Assembly (NCBI GenBank): GCA_021287075.1
Contig: JAJTBD010000008.1
Coordinates: 1 to 64,000 of the forward strand
DNA length: 64,000 bases
DNA from: Micrococcales bacterium
Lineage (GTDB): Bacteria > Actinomycetota > Actinomycetes > Actinomycetales > Dermatophilaceae
Reading direction: 5' to 3'
Shown here: positions 1-64,000 of the stretch, piece by piece
Layout of the letters: each line of letters begins with the position of its first letter
Position numbering within the stretch: the first letter of the stretch is position 1
The notes under the pieces: model-generated
What the model was told of the DNA's origin: nothing
What the model saw: only the letters and a program-made list of their open reading frames with translations
The model's database searches: none
Translations under genes and position numbers: made by a program

Positions 1-1
1 C

Positions 2-42
2 GGACCTCGCAACTCCCAGAAAGACTGGGTGTTGCGAGGACC
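2..42. other. Hairpin downstream of ispG
   Basis: Inverted repeat with arms CCTCGCAAC (5-13) and GTTGCGAGG (31-39), a T-T mismatch, then an inner CCCAG/CTGGG stem and an AAAGA loop. It lies about 50 bases past the ispG stop and may end that transcript or one entering from the left. There is no T-tract on either side, so an intrinsic terminator is possible but not shown. Confidence 0.4.
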
Positions 43-92
43 GTTAGAACCCGCCGCCGGGCAGCGCGGCATACCTGATGGTCGTGCTGGGC

Positions 93-1250
<1,158 letters not shown>

Positions 1251-1378
1251 GTCACCCAGTATCCCCCACGCCGCGACCACCCCTGTGCCCTGCACGTCGG
1301 CCTGCGGAACCCCACGGGATGTGGCAGCGTCGAAGCGGTGCCGGCCGCAGGGGGCCGGCCCGCACCCAGGAGGCCAGC

Positions 1379-2208
1379 ATGACCACCACCCCAGCCATCA
1401 CCGCGGCCGCAGCGGCCCTCGCCGAGCGCCGACACCTGCTGGCGATCCTCCCCAGCGTGCGCGCCGAGGCCGCGCTCGCCGAGACCGAGTGCACCAACTG
1501 CCACGAGCGGCTCACCCAGGAGATGCGGGATGTCCGCCGGCTCCAGCAGCTCTCGCTCGGACGGCTCTGGGCCAAGGCCTCGCGCTCGCTGGAGGACGAC
1601 GTCGCACGCGAGGAGGCGGAGGCGGAGGAGGCCGGTCTGCGCTACCGCGAGGCGGAGCGGGCCCGTGACCTGGCCGCGGCCGAGCTGGAGCGCGTCGTCA
1701 CGCGCCTGCGGGATCTGGAGGATGCCGAGGACCGCTGGGCCACAGCCGTCTCCGCCGCCACGGCCTCGGATGCGACGCGGGAGTGGGCCGAGGCGGAGTT
1801 CGCGACGCTGCGGCAGCGCCGGCAGATAGACGAGGCGCTCACCGCCGGCGGCCGGGCCGATGCCTATCTGCTCGAGGCGCTCAAGGCCCTCGACGAGGCG
1901 CAGGACCTCGCCGGCTTCGACACCCTGGTCGGCGGTGGCTTCGGGGCCCTCACTGCCATGGGCAAGCACCAGCAGATGAACCTGGCCAGCGGCGGCTGCG
2001 TGAGGCGCAGCGCGCGCTCGGGGTCTTCAGCCGTGAGCTCGGTGACGTGCAGCTCGAGGGCGTGGTGATCGAGCTCGCCGACACCGGCTGGCGGAACCTG
2101 GACCTGCTCTTCGACAACTTCCTCGTCGACCTGGCGATGAGCCGCCGGATCGAGCAGGCCATCCGCTCCGCCAACGCCGCCCGCGAGGCGCCAGAATCCG
2201 GGCCATGA
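1379..2208 (+). pseudogene. Coiled-coil paralogue 1, single-base frameshift
   Basis: Unrecognised helical protein starting [20 protein letters not shown]; no named domain seen. It is rich in Ala/Glu/Arg heptad-like sequence. The segment RHLLAILPSVRAEAALAE...LTQEMRDVRRL matches RHLEAVLPDARESATAAA...LEQEMRDVRRL in the next gene, so the two are tandem paralogues. The frame from 1379 reads to a stop at 2068, but homology and open coding move to the -1 frame near 1975-1990 and continue as LREAQRALGVFSRELGD... to the stop at 2208. That stop overlaps the next start by 4 bases (ATGA). This indicates a one-base deletion, a sequencing error or, less likely, programmed slippage. Function unknown. Confidence 0.6.
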
Positions 2209-3182
2209 CGACGCCGCCGCTCGCCCCGACGCCTGACGCCGTCGCAGCCGTGGTCCAGGCGGCCGAGGAGCTGGCCGAGCAGCGTCACCTCGAGGCCGTG
2301 CTGCCCGACGCCCGGGAGTCCGCGACGGCGGCCGCGACCGAGGCCGTGCGGCTGCGCCACCTGCTCGAGCAGGAGATGCGCGATGTGCGCCGGCTGGAGG
2401 AGCCGACTCCGGCGCGGCTGTGGTCCCTGCTGCGACAGTCGCTCGAGGACGACCGTGCCCGCGAGCTCGCGGAGGCGGAGGCGACGGGACTTCGCTGCCA
2501 GCAGGCGGAGGCCGCGGCCGCGCAGTCCGAGCGGGATGTCGCCGCGATGGAGCGCCGGGCAGCCGAGCTCGCCGACGCCGAGGGCGACTGGGTCAGGGCC
2601 GTCGAGTCCCTGTCGGCCACCAAGGACGCGCCCTGGCGGGCACGCGCCTGGGCCGACGAGCAGCTGCGCATCCTCAGCCGGCGCCATCAGCTCCTCATGG
2701 CCATCGAGGCCGGCCAGTCCGTGATCGAGGTCGCCGACACGGCGATCTCCGACGCAGACCAGGACGAGCCGCCGGTGGCCGACGGCTGGCTCGGCGTGGC
2801 CCAGATCCTCACGGGCAACGGGGCATTCGAGACCTGGTCGCCCACCGACCTCGCGCGGGCCGTCGTGCCGGCCCTGCACCAGGTGGAGTACTTCCTCGAC
2901 GGCTTCCAGCGCGCCCTGGTCGAGGTCGAGACCGGCTCGATGTCGGAGGCCAACCGCCGGCTCGTGCTGCGGATGCTGCGCTCGTCACTGGACCGCACGA
3001 TCGACGGCGTCGACAGCGAGTGGTCGCTCGTCCAGGCCGTGCTCGCGGTCAACCGGCTGCGCGACCGTGTCGCCGAGGTCGTGACCGCGCTGGAGCATGA
3101 CGTCGCCGCGCTCCCGCCCAGCGGCGGCATACCGCGTGATGACGGTCAGTCGCGGCTGAGGACCATCCGCATCACGCAATAG
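2205..3182 (+). CDS. Coiled-coil paralogue 2, function unknown
   Basis: 325 residues, no signal peptide or membrane segment visible, dominated by charged amphipathic helices (LEDDRARELAEAEATGLRCQQAEA and neighbours), so probably a cytosolic coiled-coil protein. Its N-terminal half is clearly related to the upstream frameshifted gene: EQEMRDVRRLEEPTPARLW matches TQEMRDVRRLQQLSLGRLW. Start and upstream stop overlap as ATGA, implying translational coupling. The last 37 bases overlap the 3' end of the convergent gene on the other strand. I do not recognise the family. Confidence 0.75.
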   Translation: MTTPPLAPTPDAVAAVVQAAEELAEQRHLEAVLPDARESATAAATEAVRLRHLLEQEMRDVRRLEEPTPARLWSLLRQSLEDDRARELAEAEATGLRCQQAEAAAAQSERDVAAMERRAAELADAEGDWVRAVESLSATKDAPWRARAWADEQLRILSRRHQLLMAIEAGQSVIEVADTAISDADQDEPPVADGWLGVAQILTGNGAFETWSPTDLARAVVPALHQVEYFLDGFQRALVEVETGSMSEANRRLVLRMLRSSLDRTIDGVDSEWSLVQAVLAVNRLRDRVAEVVTALEHDVAALPPSGGIPRDDGQSRLRTIRITQ

Positions 3183-3619
3183 GGGCCGGCCGGCTTGAGA
3201 GCCGTGCCGTAGGACTCGGGCACGGTGTTGTCCATCGTGATGACCAGGCGGTCGTCCTCCATCGAGACCCGCACCCACCAGCGCCACTCGCCGTAGTCGT
3301 GGAACCACTCCGCCCGCGCCGGCCCGGTCTGGCCGCCCTCGAAGCGCTCGGGGATCTCGGACTGGTGGAAGGTGTCGAGCAGGTGCATCGACAGCGCGGA
3401 CTGCGAGGCCGTGCCGACCACGAGAACACCGTGCTGCTCGCCCTCCTGCGGGTGCTGCCAGGTGTAGTCGACGACAAGCGCCGCTCCCCCGGCCACCTCG
3501 CGGATCTCGGCGCTCGCCGGGCCCTCGTCGAAGACCTCGCCGGGCATCATGCGAAAACCGTTGGTGCCGTGCCAGATCCCGACGATGTCGGAGAGGGTAT
3601 GCCGTGTGCTGGCGGCCAT
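3146..3619 (-). CDS. Small beta-rich hypothetical protein
   Basis: 157 residues starting MAASTRHTLSDIVGIWHGTNGFRMMPG. The pattern of G-W-x-G near the N-terminus, alternating hydrophobic strands, several Trp (WRWWVRVSMEDD) and an early Asn-Gly-Phe resembles lipocalin/nitrobindin-like or DUF1579-like small barrels, but this is inference and I assign no function. No signal peptide is visible. It is tail-to-tail with coiled-coil paralogue 2 and overlaps it by 37 bases. It lies 18 bases downstream of rip1 on the same strand and may be cotranscribed with rip1 and dxr. Confidence 0.7.
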   Translation of the reverse strand: MAASTRHTLSDIVGIWHGTNGFRMMPGEVFDEGPASAEIREVAGGAALVVDYTWQHPQEGEQHGVLVVGTASQSALSMHLLDTFHQSEIPERFEGGQTGPARAEWFHDYGEWRWWVRVSMEDDRLVITMDNTVPESYGTALKPAGPYCVMRMVLSRD

Positions 3620-3637
3620 GCGCGAAGGCTAACGCCC

Positions 3638-4984
3638 TCAGCCGCCGAGCCGGACGGGATTGACGAGGTCGGCATAGATGAGCAGGACGGTCATGCCGAT
3701 CAGGCCGATCGAGACGGCATACGCCAGCGGCAGCGCCTTGGCGACGTCGACATAGCCGGGGTCGGGGCGGCCGCGGAGCCGGGCCCAGCCGCGCTTGACG
3801 GCCTCCCACGTGGCGCCGGCGGCGTGGCCGCCGTCGAGGGGCAGCAGCGGGATGAGGTTGAAGACGAAGAGCGCGATGTTGAGGCCCGCGATCAGGCTGA
3901 TGAGCATCGCGAGCTTGTCCTGCCAGTGGACCTCCTCGATCGCGGTGACCTCACCGGCGACGCGGCCGACGCCCACGACCGAGATCGGGCCGTTGGGGTC
4001 GCGCTCCTCGCCGCTGAAGGCGGCCTGGTAGATGCCGACCATCTTCTGCGGCAGGCGCAGGATCACCTCGGCCGTCGCCTCCGTCATGCGCCACAGCTCG
4101 CCCGGGACGGCCGTCAGCGGCTGGCGGACGGTCGCCGAGGTGGGCGAGGCGCCGAGGAAGCCGGCCCTCTCCGTGATGATGTTGCCGTCGGAGTCCTTGG
4201 TCGGCGCATAGGTCGCCTTGTCATAGACCGGCAGCTCGAGCACGAGCGGGTGCGCGTTGAGCGTTACGTCGCGGCCCGCTCGCTCGACGACGAGCGTCAT
4301 CGGCCTGTCGAGGCCGCCGCGGATCGCCGCGCGGATGTCATCCCACGAGTCGACGGCCGCCCCGTTGACGGAGCGGATCACGTCGCCGGGCTTGAGCCCT
4401 GCTGCCTTGGCCGGCGCGACGGGCGTGTCGGCGGTGCACGTCTCGGGGGTGAGGTCGGCGGCCCGCTGCACGCTGACGCACTCGGAGACAGACGCCACCG
4501 TCGTGGTCGCCTCGGTCTTGCCATAGAGCGTGAGGAGCCCGGTGAAGAGCACGGTCGCGATGAGGGCGTTCATGAGCGGGCCGCCGAGCATGACCGTGAG
4601 CTTCTTGAGCGTCGGCAGCTTGTAGAAGACGCGGTCCTCGTCGCCGGGGCCCACCTCGGCGAGGGAGGTCTCGCGCGCCTCGTCCATCAGCTGCGAGAAG
4701 CGGCCGGTGCTCGAGACCCGGACTGTGCCCTCGGGCTGGCCCGGCTTGGGCGGGAACATGCCGATCATCTGGATGTAGCCGCCGAGCGGGATCGCCTTGA
4801 CGCCGTATTCGGTCTCGCCGCGACGGCGCGACCACAGCGTGGGGCCGAAGCCGATCATGTATCGCGGGACCTTGACCCCGAACCGTTTGGCGGGCACGAG
4901 GTGCCCGATCTCGTGCAGGGCGATCGAGGCGCCGATGCCCAGCAGCATGATCAGCACCCCGATGGCATACATGGCAACGGTCAC
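3638..4984 (-). CDS. rseP: Site-2 zinc metalloprotease (RseP/Rip1, M50)
   Basis: Membrane-embedded protease that cuts transmembrane substrates such as anti-sigma factors after a first cleavage. The 448-residue protein opens with a hydrophobic helix containing the zinc motif HEIGH at residues 24-28. The second catalytic element, NLIPLLPLDGGH, sits in a C-terminal membrane segment. A PDZ domain lies between, near residues 190-280 (AGLKPGDVIRSVNG). A final hydrophobic helix is present at IGLIGMTVLLIYADLV. The start overlaps the dxr stop by 4 bases, so the two are translationally coupled, which is the standard actinobacterial arrangement. Natural substrates cannot be read from the sequence. Confidence 0.95.
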   Translation of the reverse strand: MTVAMYAIGVLIMLLGIGASIALHEIGHLVPAKRFGVKVPRYMIGFGPTLWSRRRGETEYGVKAIPLGGYIQMIGMFPPKPGQPEGTVRVSSTGRFSQLMDEARETSLAEVGPGDEDRVFYKLPTLKKLTVMLGGPLMNALIATVLFTGLLTLYGKTEATTTVASVSECVSVQRAADLTPETCTADTPVAPAKAAGLKPGDVIRSVNGAAVDSWDDIRAAIRGGLDRPMTLVVERAGRDVTLNAHPLVLELPVYDKATYAPTKDSDGNIITERAGFLGASPTSATVRQPLTAVPGELWRMTEATAEVILRLPQKMVGIYQAAFSGEERDPNGPISVVGVGRVAGEVTAIEEVHWQDKLAMLISLIAGLNIALFVFNLIPLLPLDGGHAAGATWEAVKRGWARLRGRPDPGYVDVAKALPLAYAVSIGLIGMTVLLIYADLVNPVRLGG

Positions 4985-6192
4985 TGCGTGGCACTCCCCT
5001 GGTCCTGGGCGATCTCGAGGCCGAGTATCGCGGCGGCTCGCTCGCGCGCCCAGGCATCGGCGCGGAGCACCTGCTCAACGCTCTCGGCGCCGGATTCGAT
5101 CCCGGCGTGCTCGTCGACGACACGGGCGATGGTGTCGACGATGTCGAGGAAGCCGATCCGCCCCTCGTGGAAGGCGTCGACGCCGACCTCGTTGGCCGCG
5201 TTGTAGACGGCAGGATAGGTCGAGCCGGCCTCCCCCACCCGGCGCGCGAGCTGCACGGCCGGGAAGGCCTCGTCGTCGATCGGCTCGAAGCGCCAGTCGG
5301 CAGCCTTGGTCCAGTCGACGGGCGTCTCGATGTCGACGAGCCGCTCCGGCCACGAGAGACCGAGGGCGATCGGCGCGAGCATCGTCGGCAGCCCGATCTG
5401 GGCGACGACGGCACCGTCGTGGAACTCGACCATCGAGTGGATCATCTGCTGCGGGTGGACGACGGTGTCGATGCGGTCCATCGGCACGTCGAAGAGCAGG
5501 TGCGCCTCGATGACCTCCAGCCCCTTGTTGACCAGCGTCGCGGAGTTGGTGGTGATCACCCGACCCATCGCGAAGTTGGGATGCCTGAGCGCCTGCGCCG
5601 GCGTCACCTCGCGCAGTTGCTCGCGGGTCATCCCGCGGAAGGGCCCGCCACTGGCCGTGACGACGAGCCGGCGCACCTCCTCGGCGCGACCGGCCTGGAG
5701 CGACTGCGCGATCGCCGAGTGCTCGGAGTCGACGGGCACGATCTGGCCGGGCGCCGCAGCCGCCTTGACGAGCGGGCCGCCGACGATGAGCGACTCCTTG
5801 TTTGCCAGCGCGAGGGTCGCGCCGCTCTCAAGGGCCGCGAGTGTCGGACGCAGCCCGATCGAGCCGGTGATGCCGTTGAGGACGACGTCGGCGCCACAGG
5901 CCGCGGCGCGCGTGGCCGCCTCGGGACCGACCACGCACTCAGGGGCGTATGCCGCGAGGCCGGCCTGCGCGGCATACCTCCCGATGGCGGCGCGCAGCGC
6001 CTCCTGATCCCCCGACGCGAGCGCGACCAGCGGCGCCCTGGTGGCGACGGCCTGCTGCGCGAGCAGGTCGAGGTTGCCACCGGCCGACAGGGAGGCGACG
6101 GTGAAGCGGTCGGGGAAGCGAGCGATGATCTCCAGGCCCTGGGTGCCGATGGACCCGGTCGAGCCGAGGACGGCGATGCTGCGCTGACTCAC
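4981..6192 (-). CDS. dxr: 1-deoxy-D-xylulose 5-phosphate reductoisomerase
   Basis: First committed MEP-pathway enzyme: DXP to 2-C-methyl-D-erythritol 4-phosphate with NADPH and a divalent metal. The 403 residues match family length. The Rossmann nucleotide motif GSTGSIG is at residues 10-16. The metal/substrate motif VDSEHSA and the phosphate-binding SGGPFRG follow in the expected order. The C-terminal helical domain has AANEVGVDAFHEGRI. Its stop overlaps the rip1 start (ATGA). Only 13 bases separate its start from the thioesterase stop upstream, so it may be in one transcript with that gene. Confidence 0.97.
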   Translation of the reverse strand: MSQRSIAVLGSTGSIGTQGLEIIARFPDRFTVASLSAGGNLDLLAQQAVATRAPLVALASGDQEALRAAIGRYAAQAGLAAYAPECVVGPEAATRAAACGADVVLNGITGSIGLRPTLAALESGATLALANKESLIVGGPLVKAAAAPGQIVPVDSEHSAIAQSLQAGRAEEVRRLVVTASGGPFRGMTREQLREVTPAQALRHPNFAMGRVITTNSATLVNKGLEVIEAHLLFDVPMDRIDTVVHPQQMIHSMVEFHDGAVVAQIGLPTMLAPIALGLSWPERLVDIETPVDWTKAADWRFEPIDDEAFPAVQLARRVGEAGSTYPAVYNAANEVGVDAFHEGRIGFLDIVDTIARVVDEHAGIESGAESVEQVLRADAWARERAAAILGLEIAQDQGSATQ

Positions 6193-6205
6193 AGGTGCGA
6201 TCCTC

Positions 6206-6688
6206 TCAGCCCCGGCTCGCCTCGATGGCGGCGCGGCGGGCGAGTCGGTGCTCGCGCCGGATCTCCGCCTCGCGGAAGCGGCGGCGGTCCTCGTCGGTCT
6301 CGAGGACCAGCTCGGGCACCTGTCGGGGCTGGCGCTGCTCGTCGACGCCGACCATGACCAGATAGGCGGAGGCGACGTGGACCGGCTCGGAGAGCCGGTC
6401 CCAGCGCTCGACCTCGGCGCGGACCCCGATCTCCATGGAGGTGCGGCCGGCCCAGTTGATGCGGGCGTGGACGCGCAGGATGTCGCCGATGCGGACGGGT
6501 GCGTGGAAGCTCATCTCGTCCATCTGCGCCGTCACTGCCGGGCCGCCCGAGAAGCGGCCGGCGGCCGCCCCCGCCGCGTCGTCGACGAACTTCATGACAT
6601 GACCACCGTGGACGGTGCCGACGAGGTTGGTGTCGGTCACCGTGCACATGCGCGCGAGGGTGATCTGGGACTGTGCGGGCGTGGTCAT
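6206..6688 (-). CDS. Acyl-CoA thioesterase, hotdog fold
   Basis: 160-residue hotdog-fold protein of the YciA/BACH acyl-CoA hydrolase type, which hydrolyses acyl-CoA to free acid and CoA. The characteristic N-terminal stretch NLVGTVHGGHVMKFVDDAAG carries the catalytic Asp region, followed by MDEMSFHAPVRIGDILRVHARINWAGRTSMEI. The C-terminus is a charged tail. A GGGAG-type ribosome site sits 10 bases before the ATG at 6688; the alternative ATG at 6697 is only 1-2 bases from it, so 6688 is preferred. Substrate chain length cannot be told. It is divergent from the EF-G-like gene. Confidence 0.9.
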   Translation of the reverse strand: MTTPAQSQITLARMCTVTDTNLVGTVHGGHVMKFVDDAAGAAAGRFSGGPAVTAQMDEMSFHAPVRIGDILRVHARINWAGRTSMEIGVRAEVERWDRLSEPVHVASAYLVMVGVDEQRQPRQVPELVLETDEDRRRFREAEIRREHRLARRAAIEASRG

Positions 6689-6842
6689 GGCCGTCATTCT
6701 CCCGCACGCAGTGGGGCCCTCCCGAACTGTGGCGAAGCAGACAGAACGGACGCACCGCAACGGCATGGTCCGGCGCCGGGCGCGGGCGTAGCGTCGTCCT
6801 TACGCGGCCGGCACCCGGTCGGCCCGAACGCAAGCGAGGACG

Positions 6843-8978
6843 ATGATGTCTGTCGGTAACCGTCCAAGCGGCGCAGCGGGTGCTGCGCCGGTCCGCAACG
6901 TGGTGCTCGTGGGCCCCCGTGGAGCCGGGAAGACCATGCTGGTCGAGAGCGTGCTGCTCAAGACGGGCAAGATCACCAGGCTCGGGAGCATCGCTGACGG
7001 GACAACGGTTTCCGACTACACCGACACCGAGAAGCGCCTCGGCCACTCCGTCGCCCTCACGGTCGCGACGACCGAGGTCGCCGACTCCTCGATCACCGGC
7101 GGCGAGCCGGTCACGGTCACCCTGCTCGACACCCCCGGCCACCCCGACTTCGTCGGCGAGCTGCGGGCCGGGCTGCGCGGCGCCGACGCCGCGCTCTTCG
7201 TCGTCTCGGCCGCCGACGGCATCGACGAGGCCACCCGCCTGCTGTGGTCGGAGTGCTCCGCGGTCGGTATGCCGCGTGGTGTCGTGATCACCCACCTCGA
7301 CGGCCCGCGCGCCGACTACCTCGCGACCGTCGAGGAGTGCCGCGCGGCCTTCGGCGACGGCGTCCACCCGATCTATGCGCCCAAGGGCGAGGAGATGGTC
7401 GGGCTGCTGTCGGCCACCATCGGCCAGGACGGCGCCATGCGCGAGGCCAGCGACGACGATCTCGGCGACTACGCGGCGATGCGCGACGAGGTCATCGAGG
7501 CGGTCATCACCGAGTCCGAGGACGAGTCGCTGCTCGACCGCTATCTCGGCGGCGAGAGCGTCGGCTTCGACACCCTGGTCGAGGACCTCGAGAAGGCCAT
7601 CGCCCGGGCGTCCTTCTTCCCCGTCGGACCGGCCAACCCCACGACCGAGTTCGGCACCCGCGAGGTGCTCGAGCTGATCACCCGCGGCTTCCCCACCCCG
7701 GCCGAGCACCACATGCCCGAGACCTTCAGCCTCGACGGTGTCCCGCAGGACGAGCTGGTGCCCGCCGCCGACCAGCCGCTGGTCGCCCAGGTGCTCAAGA
7801 CCACCTCCGACGCCTATGTCGGGCGCGTCTCGATCGTGCGCGTCTTCGCCGGCACGCTGACCGCCGACACCCAGGTGCACATCAGCGGCCACCTCTCGCA
7901 GTTCACCGGCCTCGACGCCGACGAGCAGTGGCACGCCAGCCACGACGAGGACGAGCGGGCCGGCGCCCTCTCGACGATGTGCGGCGACAAGCTGACCACC
8001 GTCGAGCAGGCCTGCGCCGGTGACATCGTCGCCGTCGCCCACCTGACGCGCGCCGAGACCGCCGACACGATCTCCGCGGCCGAGAAGCCGGTCGTCATCG
8101 CGCCGTGGCGCTTCCCCCACCCGCTGCTGCCGGTCGCCCTCAAGGCCGCCTCCAGCAAGGACGAGGACAAGCTCGCAAAGTCGATCGGCCGCGTCCAGGC
8201 CGAGAACCCGTCCGTCATGGTCGTCACCGACTCCCAGACCCACCAGCTGGTGATGTGGACGATGGGCGAGCAGCAGCTCGAGCTCATCCTCGACGGTCTG
8301 CGCACCCGCATGGGCGTCGCCGTCGACGTCGAGCCGCTCAAGGTCGCCATGCAGGAGACCGTGCGAGCGGCGGCCAACGGCACCGGCCGGCACGTCAAGC
8401 AGTCCGGTGGCCACGGCCAGTTCGCGATCGCCCACATCGTGCTCGAGCCCATGCCCGAGGGCGGCGGCTTCGAGTTCGTCGACGAGGTCGTCGGCGGGGC
8501 CGTGCCGCGCCAGTTCATCCCGTCGGTCGAGAAGGGCGTGCGCGCCCAGCTCGAGAAGGGCGTCACCGGCTATCCGATGGTCGACGTCCGCGTGCGCCTG
8601 GTCGACGGCAAGGCCCACTCGGTCGACTCCTCCGACGCGGCCTTCCAGACGGCCGGCGCCATGGCGCTCAAGGACGCCGCCGCGGCGGCCGGTGTGCAGC
8701 TGCTCGAGCCGGTCGACGACGTCGAGATCACCATCGGTGACGACTTCGTCGGCCCGGTGATGTCCGACCTGGCGACCCGCCGCGGCCGGCTCAAGGGCTC
8801 CGAGCCCGCCGGTGAGGAGGGCCGCACGGTCGTCCGCGCCGAGGTGCCCGCGTTCGAGCTGGTGCGCTATCCGACCGTGCTGCGCTCGGTCGCGCACGGC
8901 TCGGGTGAGTTCAGCCGCAGCTATGTCCGGCACGCCCCCGTGCCCGCCAGCGTCCAGGAGCGCATCCAGAACGCCTGA
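6843..8978 (+). CDS. EF-G-like translational GTPase (FusA2 type)
   Basis: 711-residue protein with the EF-G domain order: GTPase domain, beta barrel and the C-terminal domains III-V (FAIAHIVLEPMPEGGGFEFVDEVVGG; LEPVDDVEITIGDDFVGPVMSDLATRRG). G1 is GPRGAGKT at residues 24-31 and G3 is DTPGH at 96-100. G4, normally NKxD or TKxD, reads THLD at 150-153. This is typical of the second EF-G-like paralogue of actinobacteria rather than the housekeeping fusA, which would be expected beside rpsL-rpsG-tuf. The role of the paralogue is not settled. It stands alone, followed by a 38-base perfect palindrome. Confidence 0.92.
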   Translation: MMSVGNRPSGAAGAAPVRNVVLVGPRGAGKTMLVESVLLKTGKITRLGSIADGTTVSDYTDTEKRLGHSVALTVATTEVADSSITGGEPVTVTLLDTPGHPDFVGELRAGLRGADAALFVVSAADGIDEATRLLWSECSAVGMPRGVVITHLDGPRADYLATVEECRAAFGDGVHPIYAPKGEEMVGLLSATIGQDGAMREASDDDLGDYAAMRDEVIEAVITESEDESLLDRYLGGESVGFDTLVEDLEKAIARASFFPVGPANPTTEFGTREVLELITRGFPTPAEHHMPETFSLDGVPQDELVPAADQPLVAQVLKTTSDAYVGRVSIVRVFAGTLTADTQVHISGHLSQFTGLDADEQWHASHDEDERAGALSTMCGDKLTTVEQACAGDIVAVAHLTRAETADTISAAEKPVVIAPWRFPHPLLPVALKAASSKDEDKLAKSIGRVQAENPSVMVVTDSQTHQLVMWTMGEQQLELILDGLRTRMGVAVDVEPLKVAMQETVRAAANGTGRHVKQSGGHGQFAIAHIVLEPMPEGGGFEFVDEVVGGAVPRQFIPSVEKGVRAQLEKGVTGYPMVDVRVRLVDGKAHSVDSSDAAFQTAGAMALKDAAAAAGVQLLEPVDDVEITIGDDFVGPVMSDLATRRGRLKGSEPAGEEGRTVVRAEVPAFELVRYPTVLRSVAHGSGEFSRSYVRHAPVPASVQERIQNA

Positions 8979-8982
8979 CCTC

Positions 8983-9070
8983 AGATCGGCTCTCGCCCAA
9001 GGCGATTGACCACACAGGTATGCCGCCGTGCCCGGCCGGGCACGGCGGCATACCGCTGTCTGTGGGGGCG
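8983..9070. repeat. Intergenic cassette copy 1 with 38-bp perfect palindrome
   Basis: Bases 9017-9054 form a perfect 19+19 inverted repeat whose arms begin and end with GGTATGCCGCC/GGCGGCATACC. Flanks include CCAAGGC on the left and CGCTGTCTGTGGGGG on the right. The block aligns without gaps to 9851-9938 on the other side of the DoxX gene. It follows the EF-G-like stop and could act as a terminator or mRNA-end hairpin, though it lacks a clean T-tract. Confidence 0.85.
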
Positions 9071-9223
9071 GTCAGGGACTGTCGCGCGGGACGTGGGGCA
9101 AGTCACATCGAATCCCCTGCAAATAGCACAAACCCCGGGACCGAAGACCCAACAAATGGGGTGAAAGTGTCAGAATTGCACTACCTGCTGTTCAACGACG
9201 ATCAGCTGACTTGGAGGTCCCCG

Positions 9224-9847
9224 ATGACACCATCATCCCGTCCCCACGATGACGATCGCGTCCGCGCCGACCGTGCCTACGACGACACCGTCCGCGATGA
9301 CCGCGCCTACGACAACCGCGTCGAGGCCAGCCGCACCCGCGATGTCCGCGACGACCGCGTCCACACCGACCGGGCCTATGACGACCGGGTCGGCGTAGTG
9401 GGCGACGGTGAGGCGCACGGCCGCATGCTCGACGTCGGGCTGCTGCTGCTGAGGCTGTTCTGCCTCGCGCTGGTCTTCCACGGCATCAACAAGATCACCC
9501 ACTCCTCGGGCTTCATCGGCGGGCTGGAGAACTTCCCCGTCGGCAAGGCCGCGCCGAGCCTGTTCGGCTGGATGATCATCCTCGGCCAGATCTTCCTGCC
9601 GCTCCTCGTCGCGCTGGGCCTGTTCACCCGCTGGGCCGCGGCACTGATCGCCATCATGATGGTCGCGATCTGGATCTTCGTCGACTTCATGAGCCCCGAC
9701 TACACCTTCCTCGGCGAGCACGGCGAGATCTTCGGCGAGTCCGCCCTCCAGTACGCCTGGCTCACGATCCCGCTCATCTTCACCGGGGCCGGTCGCTACT
9801 CACTCGACTGGAACATGTTCGGCCGCAAGCGTCACAGCACGGTCTGA
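9224..9847 (+). CDS. DoxX family membrane protein with repetitive N-terminus
   Basis: 207 residues. Residues 1-55 are a hydrophilic region of imperfect 10-13-residue units around DRAYDD (three clear copies: ADRAYDD, DDRAYDN, TDRAYDD) separated by R/D-rich linkers. The rest is a four-helix DoxX domain: MLDVGLLLLRLFCLALVFHGINK, LFGWMIILGQIFLPLLVALGLF, WAAALIAIMMVAIWIFVDF and YAWLTIPLIFTGAGRYSLD. A GGAGG ribosome site 8 bases upstream decides the ATG at 9224. DoxX proteins are integral membrane proteins linked to redox homeostasis in some species; no substrate is evident here. The repeat-rich N-terminus is unusual and also makes the DNA repetitive. Confidence 0.88.
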   Translation: MTPSSRPHDDDRVRADRAYDDTVRDDRAYDNRVEASRTRDVRDDRVHTDRAYDDRVGVVGDGEAHGRMLDVGLLLLRLFCLALVFHGINKITHSSGFIGGLENFPVGKAAPSLFGWMIILGQIFLPLLVALGLFTRWAAALIAIMMVAIWIFVDFMSPDYTFLGEHGEIFGESALQYAWLTIPLIFTGAGRYSLDWNMFGRKRHSTV

Positions 9848-9850
9848 TCC

Positions 9851-9938
9851 AGACCGGTTCTCTGCCAAGGCAACTCACGCACAAGGTATGCCGCCGCGCC
9901 CACCCGGGCACGGCGGCATACCGCTGTCTGTGGGGGGC
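9851..9938. repeat. Intergenic cassette copy 2 with 38-bp imperfect palindrome
   Basis: Bases 9885-9922 repeat the palindrome of copy 1 with three changed positions in the left arm; the right arm is identical. The whole 88-base block aligns to 8983-9070 without gaps. It lies between the convergent DoxX and barstar genes and ends next to the barstar stop codon at 9941, so it is well placed as a bidirectional terminator. Confidence 0.85.
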
Positions 9939-9940
9939 GC

Positions 9941-10297
9941 TCAGCGCTCGATGATCGCGATGCTCAGGCCGTCGTGGTCTGACTCGACCTCGCCCAGGAT
10001 CTCCAGGATCGAGGCATAGGTCTCGGGGTCGGCGGCGCGCAGCTCCGCGGCGTCATCCCAGACGATCTCCCACTCCCCCGACCCGCGCGCGGCCTGCTCG
10101 TCGGCGAGGTCGCCGAGGCAGTCATAGAGCGCGTCGAGGTTGTGCCCGAAGTAGTCGGGGAAGCCGAGCGCGTCGGCGAAGGACGCGAGCGTGGCCTCCT
10201 TGTCGGCGCCGCCCTTGACGAGGGAGACCGAGCGGCCGGCTCGCTGCGCCGCACGCACGACTGCGGTGACAGAGGTCTGCGCGTCCAGGTGCCTCAC
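9941..10297 (-). CDS. Barstar-family ribonuclease inhibitor
   Basis: 118-residue cytosolic protein of the barstar fold, which blocks the active site of a barnase-type RNase. The hallmark region ALGFPDYFGHNLDALYDCLGDL is present at about residues 44-65, with the acidic inhibitor helix and Asp/Glu-rich C-terminal half. The start overlaps the stop of the upstream RNase gene by 4 bases (10294-10297), so toxin and inhibitor are translationally coupled. The secreted RNase would act outside the cell, and the inhibitor would protect the producer from precursor that folds inside. Function is inferred from family and context. Confidence 0.92.
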   Translation of the reverse strand: MRHLDAQTSVTAVVRAAQRAGRSVSLVKGGADKEATLASFADALGFPDYFGHNLDALYDCLGDLADEQAARGSGEWEIVWDDAAELRAADPETYASILEILGEVESDHDGLSIAIIER

Positions 10298-10767
10298 TGG
10301 CCCTCCTCGATCTGCCGGAACGACACGTAGTGGTCGTCGGTGTAGTACCTGTCCCCATCATCGCCGCTGACGATGCGTCTGGCACCCCGGTCGTCCTCAC
10401 CGGGCGTGCGCACCGTGTACTCCAGGTAATAGCCGCGGCGCTGCTTCGGCAGGATCCGCTCCCGGTTGAGGAAGACCGCCCCGTCCCTGCGATAGGGGAA
10501 GGGCCCGCCCGCACGGATGAGGTCGAGCGTCGCGCGCGCCTGTTTGGGCAGCTGCGACTCCGGCACGCGCCTCAGGCCCGAGTCGGGCGTGGCCTGCGAC
10601 GAGGGGGTATGCCGCGAGGCCGCGGCCTGCGTGGCGCTCCCCGAGGTCGTCTCGGGCGCCGGGCGCACCAGGGCGCATCCCGACAGGCCGAGCGCGACCA
10701 GGAGGCCGAGCAGCAGCGCAGTGGCCGCAGGCCCGAGCCCGCGGCCACTGCGCAAGAGTGATGTCAC
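10294..10767 (-). CDS. Secreted barnase/T1-type ribonuclease (lipoprotein-like)
   Basis: 157 residues. An N-terminal signal sequence ends in LSGC, a lipobox-like site, so the product may be a lipoprotein or be cleaved and released. A Thr/Ser/Ala-rich linker follows. The C-terminal 80 residues carry the microbial guanyl-specific RNase fold: GGPFPYRRDGAVFLNRERILP, then YYLEYTVRTPG with the catalytic Glu, GARRIVSGDDG with the Arg, and YYTDDHYVSFRQIEE with the catalytic His. GTG at 10767 gives a normal signal peptide; a GTG at 10806 is also possible and neither has a clear ribosome site. It is paired with barstar immediately downstream. Nearest relatives are extracellular nutritional or antagonistic RNases. 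Confidence 0.88.
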   Translation of the reverse strand: MTSLLRSGRGLGPAATALLLGLLVALGLSGCALVRPAPETTSGSATQAAASRHTPSSQATPDSGLRRVPESQLPKQARATLDLIRAGGPFPYRRDGAVFLNRERILPKQRRGYYLEYTVRTPGEDDRGARRIVSGDDGDRYYTDDHYVSFRQIEEGQ

Positions 10768-10819
10768 GCCCACGAGTGTGACAGAGCGTGACTGCCGCGC
10801 CGGCACCCGGCGCGGTGGG

Positions 10820-12283
10820 TCACAGCGCGATGCCGACGTACTTGGTCTCGAGGTACTCCTCGATGCCCTCGAAGCCGCCCTCCCGACCGAAGCCGGAGGC
10901 CTTCATCCCGCCGAAGGGGGCCGCCGCGTTGGAGATGACGCCCTGGTTGATGCCGATCATGCCGAACTCCAGCGCCTCGGCGACCCGGATGGTGCGGGCC
11001 ATGTCCTGGGTGAAGACATAGGAGGCCAGGCCGTACTCCGTCGCGTTGGCGCGCTCGATCGCCTCGGCCTCGGTGCGGAAGGTGCAGATCGGGGCGACCG
11101 GACCGAAGATCTCCTCGGTCATGCAGCGCGCGGTCTTGGGCACATCGGCCAGGACCGTGGGCTGGACGAAGTAGCCGCGGCCGGCGACTGCAGCGCCACC
11201 GGTGAGGACCTTGGCGCCCTTGGCCGTCGCGTCCTCGACAAGCTCCATCACGCCGTCACGGGCCTTGCCGTCGATGAGGGGGCCGACCTCGACGCCCTTC
11301 TTGGTGCCCTTACCGACGGTGAGCGCGCCCATCCGCTTGGCGAACTTCGTGGCGAACTCGTCGGCGACGTCCTCGTGGACGAAGAAGCGGTTGGCCGCGG
11401 TGCACGCCTCGCCGATGTTGCGCATCTTGGCCAGCATCGCGCCCTCGACGGCCTTGTCGACGTCCGCGTCCTCGAAGACGATGAACGGCGCGTTGCCGCC
11501 GAGCTCCATGGACAGGCGCAGCAGGCCCTCTGCCGACTGCTCCACGAGGCGCTGGCCGATGCCGGTGGAGCCGGTGAAGGTGAGTTTGCGCAGCCGCGGG
11601 TCGCGGATGATCGGCTCCATGACGTCGCCGGTGTGCGAGGTCGTGATGACATTGAGGACGCCCTTGGGCAGCCCGCAGTCCTCCAGCAGCTTGGCCAGGG
11701 CCAGCATCGACAGCGGCGTCTGGCTCGCGGGCTTGACGACCATCGTGCAGCCGGCCGCGATGGCCGGGCCGATCTTGCGGGTGCCCATCGCCAGTGGGAA
11801 GTTCCACGGCGTGATCATCAGCGTCGGGCCGACCGGGGCCTTCATCGTCATCAGGCGGGTCGCGCCGTTGGGGGCCACGGCATACCGGCCGTGGATGCGC
11901 ACGGCCTCCTCGGAGAACCAGCGGAAGAACTCGGCGCCGTAGACGACCTCGCCGTGGGCCTCGGCCAGGGGCTTGCCCATCTCGAGGGTCATCAGCGTGG
12001 CGAACTCGTCCTTGCGCGCCATGATCTGCTCGAAGGCCGCGCGCAGGATCTCGCCGCGGTCACGCGGCGGCACCTTGGCCCAGTCGGCCTGGGCCGCGAC
12101 GGCCGCGTCGAGGGCGGCCTTGCCGTCGGCGACGCTCGCATCGGCGACCTGGGTCAGCGTTGCGCCGGTCGCGGGGTCCTCAACGGCGATCGTCGCGCCG
12201 GTGCTGGAGTCGCGCCACTTCCCACCGATGAACAGCTGGGTCGGGACGGAGGCGATGAGTGCTTTCTGGGAAAGGGCAGCCAT
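10820..12283 (-). CDS. gabD: NAD(P)-dependent succinate-semialdehyde dehydrogenase-type aldehyde dehydrogenase
   Basis: 487-residue aldehyde dehydrogenase superfamily enzyme that oxidises an aldehyde to the acid with NAD(P). Catalytic residues are visible: N161 in TPWNFP, E260 in MELGGNAP and C294 in GEACTAANRF; the nucleotide motif FTGSTGIG is at about 236-243. The sequence style (GKPLAEAHGEVVYGAEFFRWFSEEA) is that of GabD. Placed 62 bases upstream of potC-distal sequence on the same strand, and near a class III aminotransferase and an amine oxidase, it most likely completes putrescine breakdown (aminobutyraldehyde or succinate semialdehyde to acid). The exact substrate is inferred. Confidence 0.92.
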   Translation of the reverse strand: MAALSQKALIASVPTQLFIGGKWRDSSTGATIAVEDPATGATLTQVADASVADGKAALDAAVAAQADWAKVPPRDRGEILRAAFEQIMARKDEFATLMTLEMGKPLAEAHGEVVYGAEFFRWFSEEAVRIHGRYAVAPNGATRLMTMKAPVGPTLMITPWNFPLAMGTRKIGPAIAAGCTMVVKPASQTPLSMLALAKLLEDCGLPKGVLNVITTSHTGDVMEPIIRDPRLRKLTFTGSTGIGQRLVEQSAEGLLRLSMELGGNAPFIVFEDADVDKAVEGAMLAKMRNIGEACTAANRFFVHEDVADEFATKFAKRMGALTVGKGTKKGVEVGPLIDGKARDGVMELVEDATAKGAKVLTGGAAVAGRGYFVQPTVLADVPKTARCMTEEIFGPVAPICTFRTEAEAIERANATEYGLASYVFTQDMARTIRVAEALEFGMIGINQGVISNAAAPFGGMKASGFGREGGFEGIEEYLETKYVGIAL

Positions 12284-12345
12284 GTGGCGATCCTAGGGGT
12301 TGGGCGAGATCGTTCGGAATGGAACGACCATCATCTGAGCGGCCT

Positions 12346-13230
12346 TCAGACCTTGGGCTTGCGGATGTTGTTGACGAGCGTGCCCGCGATCACGAGCAGC
12401 AGCGCGAGGACGAACATCGAGAAGCCGATGACATTGGCCTGGGCGGGGATGCCGCGCAGGTACGAGACATAGACGAACTTCGGGAAGGTCGTCTCGTTGC
12501 CGGAGACGAAGTTGGTGATGATGAAGTCGTCGAAGGACAGCGAGAAGGCCAGCAGCGCGGCGCCGACGATGCCCGGCAGGACGAGGGGGAAGGTGACCTT
12601 CCAGAAGGTGCTGCCCGGCCCGGCGTACAGATCCTGGGCCGCCTCCTCCAGGCGCGGGTCCAGGCTCTGGAGACGGGCTTTGACGGTGACCACCACAAAG
12701 CTGATGCAGAACATGATGTGCGCGATCACGATGGTCCAGAAGCCCAGCCGCAGCCCGAAGCGGGAGAAGCCCTGCACGAACAGTGTGAGCAGGCTCGCGC
12801 CGAGGACGATCTCGGGCGTGGCCATTGGGATGAAGACCAGCAGGTTGGACGCGGCCTTCCCGCGGAACTGGTGGCGCACCAGCGCGAAGGCGAGCATCGT
12901 GCCCAGGATCGTTGCGACGAGGGTGGCGATCGCGCCGATCTCCAGCGAGGTCACCAGTGCGTCGCAGACACCAGGCGCCCCGCACGGGTCCTTCCAGTGC
13001 TTCAGCGTCGGGCTGCCCTGCGGGTTCCAGACGATATTGGACTTGCGGTAGTTGTTGAAGGAGAAGACGAAGGTGTAGGCGACGGGGATGAACAGGTAGA
13101 CCAGCACCAGGAGCGCGCTGAACATCACGACGTGGCCGGCGATCCAGCTCTGCACCCGGCGCCAGGTGGAGGGACGGTATGCAGCACCGCCGTGGGAGCG
13201 TGAACCGGACTGCGGGGCAATGGTGCTCAC
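12346..13230 (-). CDS. potC: Polyamine ABC transporter permease PotC
   Basis: 294-residue inner-membrane permease with about six hydrophobic segments. The cytoplasmic EAA loop is EEAAQDLYAGPGSTFWKVTFPLVLPGI, which couples to the PotA ATPase. The N-terminal cytoplasmic leader is followed by VVMFSALLVLVYLFIPVAYTFVFSF. Its start overlaps the potB stop by 4 bases, making it the last gene of a tight potD-potA-potB-potC operon. Specificity for spermidine/putrescine is inferred from the family and the neighbouring polyamine catabolic genes. Confidence 0.93.
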   Translation of the reverse strand: MSTIAPQSGSRSHGGAAYRPSTWRRVQSWIAGHVVMFSALLVLVYLFIPVAYTFVFSFNNYRKSNIVWNPQGSPTLKHWKDPCGAPGVCDALVTSLEIGAIATLVATILGTMLAFALVRHQFRGKAASNLLVFIPMATPEIVLGASLLTLFVQGFSRFGLRLGFWTIVIAHIMFCISFVVVTVKARLQSLDPRLEEAAQDLYAGPGSTFWKVTFPLVLPGIVGAALLAFSLSFDDFIITNFVSGNETTFPKFVYVSYLRGIPAQANVIGFSMFVLALLLVIAGTLVNNIRKPKV

Positions 13231-14138
13231 AGCAGTTCCTCCGTCCCGAAGCGGCGGATATAGACGAACACCAGCGCGAGGATCAGCGCCATGAGGGTGA
13301 AGGAGAGCGCGGCGGCGAGGGGGAACCCGCCAAGCACCTTGAAGAACTGGCTCTCGATGACATTGCCGACCATCTTGGTGGACCGGTCAGAGCCCAGCAG
13401 GTCGGCGTTGACGTAGTCGCCGGCGGCGGGGATGAAGGTCAGCAGCGTGCCCGCCAGCACCCCCGGCATCGACATCGGCAGGGTGACCTTGCGGAAGGTC
13501 GTGAACCCGTTGGCGTAGAGGTCCCCACCCGCCTCGATGATGCGGTGGTCGGCCCGCTCGAGCGAGGCATAGATCGGCAGCACCATGAACGGCAGGAAGT
13601 TGTAGGTCAGGCCCGCGACCACCGCCACCCAGGTCTCGGTGATCCGTCCGCCCGGGAGCAGGTGGAGGAAGTTGAGCGTGGAGGCCACGGGGCCGTCGTC
13701 GGCGAGGATCTGCCGCCAGGCCACCGTGCGCAGGATGAACGAGGTGAAGAAGGGGGCGATGATGCAGATCATCATCACGTTGCGCCACCTGCCCGCCTTG
13801 AAGGCCATCGCATAGGCGAGCGGATAGGCCAGCAGGAAGGCGAACAGGGTGGCCAGCCCGGCGAACAGCAGCGACCGGCCGAAGTGGGCGCCGAACTGCG
13901 TCAGGGCATCGACATAGTTTCCGAAGTTGACGTCTCGGTAGTAGTAGCCCGGGTAGCCCGGGTACTTTGACTGGAGCGAGACGGTGAACAGCTGCACGAG
14001 GGGGAAGACGAAGAAGACCAGCAGCCAGAGGAATCCGGGCAGCAGGAGTAGCCACGTGGCCCAAGATCTCCTGCGGGCGGGCGGGTCCTGATGCGTGACC
14101 GCGGCATTGCCGCCGGCGGCGTGCGCGAACGCGCTCAT
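13227..14138 (-). CDS. potB: Polyamine ABC transporter permease PotB
   Basis: 303-residue permease, partner of PotC. The first membrane segment is ATWLLLLPGFLWLLVFFVFPLVQLF, and the EAA loop is IIEAGGDLYANGFTTFRKVTLPMSMPGVL. Further segments end with SFTLMALILALVFVYI. The ATG at 14138 (MSAFAHAAGG) overlaps the potA stop by 4 bases and decides the start; in-frame sequence upstream is not coding-like because it lies in potA. Confidence 0.93.
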   Translation of the reverse strand: MSAFAHAAGGNAAVTHQDPPARRRSWATWLLLLPGFLWLLVFFVFPLVQLFTVSLQSKYPGYPGYYYRDVNFGNYVDALTQFGAHFGRSLLFAGLATLFAFLLAYPLAYAMAFKAGRWRNVMMICIIAPFFTSFILRTVAWRQILADDGPVASTLNFLHLLPGGRITETWVAVVAGLTYNFLPFMVLPIYASLERADHRIIEAGGDLYANGFTTFRKVTLPMSMPGVLAGTLLTFIPAAGDYVNADLLGSDRSTKMVGNVIESQFFKVLGGFPLAAALSFTLMALILALVFVYIRRFGTEELL

Positions 14139-15298
14139 GGCGCGTCCACCGCAGCGAGCGCCTCCGCGGCGGCATCGCTGTCCACCGGCACCCCGAAGGC
14201 GTGCGCCGGGTCCCAGGTCAGCCACACCTGGTCACCGGGACGGACCGAGATGGGCTTGACGTCAAGATTCTGCTCGTAGACATTCCACACGGCGCCGCTC
14301 GGCACCTCCACCTGGTACTGGGTGGCGACCCCCGTGAAGGAGACATCCCGCACCGTCGCCTGCACATCCGAGCCGGCGCCCTCGGGACGCTGCTCGTGGA
14401 TACGCACCTTCTCGGGGCGGATGCCGAAGGTCACCTCGCCGCTGTCGACGGCGCAGCGCGACGAGGGGATGGCCACCTGTGTCCCGTTGACCTCGGCGAC
14501 GATCCGGTCGCCGTCCCGCCCGGTGATGGGACCGGAGGCGAGGTTGGACTGCCCGACGAAGTTGGCGACGAAGGTCGTGCGCGGCAGGTCGTAGAGCTCC
14601 TCCGGAGCGCCCATCTGCTCGATCCGCCCGTGGTTCATCACCGCGACGGTGTCGGCCATGGTCATCGCCTCCTCCTGGTCATGGGTGACGTGGATGAAGG
14701 TCAGCCCGACCTCGGACTGGATGCGCTTGAGCTCCACCTGCATCTGGCGGCGCAGCTTGAGGTCGAGGGCTCCGAGCGGCTCATCGAGCAGGAGCACCTC
14801 GGGCCGGTTGACGATCGCCCGGGCGACAGCGACACGCTGCTGCTGCCCGCCGGAGAGCTGAGCCGGCTTGCGCGCGGCGAGGTGACTGAGTTGGACGAGC
14901 TCGAGGGCATCGCCGGCGAGCTGCGCGGCATTCGCCTCACCGCGGCGGGTCGGCCCGAAGGCGACGTTGTCGCGGATCGTCAGGTGCGGGAAGAGCGCAT
15001 AGCTCTGGAAGACCGTGTTGACCGGGCGCTCGTAGGGACGCGACCCCGTCAGGTCGGTGTCGCCGATGAGAATCCTTCCGGCCGTGGGCTGTTCGAGGCC
15101 CGCGACCATCCGCAGCGTCGTGGTCTTGCCACAGCCGGATGGGCCGAGCAACGCGAAGAAGGAGCCCCGGGGCACCTCGAGGGTGAGGTTGTCGACGGCG
15201 GTGAAGTCACCGAAGGACTTGGTCACCTCCTGGAGGCGCAGATCGCCCTTCGCTTCACGGAAACCGCCCGAGCCGCCGCTCTTGGAGAACAGGCCCAT
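14135..15298 (-). CDS. potA: Polyamine ABC transporter ATPase PotA
   Basis: 387-residue ATPase of the polyamine importer. Walker A is GPSGCGKTT at residues 52-60, the signature is LSGGQQQRVAVARA, Walker B is LLLDEPLGALD, and the H-loop His is in IHVTHDQEEA. The C-terminal part (about 250 onward) is the TOBE regulatory barrel (AIPSSRCAVDSGEVTFGIRPEKV). The ATG at 15298 shares one base with the potD stop, so binding protein and ATPase are translated in sequence. Identification is firm. Confidence 0.95.
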   Translation of the reverse strand: MGLFSKSGGSGGFREAKGDLRLQEVTKSFGDFTAVDNLTLEVPRGSFFALLGPSGCGKTTTLRMVAGLEQPTAGRILIGDTDLTGSRPYERPVNTVFQSYALFPHLTIRDNVAFGPTRRGEANAAQLAGDALELVQLSHLAARKPAQLSGGQQQRVAVARAIVNRPEVLLLDEPLGALDLKLRRQMQVELKRIQSEVGLTFIHVTHDQEEAMTMADTVAVMNHGRIEQMGAPEELYDLPRTTFVANFVGQSNLASGPITGRDGDRIVAEVNGTQVAIPSSRCAVDSGEVTFGIRPEKVRIHEQRPEGAGSDVQATVRDVSFTGVATQYQVEVPSGAVWNVYEQNLDVKPISVRPGDQVWLTWDPAHAFGVPVDSDAAAEALAAVDAP

Positions 15299-16530
15299 CA
15301 GTTGCCCACCACCTTTGCCCACGCAGCGGAGTAGTCCGCGTCCTCCTCGGCGCTGAGCGCCCGGAAGCCCTGGATGTTGTTGTCCTTGAGGTAGGCCTCG
15401 CTGGGGAAGATGAATGGGCTCTTGGCGAGCTCCGGGTCGATCTTCTCCATCTCGGCCTGTGCGCCCGTCACCGGGCAGACGTAGTTGACCCACGCGGCCA
15501 CCTCGGCGGCCACCTTTGGGTCGTAGTAGTAGTCCATGAGCCGCATCGCGTTCTTGCGGTGCGACGAGCTGATCGGGACCATCAGGTTGTCCGACCACAG
15601 CGTGCCACCCGACTCCGGGATGACGAACTGCCAGTTGTCGTTCTCGGTCTCCGCACGCAGGACGAACAGGTCACCGGACCAGACGATGCCGGCGACGGCA
15701 TTCCCGCTCTTGAGGTCCTCGAGGTAGGAGTTGCCCTTGATGCGCCGGATGTAGCCGTCCTTGACACGCTTGTCGATCTCGGCCGCGGCATTCTCGAACT
15801 GGGTCTTGCCGAAGCCCTTGGAGATGTCGACGCCCTGCTGCTGCATGATCAGCCCGAGCGTGTCGCGGAACTCACTGAGCACCACGACCCTGCCCTTGAG
15901 CTCTGGCGTCCACAGGTCGTCGAGGGACTTGATCTCCTTGGTCACCTTGGTCTTGTCGTAGCCGATGCCGGCGAAGCCGGACTGCCAGGTGATCGAGTAC
16001 TGCCGGCCCGGGTCGAACGAGACATCCTTGAGGGGCTCGAGCATGTTGGAGACATTGGGCATCCGGATGATGTCCAGCGGCTGGGCAAGCTGGTCGCGGA
16101 TGATGCGGTTGGCCATCCAGTCGGTGAAGGTGAAGATGTCCTTGCCGATGTCCTGCTTCGCCCGCAGCTGCGGGGCGATCTTGTTGAAGTAGGAGTCGTT
16201 GTCGTCGATGTCCTCGGAGTAGGTCGCCCTGATGCCGGTCTTCTTGATGAAAGCCTCGAGGGTCGGGTACTTCTTGGTCTCCTCGTCATAGTCGAGGTAT
16301 GCCGTCCAGTTGGCCCAGCGGACCACTTTGTCGGTCGCGGAGACATCCGTCGGCAGCTTGATCGCAGCCGCCCCTCCCGCCGGGGGCTTGGGCGGGGCGC
16401 AGGCGGCGAGCGCCGCGGCCACCGAGCCCATCCCGACCGTGCCGAGCAGTGCCCGACGGGAGAAGTCAGCCGACTGCGCGGCTCGGATCAGACCTCGGAC
16501 TTCCGGGTCGGCGGGGTGTCGTCGCGCCAT
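15298..16530 (-). CDS. potD: Polyamine ABC transporter substrate-binding lipoprotein PotD
   Basis: 410-residue extracellular binding protein. The N-terminus has a twin-arginine-like stretch FSRRALLGTVGMGSVAAALAAC ending in a lipobox Cys, so export may be by Tat with lipid anchoring. The mature part follows the PotD/PotF pattern: VRWANWTAYLDYDEETKKYPTL, DIFTFTDWMANRIIRD, IGYDKTKV, WSGDLFVL and a C-terminal YVCPVTGAQ region. AAAGGAAC lies 5 bases before the ATG at 16530 and fixes the start. It is the first gene of potDABC, divergent from the Lrp gene across a region with two palindromes. Confidence 0.93.
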   Translation of the reverse strand: MARRHPADPEVRGLIRAAQSADFSRRALLGTVGMGSVAAALAACAPPKPPAGGAAAIKLPTDVSATDKVVRWANWTAYLDYDEETKKYPTLEAFIKKTGIRATYSEDIDDNDSYFNKIAPQLRAKQDIGKDIFTFTDWMANRIIRDQLAQPLDIIRMPNVSNMLEPLKDVSFDPGRQYSITWQSGFAGIGYDKTKVTKEIKSLDDLWTPELKGRVVVLSEFRDTLGLIMQQQGVDISKGFGKTQFENAAAEIDKRVKDGYIRRIKGNSYLEDLKSGNAVAGIVWSGDLFVLRAETENDNWQFVIPESGGTLWSDNLMVPISSSHRKNAMRLMDYYYDPKVAAEVAAWVNYVCPVTGAQAEMEKIDPELAKSPFIFPSEAYLKDNNIQGFRALSAEEDADYSAAWAKVVGN

Positions 16531-16650
16531 GGCCGTTCCTTTCGTTGGTCGACGCAGGGGACCTCGACCGTCGAGCGTCGCGGCTGGTCTTGGGCAGCGC
16601 GCGGATGAGGGCCAGCGCGGTCGGGGGCCACCACGCTGTGCGCACAAACT

Positions 16651-16697
16651 GTACTGGCGGAGTACGGGAAATCAATAGGTTGGCGACGAAAACCTAT
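16651..16697. promoter_or_regulatory. Candidate Lrp operators between potD and lrp
   Basis: Two short inverted repeats sit in the 253-base divergent region: GTACT-ggcgg-AGTAC (16651-16665) and ATAGGTT-n9-AACCTAT (16675-16697). This stretch is locally AT-rich, unlike its surroundings. The position suits control of both potDABC and the Lrp-aminotransferase-oxidase operon by the adjacent Lrp-family protein. The binding protein is inferred. Confidence 0.55.
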
Positions 16698-16783
16698 GCA
16701 AACCGTTGCCGAGATGCGCTTTGGGCACGGATTCAGTCCGGTGGCCCCTTGTCAGGTCGCGGGCGGGCGACGACCATGGTCGG

Positions 16784-17269
16784 GTGACGAAGACGCCGAG
16801 CCAAGACTCCCGCCCCGCCGAGCTGAGACTGGACGACACCGCCAAGGCGATCATCGAGCAGCTCCAGCAGGACGGGCGCCGCTCCTATGCCGTCATCGCG
16901 CGCGAGGTCGGTCTCTCGGAGGCCGCGGTCCGCCAGCGTGTCCAGCGGCTGCTGGACGCCGGGGTGATGCAGATCGTGGCCGTCACCAACCCACTTCAGC
17001 TGGGCTTCCGCCGACAGGCGATGATCGGCGTGCGCACGACCGGTGACATCGACCCGGTGGGCGAGCAGATCTCGGCCCTCGCCGAGGTCGACTACGTCGT
17101 GACGACCGCCGGTGGCTTCGACCTGATCTGCGAGGTGGTCTGCGAGGACGACGACCAGCTCCTCGATGTCCTGTCTCGACAGATCCGCGGCATCGAGGGT
17201 GTGCTCTCGACCGAGACCTTCGTCTATCTCAAACTCAACAAGCAGCACTACGACTGGGGCACACGATGA
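16784..17269 (+). CDS. Lrp/AsnC family transcriptional regulator
   Basis: 161 residues. The N-terminal winged helix-turn-helix is LDDTAKAIIEQLQQDGRRSYAVIAREVGLSEAAVRQRVQRLLDAGVMQ; the C-terminal ligand-binding RAM domain is ADV-like (DPVGEQISALAEVDYVVTTAGGFDLICEVVCEDDDQLLDVL). The GTG at 16784 is the most natural start although its ribosome site is weak; upstream in-frame sequence is not family-like. Its stop overlaps the aminotransferase start by 4 bases. It probably senses an amine or amino acid and regulates the flanking polyamine genes. Confidence 0.92.
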   Translation: MTKTPSQDSRPAELRLDDTAKAIIEQLQQDGRRSYAVIAREVGLSEAAVRQRVQRLLDAGVMQIVAVTNPLQLGFRRQAMIGVRTTGDIDPVGEQISALAEVDYVVTTAGGFDLICEVVCEDDDQLLDVLSRQIRGIEGVLSTETFVYLKLNKQHYDWGTR

Positions 17270-18705
17270 CAACAGAGCCGATGGCGGTCTACGAGCCGTC
17301 CTCCGACACCCATACTCCCAAGGGGACTCGACACTCCGAGGCGGCCCGCGACCACCTGTGGATGCATTTCACCCGTCACTCTGTCTTCGAGCAGGGGGAC
17401 GACGGTGGGCGTGGCCACTCCGTCCCCATCATCGTGCGCGGCGAGGGCCACAAGGTCTATGACGACCGCGGCAACGAGTACATCGACGGGCTGGCCGGTC
17501 TGTTCACCAACCAGGTTGGGCACGGACGGACCGAGATCGCCGAGGCGATGGCCCATCAGGCGGGCACCCTCGGCTTCTTCCCCCTCTGGTCCTATGCGCA
17601 CCCGCCGGCCATCGAGCTCGCCGAGCGCCTCGCCGACATCGCGCCGGGCGAGCTCAACCGGGTCTTCTTCACCACCGGTGGCGGCGAGGCGGTCGAGACC
17701 GCATGGAAGCTCGCCAAGCAGTACTTCAAGCTGACCGGCAAGCCCGGCAAGCACAAGGTGATCTCCCGGTCGGTGGCCTATCACGGCACGCCCCAGGGAG
17801 CGCTGTCGATCACCGGCATACCGGCGGCCAAGGAGATGTTCGAGCCGCTCGTGCCGGGGGCCTTCAAGGTGCCCAACACCAACCTCTATCGGGCGCCCGA
17901 GCGCTTCCGCGACGACGAGAAGGCCTTCGGCGAGTGGGCGGCCGACCGCATCGGCGAGGCCATCGAGTTCGAGGGGCCCGACACCGTGGCCGCCGTCTTC
18001 CTCGAGCCGGTCCAGAACTCCGGCGGGTGCTTCCCTCCCCCGCCCGGCTACTTCGAGCGGGTCCGCAAGATCTGCGACGACTACGACGTGCTGCTCGTCT
18101 CCGACGAGACGATCTGCGCCTTCGGCCGGATCGGGTCGATGTTCGCCTGCGAGGACTTCGGCTACGAGCCCGACATCATCACGACCGCCAAGGGCATCAC
18201 CTCCGGCTATGCCCCGCTCGGGCTGATGATCGCCAGCGAGCGGCTCTTCGAGCCCTTCCGCCAGGGGATGAACTACTTCCCCCACGGCTACACCTGGGGC
18301 GGGCACCCGGTCTCGTGCGCCGCGGCCATGGCCAATCTCGACATCTTCGAGCGCGAGGGACTCACCGACCACGTCAAGGCCAACGCGGGTGCCTTCCGCG
18401 CCACCCTGGAGCGGCTGCTGGACCTGCCGATCGTCGGCGACGTCCGTGGCGCCGGCTACTTCTATGGCATCGAGCTGGTCAAGGACAAGGAGACCCGCGA
18501 GACCTTCAACGACGAGGAGTGCGAGCGGCTGCTGCGCGGCTATCTCTCCAAGGCCCTGTTCGACGCAGGCATCTACTGCCGCGCCGACGACCGGGGCGAC
18601 CCGGTCATCCAGCTCGCCCCGGCCCTGACCATCGGGCAGGCCGAGTTCGACGACATCGAGTCGCGGCTGCGCTCGGTGCTCACCGAAGCCGAGCAGCACC
18701 TGTGA
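17266..18705 (+). CDS. Class III PLP aminotransferase, probable putrescine/diamine aminotransferase
   Basis: 479-residue fold-type I transaminase. The PLP lysine is K309 in TTAKGITSGYAPLG; the cofactor-stacking and phosphate motifs FFTTGGGEAVETAWKLAKQY and SVAYHG are in place, and the cofactor Asp lies in LLVSDETICAFGR. The C-terminal YTWGGHPVSCAAAMANLDI is typical of omega-amino acid/diamine:pyruvate aminotransferases. Context between an Lrp regulator and a FAD amine oxidase, opposite potDABC, points to putrescine or another diamine as donor. Two early Met codons (17266 and 17281) are possible; the first overlaps the Lrp stop (ATGA) and is chosen. Confidence 0.9.
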   Translation: MTTEPMAVYEPSSDTHTPKGTRHSEAARDHLWMHFTRHSVFEQGDDGGRGHSVPIIVRGEGHKVYDDRGNEYIDGLAGLFTNQVGHGRTEIAEAMAHQAGTLGFFPLWSYAHPPAIELAERLADIAPGELNRVFFTTGGGEAVETAWKLAKQYFKLTGKPGKHKVISRSVAYHGTPQGALSITGIPAAKEMFEPLVPGAFKVPNTNLYRAPERFRDDEKAFGEWAADRIGEAIEFEGPDTVAAVFLEPVQNSGGCFPPPPGYFERVRKICDDYDVLLVSDETICAFGRIGSMFACEDFGYEPDIITTAKGITSGYAPLGLMIASERLFEPFRQGMNYFPHGYTWGGHPVSCAAAMANLDIFEREGLTDHVKANAGAFRATLERLLDLPIVGDVRGAGYFYGIELVKDKETRETFNDEECERLLRGYLSKALFDAGIYCRADDRGDPVIQLAPALTIGQAEFDDIESRLRSVLTEAEQHL

Positions 18706-20075
18706 GCCACGCGCCGCTGCGTCCCCTGTGGTGGGACGACGATGAGCCGTATGCCGCCCGCGCCCCTCAGGCGCCCACCGTCCCCGGCGCTGCCGACGTC
18801 GTCATCGTCGGCGGCGGGCTGACCGGACTCTGGTCGGCCTACTACCTCACCGAGGCCGATCCCGGCCTGTCCGTCCTCGTGCTGGAGGCCGAGCACGTCG
18901 GCTTCGGCGCCAGCGGGCGCAACGGCGGCTGGGTCTCCGCGCTGTGGCCGGTCGGCCCCGACACGCTCGCCCAGCGCTCCGGTGAGGCCGGCGCCCGCGA
19001 CATGATCGCCGCCCTGCGCGAGACGGTCGACGAGGTCGGCCGGGCCGCTGCGGCCGAGGGCGTCGACGCCGGCTTCGTCAAGGGCGGCACCGTGAGCGCG
19101 GCCCGGGGCGCGGCCCAGGAGGCCCGCGCCCGCGCTGAGGTCGCCCATGCCGAGCACTGGGGTGTGGGCACCACCTGGCTGGAGCCCGACGCCGCCCGGG
19201 AGCGGCTGGCGGCCACGGATCTGCGCGGCGCGACCTACAACCCCAACTGCGCCCGCATCCACCCCAAGCGACTGGTCGACGGGCTTGCCGACCGCCTGCG
19301 CGGCAGGGGCGTGACCCTCGTCGAGGGCGCCCGGGTGGCCACGGCCCAGGGTGGGCTGGTCACCCTCGAGTCGGGGCAGCAGATCCGGGCCGGCCATGTC
19401 CTGCGGGCCACCGAGGCCTTCACCGCGGGCTTCCCCGCACTGCGGCGGCGACTCGCCCCCGTCTATTCGCTCATGGTCGCGACCGAGCCTCTCCCCCAGT
19501 CGGTCTGGGCGCAGATCGGCCTGGCCGGACGCGAGACCTTCAGCGACCACCGGCACGTGATCATCTATGGCCAGCGCACCGCCGACGACCGCATCGCCTT
19601 CGGCGGGCGGGGCGCCCCCTATCACTTCGGCTCGGCGATCGACCCCGCTTTCGACCACGACGAGGCCGTCTTCACCGAGCTGCGTCGCACCCTTCGCGAG
19701 CTGTTGCCCCAGATCGGCGACGCCCGGTTCACCCATGCCTGGGGCGGGCCGCTCGGCATCGCCCGCGACTGGCACCCCAGCGTCGGCTACGACCAGGACA
19801 GCCGCGTCGGCTGGGCCGGCGGCTATGTCGGTGACGGTGTCGCCGCGACCAACCTCGCCGGGCGCACCCTCGCCGACCTGGTCACGGGGCAGCGCACCGC
19901 GCTGACCCGCCTGCCCTGGGTGGGTCACCGCTCGCCGCAGTGGGAGCCGGAGCCCGCCCGCTGGATCGGTGTCAACGCCGGCCTGCGACTGGCGCACCTC
20001 GCCGACCTCGAGGAGGCCCGCACCGGCCGACCCGCCCGCCTCGGCAAGGCCCTGACCTCGCTCACCGGCCACTGA
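18702..20075 (+). CDS. FAD-dependent amine oxidoreductase (DAO family, PuuB-like)
   Basis: 457 residues. Dinucleotide-binding motif VVIVGGGLTGLWSAYYLTEAD with GGGLTG near residue 33, followed by EAEHVGFGASGRNGGWVSALWPVG, a signature of the DadA/PuuB/OoxB flavin oxidase family. The C-terminal AGGYVGDGVAATNLAGRTLADLVTG closes the FAD site. The GTG start at 18702 overlaps the aminotransferase stop (GTGA). In context it would oxidise an amine such as gamma-glutamylputrescine or a derivative; no glutamylputrescine synthetase gene is in the window, so the substrate is uncertain. Confidence 0.9.
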   Translation: MSHAPLRPLWWDDDEPYAARAPQAPTVPGAADVVIVGGGLTGLWSAYYLTEADPGLSVLVLEAEHVGFGASGRNGGWVSALWPVGPDTLAQRSGEAGARDMIAALRETVDEVGRAAAAEGVDAGFVKGGTVSAARGAAQEARARAEVAHAEHWGVGTTWLEPDAARERLAATDLRGATYNPNCARIHPKRLVDGLADRLRGRGVTLVEGARVATAQGGLVTLESGQQIRAGHVLRATEAFTAGFPALRRRLAPVYSLMVATEPLPQSVWAQIGLAGRETFSDHRHVIIYGQRTADDRIAFGGRGAPYHFGSAIDPAFDHDEAVFTELRRTLRELLPQIGDARFTHAWGGPLGIARDWHPSVGYDQDSRVGWAGGYVGDGVAATNLAGRTLADLVTGQRTALTRLPWVGHRSPQWEPEPARWIGVNAGLRLAHLADLEEARTGRPARLGKALTSLTGH

Positions 20076-20104
20076 CCGCCGCGCTCGCGGTTAGGGTGAC
20101 CAGC

Positions 20105-20467
20105 GTGACCCTTCTCCACATGTGCACCGTCGACGAGTGGCGCACCGCCCAGGCCGCTGGCGAGCGTGTCGCCCCGTCGCTGCACACCGAGGGCTTCATC
20201 CACTGCTCCACTCCCGTGCAGGTCCACCTGCCGGCCAACCGTCTCTTCGCAGGACGCGACGACATCATGCTGCTGGTCATCGACGAGCAGGGGCTCGACG
20301 CCGAGGTCCGCTGGGAGCCGGGCGTCCCCGGCGACCCGGAGAGCATGCGCTTCCCCCACGTCTACGGGACGATCCCCGTCGCTGCCGTCCAGGCGGCATA
20401 CCCCTATCGCCCGGGCCCGGACGGGACCTTCGGGAGGCCCGATCTCGGTGGCGCACATGGCGATTGA
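20105..20467 (+). CDS. DUF952 family protein
   Basis: 120-residue cytosolic protein. The DUF952 pattern is clear: LLHMCTVDEWRTAQAAG at the N-terminus, TEGFIHCSTPVQV, then LLVIDEQGLDAEVRWEP and a C-terminal FPHVYGTIPVAAV. The fold is related to ADP-ribosyltransferase-like domains, but no activity is established for it. GTG at 20105 gives the family start VTLLHMC. It overlaps the next gene by 11 bases, suggesting cotranscription. Confidence 0.88.
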   Translation: MTLLHMCTVDEWRTAQAAGERVAPSLHTEGFIHCSTPVQVHLPANRLFAGRDDIMLLVIDEQGLDAEVRWEPGVPGDPESMRFPHVYGTIPVAAVQAAYPYRPGPDGTFGRPDLGGAHGD

Positions 20468-21584
20468 GCACTCCGAGATCGAGAGCATCGCCTCCCTCGA
20501 GCAGGCGCTGGCCGATGGCACGCCGCTGTCGGGACTGCGCCTGCAAGACCTCGACCTGCGCGGCCACGAGGAGGAGCTGCTCGCCCGCACCGACCTCACG
20601 GGCCTGGTCGTGCTCGGCGGGTCACTCACCGAGCGCCTCGACGAGCACCTGCGCCGACAGGGCGCGCTCATCTTCCCCACCGACCCCCACTGCCCGGTCA
20701 ATCCCTATCGGGCCCAGCTGTATTCGCCTGCCGAGCTCTATGCCGGCCTCGACACCGAGGGCTATGACGCGACGCCCGACGCGCGGGCCTATCACTGGGC
20801 CCAGGACGGCGACCTGCACCACGACGCCTTCACCACGCTGCTGCGCGCCATCCACGATGACTCGATCACCGACGCCCTTCGCGAGCGGATCGAGGGCGCC
20901 CGGCTCGTCGGTGTGATGGGCGGCCACGCGCTCGCGCGCGGCACCGAGGGGTATGCCGCTGCGGCGCGCCTCGGCCACACCCTCGCCGACACCGGCCTCA
21001 CCGTCGTCACCGGCGGCGGGCCGGGCGCCATGGAGGCGGCCAACCTCGGCGCCTTCTGTCGCACAGCCGAGCAGGTCGACCGAGCACTCGAGCAGGTCGC
21101 GGCCGTGCCGGGATTCCGGCCCAGCATCGCCGAGTGGGCCCGCGTGGCGCTCGACGCACGCCAGAGCGTCCTGCCCCAATCGGCCACTCCCACAGCGGAT
21201 CCCGCGCCAGCTGCCCCGCGCAGCATCGGCGTCCCGACCTGGTTCTATGGGCACGAGCCGCCCAATGTCTTCTGTGACGGCATCGCAAAATACTTCTCCA
21301 ACGCACTGCGCGAGGACCTGCTGCTGGCCATGGCCGGCGCGGGCATCATCGTCCTGGAGGGCGCCGCCGGCACGGTGCAGGAGGTCTTCCAGATCGCGAC
21401 GCGGCTCTACTACGCGCCACCCGAGACGGGGCCCCTCCCCCCGCTGGTGCTGGTCGGCGCCGAGCACTGGGCCGAGCGGCTGCCGGCGTGGCCGCTGCTC
21501 CAGGCGCTCGGCCGCGACCGCGCGATGGGCGAGGCCATCCACCTCGTCGACTCGATCGACGAGGCCGCTGCGCTCATCCGGTGA
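20457..21584 (+). CDS. LOG-family Rossmann nucleotide-binding protein
   Basis: 375-residue protein. An N-terminal domain of about 145 residues is followed by a TIGR00725/LOG-like Rossmann fold: GVMGGHALARGTEGYAAAARLGHTLADTGLTVVTGGGPGAMEAAN, then IIVLEGAAGTVQEVFQIATRLYY. The LOG signature PGGxGTxxE appears as EGAAGTVQE, so the second Gly and the Pro are changed. The family includes cytokinin-activating phosphoribohydrolases and proteins of unknown activity. The extra N-terminal region (LQDLDLRGHEEELLARTDLTGL) suggests the long multidomain subgroup. Start at 20457 lies within the DUF952 gene end. Confidence 0.82.
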   Translation: MAIEHSEIESIASLEQALADGTPLSGLRLQDLDLRGHEEELLARTDLTGLVVLGGSLTERLDEHLRRQGALIFPTDPHCPVNPYRAQLYSPAELYAGLDTEGYDATPDARAYHWAQDGDLHHDAFTTLLRAIHDDSITDALRERIEGARLVGVMGGHALARGTEGYAAAARLGHTLADTGLTVVTGGGPGAMEAANLGAFCRTAEQVDRALEQVAAVPGFRPSIAEWARVALDARQSVLPQSATPTADPAPAAPRSIGVPTWFYGHEPPNVFCDGIAKYFSNALREDLLLAMAGAGIIVLEGAAGTVQEVFQIATRLYYAPPETGPLPPLVLVGAEHWAERLPAWPLLQALGRDRAMGEAIHLVDSIDEAAALIR

Positions 21585-21590
21585 CGATCG

Positions 21591-22475
21591 TCAGGTGAAG
21601 ACGACAGTCCGCTTGCCGCGCAACAGGATCCGGTGCTCGGCGTGCCAGCGGACGGCCCGCGCGAGGGCCATCGCCTCGAGCTCCTGACCCGTCGTCGACA
21701 GGTCGGCCGGTGACATGCGGTGGTCGACCCTCCGGAAGTCCTGCTCGATGATCGGCCCCTCGTCGAGATCGGCCGTCACATAGTGGGCCGTCGCGCCGAT
21801 GACCTTGACGCCCCGCTCGTGCGCCTGCGTATAGGGCTTGGCACCCTTGAAGCTCGGCAGCAGCGAGTGGTGGATGTTGATGACCCGCCCGGGCAGATCG
21901 GCGCACAGCTGCGAGGAGAGCACCTGCATATAGCGGGCCAGCACGATCGTGTCGGCGTCGTATCGCTCGATGAGAGAGCGCAGCTCGGCCTCGGCGGCGG
22001 GCTTGGTCTCCTTGGTCACCGGCACGTGGTGGAAGGGGATGCCGTGCCACTCCGCCAGCTCGGCGAAGTCGGTGTGGTTGGACACGATGGCCGGGACCAC
22101 GACCGGCATCTGCCCGGAGGAGACCCGGAAGAGCAGGTCGTTGAGACAGTGCCCCTGGCGGGAGACCATGACCAGCACGCGGGCCGGGGCGGCCAGGTCG
22201 TGGATCTGCCAGTCCATCTCGAAGCGCTCCGCGACGGGGGCGAAGGCCTCGCGCAGCGTCGCCACCTCGAGGGGCGCGCCCTCGCGCACGACCTGCATCC
22301 GCAGGTGGAACTCCCCGTGCTGGGCGTCGCCGAACTGCTGGGAGTCGCTCACCGACATGCTCTGCTCGAGCATCACGCCGGTGACGGCGTGGACGATGCC
22401 CTGCTGGTCGGGGCAGGAGAGGGTGAGCACAAACTCGCGGCCCGCCTCGCGGACCGGCACGGCCGGGGCGCTCAT
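21591..22475 (-). CDS. purU: Formyltetrahydrofolate deformylase
   Basis: Hydrolyses 10-formyl-THF to formate and THF, balancing one-carbon pools and feeding PurT. The 294 residues begin with an ACT domain ([21 protein letters not shown]) and continue with the formyltransferase fold. Active-site elements are [17 protein letters not shown] and a downstream Asp in [12 protein letters not shown]. Its start overlaps the rlmN stop by 4 bases, an uncommon pairing that implies coexpression. Confidence 0.95.
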
Positions 22476-23695
22476 GCCGTCGCCGCCGCGAGCTGCCCGC
22501 AGGCGCCGTCGATGTCGGAGCCGCGGGTGTCACGCACGGTCGTGGGGATGCCGTGCGCGCGCAGCCGCTCGACGAACTGCTGCTCGACCCCGGGACGGGA
22601 GGCCGTCCACTTGGAGCCGGGGGTGGGGTTCAGCGGGATCGGGTTGACATGCACCCAGCCACGTCCTCGTGCGTTGAGCTTCTCGCCCAGCAGGTCGGCC
22701 CGCCAGGCATGGTCGTTGATGTCGCGGATCAGGGCGTACTCGATGCTGACCCGTCGCCCCGTCGCCTCGTAGTAGCGGTGGGCGGCGTCGAGCGCCTCGT
22801 CGACCTTCCACCGGTTGTTGATCGGCACGAGCTCGTCGCGCAGCTCGTCGTCGGGGGCGTGCAGCGACAGCGCGAGCGTCACCGGGATGCCCTCGGCGGT
22901 CAGCTTGTCGATGCCGGGCACCAGCCCCACGGTCGACATGGTGATGCCGCGGGCGGAGATGCCCAGGCCCTCGGGTGGCGCCTCGGTGAGCCGGCGGATG
23001 GCGCCGATCGCGGCCTTGTAGTTGGCCAGCGCCTCCCCCATGCCCATGAAGACCACGTTGGAGATGCGGGTCGCGCCCAGGGCCGGCGCCTCGTGGGCGG
23101 GCAGCCCGTCGGCGCCCTCGGCCTCCGCGCCCAGCTCGACACCGGCCTCGTCGGCCACGCTGGGGGCCAGCTCGCCGCGGCGGAGCATGCGCGCGGCATA
23201 CACCACCTGCTCGACGATCTCGGCGGTCGAGAGGTTGCGGGTCAGGCCCTCCTGACCGGTCGCGCAGAAGGGGCAGTTCATGCCGCAGCCGGCCTGGCTG
23301 GAGATGCACATCGTCACCCGGCGCGGATAGCGCATCAGGACCGACTCGACCAGGGCGCCGTCGAAGAGGCGCCAGACCGACTTCACCGTCGCGCCCTTGT
23401 CGGCCTGGAGGGTGCGGATCGGCGTGATCAGCGTCGGCAGCAGGTCACCGACGAGGTCGTCGCGGATCGCCTTGGGCAGGTCGGTCATCTCCTCCGGCGA
23501 CTCCACGAGCCGGTCGAAGTAGTGCGTCGAGAGCTGTGTCGCGCGGAACGGCTTGTGGCCCAGGGCCGCGACCGCGTCCTTGCGCTCGCCCAGCGAGAGG
23601 TCGGCCAGGTGCCGCGGCGGCTTGCCCCGGCGCGGCGCGCGGAAGGTCAGCTGCCCGGGCTCGGGCCGGGTGGTGGGCGTGGGGAGGTCGGTCAT
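22472..23695 (-). CDS. rlmN: 23S rRNA (adenine(2503)-C(2))-methyltransferase RlmN
   Basis: 407-residue radical SAM enzyme that methylates C2 of A2503 in 23S rRNA (and A37 in some tRNAs). The cluster motif CxxxCxxC is C137-C141-C144 ([12 protein letters not shown]). The resolving/methyl-carrying Cys region is near the C-terminus in [15 protein letters not shown]. An acidic insert ([20 protein letters not shown]) near residues 180-200 lengthens it beyond typical 350-380-residue homologues. It lies in the conserved pyrH-frr-cdsA-rlmN run. Confidence 0.95.
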
Positions 23696-23757
23696 AACCG
23701 CCCCATTGTCTCAGGAGCAGGGGTATGCCGCGTGCGCCAGCCCCCGGAGCGGTCGCC

Positions 23758-24600
23758 TCAGGCGGTGGGGACGAACCAGTAGAGGAGCGCCCAGACCATC
23801 GGGGCGACCACGACGAGGGAGTCGAGGCGGTCCATGATCCCGCCGTGTCCGGGCAGGATCGAGGACATGTCCTTGATGCCGAGGTCGCGCTTGATCGTCG
23901 ACTCGACCAGGTCGCCGATGGTCGCGGTCGCGGCCACCAGGCAGCCCATGAGCGCGCCGCCCCACCAGGGGCCGTGGAGCAGGTAGACCATCGCGAGCGC
24001 GCCGGTGACCGCGCACGAGAGCACGGAGCCGGCGAAGCCCTCCCAGGACTTCTTGGGGCTCACGCTGGGGGCCATCGGGTGTTTGCCGAGCCAGACTCCC
24101 GCGGCATACCCGCCGATGTCGGAGAAGACGGTCACCAGGATGAAGGTGATCAGGCGCTGGACGCCGTCGTCGGGGGCGAGCATGAGCGCGGCGAATCCCG
24201 CCAGGAAGCACGGGTAGAGCGCCACGAGCATGCCGCCCGCGATGTCCATGGCCGCGCCGTGGACGCCGTCGGCGACCCGCCACAGCAGCATGCCGACGCA
24301 GGTCAGGGTGAGGGTGACCGCCAGCGCCTGCCCGCCGCCCACATAGGGGCCGACCACCATGGCGACGGCCCCGATGAGGGCGGGCAGGAGCGGCACGTTG
24401 ATGCGTGCCTTGGCCAGGGCCCCGCGCATCTCCCAGACCGCCACGCCGAGCGCGATGGTCAGGACGACGAGGAAGGCCTCCTTGCGCACCACCAGCGACC
24501 CGATGACCAGGGCGGCGAGGGAGACGCCGACGCCGATCGCGGCCGGCAGGTTGCGGCCGGCGCGGGAGGCCTTGGCGGCGGGTGCGTCCTCGACGGTCAT
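23758..24600 (-). CDS. cdsA: Phosphatidate cytidylyltransferase
   Basis: Makes CDP-diacylglycerol from phosphatidate and CTP, the precursor of phosphatidylinositol, phosphatidylglycerol and cardiolipin. The 280-residue membrane protein has about eight hydrophobic segments and the family signature STIKRDLGIKDMSSILPGHGG followed by IMDRLDS near the C-terminus. The soluble N-terminus is short. It is 39 bases downstream of frr on the same strand. Confidence 0.95.
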   Translation of the reverse strand: MTVEDAPAAKASRAGRNLPAAIGVGVSLAALVIGSLVVRKEAFLVVLTIALGVAVWEMRGALAKARINVPLLPALIGAVAMVVGPYVGGGQALAVTLTLTCVGMLLWRVADGVHGAAMDIAGGMLVALYPCFLAGFAALMLAPDDGVQRLITFILVTVFSDIGGYAAGVWLGKHPMAPSVSPKKSWEGFAGSVLSCAVTGALAMVYLLHGPWWGGALMGCLVAATATIGDLVESTIKRDLGIKDMSSILPGHGGIMDRLDSLVVVAPMVWALLYWFVPTA

Positions 24601-24639
24601 GGGGCTGGGGGCTGCTTCAGCGGCGGTCGGCGGGTGCCG

Positions 24640-25197
24640 TCACACCTCGGACAGCTCGGCTTCCTTGCCCTTGATGAGCTGGTCGATCAGCTCGACATGC
24701 TTCTTGGTCAGGGCGTCGAGCTCCTTCTCACCGCGCACGCCGTCGTCCTCGCCGACCTCGCCGTCCTTGACGAACTTGTCGATGGTCGTCTTGGTGTGGC
24801 GGCGGATGTTGCGGACCGAGACCCGGCCCTCCTCGCCCTTGTGGTGGGCCATCTTGATGTAGTCCTTGCGGCGCTCCTCGGTGAGGGCGGGCAGGACGCA
24901 GCGGATCTGGTTGCCGTCGTTGGAGGGGTTGACGCCGAGGTCGGAGTCGCGCAGGGCCTTCTCGATGTTGTGCATCGCGCCCTTGTCGAACGGCGTGATC
25001 AGGATCGTGCGGGCCTCGGGGGTCTGGAAGGACGCCAGCTGCTGGAGCGGGGTCGGGGCGCCGTAGTAGTCGACCATGATCTTGTTGAACATGCCCGGCT
25101 GCGCGCGGCCCGTGCGGATGCCGGCAAGGTCCTCCTTGCAGACCTCGACGGCCTTGTCCATCTTGTCCTCGGCCTCGAGGAGGGCCTCGTCGATCAT
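24640..25197 (-). CDS. frr: Ribosome recycling factor
   Basis: 185 residues, the standard length. Together with EF-G it splits post-termination ribosomes. Conserved sequence includes DLAGIRTGRAQPGMFNKIMVDYYG, RTILITPFDKGAMHNIEKAL and LPALTEERRKDYIKMAHHKGEEGRVSVRNIRR. AAGGAG lies 8 bases before the ATG. A 104-base gap with one GTATGCCG motif (25263) separates it from pyrH. Confidence 0.97.
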   Translation of the reverse strand: MIDEALLEAEDKMDKAVEVCKEDLAGIRTGRAQPGMFNKIMVDYYGAPTPLQQLASFQTPEARTILITPFDKGAMHNIEKALRDSDLGVNPSNDGNQIRCVLPALTEERRKDYIKMAHHKGEEGRVSVRNIRRHTKTTIDKFVKDGEVGEDDGVRGEKELDALTKKHVELIDQLIKGKEAELSEV

Positions 25198-25301
25198 TTC
25201 CGGTGCTCCTTGGTCGGTGGTGCTGTCGGGTGCGCGCGATCGGCGCCGTGCCTACCCACAGGGTATGCCGCGGGCGCGCCGGATGTGGCGCAAGGGGGGC
25301 C

Positions 25302-26027
25302 TCAGCCGGGGGTCACGACCGTGCCGAGGTGCTCGCCACGCAGGGCGCGCAGGATCGTCTCCTCGCCCTCCATGCCGAAGACGACCATCGGCAGGCCGTT
25401 GTCCATGCACAGGCTGAAGGCGGCCGCGTCGACGACCTTGAGGTTCTGCTGGAGGGCCTGGGAGTAGGTCAGGGTGTCGAACTTGGTCGCGTCGGGGTTG
25501 GTGCGCGGGTCGGAGTCGTAGACGCCGTCGACACCGGACTTGCTCATCAGCACGGCGTCGCACTTGCACTCCAGCGCCCGCTGGGCCGAGACCGTGTCGG
25601 TGGAGAAGAAGGGCATGCCGGCGCCGGCGCCGAAGATGACCACACGGCCCTTCTCGAGGTGGCGGATCGCGCGGCGCGGGATGTAGGGCTCGGCGACCTG
25701 GGTCATCGCGATCGCGGACTGCACGCGGGTCTCGATGCCCTCCTTCTCGAGGAAGTCCTGGAGGGCCAGGCAGTTCATGACCGTGCCGAGCATGCCCATG
25801 TAGTCGGCGCGGGTGCGGTCCATGCCCTGCTGCTGGAGCTCGGCGCCGCGGAAGAAGTTGCCGCCGCCGATGACGACGGCGACCTGGACACCGGAGACGA
25901 CGGCCTTGGCGATCTGCTGGGCGATCCCCCGCACGACGGCCGGGGCGACGCCGACCTTGCCACCGCCGAAGACCTCGCCGGAGAGCTTGAGAAGCACGCG
26001 CTTGTAGGGCATCGGGGCGTCGGTCAC
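25302..26027 (-). CDS. pyrH: UMP kinase
   Basis: 241-residue amino acid kinase-fold enzyme converting UMP to UDP with ATP. N-terminal [15 protein letters not shown] binds phosphate; [21 protein letters not shown]-like [15 protein letters not shown] and [12 protein letters not shown] follow in order. In most bacteria it lies just downstream of rpsB-tsf; here 14.4 kb of accessory DNA intervenes, so it must have its own promoter in the 131-base divergent region shared with the M13 peptidase. Confidence 0.97.
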
Positions 26028-26158
26028 GACAGGTCCTCACGGTCGGCGAGATGCGGTCGCTCGATCTTTCCACACCCGAGGGAGTGGTCACGACCTCGCC
26101 TGTCGGCGCCGCATGGCAGGCTGGGCGACGCCCACCCACCGCCTGACCAGGAGCACCC

Positions 26159-28120
26159 ATGAAGTCCGGCATCATCGCCGCCCACCTCGACCGCTCGGTC
26201 CGTCCCCAGGACGACCTGTTCCGGCACACCAACGGCGCGTGGCTCGACACCGTGAGCATTCCCGCCGACCGGGGCCGTTATGGCACCTTCGATGTGCTTC
26301 GCGAGCAGTCCGACGAGCGGGTCCGGGCGCTGGTCGAGGAGGCCGAGCGCGACACCGGCGCCGAGGCAGGCTCGCCGCGGCGCAAGGTCGGCGACCTCTA
26401 TCGCGCCTTCATGGACACCGAGCGGGTCGAGTCGCTCGGGCGCACGCCGATCGACGCCGACCTGGCCGAGATCGCGGCCGTGGGCGATGTCGAGGGGCTG
26501 ATGCGCACGATGGGGCGGCTCCAGCGCGAGGGCCTCCCCGGCCTGCTCGGCTACTACGTCGCCCCCGACGCGGCCGACCCCGAGTCCTATGTCCTGTGGG
26601 TCGTCCAGTCGGGCCTGGGCATGCCCGACGAGTCCTACTACCGCGAGGAGCGGCACGCCGAGGTGCGGGCGAAGTACCTCCCGCACATCGCCCGGATGCT
26701 CCACCTGGGCGGGCTCGGCGACGGCGAGAGCGGCGAGGGCTCCCTGGCCGCCCGGGTGCTGGCGCTGGAGACCGCGCTGGCCAGCCACCACTGGGACAAC
26801 GTGACCTCCCGTGACGCGGTCAAGGGCTACAACCCCCGGACCCGGGCCGAGCTCGAGGAGGCCGCCCCGGGGCTGCCGTGGGCGGCATACCTCGAGGGTC
26901 TTGACGCGGAGGCGGCGTTCGAGCGGGTGGTCGTGCGCCACCCCGACTTCCTCCCTGGCATCTCCGAGCTGCTCACGTCGGTGCCGCTGGCCGACTGGCA
27001 GGCCTGGCTGGCCTTCCATCTGATCAGCGACGCCGCTCCCCTGCTGAGCCAGGAGTTCGTCGACGCGCAGTTCGACTTCGATGGCCGGGTCATCTCCGGC
27101 CTCCCGGAGAACCGCGAGCGGTGGAAGCGCGGTGTCGGTCTCGTCGAGGGCTGCATCGGTGAGGCCGTGGGGCAGCTCTATGCCGAGCGGCACTTCCCGC
27201 CCGAGGCCAAGGAGCGGATGCGGGTGCTCGTGGACAACCTCGTGGAGGCCTTCCGGCGGTCCTTCGCCCACCTGCCGTGGATGGGCCCGGAGACGCGTGC
27301 GCAGGCGCTCGACAAGCTCGAGGCCTTCCGGCCCAAGGTCGGCTACCCAGACGTCTGGCGCGACTACTCGGTGCTGGAGATCGACGACGACCTGGTCGGA
27401 TCCGCCCGTCGCGCAGCGGTTTTCGAGCACGAGCGCCAGCTGGGCAAGCTGGGCGGGCCCATCGACCGCGACGAGTGGATGATGCTGCCGCAGACGGTCA
27501 ACGCCTACTACAGCCCGCTGATGAACGAGATCGTCTTCCCCGCCGGCATCCTCCAGCCGCCGTTCTTCGACATGGACGCCGACGACGCGGCCAACTACGG
27601 CGGCATCGGCGCGGTGATCGGCCACGAGATCGGCCACGGCTTCGACGACCAGGGCTCTCGCTTCGACGCACGCGGGGCCCTGCGGGACTGGTGGACCGAG
27701 GAGGACCGGGCGCGCTTCGACGAGCTCACTCAGCGTCTGATCGCCCAGTTCGGCGAGCTCTCGCCGTCGCAGGTGCCCGACCAGCGGGTCAACGGCGCGC
27801 TGACGGTCGGCGAGAACATCGGGGACCTGGGTGGCCTCGCGATCGGGTATGCCGCCTATCGCATCGCCACCGAGGCGGCCGGCATGCCCGAGCTCGACGG
27901 ATACACCGGGCCGCAGCGCTTCTATCTCGGCTGGGCCCAGGTGTGGATGGGCGCGGCCCGCCCCGAGGAGGCCGCGCGGCTGCTCGCGATCGACCCCCAC
28001 TCCCCCCAGGAGATCCGCGCCAACGCGGTGCGCAACTGCGACGGCTTCCACGAGGCCTTCGCCACCGCCGAGGGTGACGGCATGTGGTTGTCCCCGGAGG
28101 AGCGGGTGCGGATCTTCTAG
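26159..28120 (+). CDS. M13 family zinc endopeptidase (neprilysin/PepO-like)
   Basis: 653 residues. Zinc site HEIGHGFDD with HEIGH at 489-493, third ligand E552 in GENIGDLGG, and substrate-binding NAYYSP upstream. The N-terminal domain starts DDLFRHTNGAWLDTVSIPADRG, typical of bacterial M13 proteins. The C-terminus LSPEERVRIF is a variant of the usual ...RVRVW. No signal peptide is seen, so it is probably cytosolic and cleaves peptides. It carries GTATGCCG motifs at 26883 and 27847, like the native genes, and marks the left edge of the accessory block. Confidence 0.93.
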   Translation: MKSGIIAAHLDRSVRPQDDLFRHTNGAWLDTVSIPADRGRYGTFDVLREQSDERVRALVEEAERDTGAEAGSPRRKVGDLYRAFMDTERVESLGRTPIDADLAEIAAVGDVEGLMRTMGRLQREGLPGLLGYYVAPDAADPESYVLWVVQSGLGMPDESYYREERHAEVRAKYLPHIARMLHLGGLGDGESGEGSLAARVLALETALASHHWDNVTSRDAVKGYNPRTRAELEEAAPGLPWAAYLEGLDAEAAFERVVVRHPDFLPGISELLTSVPLADWQAWLAFHLISDAAPLLSQEFVDAQFDFDGRVISGLPENRERWKRGVGLVEGCIGEAVGQLYAERHFPPEAKERMRVLVDNLVEAFRRSFAHLPWMGPETRAQALDKLEAFRPKVGYPDVWRDYSVLEIDDDLVGSARRAAVFEHERQLGKLGGPIDRDEWMMLPQTVNAYYSPLMNEIVFPAGILQPPFFDMDADDAANYGGIGAVIGHEIGHGFDDQGSRFDARGALRDWWTEEDRARFDELTQRLIAQFGELSPSQVPDQRVNGALTVGENIGDLGGLAIGYAAYRIATEAAGMPELDGYTGPQRFYLGWAQVWMGAARPEEAARLLAIDPHSPQEIRANAVRNCDGFHEAFATAEGDGMWLSPEERVRIF

Positions 28121-28173
28121 GATCTGCTCGTGGCCGGGACGGGACCCGGCCGGGCAGGGACAGGGGAACGCAC

Positions 28174-28608
28174 GTGACACGTCCACCCCGGGATCAGGGG
28201 ATCGCGGGCCGGGCGCTCAGCCGACGCCAGTTCGGCGCCGTGGCGCTCGGGGCTGCCGCGACCGTGGGGCTGCCCGGCACCGATGCCGCGCCGCTGCACA
28301 CCCTCGCGCAGACGCGGGCGAAGTTCGCCGGCCAGGCCCCCGGCTACTGGGGGCTCGAAGCGCCGGAGGTCATCCGGCGCTTCCCGACGGCGACCGCGGC
28401 CGGGCGGGATGCCGTCTGCCTGACCCTCGACGCGTGTGGGGGCGGCGGCTCGCTGGAGTTCGACTCACTGGTCATCGGGGTCCTGCGGATGCTGGAGACG
28501 CCGGCGACCCTCTTCATCAACCGGCACTGGGCCCAGCGCAACCGCACCGTCTTCGCCAGCCTGCTCGCAGATCCCCTCTTCGACATCCAGCAGCACGGCG
28601 ACCGCCAT
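28174..28608 (+). pseudogene. Polysaccharide deacetylase, 5' part, split by transposon
   Basis: The first 145 codons of a secreted NodB-type deacetylase. The GTG at 28174 has AGGGGAAC upstream. Residues 10-35 form a Tat-type signal (SRRQFGAVALGAAATVGLPG). The catalytic Asp motif TLDACGGGG and the start of the zinc His motif HGDRH are present. Coding stops matching directly after that second His at 28608, where the IS21-like element begins. The 3' part resumes at 34612; joining the halves with one 8-base repeat gives an uninterrupted 281-residue protein. Cell-wall or polysaccharide de-N-acetylation is the likely former role. Confidence 0.88.
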
Positions 28609-28658
28609 GGCTCTGTTCGTGTGAGTTGACCGCGTTTGCTTGCGCGTTTTGACTGCGG
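28609..28658 (+). repeat. Left terminal inverted repeat of the IS21-like element
   Basis: Pairs with 34562-34611 at roughly two thirds of positions, best over CGTGTGAxTxGACCGCG. It contains TTGACCGCG and TTTGACTGCGGT, probable transposase-binding repeats. Confidence 0.75.
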
Positions 28659-28750
28659 TCTACCCGTGACGGCGGCCTCTAGCGTTGGCGAGATTTGACC
28701 GCAGTAGCCAGTGCTTCAGGGACAGGGGGCTGCCGTGCCCGCGGAAGGCG

Positions 28751-30811
28751 TCACGGCGTCCTGTCGCGCAGGAGGCGCAGCACGAACAGTGCGGTCGCTG
28801 CGGAGGTCAGGACTGCTACCAACAGGTACGCGGTGAGTGCTGGCAGGTCGACGACGGTGATCCGGTTGGTCCGACCAGAGAACGCCACGAGGCATCCTGC
28901 GAGGAAGCCGAGGACTGCTCCGGAGGCTAGCGGGACCAGAGTGCTTGCGCGACTGATGCTGATGATCTCCACGGGACGCAGACCGGCGCGAATCATGGTG
29001 TATCGGTCGGTCCAGGTCAGCCTCATGACGCGGTCCCCGACCTCGCGGAGGACGGCCAGGCTCAGTGCCGCTGTGGTGACGAGCCAAGCAACGAGCAGCC
29101 ACTTGAAGTACAGCGGCGCGGCGAGGGTCGAGGGGGTCAGCTCCCGGATGTTCAGTGCGGGTGCGATCGGGGCGAGTGCTTGGTAGAGGGTGGAGTCGGC
29201 GAGCGGCTTGTCCTTGATGATGACTGCGGCTTCTGTGTCAACGGGGCCCGCTCGCTCGCTGGTCTGAATGCCACTCGACTCGAGAAGCGCGAGGGGTCTT
29301 CCCGACCTGATCGCTGAGCAGGCGCTGGCCCCCGACGGAGCGCAGTCGGCGAGGTTGACAGATGTCTGTCCATCGCTGTCGCGGTGGACGGGAAGGGCGG
29401 CTGCGTCCACTGAGGCCGCCGCGGCGATGACCTCGGACCACGTGGTGTTCTCTGCGCCGACCCAGTCGACGTAGGCGATGGATGCGTTCCGATTTGACGT
29501 CCCATCGAGTCGTCCATCGAGGAGGGTGCCGTAGACCGCGACACTGGAACAGCCCAGAAGAGTCAGGGCTCCCAGCAGCGCCGCGGGGCGTGCACTGTTC
29601 CTTGGGGAGAAGGTGAGCTGACGTCCTGCAAGCCAGAGGCGGGGTGCGCGGTGGCGGCTCATGGCGGCTCCCAAGAGCGCGGTCAGGAGCGGCGTCGCTA
29701 GCAGCACTCCGACGAATAGCACCATGGTTCCGATCCCGAGCAGGGTCCCGCTGAAGCGTCCCACCCAAGCCGAGACCACCATCAGAACGCCGGCGACGAG
29801 AGGCAGCAGCTCCCACCAATGCACCGATCGGGAGCCGCGACGACCGGTTGCACTCCGCACCATGCCCGAGGCCGCCGAGGCGAGACCGATCGCCACGAGC
29901 ACCACGGGGAGCGTGACGATCAACGGAAGGGCGAAGGTCCCCTGCTTGAGGACCGTGCCTACCATAGGCACTGTGGTCGTCCTGCTGACCGCGAACCACC
30001 AGGTAATGAAGGCCAGCACGGCCCCCGGAACCGCTAGCGACGCAGTCTCCAAGGCGAGCAGCCACCGGACCCTGTTTGTGGCTACACCGAGCCGCATCAG
30101 CGTTGCCGCGCGGGCCGTTCGCGTCGGTGACAGCGCGCGCCCCCCAAGGCCTAGGACGACCAGCGCGGGGATCAAAAGGAGGAGAACGACCCCGAACGGC
30201 GCAATGTCCCAGCCGATAAGCGGTGGCTGGGTAGTCCACCCGGTCGGCTCCGCGGGGCCCTGAGGACCGTACCCGCGGAAGGCCAACAGGGCCCCTTCCC
30301 GGCCCAGGGACTGTCCTTCACGGGGTCGGGCATAGATGAGGGGCTCGCTCATCGTCGCCAGCCCGTCGGCGCCGATCGCCGGTCCGCCACCGGCACCAGC
30401 TCGGGACGGGAGCATTCCCAGGCTGGATGCGTCGATGCCTTGAGAGAGCAGCCCGGGTGAAAGGACCATCTCACCCGGCCCTGGAAGCCGGTCGAGGCCA
30501 GGCGGGACAGTGGTGTACCCGGCGGCGGGCGGACGCTCGCCGGGCTCCAGCCATGTCACGGGCACTTGAGCCCCGTCGATGATGATGGCGCGAGCCCGAA
30601 CCACGAGGGCTGGCGACTCGTCCGGCGCGGCCCACACAGGGGAGCGGTGGCGCAAATCGGACTCGGACCGTGCTACGCCGGCCGTCACGCTCGCTGCAGT
30701 CAACAGCATGAGGGTGCCGAGGAAAAGGCTCGCGATGACGCTCAGCTGTCGCCATCGCGCCCGCGGGTCCGGGGAGTACGCCATTCGCACCGCGAGCCGC
30801 AACGTGATCAT
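28751..30811 (-). CDS. FtsX-like ABC transporter permease (transposon cargo)
   Basis: 686-residue membrane protein with about ten hydrophobic segments: one near residue 35 (LSVIASLFLGTLMLLTAASV), a roughly 170-residue extracytoplasmic region, a group from FGVVLLLLIPALVVLGLGG to LLGALTLLGCSSVAVYG, a second soluble region, and a C-terminal group ending LLVAVLTSAATALFVLRLL. This is the duplicated MacB/FtsX layout. The ATG at 30811 overlaps the ATPase stop by 4 bases. It should form a complex with that ATPase to export or extract the small secreted product encoded upstream, or to confer immunity to it. It resembles bacteriocin-associated permeases by size and layout only. No GTATGCCG motif occurs in it. 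Confidence 0.82.
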   Translation of the reverse strand: MITLRLAVRMAYSPDPRARWRQLSVIASLFLGTLMLLTAASVTAGVARSESDLRHRSPVWAAPDESPALVVRARAIIIDGAQVPVTWLEPGERPPAAGYTTVPPGLDRLPGPGEMVLSPGLLSQGIDASSLGMLPSRAGAGGGPAIGADGLATMSEPLIYARPREGQSLGREGALLAFRGYGPQGPAEPTGWTTQPPLIGWDIAPFGVVLLLLIPALVVLGLGGRALSPTRTARAATLMRLGVATNRVRWLLALETASLAVPGAVLAFITWWFAVSRTTTVPMVGTVLKQGTFALPLIVTLPVVLVAIGLASAASGMVRSATGRRGSRSVHWWELLPLVAGVLMVVSAWVGRFSGTLLGIGTMVLFVGVLLATPLLTALLGAAMSRHRAPRLWLAGRQLTFSPRNSARPAALLGALTLLGCSSVAVYGTLLDGRLDGTSNRNASIAYVDWVGAENTTWSEVIAAAASVDAAALPVHRDSDGQTSVNLADCAPSGASACSAIRSGRPLALLESSGIQTSERAGPVDTEAAVIIKDKPLADSTLYQALAPIAPALNIRELTPSTLAAPLYFKWLLVAWLVTTAALSLAVLREVGDRVMRLTWTDRYTMIRAGLRPVEIISISRASTLVPLASGAVLGFLAGCLVAFSGRTNRITVVDLPALTAYLLVAVLTSAATALFVLRLLRDRTP

Positions 30812-31497
30812 GCTGTTGGCTGTCCGATCACGGCCGTGTCGAGGATGTGCGTTCGGTCGCACACCGAGGCAACCTCCGGGTCGTGGGTGGCCATGACGAG
30901 TGTGGCGCCTCGTCGGCGCACGGAGGCGACCAGGGTCTCGACGACCTCGTCGGCGCGCTGACGATCCAGGGATGCCGTCGGTTCGTCGGCGATGACGAAC
31001 GTGGCACTAGGGCGCCCCAATGCGCGGGCAATCGCGACCCGCTGTCGTTCACCGCCCGACAGCTCGGCCGGCTTGCGTCGCCCCAACCCCTCGAGCCCCA
31101 CCGACGCCAAGGCGTTGTCGGCTTCGGCGAGGGCTTGGGCACGACGGACTCCGTCGAGGATCATCAGCAGTCCTACGTTCTCGCGAGCATTCAGCTCGGG
31201 GAGGAGGTCCCCGTCCTGGAACACCAATCCCAGTGCTCTGCGACGCTGCTCGGCCCGCTCGGCCGGCGAGGCTGACCCGAGATCCATGCCGAGGACTTCG
31301 ACGGCACCGGAGCTCGCTTGGACCGTACCGGCCAGGAGACCAAGAAGAGTGCTCTTGCCGGATCCAGAAGGGCCCATGAGGGCGAGCACCTCACCCGGCG
31401 AGACGTCGAGGCTGGTTCGGGGCAACGCGCGGGTTGCCCCGAACCAGACCTCCGCTTCTCGCAGAGAAGCAGCGAACGTCACTTCGGGTAGACCCAT
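30808..31497 (-). CDS. ABC transporter ATPase, MacB/LolD type (transposon cargo)
   Basis: 229-residue ATPase. Walker A GPSGSGKSTLL, Q-loop GLVFQDGDLLPELNARENV, signature LSGGERQRVAIARAL, Walker B FVIADEPTASLD and H-loop MATHDPEVA are all intact. Length and the ENV motif put it with the LolD/MacB ATPases that pair with FtsX-like permeases. The ATG at 31497 lies inside the 3' end of the secreted-protein gene (19-base overlap), so the three genes form one operon. Confidence 0.9.
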   Translation of the reverse strand: MGLPEVTFAASLREAEVWFGATRALPRTSLDVSPGEVLALMGPSGSGKSTLLGLLAGTVQASSGAVEVLGMDLGSASPAERAEQRRRALGLVFQDGDLLPELNARENVGLLMILDGVRRAQALAEADNALASVGLEGLGRRKPAELSGGERQRVAIARALGRPSATFVIADEPTASLDRQRADEVVETLVASVRRRGATLVMATHDPEVASVCDRTHILDTAVIGQPTA

Positions 31498-31838
31498 GCG
31501 CCGTAGTCGTCGGCGGAGACCGGGATGACCTCGACCACCCGGTGCTTGTAGACCAGGCGGCTCGTGGACACCGAGTTGGAGTTGTTGCATCCGATGTAGT
31601 TGTCGAAGCTGTTCGTGGTACTGGATCCGGTCAGGACGTAGTCGGATCGGACTCCGTGGCCGTCGCACTCACCGTCGCGGAGGGTGATCTTCTTGCCGGT
31701 CGAGTCGTTCTGTGAGTAGTCCGATCCGCTCCTGCTCGTCTCCACCGAGACGGCCATGGCGGAGGGAACAGCCATAGCCATCAGCCCCACGCCAGCGCAC
31801 ACGGCCATCAGCCCGCGAGAAACCTTTGCCTTCTTCAT
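31479..31838 (-). CDS. Small secreted protein of unknown function (transposon cargo)
   Basis: 119 residues. A Sec signal peptide is clear: MKKAKVSRGLMAVCAGVGLM then AMAVPSAMA with an AxA cleavage site near residue 29. The mature part, about 90 residues, is rich in Ser, Asp, Asn and Tyr, with two Cys (GECDGHG and IGCNNS) about 30 residues apart that could form a disulphide, and ends DDYGAWVYPK. A near-perfect AAGGGGGATC ribosome site precedes the ATG. It is the first gene of an operon with an ATPase and an FtsX-like permease, an arrangement seen for secreted bacteriocins. I could not match it to lactococcin 972 or another named family. The 226 bases upstream of it, to istB, hold no other gene. 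Confidence 0.8.
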   Translation of the reverse strand: MKKAKVSRGLMAVCAGVGLMAMAVPSAMAVSVETSRSGSDYSQNDSTGKKITLRDGECDGHGVRSDYVLTGSSTTNSFDNYIGCNNSNSVSTSRLVYKHRVVEVIPVSADDYGAWVYPK

Positions 31839-32064
31839 GATCCCCCTTCCAACCCCGATGTGGTCGATCGTTTGATCGGCCTGCTGCGAACCCTAGAGTC
31901 GAAGTACCGGCTCGGCAACCGGTGGGGCGAAGATCCTCAGAAGTTCGGCACGTCGTCGTTCTGTTGGAACCGCGAGGCCGCTCTCGGAGCGCCCTGTTAT
32001 GGGGCGTCCGTGACGACCCGGCGGATAGGAACCTGTGCCTCAAGGAGTCGTTCGAAGGCTCTCA

Positions 32065-32841
32065 CTACTCTCGCGCGCTACGGCTGTGTGCGAGGCGGTA
32101 GGAGTCGGTGCCGGTTTCGATGATGGTGCCGCCGTAGGTGATTCGGTCGACGATCGCGGCGCAGAGGCGGGGGTCGGTGAAGGTCTTGGTCCAGCCGGAG
32201 AAGGACTCGTTGGAGGCGATCGCCACGGAGTTCTTCTCTTCGCGTTCGGTCAGGACCTGGAAGAGCATCTCGGCGCCGCGGCGGTCGAGCACCATGTAGC
32301 CGAGCTCGTCGATCATCAGCAGGTCCACCCGGCCGTAGCGGGCGATGGTCTTGGTCAGGACCATCTCGTCGGCGGCTTCGACGAGCTCGTTGACGAGCTT
32401 GGTGGCCAGGGTGTACTTGACCCGGTAGCCGGCCATCGCGGCCTCGGTGCCGAGGGCGATCAGCAGGTGGGACTTGCCGGTGCCGGAGTCCCCGATCAGG
32501 CAGAGGGGTTCGCCGCGTTTGACCCATTCGCTGGTGGCCAGTGTGTGGATGGTGGCCGGGTCGATGTTGGGGTTGGCCTCGAAGTCGAACCCGCGCAGGG
32601 ACTTCTCCCGTGGGAATGCCGCGGCCTTGATCCGGCGTTCGGAGCGGCGCCGGGCCCGGTCGTCGCACTCGGCCAGCAGCAGCTCGGCCAGGAACGCCCG
32701 GTAGGACATCTGGTCTCGCAGTGCCTGTTCGGCCAGGTCGGGGAAGCGTGCCCGGATGGTGGGGAGCCGAAGCATCCGGCAGGCCTGGTCAACAGCGGTG
32801 TCGGCGGCCTGCTCACTCATCGTGCGGCGGCGTGCGCTCAT
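32065..32841 (-). CDS. istB: IS21 family helper ATPase IstB
   Basis: 258-residue AAA+ ATPase that helps the IS21 transposase choose and assemble on target DNA. Walker A GDSGTGKSHLL, Walker B DLLMIDELGY and the sensor region SVAIASNESFSGW are intact. Start overlaps the istA stop by 4 bases, the standard istAB coupling. Length is normal, so it is probably functional. Confidence 0.95.
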   Translation of the reverse strand: MSARRRTMSEQAADTAVDQACRMLRLPTIRARFPDLAEQALRDQMSYRAFLAELLLAECDDRARRRSERRIKAAAFPREKSLRGFDFEANPNIDPATIHTLATSEWVKRGEPLCLIGDSGTGKSHLLIALGTEAAMAGYRVKYTLATKLVNELVEAADEMVLTKTIARYGRVDLLMIDELGYMVLDRRGAEMLFQVLTEREEKNSVAIASNESFSGWTKTFTDPRLCAAIVDRITYGGTIIETGTDSYRLAHSRSARE

Positions 32842-34472
32842 GGTCTCCTCCGGGGAGCGGGTCGGGCCAGCCGCAGCAGCTGGTCGTAGGCGGCGACCGA
32901 GGGCAGCGGCCTCGGGTCAGGTGGCAGGCGGGCCAGCCGCCGTTGGGTCAGCGAAGCGACAATGGGCGCCTGGGTGAGCGTGTCGTGCAGGTCCGGCGCG
33001 GGCGGTCCGGCCCGCTCGGTGTCGGCGGCCTTGCGGGCCTCCAGGGCGACCGCGTCCGCGGTCCACGCCCCGACCTTCAAGGCGATCGCGAGGCCGGCCA
33101 CGACCTGCTCCTGCGGCATGTGCCGATGCAGCAGGAGCACCTCGATCAGCGCCCGGGTGCCGGCGGTGTCACCGTGGGCCTTGCACGCCCCGGCCCACCA
33201 CGCGTCGTGGACAGGGGTGAACTGCCCGGCCGCGCGGGCCTGCTCCAAGGCGGTGGCCCCGGGCAGCGCCCCGGGTTTGCGGATCAAGGTCTCCAGGTAA
33301 TGGTCCAGGTCCAGACGGGTCCCGCCCTTGGTGAGCATCCGTTCGTGCCGGGCGACCTCGACCCGCCCGTCGAAGACCACCAAATGCGAGGCGTGCAGCA
33401 GGACCGCGACCTGCCGTCCGATCAGCCGGGCCGGGACTGAGTACCGGTTGGTGCGCACGGTGACTTGCCCGTACCGGTCGACCCGGGGATGGAACCAGCG
33501 GCCGGTCTCGTAGTGCTCCACGGGCAGCGGCTTGAGCGATGCCGCCTCCACGGCGAAGAGTTCACCGACGGTGCGTGGCCGGTCCCCGATCCGCCGCTTG
33601 TCGTCGGCGGTGTCCCACGCGTCGACCCGTGCGTTCAGCTCATCCAAAGTGGCCACGTCGGGGACGGGGACCAGGTGGTTGCGGCGGAAGCGGCCGATGT
33701 CGCCCTCGACCCCGCCCTTCTCGTGAGCGCCGCCCAAGCCGGGCTGGCAGTAGAACGCCTCCAGCCCGTAGTGCGAGCGGAACGCGACCCACCGGTCGGT
33801 CTCGACCCGCTGCCGGCTGAAGCCCAGCACCCGAGCCACCGCGGCCTTGAGGTTGTCGTAGCGGACCTTCCCGCTCGGCGCGCCACCGAGCGCGTGCAGG
33901 GCGTGCACGTGCCCTTCCAGGAACGCCTCCTGCCCGCCCGTGGCGAAGACCCGGTGCACCGCCTTGCCCGAGTACGAGAGCCGGAACGAGAACAGCTGCA
34001 GCACGACCAACTCCCCGGCCAGGCGCACCGTGACGTCTCCGAAGTCGACCTCGGCCTCCGCTCCCGGCAGGTGTGACTGTGGGACGAACGCCTCGGTCGG
34101 TGCCCGGCCCTCCTCGACCCGGATCTCTGGGCGGCGCCGGGCGACGTAGGCGCGGACCACCGCGTAGGACACGTTCCTCATGTCCTGCTCCTCGACGAGA
34201 CGGTCGAAGATCCGCTTAATCGTGTGCCGCTGCTTACGTGGTGCATCCAAGTCTTCACGTAGCCACTGGTCGATGGTCGGCTTGAACCGATCGAGCTTCG
34301 ATGGCCGCGCCAGTGGCTTCTTCCGCTGGGCCGGCCACGCCGACGCTTCGGCCGCGAGCACCGTCTTGCGACCCACGCCGTGCTTGGCCTGGATGGCTCG
34401 CTGGGATAGCCCGGCCCGCGAATCCCGACGGATCGCGGCATACAGCTCAACCTTGGAGGTCGTGGCCGCCAT
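32838..34472 (-). CDS. istA: IS21 family transposase IstA
   Basis: 544 residues. N-terminal helix-turn-helix SKVELYAAIRRDSRAGLSQRAIQAKHGVGRKTV; DDE catalytic core with Asp in AEVDFGDV, Asp in VRYDNLKAAV and Glu in EKGGVEGDIGRFRRN. GGAAGGTG directly before the ATG at 34472 supports this start; an in-frame start at 34595 would run through the terminal repeats. The gene is full length. Its outer end faces the right inverted repeat about 90 bases away, as usual for IS21. Confidence 0.95.
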   Translation of the reverse strand: MAATTSKVELYAAIRRDSRAGLSQRAIQAKHGVGRKTVLAAEASAWPAQRKKPLARPSKLDRFKPTIDQWLREDLDAPRKQRHTIKRIFDRLVEEQDMRNVSYAVVRAYVARRRPEIRVEEGRAPTEAFVPQSHLPGAEAEVDFGDVTVRLAGELVVLQLFSFRLSYSGKAVHRVFATGGQEAFLEGHVHALHALGGAPSGKVRYDNLKAAVARVLGFSRQRVETDRWVAFRSHYGLEAFYCQPGLGGAHEKGGVEGDIGRFRRNHLVPVPDVATLDELNARVDAWDTADDKRRIGDRPRTVGELFAVEAASLKPLPVEHYETGRWFHPRVDRYGQVTVRTNRYSVPARLIGRQVAVLLHASHLVVFDGRVEVARHERMLTKGGTRLDLDHYLETLIRKPGALPGATALEQARAAGQFTPVHDAWWAGACKAHGDTAGTRALIEVLLLHRHMPQEQVVAGLAIALKVGAWTADAVALEARKAADTERAGPPAPDLHDTLTQAPIVASLTQRRLARLPPDPRPLPSVAAYDQLLRLARPAPRRRP

Positions 34473-34561
34473 CACCTTCCTTCCGAAGCACACCGAGCGT
34501 CCCACCGCAAGACCCCGACCGCAATCAAATCTCGCGCACACAACCCCCGCGCCTCCCCGGG

Positions 34562-34611
34562 GTGCGGTCAGATCTCGCGAACATTCGCGGTCCAATCACA
34601 CGCACGAAGCC
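34562..34611 (-). repeat. Right terminal inverted repeat of the IS21-like element
   Basis: Complement aligns to 28609-28658. It contains TTGGACCGCG and GAGATCTGACCGC; the related inner repeat GCGAGATTTGATTGCGGT is on the complement of 34518-34535. Confidence 0.75.
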
Positions 34612-35030
34612 ACCGTCACGTGCCCCTCTCCGTCACTGGCCGCTCTGCCTATGGGATCCGGGGCACGGCTGACCTCGACGAGGTGTGGCAGGAGATCACC
34701 GCGGCCCAGATCTACTTCGCCCGGGAGTGGGGGCACCAGACGAGGTTCATGCGTCCCGGGACCGCCTTCACCGACGACGTCTCGGCGCGGTTGGCCCGCT
34801 GGCTCGGCCAGCCGGTCGTCGGCTTCACGGTCAACGGCGACGGAGGCGCGACCCTCGACGCCGCGATGGTCCAGGCCGAGGTCTCGCGCGCCCGGCCGGG
34901 CGACATCGTCATCGGCCACATGAACAACCCCCGCGGAGACACCGCCCTCGGGCTGGCCCGCGCCATCCGCGCGATGCGCGCCGAGGGATTGGTCTTCCGA
35001 CAGCTGCGCGAGCTGATCCCGGTGTCCTAA
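34612..35030 (+). pseudogene. Polysaccharide deacetylase, 3' part
   Basis: Resumes in the second half of the His motif as (D)RHVPLSVTGRSAYGIRGTADL and runs to a stop at 35030. It contains the conserved arginine region RFMRPGTAFTDD and the C-terminal motif GDIVIGHMNNPRGDT, typical of actinobacterial NodB-type deacetylases. Sequence style matches the 5' part at 28174-28608, which shows these were one gene. Nothing suggests the 3' part is translated on its own. Confidence 0.85.
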
Positions 35031-35191
35031 CGGGGACATTGACGCTCTGTAATGCCAATGAGCGAACGTGGTCCGCACCTTGGAGAGATTCGTTCCATCC
35101 GCGCAGACGCAAGCGCGTGTGTTCACGCGGGAACCGGGCCTGCTCGGAAAGTGCATGGTGTGCCGGGGGTGACGTGGGTCAGACTGCTGGG

Positions 35192-36025
35192 GTGATCACC
35201 GACGAGCGCCTGCAGCAGATGGCCGACGCACTTGCAGGCGTCCCAGGGGTCGTAGCGGTGGTCCTGGGAGGCAGCCGGGCACGAGGCACTCACCACGCCG
35301 GTTCGGATGTCGATCTCGGGCTGTACTACCGCGCGGACGATCTCGACCCGGACGCTCTGGCGCGCACGAGTGAGGCCTTCAGTGACAACGGGCGAGTCGA
35401 CATCGTCGCCCCCGGCGGGTGGGGACCCTGGGTGAACGGCGGTGGGTGGCTCACCGCCAACGACACAGCCGTGGACTGGATCCTGCGCGACCTTGACCGG
35501 GTGCAGGAGCAGTGCCGCCGGGCCGTCGCGGGCGAGTACGCGTTCCACGCCCAACCGGGGCACCCGCTGGGCTTCCTCGACGTCAGCTACGCCGGTGAGG
35601 TCGCCACGAGCGTCCCGCTCGCCGACCCGCACGGCATCATCGCCGGGCTGCGTTCCATCCTTCACCCGTACCCGGTCGCGCTGCGCGCTGCCATGATGGC
35701 GAACTTGTGGCAGGCCGGGTTCCTCATCGATGCCGCCCACAAGGGACTCCCCAAGAACGACGCGGCGTACGTCATGCTCTGCTGCTCGACCGCGCTGATG
35801 GTGTGTGCGCACGCGTGGCACGCCGCGGCCGGGTCGTGGCCTACCAATGAGAAGGGTCTGGTCGTCGACGTCGCGGGGCTCGACATCGACACCCACAACT
35901 TCGCTCAGACAGCCAACGCGGTTCTCAACCCCGGGGAGTACGGCGGTGACGATCTGGCTGACGTGATCGCCACCGTGGCCGAGCTCGTCGAGGGCACTCG
36001 CAGCGCACTCAAGCCAAACCCCTGA
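35192..36025 (+). CDS. Nucleotidyltransferase-domain protein
   Basis: 277 residues. N-terminal minimal nucleotidyltransferase motif VLGGSRARGTHHAGSDVDLGLYY has the Gly-Ser and the two metal-binding Asp; a third carboxylate candidate is in GRVDIVAPGGWG. The C-terminal 150 residues are helical. Similar proteins include aminoglycoside nucleotidyltransferase-like and HepT/MNT-like enzymes; substrate unknown. GTG at 35192 is chosen, with an in-frame ATG at 35219 as alternative. The 161 bases between the deacetylase stop and this start hold nothing I recognise. It lies in the motif-free accessory region. Confidence 0.8.
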   Translation: MITDERLQQMADALAGVPGVVAVVLGGSRARGTHHAGSDVDLGLYYRADDLDPDALARTSEAFSDNGRVDIVAPGGWGPWVNGGGWLTANDTAVDWILRDLDRVQEQCRRAVAGEYAFHAQPGHPLGFLDVSYAGEVATSVPLADPHGIIAGLRSILHPYPVALRAAMMANLWQAGFLIDAAHKGLPKNDAAYVMLCCSTALMVCAHAWHAAAGSWPTNEKGLVVDVAGLDIDTHNFAQTANAVLNPGEYGGDDLADVIATVAELVEGTRSALKPNP

Positions 36026-36066
36026 GCACGCGCGCTCATGCCGCGCTGTGTGCTCCGCTGAGCGCT

Positions 36067-36177
36067 TCAGGCGATCGCTTCGAAGTGCAGCCGCAGGCCG
36101 AGGGCATGTGCGACCTTCACGACGGTGGTCAGCGAGGGGTTGCCGTACGCGGAGAGCGCCCTCGTCATCCACGCCAT
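36067..36177 (-). pseudogene. Antitoxin C-terminal remnant (XRE/HigA-like)
   Basis: Reads MTRALSAYGNPSLTTVVKV then AHALGLRLHFEAIA and a stop, which fits the second half of a small helix-turn-helix antitoxin of the addiction-module type. The N-terminal half is missing. The opposite strand of its 5' part carries another relic (see next entry). Assignment is by sequence style only. Confidence 0.45.
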
Positions 36178-36214
36178 GCCAGCCCGCAAGCAATACCTCG
36201 ACCTCCTGCCCTAG
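36161..36214 (+). pseudogene. Possible toxin C-terminal relic
   Basis: The frame LVIHAMPARKQYLDLLP followed by TAG resembles the end of small RNase-like toxins. It overlaps the antitoxin remnant in opposite orientation, so at least one is chance or the two were joined by a deletion. Weak evidence. Confidence 0.3.
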
Positions 36215-36272
36215 CCAGTCGGGACGTCACACTGATCTGCCTCTCCGGGGGTCTGCTGGTCCGTCGGCACGC

Positions 36273-36767
36273 TCAAGTGAGGTCGATATGCATGGAGAAG
36301 TTGGGGACGGCGACGCCACGGATCACGCTGTCGGGGTTGGCTCGATCCACGACGAATCCGAACTGTTCAAAGGCTGGCCGAGCTGCGCGGCTGGCCCTGG
36401 TCGTCACCGCGGTGTGCCCCCGTCCGCGTGCATAGGCAAGCACTTCCCCCACGAGGAGGCGAGCGACCCCTTGGCCGCCCGCCGACGGGGCGACGAAAAG
36501 CATGTCGAGCTCCGCGTCATCCGTTAGGTCGCAGAAACCGATCACGTCCCCGTCCAGCTCGGCCACCACGGTCCACGCCCGTTCGCGTGCTCGTCCCCAC
36601 GCCGTCTCGTCGTACTCCGTCGGGCACCAGGCCTCGATCTGGACAGGAGAGTAGTGCTTTGCCGCCGTGCCACGGATCGCTTCCTGGAACACGCGGCGAG
36701 TGGGCTGCGCGTCAGCGGGCTCATACGACCGAACGTGGACCGTCACGGCCTCAGAATCGCACAGCAC
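36273..36767 (-). CDS. GNAT family N-acetyltransferase
   Basis: 164 residues. Acetyl-CoA binding motif is in FVAPSAGGQGVARLLVGEVLAYARGRG; the preceding strands AWTVVAELDGDVIGFCDLTDDAELDML are typical GNAT. C-terminal FEQFGFVVDRAN is motif B-like. Either GTG 36767 or GTG 36746 (MTVHVRSYEPAD) may be the start; the second gives the family-like beginning. Substrate unknown. It overlaps the frameshifted tail of the MFS gene. Confidence 0.85.
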   Translation of the reverse strand: MLCDSEAVTVHVRSYEPADAQPTRRVFQEAIRGTAAKHYSPVQIEAWCPTEYDETAWGRARERAWTVVAELDGDVIGFCDLTDDAELDMLFVAPSAGGQGVARLLVGEVLAYARGRGHTAVTTRASRAARPAFEQFGFVVDRANPDSVIRGVAVPNFSMHIDLT

Positions 36768-38047
36768 AACGTCCCGGAATGCCGCGTCCTGCGCTCGGCA
36801 GCAGTCAGGGACCAGAGCGTTCTTGGTGCAGATTGCGGACCCCTGGCACTGTCAGGGTCAGGGCCGAGGCGGTGAGTTGGATTACGGCTGCGACGATGAG
36901 GATGGTGGCGGCCCCCTAGGCGATCGGCAAGCGGGCCAACCACCGCGAGGCCGACCGGCAGCAGGGCGAGGCTGCACAGCCAATCGACCGACATGACACG
37001 ACCCATGATCTCCGTGGGGAACTGACGCTGTAGAGCGGTCTGCAGGAGCACGTTGAAGGGCATCATCGCCAACCCGGCCACCATGTACCCGGCGATAACC
37101 CACCAGAGAGCGAATGGCGTGAGCAGCACGATGGGCACGGCGGCAAAAAGGGCGTTGAAAGCGATGGCGATCGTTCCCGGATGCCGCAACGGGATCCGCC
37201 CGATGAGCATGGTGCCGACGAGTCCGCTCAGGCTGAATGCCGACAGGACGAGGCCGTAGCTGGTCGGTCCCGCGAACCACTCCTGCGTGATGACCGGCAA
37301 CAGGACCATGTGCGGCGCGACGACGAACATCGTCTGCACGGCGGTCATGGCCAGGACCGCTGCCGCCCAGCGCACCTGGCGCACAGCCGACAGTCCCTGA
37401 CGGATATCTCCCACGATCGAGGCAGAGCCCTCACGGTGCAGCATCGGGGGTTCGACGATGGCCAGGATGCAGATCACGCTGACCGCGAAAGTCGCAGCGT
37501 TGACGGCGAAGGCAGCGCTGGTGCCGGCGGTCGCCACGAGGAGTCCTCCCAGGGCCGGCCCTATGACGGCCGTCGCAGCATCCGAGCCACCCCGCCAGGA
37601 GTTGGCGCTGAGGATCAGCTCATCGGGCACTAGCGCAGGCACCAGGCCGCCGGAGGCAGGGCGAAAGAAGGCCTCGCCGCTGCCCATCAGGAAGGTCAGC
37701 GCTGCGAGCAGGACTGTCGATGTATCGAGCCCCCCGGCCGAGACCACGCCGAGCACTGCCAGTCGGAACATGTCAGCGAGGATCATCGCTCGTCGCCGGG
37801 GCACGCGGTCCGCCCACACCCCACCCAAGAGTGCAAACAGCAGCGACGCCAGAATGCGACCCCCGATCACGAGCCCAACGTCACCGGCATCGCCACCGAT
37901 CTCGATCACCCTGAGCGAGACGGCTACGGTGAAGAACTGGTCGCCCGCGGAACTGACCGCCTGACCGCTCCACAGCAGGCGGAAGTCCCGTAGTCCCATC
38001 GCGCTGTTCGCCAGACGCCCTGAGAGAGCGCGGCTCAACTGCGGCAC
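36743..38047 (-). CDS. MFS transporter, C-terminal frameshift
   Basis: About 12 hydrophobic segments, starting GLRDFRLLWSGQAVSSAGDQFFTVAVSL and with the MFS loop GVWADRVPRRRAM, the pattern of MFS_3/enterobactin-exporter-like drug efflux proteins. After ...PLADRLGG the reading frame turns into Arg/Pro/His-rich sequence. Removing one base from the run of five C at 36912-36916 restores AATILIVAAVIQLTASALTL and a stop at 36805, completing the last helix. So the gene has a one-base insertion, either real or a homopolymer error. GTG 38047 or ATG 37999 (MGLRDF) may be the start. Substrate unknown. Confidence 0.75.
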   Translation of the reverse strand: MPQLSRALSGRLANSAMGLRDFRLLWSGQAVSSAGDQFFTVAVSLRVIEIGGDAGDVGLVIGGRILASLLFALLGGVWADRVPRRRAMILADMFRLAVLGVVSAGGLDTSTVLLAALTFLMGSGEAFFRPASGGLVPALVPDELILSANSWRGGSDAATAVIGPALGGLLVATAGTSAAFAVNAATFAVSVICILAIVEPPMLHREGSASIVGDIRQGLSAVRQVRWAAAVLAMTAVQTMFVVAPHMVLLPVITQEWFAGPTSYGLVLSAFSLSGLVGTMLIGRIPLRHPGTIAIAFNALFAAVPIVLLTPFALWWVIAGYMVAGLAMMPFNVLLQTALQRQFPTEIMGRVMSVDWLCSLALLPVGLAVVGPLADRLGGRHHPHRRSRNPTHRLGPDPDSARGPQSAPRTLWSLTAAERRTRHSGTLCCAILRP

Positions 38048-38204
38048 CAGCGAATGCCCGCGGAGAGACGTGGATGAGACGAACGGAGGACGCCAAACAG
38101 CCTGGGCTCGCCCCTTCCAGTCTGGGCCATGTTCGACATGGTGCCAGTGAAGAGGTCATCAGTCTGCCCATGCCGCGCTGTGGTCCTGTCGGTGGCCGGC
38201 CGGC

Positions 38205-38954
38205 TTACTGACGTTCTGCCTTGCGCCAGATCGAGACATGGCTGGGGCTATCGCCGGTGAAGGGGGACCTGTCCCAGTCGGCCCAGCGCGATTCCAGTTG
38301 CAGGCCGGCAAGCTGTGCCATCAGGTCACACTCCGCGGGCCACGCATAGCGGAAGCGGCCGACCCCGTACCTTGTCGAACCGTCAGCCGCTGGCCGGTAG
38401 TGGTGCGATGCGCACTGCTGAGTGGCCACGTCGTAGGTGTCGAACACGAGATGGCCCTCGTCGAAGTGCATCGGGGCCAGCCTCATCCCGGGAGCCATCC
38501 GGTGCAGCTGCGGGACCCACAGCTCGATGACGAAATGACCACCAGGGCGTAGGTGACGCGCGGCGTTGCGGAAGCACTCGACCTGCTCGGCCTGGGTTCT
38601 CAGGTTCGAGATCGTGTTGAAGACCAGGAACACCACGGAGTACTCCCCGACGTGTGGCGCCGTTGCCGTGGCCATGTCACCCTCGACCACCGGGATCGAC
38701 TCAGTAGGCACCTTCTGGTGAAGCTTGGCGGTCATGTGTGGGGACAGCTCGATCCCTTCGACCTTCACACCACGAGCGGCCAGTGGCACCGCAACCCGCC
38801 CCGTGCCCGACGCGAACTCGAGGGCAGGACCGTCCCCTGCAAGTTCGGCGAGGACGTCCAGCATCGGGGCAAGCACCTCTTCCGTGGAGACATCCGCGTT
38901 GTCCTCGTCGTATCGCTCGGCATCCGTCTCGTCATACATCTCGCTACTGGTCAC
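38205..38954 (-). CDS. Class I SAM-dependent methyltransferase
   Basis: 249 residues. SAM-binding motif I is ALEFASGTGRVAVPLAARG, followed by VEGIELSPHM and the motif IV-like YSVVFLVFNTISNLRTQ and LRPGGHFVIELWVP. This is a small-molecule type methyltransferase fold; substrate unknown. GTG 38954 or ATG 38939 may be the start; both precede YDETDAERYDEDNAD. It is divergent from the DUF3626 gene. Confidence 0.85.
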   Translation of the reverse strand: MTSSEMYDETDAERYDEDNADVSTEEVLAPMLDVLAELAGDGPALEFASGTGRVAVPLAARGVKVEGIELSPHMTAKLHQKVPTESIPVVEGDMATATAPHVGEYSVVFLVFNTISNLRTQAEQVECFRNAARHLRPGGHFVIELWVPQLHRMAPGMRLAPMHFDEGHLVFDTYDVATQQCASHHYRPAADGSTRYGVGRFRYAWPAECDLMAQLAGLQLESRWADWDRSPFTGDSPSHVSIWRKAERQ

Positions 38955-39075
38955 GCCGCCAGCCTGAGCCAGATGGGCCGAAGCGTCCACGGAGTTTCCA
39001 GAGGCTGAAGTCGCTGGCCTTCCCAGAATCGCCGCCATTTCGGGCCAGCGGCCTTCGATGTCTAGCCTTTCCGGC

Positions 39076-39867
39076 ATGACTCCCAGCGTCGTGCTCCACT
39101 TCCACCCGGGGTGGCCCTTCCAGGACAGGACGGTCCTGCAGGCGATCGCTGCGGCCGGCGTGTACCGAAGCCAGTTCGAGACCGGGACGTCGAACGGTGG
39201 GCCGACGGCATACCCCGGTGGCGACAGGTGGCGCTGGGAGAGCACCCTGTTCGACCGGAAGTACGACGACGCAGACCCCCAAGAACGGCCCGTCTACGGG
39301 GCATGGAACCGCCGCAGCGACCCCTACGGTGCATCCCCGCGATTCGGGTCGGCGTACCTGAGGCTGCGAGGGGAGGTCACCGAGCGGGCCACGTTCTGCT
39401 GGCCGGACAGCGTCTTCGAGCCGGCCTCGGTGGGCGGGCCGGAGATGCTCGACGACCTCTGCCGTCTTGCTGATGCCGCGGCGGCAGGAGGAACGCCACC
39501 GCAATCCGCCGCTCCTGACCTCCCGTTCGATGACCCCCTCAACGACTACGTCGAGGCCCACGTCCACGGTGGTCTGCTGCTCGCCCGCGATGTCGAGGCT
39601 GTTGTCGTCGACCCTTCCGACCATGAGGCATGGAGTCACGTGCTGGCACATCTCCCCTGCCCGGTCGAGGCGCACCCCGGCTACCACGTGGCCGCCGACC
39701 AGATCGACCCCGACTACCGGGGCCCGGACCCGGTGCTCCTCGCCCACGAGCTCGGAGGGGTGATCACCCCTGCGAGGCTGGCGGCGGCAGCACGGTCCGG
39801 CGAGCACGCGCCGCAATCGATCAAGTGGCTGTGGCACTGCCTGGCTCGGTTCGGCCGGCCCTGGTGA
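39076..39867 (+). CDS. DUF3626 family protein
   Basis: 263 residues beginning MTPSVVLHFHPGWPFQDRTVLQAIAAAG, with the family features YRSQFETGTSNGG, RWRWESTLFDRKYD, RPVYGAWNRRSDPYGASPRFGSAYLRL and NDYVEAHVHGGLLLARDVEAVVVDPS. No biochemical role is established. An upstream ATG at 39058 is also possible. One GTATGCCG motif at 39206 marks the first native-like sequence after the long motif-free stretch, so this may be the right boundary of acquired DNA. Confidence 0.85.
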   Translation: MTPSVVLHFHPGWPFQDRTVLQAIAAAGVYRSQFETGTSNGGPTAYPGGDRWRWESTLFDRKYDDADPQERPVYGAWNRRSDPYGASPRFGSAYLRLRGEVTERATFCWPDSVFEPASVGGPEMLDDLCRLADAAAAGGTPPQSAAPDLPFDDPLNDYVEAHVHGGLLLARDVEAVVVDPSDHEAWSHVLAHLPCPVEAHPGYHVAADQIDPDYRGPDPVLLAHELGGVITPARLAAAARSGEHAPQSIKWLWHCLARFGRPW

Positions 39868-39949
39868 CTGCGCTGCCCCCGGCTGCCAGTCGAGGTGGAC
39901 TCGGTTCTTCGCCGAGCGATGCTCCGGCCGCCAGTGCTCCGGGGAGTCG

Positions 39950-40288
39950 CTATCCGAAGAACGCCAGGAGGTCACTCGATCGGTGGCCCGGCCCGACCCC
40001 GTCGACGATGATCGCAGTGGGTCGTGAGCTTCCTTGCCGCAACGGGGCGAGAGCGCCGTACTCCGGGCTGTCGTACCACCGCCCGGCCGCCTCGACCGAT
40101 TCGAACCGCAGCAGCGTCACGAACCCCTGCCACTCACCTTCAAGCACGTGGGCGGGGAAGCCCTGCACGAGGATCTCGCCACCGTACTGGTCAAGCGTGG
40201 AATCGACCTCGGAGACATAGCGCTTCAGCTCCGCGCCTGTCTGGAGGTCGTCAGAACGGACCAGGACGTATGCAGCCTGCGTGCCCAT
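39950..40288 (-). CDS. DUF1330-like small protein
   Basis: 112 residues with the ferredoxin-like dimeric alpha/beta-barrel pattern: AAYVLVRSDDLQTGAELKRYVSEVDSTLDQYGGEILVQG, then FVTLLRFESVEAAGRWYDSPEYGALAPLR. This matches DUF1330/YciI-type stand-alone domains. Function unknown. AAGGGTGG lies 4 bases before the ATG at 40288 and fixes the start. Confidence 0.82.
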   Translation of the reverse strand: MGTQAAYVLVRSDDLQTGAELKRYVSEVDSTLDQYGGEILVQGFPAHVLEGEWQGFVTLLRFESVEAAGRWYDSPEYGALAPLRQGSSRPTAIIVDGVGPGHRSSDLLAFFG

Positions 40289-40391
40289 GACACCACCCTT
40301 GCACGATGTCGCAGCGGGCCACACCCCTTCGCCGCGATGTTCGCCGTCGGGTGAGCTCACGCGGCATACCGGCACACGCGGCTTACATAAA

Positions 40392-40429
40392 GACCGGGCC
40401 GGTCACCTCGTGAGGTGACCGGCCCGGTC
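40392..40429 (-). terminator. Intrinsic terminator of rpsB-tsf
   Basis: Perfect 18+18 inverted repeat, arms GACCGGGCCGGTCACCTC and complement, tight loop, 30 bases past the tsf stop. On the minus strand it is followed by TTTATGT. It ends the rpsB-tsf transcript before the accessory block. Confidence 0.85.
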
Positions 40430-40459
40430 TCGTTGTCCCACAAGGGGACTGGTGTCAGA

Positions 40460-41296
40460 TCAGACGCCGACCTTGATGCGGGCGAAGCCGGTGGCCTTGG
40501 CGCCGGCCTCCTCGAGCACCTTGGCGACGGTCTTCTTGGCGTCCTTGGCGAAGGCCTGCTCGAGCAGGACGTTCTCCTTGAAGAAGCCGTTGACGCGACC
40601 CTCGATGATCTTGGGCAGAGCAGCCTCGGGCTTGCCCTCCTCCTTGGCCGTGGCCTCGGCGACGCGACGCTCGTTCTCGACCGTCTCGGCCGGCACATCC
40701 TCGCGGGAGAGGACGGACGGGGAGAATGCCGCGATGTGCATCGCGACGTCGCGCGCGACCTGCTCGTCGCCACCCTCGGTGGCCACGAGGACACCGATCT
40801 GCGGGGGCAGGTCGGGGCTGGTCTTGTGGAGGTAGGAGGTGACGACGCCGCCCGGGGCCTCGACGCGGGCAACGCGACGGACCTCGATCTTCTCGCCAAT
40901 GGTGGCGTTGGCCTCGTCGAGCAGGGCCTTGACGGTCTTGCCGGGCTCGATCTCGGACGCCAGCAGGGTCTCGGCGTCGGCCGCGCCGGTGGCGACGGCC
41001 TGGGCAAGGACCTGGTCGGCCAGCGCGAGGAACTTCTCGCCCTTGGCGACGAAGTCGGTCTCGCAGTTGACCTCGACGAGGGTGCCGACGCCGTTCTCCG
41101 CCTTGGCGGCAACGAGGCCGTTGGAGGCCGAGCGGCCCTCGCGCTTGGTGACGCCCTTGAGGCCCTTGACGCGCAGGATCTCGGCAGCCTTGGCCTTGTC
41201 GCCGTCGGCCTCGTCGAGGGCCTTCTTCACGTCGAGCATGCCCGCGGCGGTCGCCTCGCGCAGCTCCTTGATGTCAGCAGCGGTGTAGTTCGCCAT
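40460..41296 (-). CDS. tsf: Elongation factor Ts
   Basis: 278 residues, usual length. Exchanges GDP for GTP on EF-Tu. The N-terminal UBA-like part is YTAADIKELREATAAGMLDVKKAL, with the conserved VEVNCETDFVAKGEKFLALA and the dimer-domain sequence HIAAFSPSVLSREDVPAETVENERR. It follows rpsB by 54 bases. pyrH, its usual next gene, is 14.4 kb away. Confidence 0.97.
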   Translation of the reverse strand: MANYTAADIKELREATAAGMLDVKKALDEADGDKAKAAEILRVKGLKGVTKREGRSASNGLVAAKAENGVGTLVEVNCETDFVAKGEKFLALADQVLAQAVATGAADAETLLASEIEPGKTVKALLDEANATIGEKIEVRRVARVEAPGGVVTSYLHKTSPDLPPQIGVLVATEGGDEQVARDVAMHIAAFSPSVLSREDVPAETVENERRVAEATAKEEGKPEAALPKIIEGRVNGFFKENVLLEQAFAKDAKKTVAKVLEEAGAKATGFARIKVGV

Positions 41297-41350
41297 GCGT
41301 TGTTGTGCTCTTTCCGTCTAGATACGAAATGGAGTCTGGTGGCTGGTGGC

Positions 41351-42247
41351 TCAGGCCTGCTCGGCCGGCGCCTCGGCCGCGGGGGCCTCGGCGGTCTCGG
41401 CCGCGGGGACCTCGGCAGCGGCCTCGGGGGCAGCAGCCTCGGCGGGGGCCTCGGCAGCGGCCTCGGCCTGCTCGCCCTGGAGGAGCTCGCGCTCCCACTC
41501 GGCCAGCGGCTCGTCGGCCGCGGGGGCGCCCTCGGCCTGCTCGCCGGACTTGCCCTGGCTGCGCGAGACGAGACCGTCGGCGACGGCGTCGGCGATCACG
41601 CGGGTGAGCAGGGTGACCGAGCGGATGGCGTCGTCGTTGCCCGGGATCTTGTAGTCGACCTCGTCGGGGTCGCAGTTGGTGTCGAGAATCGCGATGACCG
41701 GCAGGCCGAGCTTGCGGGCCTCGTCAACGGCGAGGTGCTCCTTCTTGGTGTCGACGATCCAGACGGCCGAGGGGACCTTGGCCATCGTGCGGATGCCGCC
41801 GAGGGTCCTCTCGAGCTTGTCCTTCTCGCGCTTGAGGATGAGGAGCTCCTTCTTGGTGTGACCGGAGCCGGCCACATCGTCGAAGTTGATCTCCTCGAGC
41901 TCCTTCAGGCGCGTGAGGCGCTTGGAGATCGTGTTGAAGTTGGTGAGCATGCCGCCGAGCCAGCGGTGGTTGACATAGGGCATGCCGACGCGCGTCGCCT
42001 GCTCGGCGATGGGCTCCTGGGCCTGCTTCTTGGTGCCGACGAACAGGATCGAGCCGCCGTGGGCGACGGTCTCCTTGACGAACTCGTAGGCGTTGTTGAT
42101 GTAGGTCAGCGACTGCTGGAGGTCGATGATGTAGATGCCGTTGCGCTCGGTCATGATGAAGCGCTTCATCTTGGGGTTCCACCGGCGGGTCTGGTGCCCG
42201 AAGTGGACGCCGCTCTCGAGCAGCTGGCGCATGGTGACGACGGCCAT
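41351..42247 (-). CDS. rpsB: 30S ribosomal protein S2
   Basis: 298 residues. Core S2 sequence is complete: [52 protein letters not shown] and [22 protein letters not shown]. From about residue 245 on there is an extra tail made almost only of Ala, Glu and Pro, ending in EQA, absent from many S2 proteins. AAGGAGA precedes the ATG at 42247. Confidence 0.97.
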
Positions 42248-42453
42248 TGCCGTTCTCCTTGTGTTTCGGTTGTCAGTTGGTCCTGGCGCCTGCGAACGCA
42301 CCCCACCGGTTCCTCAGGGGCTGGGCCCTGCGGCATACCGGACTGCCGTGGTGCGCCCCCGCTTCGTGGTGATCCAGTCAGCGGGCGGAAGACGCGCGAA
42401 TTCGACTCGCTGCGCCCGTGGGGACACGGGAACAGACGGGTCGTGCCTCCAGA

Positions 42454-43873
42454 CTACCGGCCGGTGGGGGTGGCGGAGAAATCCGGGGCGACGCCCGGCC
42501 AGGGTGCTCCCGGTGCAGCTGGGCGGCCACCGAGAGGATGCGCCCCTCCCCTCCTCGCGGGCCGATCAGCTGGGCCCCGATCGGCCATCCCTCGCGGCTG
42601 AGCCCGGCGGGGACGCTGGCCCCCGGGTGGCCGCTGACGTTGAGCAGCGTCGTGAACGCGATGAAGGGCATCGAGCGCGTCATCGCGTGCAGGCTGCCGG
42701 CCGCGTCGAGCTGTCCGATCGCCGGCGGGAGCGCCGCCATCGTGGGGGTCACCAGCAGCGCATAGGGAGCGAGTATGCCGTCAAGCCGGTCCGCGACCCG
42801 CTCCCCGTCCCTGCGTGCCCGGGCGAGCACCGGCCCCCGCGCCCACGCGCCCATCGAGGCGGTATGCCGCGTGCGCGCCTCCAGTCGCTCGGGGTGCTCC
42901 ACGCGCCGGGTCTCCTCGCGGATGGAGGCGAAGAACTGCGGCACGAAGGACGCGGTGGGATAGGGCCAGTCCGGCTCGATGCGCTCCACGTCGTGGCCGA
43001 GACCGGCCAGCAGCCCGGCGAGCGCCTCGACCGCCTGCCGCACCTGGGGGTCGACGGCCATGCCGGGCACGACGTTCTTGGTCGTCCACGCGATCCGGAG
43101 CCGGCCCGGCTCGGTGCGGGCCTGCTCGAGGAAGGGCCGCCCCGGCGGCTCGGCGTGCCAGCGGTCGCTCGGCAGCGACCCGCTGATCACGTCATAGACG
43201 AGCGCCGAGTCCTCTGGCGTGCGGGTGATCGGGCCGATCGTGCCCAGCGCCTCCCACAGGTCGGGGTGGGGACCGGCGCTGACCCGGCCGCGCTGTGGTT
43301 TGAGGCCGAACAGGCCACAGCAGCTCGCGGGGACGCGGATCGAGCCGCCGCCGTCTCCCCCGATCGCGACCGGCACCATCCCGGCCGCCACAGCGGCAGC
43401 CGACCCTCCGCTCGACCCGCCGGGCGAGCGCGTGAGATCCCACGGGTTGTGGGTCATGCCGTGCCGGCGGGACTCGGTGAAGGGGAACTGGCCGAACTCC
43501 GGCATGTTGGTCTTGCCGACCACGATGGCGCCCGCCGCCCGCAGTCGGCGCACGACCTCGGAGTCCTCAGCTGCCGGCGTGGAGTTGCCCAGACCGCCGT
43601 GCGTGGTGACCAGGCCCGCGACGTCGTCCTCCTCCTTGACCGCGACCGGGACCCCCGCGAGCGGCCCGTCGCGTCGGGGGTCTCCCCGTCCAGGGCGACG
43701 GCCTCGGCCAACGCGGCCTCGCGGCATACCTGCGTGAAGGCCCCGATGGGCCCGTCCAGCTCGGCGATCCGCGCGAGCGCGGCCTCGACGCCCTCGACGG
43801 CGCTGAGGTGGCGCGAGCGCACAGCCTCGGCGTGCTCGATCGCGGACAGGCGGGCCAGCGAAGCGGCGTCCAT
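42454..43873 (-). pseudogene. Amidase (amidase-signature family) with two frameshifts
   Basis: Starts MDAASLARLSAIEHAEAVRS at 43873 and reads to ALDGETPDA, then homology moves to another frame near 43680 as [19 protein letters not shown], which contains the catalytic Lys. The Ser-rich signature [17 protein letters not shown] and nucleophile region [20 protein letters not shown] are intact. A second one-base slip near 42490 converts a normal end (HPWPGVAPDFSATPTGR, stop at 42454) into a Pro/Arg-rich tail that runs to 42378. Restoring one base at each site gives a complete protein of about 470 residues. Aryl or alkyl amide hydrolysis would be the intact function; substrate unknown. Confidence 0.75.
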
Positions 43874-43925
43874 GCGCTGATCGTAGGGGGGCCGGCGCCG
43901 GCCGAGGCAGGTAGCGTCGACCGAC

Positions 43926-45122
43926 ATGAGCGACGCGGACGTGACCCGACCCGACCCGGCCTCGATCGCCGGACACGAACGGCTGGCCGCCTTCGGCGAG
44001 ACGATCTTCGCCGAGATGAGCGCACTGGCCGCGCGCACCGGCGCGCTCAACCTGGGCCAGGGCTTCCCCGACACCGACGGTCCCGCGGTCGTCCTCGAGG
44101 AGGCGATCGCGCAGATCCGCGGCGGGCGCAACCAGTACTCCCCCGGCATGGGCGAGCCCGAGCTGGTCGCGGCGGTCGTCGAGCACCAGCGCCGCTGGTA
44201 TGGCCTGGACGTCTCCGCGCCCGGCCAGGTCATGGTGACCGCCGGTGCCTCCGAGGCGCTCGCCGCGGCATTCCTCGCGCTGCTGAAGCCGGGCGACGAG
44301 GTCGTCATGCTCGAGCCCTACTACGACATGTATGCCGCGCTGACCTCGCTCGCGGGCGGTGTGCGCCGGACCGTGCCGATGCGCTTCCCGGACTTCGCGA
44401 TCGACGAGCAGGTGCTGCGCGCTGCCTTCTCCGAGCGCACTCGCCTGGTCATCCTCAACACGCCACACAACCCCACCGGGCGGGTGCTCACGCGCGAGGA
44501 GATGGAGCTGATCGCCTCTCTCGCAAAGGAATTCGACGCGGTCGTGGTCACCGACGAGGTCTATGAGCACCTCGTCTTCGACGACCTGGAGCACATCCCC
44601 ATGGCCACGCTGCCGGGGATGGCCGAGCGCACGCTGACGATCTCCTCGGCGGGCAAGACCTTCTCGGTCACGGGGTGGAAGATCGGCTGGGTCACCGGGC
44701 CCGCCGAGCTGGTGCGGCAGGTGCGCTCGGTCAAGCAGTTCCTCTCGTTTGTGCCGCCGGCGCCCTTCCAGCCAGCGGTCGCCGTCGGGCTGGGGCTGGA
44801 CGACGCGGCATTCGAGCAGATCAGGGGTGGGCTCCAGAAGCAGCGCGACATCCTCGTCGAGGGGCTGCGCGCCGCGGGTCTGACGGCGTCGGTGCCGCAG
44901 GCCGGCTACTTCGTCGTCGCCGACGCCGCGCCGCTGGGCGCCGTCGACGCGCTCGACTTCTGCCGCACGACCCTCCCCGCGACCGCAGGGGTGGTGGGGG
45001 TGCCCGTCTCGGGCTTCTGCGATGACCCCGATGCCGCCCGCACGCTGGTGCGGTTCGCCTTCTCGAAGCGCCCGGAGGTGCTCGAGGAGGCCGCGCGGCG
45101 GCTTCAGTCGCTCGGCTCCTGA
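43926..45122 (+). CDS. Class I/II PLP aminotransferase
   Basis: 398 residues, fold-type I. ALNLGQGFPDTDGP, YSPGMGEPELVAAV, VTAGASEALAAAF, ILNTPHNPTGRVLTREEM and VVTDEVYEHLVFD follow in order, and the PLP Lys is in SSAGKTFSVTGWKIGW. The family includes DapC (N-succinyldiaminopimelate aminotransferase), kynurenine and glutamine-phenylpyruvate aminotransferases; the sequence alone does not decide. It is divergent from the amidase and followed by a hairpin at 45131. Confidence 0.9.
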   Translation: MSDADVTRPDPASIAGHERLAAFGETIFAEMSALAARTGALNLGQGFPDTDGPAVVLEEAIAQIRGGRNQYSPGMGEPELVAAVVEHQRRWYGLDVSAPGQVMVTAGASEALAAAFLALLKPGDEVVMLEPYYDMYAALTSLAGGVRRTVPMRFPDFAIDEQVLRAAFSERTRLVILNTPHNPTGRVLTREEMELIASLAKEFDAVVVTDEVYEHLVFDDLEHIPMATLPGMAERTLTISSAGKTFSVTGWKIGWVTGPAELVRQVRSVKQFLSFVPPAPFQPAVAVGLGLDDAAFEQIRGGLQKQRDILVEGLRAAGLTASVPQAGYFVVADAAPLGAVDALDFCRTTLPATAGVVGVPVSGFCDDPDAARTLVRFAFSKRPEVLEEAARRLQSLGS

Positions 45123-45130
45123 CCGAGGGC

Positions 45131-45155
45131 CCGGCGCCTGTCCACAGGGCGCCGG
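45131..45155. terminator. GC hairpin after the aminotransferase gene
   Basis: CCGGCGCC (45131-45138) pairs with GGCGCCGG (45148-45155), extended by TG/CA, 8 bases past the stop. There is no T-tract, so it may be an L-shaped or non-canonical terminator. Confidence 0.5.
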
Positions 45156-45228
45156 CTGCCCGGCTGCTCGTCCACAGCACTGCCCCGCCCGCTGGCCGCC
45201 GGGGGGGCTCGCGCGGGAGCGTCGGCGT

Positions 45229-45948
45229 ATGCGTCACCGAATGCTCGTCCCCGCTCTCGTGCTCACCACACTCACCGCCGCACCGGCCATCGCTGGCGTC
45301 GGCCATGCCGTCCGCTCGCCGGGCACGGTGACGGCGCCGGCCCGGGCAACCGACGGAGTCGGCCCCGTGGTCTCTGCCCGGGTGGGCGGCGCTGGGGCTG
45401 GCGGCGACAGCGCGGGCCCGGGCCGGGTCGCCGCGGGGGGATCAACCCCGCCTGACGCCCTCGGACCGGGAGCCGAGGCAGGCGCGTCACCCGTCAGTCG
45501 GGCGGGGATGCGGGGCCGCTGGCTGTGGCCGCTCGAGCCGCGCCCGCCGGTGGTCCACCGCTTCGCGCCGCCCTCGCACCGCTATGGCGCCGGCCACCGT
45601 GGCGCCGACCTGGGCAGCCGGGCTGGGGCACCCGTCCTCGCCGTCGCGGCCGGGCGGGTCACCCACGTGGGCGTGATCGCCGGGCGCGGGACGGTCTCGG
45701 TGCTGCATGCCGACGGCATCCGCTCCACCTATGAGCCGCTCACCCCGTCGGTGGCCGTCGGCGCGGCCGTCACCCAGGGCAGCCAGATCGGCACTCTCGC
45801 CCCGACCCCCGGGCACTGCGCACCGGCGACCTGCCTGCACCTGGGCGCGATCCGCGGCGAGAGCTATCTCGACCCGCTCGCCCTGCTGGGCGCGGCGCCG
45901 GCCATCCTGCTTCCGCTGGGCGCGGTGGCTCAGGCGCCGATGGGATAG
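45229..45948 (+). CDS. M23 family metallopeptidase, secreted
   Basis: 239 residues. Signal peptide MRHRMLVPALVLTTLTAAPAIAG; then a Gly/Ala/Pro-rich linker of about 70 residues; then the LytM domain with zinc motif GHRGADLG (HxxxD) and CLHLG (the HLH-like ligand pair reads HLG, so the second His is not evident). The family cleaves peptidoglycan cross-bridges; a degenerate site may mean a regulatory role. It sits at the canonical place next to rpsB and overlaps the 3' end of the opposite DUF3152 gene by 19 bases. Confidence 0.88.
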   Translation: MRHRMLVPALVLTTLTAAPAIAGVGHAVRSPGTVTAPARATDGVGPVVSARVGGAGAGGDSAGPGRVAAGGSTPPDALGPGAEAGASPVSRAGMRGRWLWPLEPRPPVVHRFAPPSHRYGAGHRGADLGSRAGAPVLAVAAGRVTHVGVIAGRGTVSVLHADGIRSTYEPLTPSVAVGAAVTQGSQIGTLAPTPGHCAPATCLHLGAIRGESYLDPLALLGAAPAILLPLGAVAQAPMG

Positions 45949-47000
45949 GGCCAGGCCGTGCAGCCCTGGAGGCCCAGGGTCTGCTGGAGCATGACGGGGG
46001 CGCGCCGGCCCTTGGCCGGGCAGCCGGCGTGGCCGTGGCCGAGCCCGTGGCCGACCTCGTGGCTGATCAGATAGACGCGGTAGCGGGCGAGGTTCTGGCC
46101 GTAGGCGTCGGCGCCCTCCATCCACCGTCGGGTGTTGATGACCGCCCGGCCGTTGTTGAAGCAGGAGACCGCGCCCTTGGTCGACAGCGGTGCGCAGAGG
46201 CGGTCGGTCGTGGCCGGGCTCGTGAGGGTCACCCGCAGGTCGGGGCGGCGTGACTTGGCCTGGGCAGGGCTGAGATAGACCAGCCGCAGCGAGTCCTTGC
46301 GCTGCCAGCCGCTGGGGTGCCCCAGGATCTGCGGCACGGCGGCGGCGAACTCGGCCGTGTCGAGGCCGAGGCCTCCCTCGGCCTCGACGGTGTAGGTCAC
46401 GGTGCGCCCCCTCGTGGCGGGCGCGGGCGCCTTGGCGGCCAGGACAGCGAACGCGCCGGTGCCCTTGGCGACCACCGGACGGGTGGGCGAGACCGGGCCG
46501 AGGGCGGGGGTGATCGCCGGCCGCGCGGCACTGGCCCGGGCGGTCGGGGACGCGGTGGCCGCAGACGTGGCCGCCGTGCTGGCGGCGCTGCGCGGGGTCG
46601 AGCCCGGGTCGTCGTGGGTGACCGCCATCGCGATGCCGCTGACACCGAGCGCGAGTGCGGTGGCGCCGACGACCGTGCGGCGCAGGCGCACCTCGCGGCT
46701 GGGTCCACGCCGGCGGGCGGCCCGGGTGGGGCGGCTCTCCTCGGACCCGGGCGTCAGACGCTCGCGCGCCTGCTGGGTGCCCTGGGCGGCCCGGTGTCGG
46801 GCCTCGTGGGCCCCCGTGGCCGCGCGGTCGCGGGCCTCGCGGGCACCCTGCGCGGCGCGACGACGCGCCTCCTGGGCACTCTGCGCGGCGCGGGCCCGCC
46901 AGTCGGCGGTGCGCTCGCTGAGCAGCTCGACGAGATCGGAGCGGTCACGCCCGTGTCGGCCACCGCGTGTGGGCTCAGGCACGGGGATGCGCCTGCTCAT
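45930..47000 (-). CDS. DUF3152 zinc-metalloprotease-like membrane protein
   Basis: 356 residues. Residues 1-95 are Arg/Ala/Gln-rich with repeats such as [20 protein letters not shown], then one membrane helix ([19 protein letters not shown]), a Thr/Ala/Pro-rich stalk and a C-terminal domain with [14 protein letters not shown], the DUF3152 motif resembling extended zinc-protease sites, plus paired Cys. Likely anchored and extracellular; activity not established. ATG at 47000 lies within the xerC 3' end. Confidence 0.88.
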
Positions 47001-47883
47001 AGGTCGTGCGAAGCCTGTCCACGGAGACATGAGTGTAGATCTGGGTGGTCGCCAGCGAGGAATGGCCCAGCAGCTCCTGCACGAGCCGCAGGTCGGCCCC
47101 GCCCTCGAGCAGATGCGTGGCGGCGCTGTGCCGCAGCCCGTGCGGGCCGATGTCGGGTGCCGTGTCGACATGGGCGAGCAGCCGGTGGACGGCCTCCCTG
47201 ATCTGGCGGGCGTCGGCCCGTCGCCCGCGCCGTCCGAGCAGGAGCGCGGGCCCGCTCTGCGCGGTCACGACCCGGGGCCGCCCGGCGTCGAGCCACTCCC
47301 GCAGGGCCCGCTCCGCCGGCTCGCCGAACGGCACCCGGCGCTCCTTGGCGCCCTTGCCCATGACCCGGACCACCCGGGCCGCGAAGTCGACGTCGTCGAT
47401 GTCGAGCCCGACGAGCTCGCCGACGCGGATGCCACTGGCATAGAGCAGCTCGAGGGCGGCACGGTCCCGCAGCGAGATGGGGTCGCCGTCATCGGCTGCC
47501 ACGGCTGCGACGTCGAGCAGGGAGGTGGCCTCTCCCTGCTTGAGGACACCGGGCAGGCTCTTGACCCTCTTGGGAGCCACGAGTCGCAGCGCCGGGTCCT
47601 TGGGCACGGCGCCGGTGCGGGTGGCCCAGGCAAAGAAGGTGCGGGCGGCGGCCGCCCGCCGGGCGATCGTGGCGCGCGCGACGCCCCGGCCCGTCTGGTC
47701 GGCCAGCCAGGCACGCAGGTCGCGCAGCGTGACCTCGCCCAGCGGGATGCCACCCTGCGCGTCGAGGAAGGCGGTCAGCGTCGCCAGATCGCCGAGATAG
47801 GCCCGGATCGTGTGCTCGGACCGCCCGCGCTCGGCACGCAGGTGCCGCGCGTAGGCGTCGAGCAGATCGGGCAGGTCGGGCAT
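46975..47883 (-). CDS. xerC: Tyrosine recombinase XerC
   Basis: 302 residues. Resolves chromosome dimers at dif with XerD. N-terminal SAM-like core-binding domain ([27 protein letters not shown]), catalytic domain with R153, K177/K180 region, H248-xx-R251 (HGLRHS), H274 and nucleophile Y283 (IYTHV). ATG at 47883 gives the usual length. It sits beside dprA as in other actinobacteria. It is not a phage integrase: no integration features adjoin it. Confidence 0.93.
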
Positions 47884-47966
47884 GCCCCAACGGTCGCACA
47901 CCCTCCGTGACCTGCAGGGCAGGCCGCGCCGGTGTGCGCCCCGCCGGGGAGCGGCGTGCCCCGGTC

Positions 47967-49115
47967 TCAGCGATCCGAGGCGCGCTTCCACAGGCCCGAG
48001 GATGTGCGCTCGGCCAGGCCCACGAGCTGGAGCCGGCCGAGTGCCGACATGGTCGCCGGCACACTCGCCGCGACCGTCACCGCGATGCGCTCGGCCCCGA
48101 CGGGCGCGCGGACCGGCAGCGCGGACAGGACTGCCCGGTCGGCCGGCGAGAGCTGGGCGTCCGGCCCCTCGAAGAGCGTGGGCTGGGCCAGGTCGGCGCC
48201 GAGGTCACCGAACAGCTCGGCGGCCTCGGCGGCATCGGTCACCAGCGTCGCCTCGTTGTCCCGGATGAGCTGGTGACAGCCCGCCGAGGACATCGAGGTC
48301 ACCGGACCGGGCACCGCGGCGACGGGCCGGTGCAGCGCATTGGCCCAGCCGACCGTGTTGTGCGTGCCCGAGCGCATCCCGGCCTCGACGACGAGGACGC
48401 CGTCGGACAGCGCGGCGATGAGCCGGTTGCGGCTGAGGAAGCGACTGCGCAGCGGCGCCCACCCGGGTGGCGACTCGCTGACCACCGCACCGGACCCGGC
48501 GATCGCCGCGAGCAGCCGGTCGTGGGCGCGCGGGTAGGGACGGTCGATCCCGCACGCCAGGACGGCGACCGTGCGGCCGTCGGCGGCCAGTGCCGCGCGG
48601 TGGGCGGCACCGTCGATGCCGTATGCCGCGCCGGACACGATCGTGAAGCGCGCGTCGACAAGCCCGGTCGAGATGTCGGCCGCGACGCTCTCGCCGTATG
48701 CCGTGGCGGCCCGGGAGCCGACCACGGCCACGCTGCGGGTGGCCAGCCTCGAGAGGGGCTCGCTGCCTCGCGCCCAGAGGCAGTGGGGCGGCGCTGCGAG
48801 CCCGTCGACGCCGGTCGGCCAGGCGTCATCGCCCGGCACGAGGATGTGGGCGCCCAGACGGTGGGCGATCTCGAGATCGCGGTCGATGTCGAGATCGGCC
48901 AGGCGCCGCTCGACCCGGGTCAGCAGCGCGGGCAGGTCGGGCAGCCGCAGCAGGGCCGCCTGGGGGCCGTGCTCGGCCACCAGCGCCTGGACGTCCTTGT
49001 CGACCGCCTCGGCCAGCCGCGCCCACGCGATGCGGGCACGCCGGTCGCGCTCGCCCGGTGTGGCACCCAGGGCCCGGTCGACGGCGCCCTCGGCCAGGCG
49101 GACCCGGCCGATCAT
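47967..49115 (-). CDS. dprA: DNA-processing protein DprA
   Basis: 382 residues. The DprA Rossmann domain is clear: [58 protein letters not shown] and [28 protein letters not shown]. It binds single-stranded DNA and loads RecA in transformation; in actinobacteria its role is less tested. A C-terminal winged helix ([19 protein letters not shown]) is present. ATG 49115 overlaps the comM stop by 4 bases. Confidence 0.95.
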
Positions 49116-50656
49116 GCCGACGCCTGGAGCTGCTGGCGCAGCGACAGCGCCGTGCCGATGTCCTCGGCCGTCGGCGCCGGGGCGCCGCGCAGGTCGGCGC
49201 AGGTCCACGCCACGCGGATCACCCGGTCATAGCCGCGCAGGGTCAGGGCCCCGCGGTCGAGGGCCCGGTCGATCAGACCGGTCGCCGACGTGGGCAGTCG
49301 CCACGGGGCCCGCCGCAGCAGGGCACCGGAGACCTGGGCGTTGAGCGCCACCCCGGGCAGCGCGCTCCAGCGGGCAGCCTGCACCGCCCTGGCCTCGGCC
49401 ACCCGGGCGGCCACGGTGGCGCTGTCCTCGCCGCGGTCGGCCGCCAGGCTCGCCCGCGTGACGGCCTGCACCGCGACCTGGAGGTCGACCCGGTCGAGCA
49501 GGGGGCCGGAGATGCGGCCCACATAGGCCCGTCGGCGCAGGGGCGTGCAGGTGCACGCCAGTCCCTTGCCGCTCCCCTGGCCGCACGGGCAGGGGTTGGC
49601 CGCCATGACGAGCTGGAAGCGCGCCGGGAACCGGACGGACTGGGTCGCGCGCGCGACGACGACCTCACCGGACTCCAGCGGCTGGCGCAGCGCCTGGAGC
49701 ACGCTGCTGCGGAACTCCGGCACCTCGTCGAGGAAGAGCACCCCGTGGTGCGCCTCCGAGATCGCGCCGGGGCGCACCAGCCCGCTGCCGCCACCGACCA
49801 TCGCTGCGGTCGACGCGCTGTGGTGGGGCGCCACAAAGGGCGGGAGCCCGCCCAGGGTCGGGCTCGAGTCCATGCGACCGGCAACGGACCGGATCGCCAG
49901 GACGTCGAGCGACTGTGCCAGCGACAGCTCGGGCAGCAGGGTGACCAGCCGCTCCGCGAGCATGGTCTTGCCCGCACCCGGCGGGCCCATGAAGAAGAGG
50001 TGGTGCCCGCCGGCGGCCGCCAGCTCGAGTGCGAACCTGGCCTCGGGCTGGCCGGCGACCTCGGCCAGGTCGGGCCGGCTGGCTGCTGGCCCCGCATCGG
50101 GTGGGGCGGCGGGGAGCGGCGAGTCGGGCAGGGCCCCGCCGCCGGCCATCTCATAGCGGGCGATCAGGTCGGAGAGCGTTGGGGCGCAATGGATCCGGAC
50201 GCCGTCGACGAGTGCCGCCTCAGCGGCGTTTGCCTCCGGCACCCACACATCGCCTACGCCCGCGTCACGCGCGGCCAGGACCGCCGGGAGGATCCCCCGC
50301 ACGGCGCGGATGGAGCCGTCGAGCCCGACCTCCCCGATGTGCACGACGCGATGCGCCGCCGGTGCCTTGACCCGGTCCATCGTCTGGAGAAGGGCCACCG
50401 CGATGGGCAGGTCGAAGCCGGAGCCGGTCTTGGGCAGCGACGCCGGCGAGAGGTTGACCGTGATCCGCTTGAGCGGCACGGCATAGCCGCCGACGGCGCA
50501 GGCCGCTTTGATGCGCTGGGGTGACTGGGCGCACGCGGCGTCTGGCAGGCCCGAGACCTGGAAGGCCGGCAGGCCGTCGGCCATGAACGCCTCGACCTCG
50601 ACGATGGCCCCGTCGATGCCGGTCAGGGCGATGCCGCGGGTGCGCCCGAGAGTCAT
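49112..50656 (-). CDS. comM: YifB/ComM family AAA+ ATPase (Mg-chelatase-like)
   Basis: 514 residues. N-terminal Lon-like domain (VEAFMADGLPAFQVSGLPDAA), Walker A GPPGAGKTMLAERL, Walker B VLFLDEVPEF, and Mg-chelatase C-terminal sequence with Cys in NPCPCGQGSGKGLACTCTP. ComM helicases support branch migration in natural transformation. Together with dprA and yraN it is in the conserved order. Confidence 0.94.
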   Translation of the reverse strand: MTLGRTRGIALTGIDGAIVEVEAFMADGLPAFQVSGLPDAACAQSPQRIKAACAVGGYAVPLKRITVNLSPASLPKTGSGFDLPIAVALLQTMDRVKAPAAHRVVHIGEVGLDGSIRAVRGILPAVLAARDAGVGDVWVPEANAAEAALVDGVRIHCAPTLSDLIARYEMAGGGALPDSPLPAAPPDAGPAASRPDLAEVAGQPEARFALELAAAGGHHLFFMGPPGAGKTMLAERLVTLLPELSLAQSLDVLAIRSVAGRMDSSPTLGGLPPFVAPHHSASTAAMVGGGSGLVRPGAISEAHHGVLFLDEVPEFRSSVLQALRQPLESGEVVVARATQSVRFPARFQLVMAANPCPCGQGSGKGLACTCTPLRRRAYVGRISGPLLDRVDLQVAVQAVTRASLAADRGEDSATVAARVAEARAVQAARWSALPGVALNAQVSGALLRRAPWRLPTSATGLIDRALDRGALTLRGYDRVIRVAWTCADLRGAPAPTAEDIGTALSLRQQLQASA

Positions 50657-51036
50657 CGCTCGACCCCCGCGACATGGCGCACGAGCACCTCGCCGCGGCG
50701 TGGGACCAGCACGCCGATGACGTCGATGCGCACGTCCGCGACGCTGCGCTCCTGCTCGGCCAGCCAGGCAGCGGCCAGCCGCCGCAGCCGGGCGGCCTTG
50801 CGCCAGGTGACGGCCTCGACGGGGTCACCGAAGGCGGTGTTGCGGCGGGTCTTGACCTCGCACACCACCAGCGTGGCGCCGTCGAGGACGACGAGGTCGA
50901 TCTCGCCGTCCCGGCAGCGCCAGTTGCGGTCGAGGACCGTGGCCCCGCGGTCGCGGTAGAAGCGCGCGGCGAGGTCCTCGCCGAAGGCGCCGAGCTCGCG
51001 GCGGCCGTCGGGACGGGTCTGCTGTGGAGTGCCCAT
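50653..51036 (-). CDS. YraN family endonuclease-like protein (UPF0102)
   Basis: 127 residues. Restriction-endonuclease-like fold: GAFGEDLAARFYRDRG, NWRCRDGEIDLVVLDGATLVVCEVKTRR gives the D-ExK motif (EIDLV...CEVKTR). Conserved with comM, dprA and rnhB; function not established. It overlaps comM by 4 bases. The 155 bases between it and the DUF2469 gene hold only one GTATGCCG motif (51154). Confidence 0.92.
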   Translation of the reverse strand: MGTPQQTRPDGRRELGAFGEDLAARFYRDRGATVLDRNWRCRDGEIDLVVLDGATLVVCEVKTRRNTAFGDPVEAVTWRKAARLRRLAAAWLAEQERSVADVRIDVIGVLVPRRGEVLVRHVAGVER

Positions 51037-51191
51037 GCCGGACAGCCTCCCGAGGTGGCGGCGCAGGGGTCAGACCCGGGCGGACGCGCTGTGGACGGGC
51101 GTGGTCGGGGCAGCGCCCCTGTGGACGGCCAGCCGTGCTCAGGACGGCCGGGACGGCATACCCTCGGATGGCGGTCGCCGGCGCGCCAGCC

Positions 51192-51509
51192 CTAGAAGCG
51201 GGACTCCCCCGGCATCTCGAAGTCGGTCTTGGCCAGCTCCTCGACGTTGACGTCCTTGAAGGTCACCACGCGCACGCTCTTGGCGAAGCGGGCCGGACGA
51301 TAGATGTCCCACACCCAGCAGTCGCTCATCTGCACGTCGAAGTAGACCTCGCCGCCGTCGTTGCGCGCGCGCACGTCGACGCTGTTGCACAGATAGAAGC
51401 GCCGCTCGGTCTCGACGACGTGGGAGAAGAGCCCGACGACATCGCGGTACTCCCGGTAGAGCGCAAGCTCCATCTCGGTCTCATAGCGCTCGAGGTCCTC
51501 TGAGCTCAT
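51192..51509 (-). CDS. DUF2469 family protein
   Basis: 105 residues. [42 protein letters not shown] followed by [47 protein letters not shown] is the strongly conserved actinobacterial DUF2469, always next to rnhB. No activity known. Overlaps the rnhB stop by 4 bases. Confidence 0.95.
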
Positions 51510-52270
51510 CCGTCCTCACCACACTCGGCCAGCGCCGCGGCCACCGCGGCATGGTCCCCATCATCACCCATCGTGCCGGGCAGCCGCCACGAGCGTCGGT
51601 GCACCAGGCTCGGACCGTGCGCGGCGAGCGCCTCGAGGTGCTCCGGCGCGGCATACCCCTTGTTGTGCACAAAGCCGTATGCCGCATGCTCGCCGTCGAT
51701 CTCGCACATCAGCCGGTCCCGGGTCACCTTGGCCAGCACGCTGGCGGCGGCGACCGAGGAGCACTTGAGGTCGGCCTTGATCATCGTCGTCACCGGCGGG
51801 GGCGGCGGCTGCTCGCCGGCCAGCGCCAGCAGCCCCATCTGCTCGGGCGGGGTCAGCCAGTCGTGGTTGCCGTCGAGGATGACCAGGTCGGGCACGAGCG
51901 CGAGGGCCTGGAGCGCCCGCGTGCCGGCCAGGCGCAGGGCGGCGATGATGCCGATCTCGTCGATCTCCTCGGGCCACGCGTGGCCGACGGCGTGGCCGAC
52001 ACACCAGCGCTCGATCCGCGGGACCATCCGCTCGCGGGCCAGGGGGGTGAGCAGCTTGGAGTCGCGCACGCCCTGGGGGGCGGTGCGGCTGGCCTCGTCG
52101 ATGAGGACGACGCCGACGGTCACCGGGCCGGCGAGAGCCCCGCGGCCCACCTCGTCCATGCCGGCGAGGAGGCGGTATCCGTCACGCTGGAGGGCCCGCT
52201 CGACCCGCAGGCTGGGCTTGCGCGGGCCGGGGCTGCGGCGGGCGGCAGGTCCGCGCGCCGCGGTGCTCAT
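51506..52270 (-). CDS. rnhB: Ribonuclease HII
   Basis: 254 residues. Cleaves RNA in RNA-DNA hybrids and single ribonucleotides. Catalytic motif [20 protein letters not shown] has Asp-Glu; a third Asp is in [10 protein letters not shown] and the fourth near [11 protein letters not shown] at 52270 overlaps the lepB stop by 4 bases; longer in-frame starts are not conserved. A proline-rich insert ([12 protein letters not shown]) lies mid-protein. Confidence 0.95.
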
Positions 52271-53199
52271 GGTGTGCCTGCCGCCGCGGGGGTGGGAGCG
52301 GCGGCGGTGGGCACGGTCGCGAAGCTCGAACTGGGGTTGGACAGCCAGGTCGCGTGGCTGAACGGCCACACGAGGGCGACAGCCCGCCCGACGACCCGGT
52401 CGATCGGCACGGAACCCTCGGAGCCGGTGCCGGACGGGTCGTGGAAGCGGGAGTCGGAGGAGTCGGAGCGGTGGTCGCCCATGACCCAGACCCGGCCCTC
52501 GGGCACGGTCACCGAGAAGGGCACCTCGCTGGGCTTGTTGCCCTTGAGGACATAGGGCTCGGAGATCGGTGTGCCGTTGACGGTGAGCCAGCCGTCCTTG
52601 CTGCAGCAGGCGACCTTGTCGCCCGGCAGGCCGATGACGCGCTTGATGAGGTGGTTCTCGGCGGTGTCGGGCATGAGGCCGACGAACATCAGCGCCTTGC
52701 GGACCGGGGTCATCACCGGGCCGTAGTCGACGGCCGGGGCGGCCGGGCCGAGCCAGCTGCCCGGGTCCTCGAAGACGACGATGTCGCCGCGCTTGAGCTC
52801 CATCGGGCCGGGCGTGAGCTTGCTGACGATGACCCGGTCGTCGACCTGGAGGGTGTTCTCCATGGACCCGGAGGGGATGTAGAAGGCCTGGATCAGCCAG
52901 GTCTTGACCACGAAGGAGATCGCGAGCGCGAGCGCGGCGACGACGAAGAACTCCTTGATGGCGGCACCGAACGCCCCTCCGGCACCCGTCGAGGGCTCGC
53001 TGTCGGAGGCATGCCGACCGCTCGCGCCGCGGCTGGAGGCGGTGTCACTGGTGTCACTCACGGGGACATCCTCCCCCGGCCGGCTGTGAGCCGGTCGCAG
53101 GCCGGGCGCGTCGCCCTCGCCGGCGGGCGCGGCATACTCGTCGCGGTCGAAGCCGCCGCGCCGGGGCTCGGGCACGCGGTCCGGGGTCTCCCTGCTCAC
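52267..53199 (-). CDS. lepB: Signal peptidase I, first copy
   Basis: 310 residues. An 80-residue disordered acidic N-terminus precedes one membrane helix ([15 protein letters not shown]). Catalytic S112 is in [11 protein letters not shown] and K186 in [13 protein letters not shown]; box E is [14 protein letters not shown]. Cleaves Sec and Tat signal peptides at the outer face. A C-terminal Ala/Pro tail is present. It overlaps the second lepB stop by 4 bases. A later start near VSDTSD cannot be excluded. Confidence 0.95.
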
Positions 53200-53912
53200 G
53201 GGCTCTCCTTCTGTCGGGGGATGTCGGCCAGCGACGGGGCGCCGGGGATGGCGCCGCCGGCGTCGAGCGGCCAGTAGACACGGGCGGCGCGGCCGACGAC
53301 GTCATCGGTCGGCACCATGCCGCCACCGGGCTTGCCGAGGCGGGAGCGGGAGTCGCTGGAGTGGGCGCGGTTGTCGCCCAGGAGCCACAGGCGCCCCTCG
53401 GGCACGGTCACGTCGAAGGGCACGTCGCTCGCCCCCACACCGGCGGCGAGATAGGGCTCGGCGACGCGCTGGCCGTTGATGGTCAGCACGCCGTCCTGGA
53501 CGCGGACCCGGTCGCCGGGCAGACCCGCGACCCGCTTGACGAAGTCGGTCTCCCCGAGGTCGATGCCGACCACGCCCGCGGCTCCCCCGACGAGGCGGCC
53601 CACGATGCCGTCGGCATAGGCCGGGCGCTCGGCGTCGGTGAGGGTGCCGGTGCCGTCGACCACGACGACGTCGCCGCGGCGCAGCTCGCCGCCGGAGACC
53701 GTGCGGTCGACCAGGATGCGCTGCCCCGGTCGGAGCGTGGGCTCCATCGACTCGCTGGAGACATAGAAGGTCTGGACGAGGAAGGCGCGCACGAGGGTGA
53801 TGAGCAGCAGCGCGCCCACCACGAGCGCGAGCGCCCGCAGGAGGGAATGCCGCGACCCGGCCCCCGCCGGGTGGGCGGGGACCGGGTCGTCGAAGCGGGT
53901 GCCGGCAGTCAT
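53196..53912 (-). CDS. lepB: Signal peptidase I, second copy
   Basis: 238 residues. One membrane helix (LALVVGALLLITLV), S55 in VSSESMEPTL and K126 in DFVKRVAGLPGD, with box E LGDNRAHSSDSRS. All catalytic parts are intact, so both copies should work. It lies 53 bases after rplS and directly before the other lepB, a tandem duplication that has diverged. Confidence 0.94.
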   Translation of the reverse strand: MTAGTRFDDPVPAHPAGAGSRHSLLRALALVVGALLLITLVRAFLVQTFYVSSESMEPTLRPGQRILVDRTVSGGELRRGDVVVVDGTGTLTDAERPAYADGIVGRLVGGAAGVVGIDLGETDFVKRVAGLPGDRVRVQDGVLTINGQRVAEPYLAAGVGASDVPFDVTVPEGRLWLLGDNRAHSSDSRSRLGKPGGGMVPTDDVVGRAARVYWPLDAGGAIPGAPSLADIPRQKESP

Positions 53913-53965
53913 CGATGTGAGCCTAACGGCGCGGACTGGCCGGGCGTGATCGCGTCAGGCGCGCG

Positions 53966-54325
53966 TCACTTCGCGGCGGGCGTCTCGCGACGCTCCTTGA
54001 TCTTGGCGGCCTTGCCGCGCAGGTCGCGCAGGTAGTAGAGCTTGGCGCGACGGACGTCACCGCGGGTGACGACCTCGATCTTGTCGATGACCGGGGTGTT
54101 GATCGGGAAGGTGCGCTCGACACCGACGCCGAAGGAGACCTTGCGGACGGTGAAGGTCTCGCCGACGCCACCGCCGTGGCGGCGGATCACGACGCCCTTG
54201 AAGACCTGGACGCGGGAGCGGGTGCCCTCGATCACCTTGACGTGGACGTTGACGGTGTCACCGGCGCGGAAGGCCGGGACGTCCTCGCGGATGGAGGCCT
54301 TGTCGAGCTCGTCGAAACGCTGCAT
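53966..54325 (-). CDS. rplS: 50S ribosomal protein L19
   Basis: 119 residues. [33 protein letters not shown] and [34 protein letters not shown] are canonical L19. ATG at 54325 chosen by homology. It sits at the 30S-50S interface. It probably leads the rplS-lepB-lepB-rnhB-DUF2469 transcript. The 256 bases upstream hold the 54540 hairpin. Confidence 0.97.
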
Positions 54326-54539
54326 GGCGTGTCTGCTTTCCTGGTGGCGCCACAGGTCGCCGCCCATGTTCGGGTGGTGCACTTGTCAGTGAGGGGCCTG
54401 CCGCCGCGTGCCGCTCGCGCGGGCACTCCCCCTGTGGCAGGGGCGGTGGGTGTCAGACCAAGGGTCAATGATGCCAGAGTCGGGCCCCCACCTGAAATCG
54501 TCCCGAGGTCTCCCCGCGGCCTGGCCACGACCGAGCAGT

Positions 54540-54576
54540 GGTATGCCGCGTGGCCGGGCCGGCCACGCGGCATACC
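54540..54576. repeat. GTATGCCG hairpin upstream of fetB-like gene
   Basis: Arms GGTATGCCGCGTGGCC and its exact complement (16 bp) around a 5-base loop. It ends 5 bases before the GTG of the next gene, so it may mask the translation start, or act as an operator or terminator for the divergent rplS region. Confidence 0.85.
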
Positions 54577-54581
54577 GTTGG

Positions 54582-55343
54582 GTGGTGAGCATCGATCCCG
54601 GCTGGCCGGTCGCCGTCGCACTGGCGCTCCTGCTGGCCATCGCCCTGACCGCCCACCGCGTCGCCGGCACCGGCCTGGAGCGCTCGGCCGTGACCGCGGC
54701 GCTGCGCGCCACCCTCCAGCTCGGCGTGGTCTCGCTGGTGATCGCAGCGGTGGTGCGCAACGTGTGGCTCTCGCTGCTGTTCTCGCTGGTGATGTTCGTC
54801 GCGGGCGTCTTCACGACGGCCAAGCGGATCGACGCACCGGGCAGCCGGCCGTGGGCGGCCGTGGCGATGGCGGCCGGGATCCTGCCGGTCATCGCGGTGA
54901 TCCTCGCGACCCGGACCATCCCCTTCGAGGGCATCGCCCTCATCCCCGTCCTGGGCATCGTCATCGGCAACGCGATGACCGGCCACACGCTGGTCGGGCG
55001 GCGGGCCTTCGCGGCGCTGCGCGAGGAGCGCGGCGACTACGAGGCGGGCCTGTCGATCGGGCTGCTGCCCGCGCAGGCGATCCGGGAGGTCATCCACCGC
55101 CGCACCCCGGAGGCCCTCATCCCGGGGCTGGACCAGACCCGCACGACCGGGCTGGTGACACTGCCCGGCGCGTTCATCGGCGTCATGCTCGGCGGCGGCT
55201 CCGCGGTGCAGGCGGGCACCGCACAGCTGCTCGTCCTGGTCGGGATCATGGCCGCGCAGACCGTCACCGCCGCGGTCGAGGAGCGCCTCATCGCCGCCCG
55301 GCGGATCATCCCCGAGGACCTGCGGCCGCTGCTCCACGACTGA
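54582..55343 (+). CDS. FetB/YbbM family ABC permease (UPF0014)
   Basis: 253 residues with about seven hydrophobic segments and the family run VFTTAKRIDAPGSRPWAAVAMAAGILPVIAVIL, IALIPVLGIVIGNAMTGHTLVGRR and TTGLVTLPGAFIGVMLGGGSAVQAG. E. coli FetAB exports iron; no FetA-like ATPase gene adjoins here. Start is uncertain: GTG 54582 or 54585 would lie 5-8 bases after a 16-bp hairpin with no room for a ribosome site, so translation may be leaderless. An ATG at 54408 adds sequence that does not look like protein. Confidence 0.85.
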   Translation: MVSIDPGWPVAVALALLLAIALTAHRVAGTGLERSAVTAALRATLQLGVVSLVIAAVVRNVWLSLLFSLVMFVAGVFTTAKRIDAPGSRPWAAVAMAAGILPVIAVILATRTIPFEGIALIPVLGIVIGNAMTGHTLVGRRAFAALREERGDYEAGLSIGLLPAQAIREVIHRRTPEALIPGLDQTRTTGLVTLPGAFIGVMLGGGSAVQAGTAQLLVLVGIMAAQTVTAAVEERLIAARRIIPEDLRPLLHD

Positions 55344-55364
55344 GGCCTGTCAAGGCGACTTGTC

Positions 55365-55399
55365 GTCAAGCACCCTTGACATTGACAAGGGTGCTTGAC
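55365..55399. promoter_or_regulatory. Operator of the membrane protein/XRE pair
   Basis: 14-base arms GTCAAGCACCCTTG and CAAGGGTGCTTGAC around a 7-base spacer, ending 11 bases before the ATG at 55411. TTGACA occurs at 55376, 55382 and 55395, so the site overlaps likely -35 elements. A further TGTCAAGG half-site is at about 55348-55355. This is best read as the binding site of the XRE protein encoded two genes on (autorepression). Confidence 0.8.
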
Positions 55400-55410
55400 A
55401 TGCTGGGGGC

Positions 55411-55803
55411 ATGACCAGCACCCGTCCGATCAGCCTCTTCAACCGCATCTTCGTGCCGCTCCTCCTGATCGGCGCCGGCGCCGCCTTCTGGCGCGACGCA
55501 CCCCAGGTCGGGATCGCGGTGCTCCTGGCCGTCGCCTTCGTCGGCGTCACGATCTGGCGCGCCCAGCGCGGGATGGGCAGCGCCTATGAGCGGGTCAACG
55601 CCCTCCAGCCCTATGACGAGCGCGACCGCGAGCTGACCATGACCGGCTTCGGCTACCTCGGCATGGCCCTGTTCATCGTCCAGACCCTGCTCTTCCTGTA
55701 TGCCGCGGTCACGCACGGCGACATCACCGGCGAGGCCGTGCGCCTGCTGGCCGTGTGCCTGATCAGCATCGTGGCGACGACCGTCGCGGTCCGGCGCGGC
55801 TGA
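55411..55803 (+). CDS. Small membrane protein of an XRE-linked pair
   Basis: 130 residues with four hydrophobic helices: IFVPLLLIGAGAAFW, VGIAVLLAVAFVGVTIW, YLGMALFIVQTLLFLYAAV and LLAVCLISIVATTVAV. A soluble loop with YERVNALQPYDERDRELTM lies between helices 2 and 3. Such proteins commonly precede short HTH regulators of the YozG type; function unknown. GGGGG lies before the ATG. Its stop overlaps the next start (TGATG). Confidence 0.82.
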   Translation: MTSTRPISLFNRIFVPLLLIGAGAAFWRDAPQVGIAVLLAVAFVGVTIWRAQRGMGSAYERVNALQPYDERDRELTMTGFGYLGMALFIVQTLLFLYAAVTHGDITGEAVRLLAVCLISIVATTVAVRRG

Positions 55804-55997
55804 TGCGCAACGACCTGAGGTCCCTGCGCGCCGAGCGCGGGCTGTCGCAGCAGGCGCTCGGCGACGCCCTCGGCGTCTCGCGCCAGACCGTCAACTCGCT
55901 GGAGGTCGGCAAGTACGACCCCTCGCTCCCCCTCGCGATCCGGATCGCCCGCTTCTTCGGCCGCCCGGTCGAGGACATCTTCCACCTCGACGACTAG
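55803..55997 (+). CDS. Small XRE-family HTH regulator
   Basis: 64 residues, essentially only a helix-turn-helix: LRSLRAERGLSQQALGDALGVSRQTVNSLEVGKYDPSLPLAIRIARFFGRPVEDIF. This is the YozG/Cro-type regulator that typically controls its upstream membrane gene. The 35-bp inverted repeat before that gene is the probable target. Confidence 0.92.
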   Translation: MRNDLRSLRAERGLSQQALGDALGVSRQTVNSLEVGKYDPSLPLAIRIARFFGRPVEDIFHLDD

Positions 55998-56036
55998 GCC
56001 AGCGCGCCCGGGCCGGGCACGGCGGCATACGCCATC

Positions 56037-57215
56037 TCAGCGCACCAGCATCGCCCGGACGGCCTCGCGGGTATCACCGCCGGTGCCCACCGCCGCCCGC
56101 ATCCGCTGGTAGCCGGCGCCACGCGCGACCATGTCCTCGATGCCGGCGAGCTCGGCCTCGCAGCCGAGCTTGCGGGCCGTCGGCGCCAGCTGCTCGAGCA
56201 GCTGGATCAGGTGGTCGGTCACGAGCATCTCGCTGGACCGGGCGTCGGTGATGACGATGGCGTCGAGGCCGTAGCGGGCGGCGCGCCACTTGTTCTCCTG
56301 GACATGCCACGGCGGCAGCGGCGGGGGCAGCACGCCGCTGTCGAGCTGCTCCTCGAGATGGACGACGAGCGCGTGGGTCAGGGCCGACACCGCGACGACG
56401 TCCTCGAGCCGGGCAAGACCGTCGAAGGCGCGCACCTCGATCGTGCCGAGCCGCAGGGACGGGCGGATGTCCCAGCGCAGCTCGCTCGTGTCGTTGACGA
56501 CGCCGGTGGTCAGGACATCGCCGAGATAGCTGCGATAGCCGGCCCACGACTCGAACTGGAAGGGCAGCCCGGCCGTCGGCAGCTGCTGGAAGAGCATGGT
56601 GCGGTTGCTCGCGTAGCCGGTGTCCTCACCGCCCCAGTAGGGCGAGGACGCGGTCAGCGCCGTGAGGTGCGGGTGATAGGTGAGCAGCCCGTTGACCAGG
56701 GGCCAGACCTTGGCGGCCGAGCGCACCCCCACGTGGACGTGCACGCCAAAGATGACCATCTGCCGACCCCACCACTGGGTGCGGTCGATCAGCTCGGCAT
56801 AGCGCTCGCCGTCGGTGACCTGCTGGTCCTCCCACCGGGCGAACGGGTGCGATCCACCGCCGAACAGGTCCACCCCGAGCGCGTCGGCGGCCGAGCGCAC
56901 CCGGTCGAGCCCGTCGCGCAGGTCGTCGGCGGCCTGCGCGGCATTGGCGCACACCCCGGTGACGATCTCGACGGTGTTGGTGAGCATCTCGCCGGTGATC
57001 GTCGAGCGCGACGGCCCGGAGTGGCCGTGCTCGGGGGTGTGCGCGCCCGCGGGGTTGTCGGCCTCGACCCGCGCGAGCAGCTCCTGCGCGTGCGGGACGA
57101 GCTCGAGGGTCGTCGGGTCGACCAGCCCCAGCTCCCACTCGACGCCGAGGGTCTGGCCCGGCGAGGCGTTGAAGGTGAGCGGCGGCCCGCCTGCGGGCTC
57201 CGGCACAGCGCCCAT
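56037..57215 (-). CDS. Glutamate-cysteine ligase-like carboxylate-amine ligase (GCS2, YbdK type)
   Basis: 392 residues. LGVEWELGLVDPTTLELVPHAQEL binds metal and substrate, with EMLTNTVEIVTG, HVHVGVRS and RWDIRPSLRLGTIEVRAFD following. The GCS2 family includes EgtA and YbdK weak glutamate-cysteine ligases; role could be mycothiol-independent gamma-glutamylcysteine or ergothioneine chemistry, but no egt genes are here. GGGGAGAGG 8 bases before the ATG at 57215 decides the start; ATGs at 57242 and 57254 are alternatives. Confidence 0.88.
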   Translation of the reverse strand: MGAVPEPAGGPPLTFNASPGQTLGVEWELGLVDPTTLELVPHAQELLARVEADNPAGAHTPEHGHSGPSRSTITGEMLTNTVEIVTGVCANAAQAADDLRDGLDRVRSAADALGVDLFGGGSHPFARWEDQQVTDGERYAELIDRTQWWGRQMVIFGVHVHVGVRSAAKVWPLVNGLLTYHPHLTALTASSPYWGGEDTGYASNRTMLFQQLPTAGLPFQFESWAGYRSYLGDVLTTGVVNDTSELRWDIRPSLRLGTIEVRAFDGLARLEDVVAVSALTHALVVHLEEQLDSGVLPPPLPPWHVQENKWRAARYGLDAIVITDARSSEMLVTDHLIQLLEQLAPTARKLGCEAELAGIEDMVARGAGYQRMRAAVGTGGDTREAVRAMLVR

Positions 57216-57323
57216 GTCGCGGTCCTCTCCCCCTGGTGGCATGGCGTCGGCCAACTCTACTTAACGCCGCGTGATGACTTGCATAAGCCCCCGTTCCGAG
57301 GGCGGTATGCCGCGGCCGCGCCC

Positions 57324-57665
57324 TCAGCCGCGCAGCACCTTGTCCATCGCCTTGCCCTTGGCGAGCTCGTCGACGAGCTTGTCGAGATAGCGGATCTGCT
57401 GCATCAGGGGGTCCTCGACGTCCTGGACCTTGACGCCGCACACGGACCCGGTGATCAGGGAGGCGTTGGGGTGCAGGTGCGCCTGGGCGAAGAAGTCCTC
57501 GAAGGTCGTCTTCTGCTCGAGATGCCTCTGGAGCCCGGCCTCGTCATAGCCGGTGAGCCAGGTGATGACCTCGTCGAGCTCGGCCTTGCTGCGCCCCTTG
57601 CGCTCCACCTTGGCCAGATAGAGCGGATAGACCGACGCTACGCTCGTGGTGAAGATGCGGCTCAT
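57324..57665 (-). CDS. DUF2200 family protein
   Basis: 113 residues: [87 protein letters not shown]. This matches DUF2200 closely along its length. No function known. Cytosolic. The 108 bases between it and the ligase gene contain one GTATGCCG at 57305. Confidence 0.92.
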
Positions 57666-57751
57666 GCGCGGGAGCCTAACGAGGTATGCCGTGAGGTCGG
57701 CAATGCGCGCGAGCCCCGCTCCGTGGCATACCGGTGGGAGAGGATGACGGC

Positions 57752-58117
57752 ATGGACGCGAGCCTGCGCATCGAGATCTTCCCGGCCGACGTGGACGTGA
57801 CGATCGGCTTCTATGCCGGCCTCGGCTTCGAGGTGACCGGGCGCAGCGAGGGGCCGCCGCGCTATGTCTCCCTGCGGCTCGGCTCGGTGCGCATCGGCGC
57901 GGCCGAGGCTCCCAGGCATGACCCGGCCCTGCGCGCGGCGCCAATCGGCACCGAGATCGTCATCGAGGTCGACGACGTGCGTGCCATGCGCGACCGGGCG
58001 GTCGCGGCCGGCGTCACCCTCGCGGAGGACCTGACGGAGCGGCCCTGGGGGCTGACGGACTTCCGGGTCGGCGACCCGGACGGCTACTACCTGCGCTTCA
58101 CCGACCGCAGGGGCTGA
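57752..58117 (+). CDS. VOC/glyoxalase superfamily protein
   Basis: 121 residues: [26 protein letters not shown] at the N-terminus and [38 protein letters not shown] at the C-terminus, the paired beta-alpha-beta-beta-beta units of the family. Metal ligands E/H are partly visible only. May be a resistance or dioxygenase-like member; substrate unknown. GGGAGAGG 9 bases before supports ATG 57752. Confidence 0.87.
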
Positions 58118-58127
58118 GGCGCATTGC

Positions 58128-59360
58128 TCAGCGGCGGCGCTTGACCAGCTCGACCGTGCCGGGGACCTCGGCGCTGGGCAGGCGGCGGTAGCCGGCCTTG
58201 CGGTAGAGCCGCTGGTTGCGCTCGCTCAACGCCCCGGTGACGAGGTGGAAGCCGGTCGCCTCCGGCGGCGCGAGCGCCTCGATGCGCTCGAGCAGCCAGC
58301 GGCCCAGGCCGCGACCCTCCAGGTCGGGCGCGACCATGAGCCGGCCGATGTGCCACACGCCGTCGACGGCGCGGCCGCGCACCGAGCCGACGAGGCGACC
58401 GCCCGCCCGCAGGACATAGGTGTCCCACTCCCCCACCGACGCGGCCAGCGACTCCGACGTCTCGTGGAGCGGGGGGATCTCGAAAGACTCGTTGACCATC
58501 GCCTCGGTCAGCCAGCAGGCCCGGGTGAGGGTGAGCAGCTCGCCGAGATCGCCCGGGGTGGCGATGCGGAAGTCGGCGTCCGCCAGCCCCTCGGCGCCGA
58601 GCGCGGCCGAGGTGTGCAGCAGGTCGGGGCGGCGGGCGGCGGTGCGCTCCAGCCGCTGCTGGTGGCGCCAGGTGGCGATCCGCCCGTGGTCGCCGGAGAG
58701 CAGGACAGGCGGCACGTCACGGGAGACGGACTCGCGGCCATCTGCCGGATCCCATTGCCAGACAGCGGGTTTGGTATAGACGGGATATTCGAGCAGGCCG
58801 TCCTCGTGAGACTCCTCGACGAGCGACTCGGCGTTGCCGATCACGCCCGGGACCAGGCGGGCGATGGCCTCGACCATCGCGAGCACCGCGACCTCGCCGC
58901 CGTTGAGGACATAGTCGCCGAGCGAGACGACATCGACGCGCAGCCCGAGGTCCGCGCGCGCGTGCTCATAGACCCGCTCGTCGATCCCCTCGTAGCGACC
59001 ACATGCGAAGGCCAGCCACGGCTCTGCGGCGAGCTCGCGCGCCATCGCCTGGGTGAAGGGCGCGCCGCCCGGCCCGGGCACGATCAGACGCGGCCGCGCC
59101 ACGTCCGCTGTCGTCGATGCGCCCGGATCTGCCTGCGAGACAACGTGATCGAGCGCCTCTGCCCACGGCTGGACCTTCATCACCATGCCGGCGCCACCGC
59201 CATAGGGGGTGTCGTCGACGGTCTGGTGCCGGTCGTGGGTGAAGTCGCGCAGCTGGTGCACGTGCAGGTCGAGCAGCCCCTGGCGCCGGGCCGTCCCGAT
59301 CAGCGAGAGGTCAAGCGGCGCAAGGTATTCGGGGAAGATCGAGACGACGTCGAGGCGCAT
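58128..59360 (-). CDS. trmD: tRNA (guanine37-N1)-methyltransferase fused to a GNAT domain
   Basis: 410 residues. Residues 1-240 are Trm[35 protein letters not shown], and the SAM-binding trefoil knot [20 protein letters not shown], plus LEYPVYTKP and [18 protein letters not shown]. It methylates G37 of tRNAs and prevents frameshifting. From about residue 262 a complete GNAT acetyltransferase follows, with [24 protein letters not shown] and [11 protein letters not shown]. The frame is open throughout with no stop, so this is a real fusion; its acceptor is unknown. It abuts rimM. Confidence 0.92.
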
Positions 59361-59906
59361 TCACCGCTCCAGGTTGAGCTCGAGCAGACCGGGGGGCGCA
59401 TCGACGACGACGCGGCCCGCCTCGGTGTCGACCTCGGGCACGATCGCCTCGACGAAGGGCACCCAGGCCCGCCCGCCGCCGGCGAGCGAGAGCACAAGGA
59501 GGTCCTGGGCGGCGCCGGTCTCGAGCGCCTCGACGGTGCCGATGGCCTCGCCCGCGGGATCGACGGCCGCGAGCCCGACGAGCTCGGACTCATACCAGCC
59601 CTCCCCGTCGTCGTCGCCGGCCTCCTCGGCGACGTCGAGCAGCAGCCTGGTGCCGCGCAGCGACTCCGCACCGGTGCGGTCGGGGATCTCCTCGAAGGCC
59701 AGCAGCCAGATGCCGTTGTGCACGCGCGTGCTGCGCAGCGTCAGCGCCCGCGGCACGCCGGAGCCCGGCGCCGCCTCGGTCTCAAAGGCCGTGCCGATCT
59801 CGAAGCGGGCCTCGGGGTCGTCGGTGTGCAGCTGCACGGTCACCTCGCCGCGCAGGCCGTGGGCCTTGCCGATGCGGGCGACGACGCGGGGGTCAGTGGG
59901 TGCCAC
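59361..59906 (-). CDS. rimM: 16S rRNA processing protein RimM
   Basis: 181 residues. ARIGKAHGLRGEVTVQLHTDDPE is the RimM signature; the C-terminal PRC-barrel is YESELVGLAAVDPAGEAIGTVEALE through RAWVPFVEAIVPEVDTEAGRVVVDAPPGLLEL. Assembles the 30S head with S19. Stop and trmD start are adjacent with no gap. Confidence 0.95.
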   Translation of the reverse strand: MAPTDPRVVARIGKAHGLRGEVTVQLHTDDPEARFEIGTAFETEAAPGSGVPRALTLRSTRVHNGIWLLAFEEIPDRTGAESLRGTRLLLDVAEEAGDDDGEGWYESELVGLAAVDPAGEAIGTVEALETGAAQDLLVLSLAGGGRAWVPFVEAIVPEVDTEAGRVVVDAPPGLLELNLER

Positions 59907-59944
59907 AGGGAGAACCTATCCGTCGTTCGGGTGCACAACGCACG

Positions 59945-59988
59945 AGGCGGGGTATGCCGCGGAGCTGGCTCCGCGGGATACCCCGCCT
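59945..59988. repeat. GTATGCCG-type hairpin between khpA and rimM
   Basis: 20+20 inverted repeat with one mismatch and a CTGG loop; left arm starts AGGCGGGGTATGCCGCGGAG. Lies between the KH gene stop and rimM start on the same strand, so it could attenuate or process the rpsP-khpA-rimM-trmD transcript. Confidence 0.8.
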
Positions 59989-60011
59989 GCGTCGTGGTGT
60001 GGGCTAGAGCC

Positions 60012-60248
60012 TCACTTGTCGGTGTCGACGATGTCGACCCGGACGTTCTGGCCGCCCGCAAGGGCCCCGACCACCGTCCGCAGCGCGCTGGCGGTGCGGC
60101 CGGAGCGGCCGATGACGCGGCCGAGGTCGTCGGGGTGGACCCGGACCTCGAGCATCTCGCCCCGGCGGAGGGACTTCGACCGGACGACGACCTCGTCCTT
60201 GTGGTCGACGATGCCCTTGACCAGGTGCTCCAGTGCCTCGTCGAGCAC
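60012..60248 (-). CDS. khpA: KH-domain RNA-binding protein (KhpA/YlqC)
   Basis: 78 residues: LVKGIVDHKDEVVVRSKSLRRGEMLEVRVHPDDLGRVIGRSGRTASALRTVVGAL, with the KH GxxG loop as IGRSGRTA. Binds RNA, often with KhpB, and is set between rpsP and rimM in most Gram-positives. Two bases separate it from rpsP. Confidence 0.95.
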   Translation of the reverse strand: MLDEALEHLVKGIVDHKDEVVVRSKSLRRGEMLEVRVHPDDLGRVIGRSGRTASALRTVVGALAGGQNVRVDIVDTDK

Positions 60249-60250
60249 GA

Positions 60251-60871
60251 TCAGGCCTGCTCAGCCTGCTCGTCGGCGGCGGGCGCCACGGCCTCGGGGG
60301 CCTCGGTGTCGGCGTCCGGCGTCTTGGTGGTGGCCTCGGCGGCGTCGGTGTCGGCGTCGGGCGCGACAGCGGCCTCCTCGGTGGCCTCGGTCGCGGCGGC
60401 GGCCTCGGCCGTCTTCTCCTCGACCGGGGCGGCGTCGGCGGCAGGAGCCTGCTCGGCGGGGGCCTCGTCGGCCTTCTTCTCGGCCTTCTTCTTGGGCGTG
60501 GTGGCCTTGGAGCCATCGGCCTCGGCCTTGCCGGCGGCGGCGATCGCGGCCTCGTAGAGGTCCTTCTTGGAGGTCTTGGGCTCCTTGACCTTGAGGGTGC
60601 CCTCGGCGCCCGGCTCGCCCTTGGCCTTCTGCCAGTCACCGGTGATCTTCAGCAGGGCCTCGACGGCCTCGGTCGGCTGCGCACCCTGGGAGAGCCAGTA
60701 CTGCGCGCGCTCGCTGTCGATGTCGATGAGCGAGGGCTCCTCGGTGGGGTGGTACTTGCCGATCTCCTCGATGGCGCGGCCATCGCGCTTGGCGCGCGAG
60801 TCCATGACGACGACGCGGTAGAACGGTGCGCGGATCTTGCCCATCCGCTTGAGGCGAATCTTGACGGCCAT
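60251..60871 (-). CDS. rpsP: 30S ribosomal protein S16 with long acidic tail
   Basis: 206 residues against about 80-160 for most S16 proteins. The core [47 protein letters not shown] is canonical. From about residue 125 the protein becomes a Lys- then Ala/Glu/Asp-rich tail ending EQA, similar in style to the S2 tail. AGGAGA precedes the ATG. It starts the khpA-rimM-trmD operon. The 193 bases upstream hold no gene. Confidence 0.96.
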
Positions 60872-61064
60872 GTCTGGCGGTCTCCTGTTTCTCATGTCGT
60901 GGGCACGGCGAGACCGGCTCGGTGAGGCGGGGTGCCGTGACCCGGGGTGTAGGCGTGAGGCCGAAGGTGGCCCCGGACGCTCACGGGTACAGCGAGCCAT
61001 TCTGCCAGAGCGGCGCCCTCCCCCACGAATCCGGGGCTTGGGTGCGGGGCGCCCGGGTCCGTGC

Positions 61065-62153
61065 TCAGCGCACCTGCTGTCCGCGCAGCACGATGTGGCG
61101 TATGCCGCGCAGCGCGCCGAGGTCCTCGCGCGGGTCCGCGTCGAGCACAAGCAGGTCGGCGTCGGCGCCCTCCTCGAGCCCGGGCCGCCCCAGCCAGGCC
61201 CGGGACGCCCAGGTGCCGGCGGCGAGCGCCTTGGCGGGGGTCAGGCCCGCCTGGACCAGGGCCTCCATCTCGTCGACGGCCCGGCCGTGGGCGAGCGAGC
61301 CGCCGGCGTCGGTGCCGACATAGACGGGGATGCCGGCCTCGACCGCGGCCGCCACGGTGGCGTGCCGCCGCTCATAGAGGTCGATCATGTGCCGGTGGTA
61401 GGCGGGGAACTTCTCCTTGGCCGGCTCGGCGATCTGGGGGAAGGTGTCGATGTTGATCAGCGTCGGCACGATCGCGATGCCCTGCTCGGCGAACTGGCGG
61501 ATGCTCTGCTCCTCCAGCCCGGTGGCGTGCTCGATGCAGTCGGTGCCTGCGGCGGCGAAGTCATAGAGGGACTCCTCGCCGAAGCAGTGCGCCGTCACCC
61601 GGGCCCCCTCCTCATGGGCTGCGGCGATGGCCTCGGTGAGCACCTCGCGGGGCCAGCAGGGCGAGAGGTCACCGGTCTCGCGGTCGATCCAGTCGCCGAC
61701 GAGCTTGACCCAGCCGTCCCCGGCCCGGGCCTCGGCCCGCACGCGGGAGACCAGCTGGTCGGGCTCGATCTCGTGGGCGAAGCCCCGGATATAGCGCTTG
61801 GTCCGGGCGATGTGGCGGCCCGCGCGGATCAGCTTGGGCAGGTCGTCGCGGCCGTCGATCCAGCGCGTGTCGGCGGGCGAGCCGGCGTCGCGGATGAGCA
61901 GGGTGCCGTTGTCGCGGTCGGTGGTGGCCTGCTCCTCGGCCACCTCGTCGGGCACGGCGCCATGCCGGTCGAGGCCGACATGGCAGTGGGCGTCGACGAG
62001 GCCGGGCACGACCCAGCCCGAGACCGACTGGACGTCGACGCCGGGGCCCGGCGCGGCATACGAGATCCTGCCGTCGATCACCCAGACCTCGTCGCGCACC
62101 TCCTCGGCGGAGACCAGGACCCGACCGGTGATGTGCAGCGCCGTTGCCGTCAT
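61065..62153 (-). CDS. Amidohydrolase family protein
   Basis: 362 residues. TIM-barrel metal hydrolase: [17 protein letters not shown] gives the HxH site, further His in [11 protein letters not shown] and IEHATGL, and the final Asp in [14 protein letters not shown]; Lys in [10 protein letters not shown] may be carboxylated. C-terminal [20 protein letters not shown] is the usual beta-sandwich. Related to imidazolonepropionase-like and prolidase-like hydrolases; substrate unknown. It lies between rpsP and ffh, on the same strand. Confidence 0.9.
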
Positions 62154-62163
62154 GGCACCGACC

Positions 62164-62982
62164 CTAGCGAGTGGAGTCGTCCGCCACGGCAGAGATGAAG
62201 CGGCCGAGCGCCTCGATGGTCACCTGCGGCTGCTCGGAGTGCACCCAGTGGCCGGCGTTCTTGACCGTCACGAGGCGGGCGGTCGGGAAGAGCGCCCGCA
62301 TCGGCTCGGCGTAGTCGGGCGTGACATAGGCGGCGTTGGCGCCCGCCAGCCACAGGACGGGCCCCTCATAGGTGGCGCCCTCGGGGACGGCCTCCGCGGG
62401 CCAGCCGCCCAGCTCGCCCAGGGACTCGCCGATGAGGTCGAGGTTCATCCGCCAGGACCAGTGGCCGTGGTCACGGTGGAGGTTCTGGAGGAGGAAGCCG
62501 CGGATCGAGTCGCTCGGGATGTCTGCCGCGAGCGCCTGGTCTGCCTCACCGCGGGTGGCGATGCGCTCCAGCGGCAGCGCCTTGAGCAGGCGGACGTAGT
62601 CCTCGAAGTCGCGGCCGCGCGGATAGGTCACCGGCGAGACGTCGACGACCACCAGCCCGGCCAGCAGCTCGGGGTGGCGCAGGGCGAGCAGCATCGCGGT
62701 CTTGCCGCCCATGGAGTGCCCGACGAGGATCCACCGCTCCCCCGACGCCAGCTCCCCCAGCTCCGTGGCGAGTGCGTCGGCCATGTCGGCATAGGAGAAG
62801 CCCTCTGTGCGCGGCGAGTGGCCGTGGTTGGGCAGGTCGATCAGGGTGCAACGGGCATGCCCCGCAAGGCCTTTGGCGATCTGGGTCCAGTTGCGGCCCT
62901 GCCCGAAGACGCCGTGGACAAAGGCGACGCGGGGCCCCTGGTCACCGACCGTGCGGCTGTGCAGACGGCTCGGGTCGCTCAC
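62164..62982 (-). CDS. Alpha/beta hydrolase
   Basis: 272 residues. Oxyanion region FVHGVFGQGRNWTQIA, nucleophile elbow VGHSMGGKTA, catalytic His in NAGHWVHSEQP; an Asp is likely in VVVDVSPVTY or nearby. Esterase-like (YbfF type). Substrate unknown. Its start overlaps the ffh stop by 4 bases, so it is cotranscribed with ffh. Confidence 0.9.
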   Translation of the reverse strand: MSDPSRLHSRTVGDQGPRVAFVHGVFGQGRNWTQIAKGLAGHARCTLIDLPNHGHSPRTEGFSYADMADALATELGELASGERWILVGHSMGGKTAMLLALRHPELLAGLVVVDVSPVTYPRGRDFEDYVRLLKALPLERIATRGEADQALAADIPSDSIRGFLLQNLHRDHGHWSWRMNLDLIGESLGELGGWPAEAVPEGATYEGPVLWLAGANAAYVTPDYAEPMRALFPTARLVTVKNAGHWVHSEQPQVTIEALGRFISAVADDSTR

Positions 62983-64000
62983 TTGCCGAGGAACTTCTCG
63001 AAGCCCTTGGGCAGGTTGCTGGGGTCGAGCTGGCTGGGGTCGATGTCGGGCATGCCCTGGCCGAATGCCGCGCCGCCGCCTCCCAGCGCGCCGCCGCCGG
63101 GGCCGGCGCCCTTGGCGCGCTCGGCTGCCGCCCGCTCCTCGGCCGCCCGCTTGGCCGGGTTGCCGGACTTGCCCTTCTTCTTCTGCTGCTTCTGGGCCTT
63201 CTTGCGGGCGCCGCCGCCCATGCCCGGCATCCCTGGCATGCCGGGCATGCCGCCGCGCGCGAGCTGCTTCATCATCTTCTGCGCCTCGGTGAAGCGCTCG
63301 AGCAGGCCGTTGACCTCGGAGACGGTGACGCCCGAGCCCTTGGCGATGCGGGCGCGGCGCGAGCCGTTGATCTGCTTGGGGTGGGTGCGCTCGAAGGGAG
63401 TCATCGAGCGCACCATGGCCTCGACCCGGTCGAACTCGCGCTCGTCGAACTGGTCGATCTGGGCGGCCATCTGGCCCATGCCCGGCATCATCTTGAGCAT
63501 CGACTTCAGCGAGCCCATCTTCTTTAGCGCGGCCATCTGCTGGAGGAAGTCGTCGAAGGTGAAGTCCTCCTCGGCGAGGAACTTGCGCTGCATCTCCTCG
63601 GCCTGACGCGCGTCGAAAGCGCGCTCGGCCTGCTCGATCAGGGTGAGGATGTCGCCCATGTCGAGGATGCGCGAGGCCATCCGGTCGGGGTGGAAGACCT
63701 CGAAGTCCTTCACGTTCTCGCCGGTGGAGGCGAACATGATCGGCCGGCCCGTGATGCTGGCCACCGACAGCGCGGCGCCACCGCGGGCGTCGCCGTCGAG
63801 CTTGGACAGGACGACGCCGGTGAAGTCGACGCCCTCCTGGAAGGCCTGGGCCGTCTCGACCGCGGCCTGGCCGATCATCGCGTCGATGACGAACAGGACC
63901 TCGTCGGGCTGGATCGCCGCGCGGATATCGGCGGCCTGCTGCATCAGGTCGGCGTCGACGGCGAGGCGGCCGGCGGTGTCGACGATGACCACGTCGTGCT
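62979..64000 (-). CDS. ffh: Signal recognition particle protein Ffh, 3' part
   Basis: Cut by the window edge: 340 C-terminal codons are present and the N-terminal NG domain start lies beyond 64000. Visible are GTPase motif DVVIVDTAGRLAVDADLM, G4-containing VVLSKLDGDARGGAALSV and GENVKDFEVFHPDRMASRILDMGD, then the Met-rich M domain with MQRKFLAEEDFTFDDFL, MLKMMPGMGQM and KGSGVTVSEVNGLLERF. A Gly/Met/Lys-rich tail of about 80 residues follows. Binds SRP RNA and signal sequences for cotranslational targeting with FtsY. Confidence 0.96.
   Translation of the reverse strand, partial: HDVVIVDTAGRLAVDADLMQQAADIRAAIQPDEVLFVIDAMIGQAAVETAQAFQEGVDFTGVVLSKLDGDARGGAALSVASITGRPIMFASTGENVKDFEVFHPDRMASRILDMGDILTLIEQAERAFDARQAEEMQRKFLAEEDFTFDDFLQQMAALKKMGSLKSMLKMMPGMGQMAAQIDQFDEREFDRVEAMVRSMTPFERTHPKQINGSRRARIAKGSGVTVSEVNGLLERFTEAQKMMKQLARGGMPGMPGMPGMGGGARKKAQKQQKKKGKSGNPAKRAAEERAAAERAKGAGPGGGALGGGGAAFGQGMPDIDPSQLDPSNLPKGFEKFLGK

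Follow-up and report, generated by a model that had tools for sequence, protein, structure and literature searches.

Why should a single bacterial gene be bracketed by two nearly identical palindromic blocks? The question is raised by a locus of a high-GC actinobacterium of the family Dermatophilaceae, contained in a stretch of 64,000 nucleotides that was analysed as a whole and is hereafter called the window. In this locus the gene of a DoxX-family membrane protein lies between two 88-base blocks, which the original prediction described as gapless copies of each other, carrying 38-base palindromes, the first of them perfect, and a common right flank. Sequence analysis confirmed each of these points. 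Specifically, the blocks align without gaps with 71 of 88 bases identical, the left hairpin consists of a perfect 17-bp stem with a loop of 4 bases, the right one has a stem of 12 + 4 bp with one mismatched pair inside, and the right flank GCTGTCTGTGGGGG is common to both hairpins. The elements of the locus are the following.

6936 to 8978, + strand: EF-G-like (FusA2-type) gene preceding the left hairpin; its start is uncertain, the longest frame beginning at 6843
8983 to 9070, no strand: left 88-base block, made of flank, hairpin and tail
9017 to 9054, + strand: left hairpin, two head-to-head copies of GGTATGCCGC, terminator-like, 38 bases past the EF-G-like stop codon
9055 to 9068, + strand: U/G-rich tail GCTGTCTGTGGGGG of the left hairpin, with similar tails at other hairpins
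9224 to 9847, + strand: DoxX-family membrane protein gene (PF07681, E 3.9e-14)
9851 to 9938, no strand: right 88-base block
9885 to 9922, + strand: right hairpin, two head-to-head copies of GGTATGCCGC, terminator-like, between the convergent doxX and barstar genes
9923 to 9936, + strand: U/G-rich tail GCTGTCTGTGGGGG of the right hairpin, with similar tails at other hairpins
9941 to 10297, - strand: Barstar-family gene, convergent with doxX (PF01337, E 2e-21)

Both hairpins are thus a head-to-head pair of the same 10-base word, GGTATGCCGC, and both lie just 3′ of a stop codon, since the EF-G-like gene ends at 8978 and doxX at 9847. Their folding energies (-49.0 kcal/mol on the left and -45.9 kcal/mol on the right, z about -5.2) are far better than those of shuffled sequence. 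Two such hairpins within 900 bases of each other are not rare by themselves, about 3 neighbouring pairs of this kind being expected with 153 hairpins in the genome. The tail CTGTCTGTGG is likewise not peculiar to this pair, as U/G-rich tails of a similar kind stand behind many hairpins. The left flanks of the two blocks, in turn, match at 22 of 34 bases, a likeness equalled by 10 of 200,000 random intergenic pairs and not found in the other hairpin copies inspected. This argues for a local duplication, in which one of the two putative terminators probably derives from the other; possibly doxX was gained together with it. Comparison with relatives returned no good match to the DoxX protein in 24 of them, and no doxX or barstar homologue within about 1.5 kb around the fusA2 homologue in 18; a search for DoxX in plasmids also gave no match. 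Among named genomes, a scan with fusA2 gave Streptomyces hits of 50-55% identity and distant MAGs, and no others. As far as these 24 and 18 relatives tell, the doxX arrangement appears to be local to the host genus. The N-terminus of the DoxX protein (window 9224-9400) carries repeated DDRxxxDRAYD-like units ahead of the membrane domain.

When the genome was searched for further cassettes, a whole family emerged, with 15 exact GGTATGCCGCC...GGCGGCATACC hairpins and 153 hairpins with a 10-base arm, against 0 for the reversed control. This is not the outcome that would have spoken against the original prediction, namely a lack of other cassettes together with conservation of the two copies in distant relatives. 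The hairpin was also seen in 3 of 2.9 million viral contigs, most of them from viruses with other hosts. Other paired words in the window are listed here.

5946 to 5978, no strand: paired words inside a called gene, one arm being CGTATGCCGC
54540 to 54576, + strand: another exact hairpin of this kind, the third in the window
59951 to 59982, + strand: hairpin with one mismatched arm (GCGGGATACC)

In this family the arms are fixed, and the inner stems vary freely yet stay complementary. What is repeated, in other words, is the arm rather than the palindrome. This bears directly on the proposal that the cassette is a mobile REP/MITE-like palindromic element serving as terminator. Many dispersed palindromes and two similarly flanked copies around doxX would suit such an element, and of the proposal the genome-wide family stands and the terminator role is probable. 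The mobile element does not: inner stems differ among copies with constant 10-base arms, the inspected copies lack long common flanks, and single words inside genes appear to have arisen by substitution, as described below.

The placement of the pairs points to a role at gene ends. Among words lying within 60 bases of each other, head-to-head neighbours number 34 versus 6.2 expected and tandem ones 2 versus 12.3 expected, with 5 tail-to-tail. In a sample of 464 kb, 27 of 29 pairs are intergenic, mostly at gene ends and followed by U/G-rich tails; they occupy 9 of 68 convergent intergenic regions, 15 of 205 between genes in the same direction and 3 of 72 divergent ones, so that the higher share at convergent than at divergent ends is no more than a trend. 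As in intrinsic terminators, a G+C-rich hairpin follows the stop codon; the tail is U/G-rich. Many hairpins, in addition, have an A-containing stretch (for example CAGACA) before and a TGTCTG-like stretch after, an arrangement that suits termination on both strands. A consensus terminator scan requiring a strict T-run did not call the doxX-type hairpins, whose U/G-rich tail amounts to a weak U-tract, and in Rfam nothing scored above the gathering threshold. The paired-word hairpins probably work as terminators. It could then be supposed that conserved intrinsic terminators are all there is, with the hairpin as the functional unit and single words as its remnants. The position of the hairpins after stop codons, their strong folds and their U/G-rich tails speak for this account; of the 334 words in the 464-kb sample, however, only 54 belong to a pair, and most are single in genes and kept there by codon choice, which makes it very unlikely.

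What, then, is the word itself? Exact GGTATGCCGC occurs 1,429 times genome-wide (693 forward, 736 reverse), whereas the reversed control word occurs 1 time, and in a de novo count against a fourth-order Markov background overlapping forms of GGTATGCCGC are the top 8- and 10-mers. Variation is tolerated as (G/C)GTATGCCG(C/T)G; the eight bases of the core allow almost no mismatch, apart from T to A at one position. The finer statistics cover 464-544 kb of the genome, in addition to the whole-genome counts. Genes were called by a simple codon-usage script, so that the fractions inside and between genes are approximate: about 60% of the copies lie inside genes, and in the 464-kb sample the density is 0.49/kb for the 199 copies in called genes and 2.06/kb for the 127 intergenic ones. 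The copies are spaced a little more evenly than random placement would give (variance/mean 0.69, P 0.04). In the 544-kb sample word density is lowest in the genes with the strongest codon bias (0.35/kb), compared with 0.9-1.06/kb in the second and third bins. The window has 25 exact copies, among which are these single words.

7266 to 7275, + strand: coding sequence of the EF-G-like gene, a site conserved in a relative (G099)
20950 to 20959, + strand: coding sequence
23722 to 23731, + strand: intergenic DNA
26882 to 26891, - strand: coding sequence
42861 to 42870, + strand: coding sequence
57304 to 57313, + strand: intergenic DNA

Within genes the word stands mainly in two frames, read as Tyr-Ala and Ala-Ala-Tyr, and here its effect on codon use becomes visible. 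Ala-Tyr is written GCA-TAC in 114 cases versus 12.6 expected and GCG-TAC in 6 versus 72 expected, TAT-GCC is found 271 times versus 131 expected, and 23 of the 53 rare ATA codons sit in the word. Synonymous codons at the word are thus distorted against the genome's own codon use, and it is the DNA word that is under pressure. One might have suspected that base composition or codon usage produces the word as a by-product, given that the genome is mostly genes and that Tyr-Ala and Ala-Tyr are ordinary dipeptides. This explanation was rejected, and we give it next to no probability, as the favoured codon pairs oppose the codon use of the genome, the word heads the de novo count while its reversed control is found once, and GGTATGCCGC stays at background across 19 other families of the order, where 362 genomes have a maximum of 23 copies.

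Distorted synonymous codons also indicate that the word is formed by substitution rather than brought in by an inserted REP/MITE. Accordingly, word sites lost in aligned relatives show 31 gap-free substitutions versus 4 cases with gaps, and 28 versus 5 in a second set. In the EF-G-like gene, the site at 7266 is common to the host and the relative G099, and three further sites occur in G099 alone. Conservation of word sites between G141 and G137 or G142 is 0.36-0.40, only mildly raised above the 0.23-0.24 of random 8-mers, which means that single word sites turn over. Codon choice and gap-free site loss exclude insertion of a REP/MITE for the bulk of the copies and, together with the fixed arms, led to the rejection of this candidate, which is hardly tenable.

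The distribution of the word among relatives is equally informative. Among the families of the order that were compared, its abundance is restricted to the host family, where roughly thirty of the 53 genera have at least 60 copies of GGTATGCCGC in one or more genomes. A second word, GCGAAGGGGG, unrelated to GGTATGCCGC in sequence, reaches 700-890 copies, in a survey of 45 genomes, in two sister genera only (g26 and g35), both of which lack GGTATGCCGC. In a g26 genome without GGTATGCCGC (G055), the top word is CGAAGGGGG, and there the second word lies mostly in genes. It also makes hairpins of its own, of the form CGAAGGGG...CCCCTTCG; in G091 (L178-L182) and G055 (L099-L103) these have TCGTCG-like tails and look like a second terminator-like family. 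A family in which two unrelated and mutually exclusive words behave alike is what one would expect from lineage-specific self-tags. Three genera (g12, g46 and g53) have ComEC and neither word at high count; either they have no uptake word or theirs is still to be found, and counting words de novo in G156, G184 and G022 brought up no clear third one. In a further genome, G083 of genus g32 (L104-L108, L150-L154), GTACGGCGTC and GTACGACGCC are about 8-fold over-represented, and its genus-mate G084 has 785 copies of GGTATGCCGC; possibly these are a further word, possibly a different phenomenon.

A short, non-palindromic word with a sharp core and fairly even spacing could also be a Chi-like site or another intracellular signal, read by a recombination nuclease or by a nucleoid-organising or segregation protein whose need for the site would keep it frequent, with the hairpin pairs as a by-product. 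Intracellular words can likewise be frequent in genes, and this is the main rival reading. Chi and KOPS have strand polarity. Such polarity was looked for stretch by stretch and not found: the 334 copies of GTATGCCGC in 464 kb are divided 73/72, 79/73 and 19/18 between the strands, and the second word is forward in 33 of 68 copies in G055. That head-to-head pairs stand behind genes in strong excess also speaks against an intracellular signal, and two unrelated exclusive words in one family would be less natural for a housekeeping site than for a self-tag that changes fast. On these grounds we consider the Chi-like reading unlikely.

The alternative is a signal read when DNA enters the cell, and the genome has the machinery of competence. 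It encodes adjacent comEA (SLBB and HHH domains) and comEC as well as two Tad-type ATPase clusters, one with TadE, and an actinobacterium, Micrococcus luteus, transforms via ComEA, ComEC and Tad/Flp pili (PMC6370729). ComEC was tried as a discriminator of word-bearing genomes and failed: 180 of the family's 186 genomes have it, word or no word. The largest word-free gap in 544 kb (window 27847-34436) contains genes of an IS21-type element, an istA/istB pair at window 32065-34472, a single case that is only suggestive.

The features by which DUS/USS are recognised recur here, namely abundance far above expectation, both orientations, genome-wide occurrence within and between genes, inverted pairs placed, as judged by sequence, where genes end, lineage-specific words and competence machinery. 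Against an uptake reading stand the mismatched core forms, rarer than expected for slowly decaying uptake sites, the several genera with neither word high, the failure of ComEC to discriminate, the unrelatedness of the two words and the weak U-tract. Weighing these, the word most likely works like a DUS, and it is rather likely that the full account holds: a word acting like a DNA uptake sequence, head-to-head pairs of it acting as terminators, and around doxX two such terminators linked by local duplication. From these patterns we infer an uptake preference, a receptor and a terminator activity. A natural-transformation receptor, which may sit on a Tad/Flp pilus and be backed by ComEA and ComEC, would prefer DNA bearing the word, so that DNA of kin would be taken up and recombined ahead of foreign DNA, and this preferred uptake would multiply the word. 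Where two words come to lie head to head after a stop codon, the transcript would fold into a strong hairpin with a U/G-rich stretch behind it and so form a terminator, possibly on both strands. We lean slightly towards a broader statement, in which this would be an actinobacterial uptake-sequence system: a monoderm, high-GC family would tag each genome with one of two or more unrelated words, a competence filament (probably Tad/Flp) would read them, and the system would have arisen independently of the two Gram-negative cases, with paired words again reused as terminators.

Why uptake words exist is still debated. If the uptake reading is true, uptake words would have originated separately a third time, in monoderm Actinomycetota and with unrelated words in two sister genera, which would make an independent test possible. 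Such a test would tell whether words arise from preferred uptake alone and whether reuse as terminators follows, whether the system requires an outer membrane, and by which protein the word is read. In addition, adding the word to DNA could ease the transformation of hard-to-engineer bacteria of the family.

Among known systems, the word shares with REP/MITE elements the dispersed intergenic palindromes, but its repeated unit is a 10-base arm, mostly single, found in genes and made by substitution. With Chi it has in common the frequent short non-palindromic form; unlike Chi, it has no local strand polarity, forms terminator pairs and is one of two mutually exclusive words in a family. The genome resembles M. 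luteus in ComEA, ComEC and two Tad-type clusters, whereas M. luteus has no described uptake word in the literature searched. In open-licence papers no published actinobacterial uptake word was found, and of 37 hits for the word itself the 15 listed look like chance occurrences in unrelated sequences. Uptake words are described, in the open-licence literature searched, only for Neisseriaceae and Pasteurellaceae, where DUS/USS include inverted pairs reused as terminators, according to a paper of 2025 and a terminator survey of 2026 (PMC12616744, PMC13020248). The USS of Pasteurellaceae are matched in genomic behaviour and in having more than one word type inside one family, and differ in phylum and word, while the two actinobacterial words are mutually unrelated; this likeness, as that to the DUS below, is one of genome sequence. 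From the DUS of Neisseriaceae, whose dialects differ by one or a few bases, our case departs in its mutually unrelated words, its high-GC actinobacterial host without outer membrane, its own unrelated word and a filament that would be Tad/Flp. It agrees with them in a word of about 10 bases, with more than 1,000 copies on both strands, in and between genes, in terminator-like inverted pairs and in words specific to lineages (PMC3630211, PMC12616744, PMC13020248).
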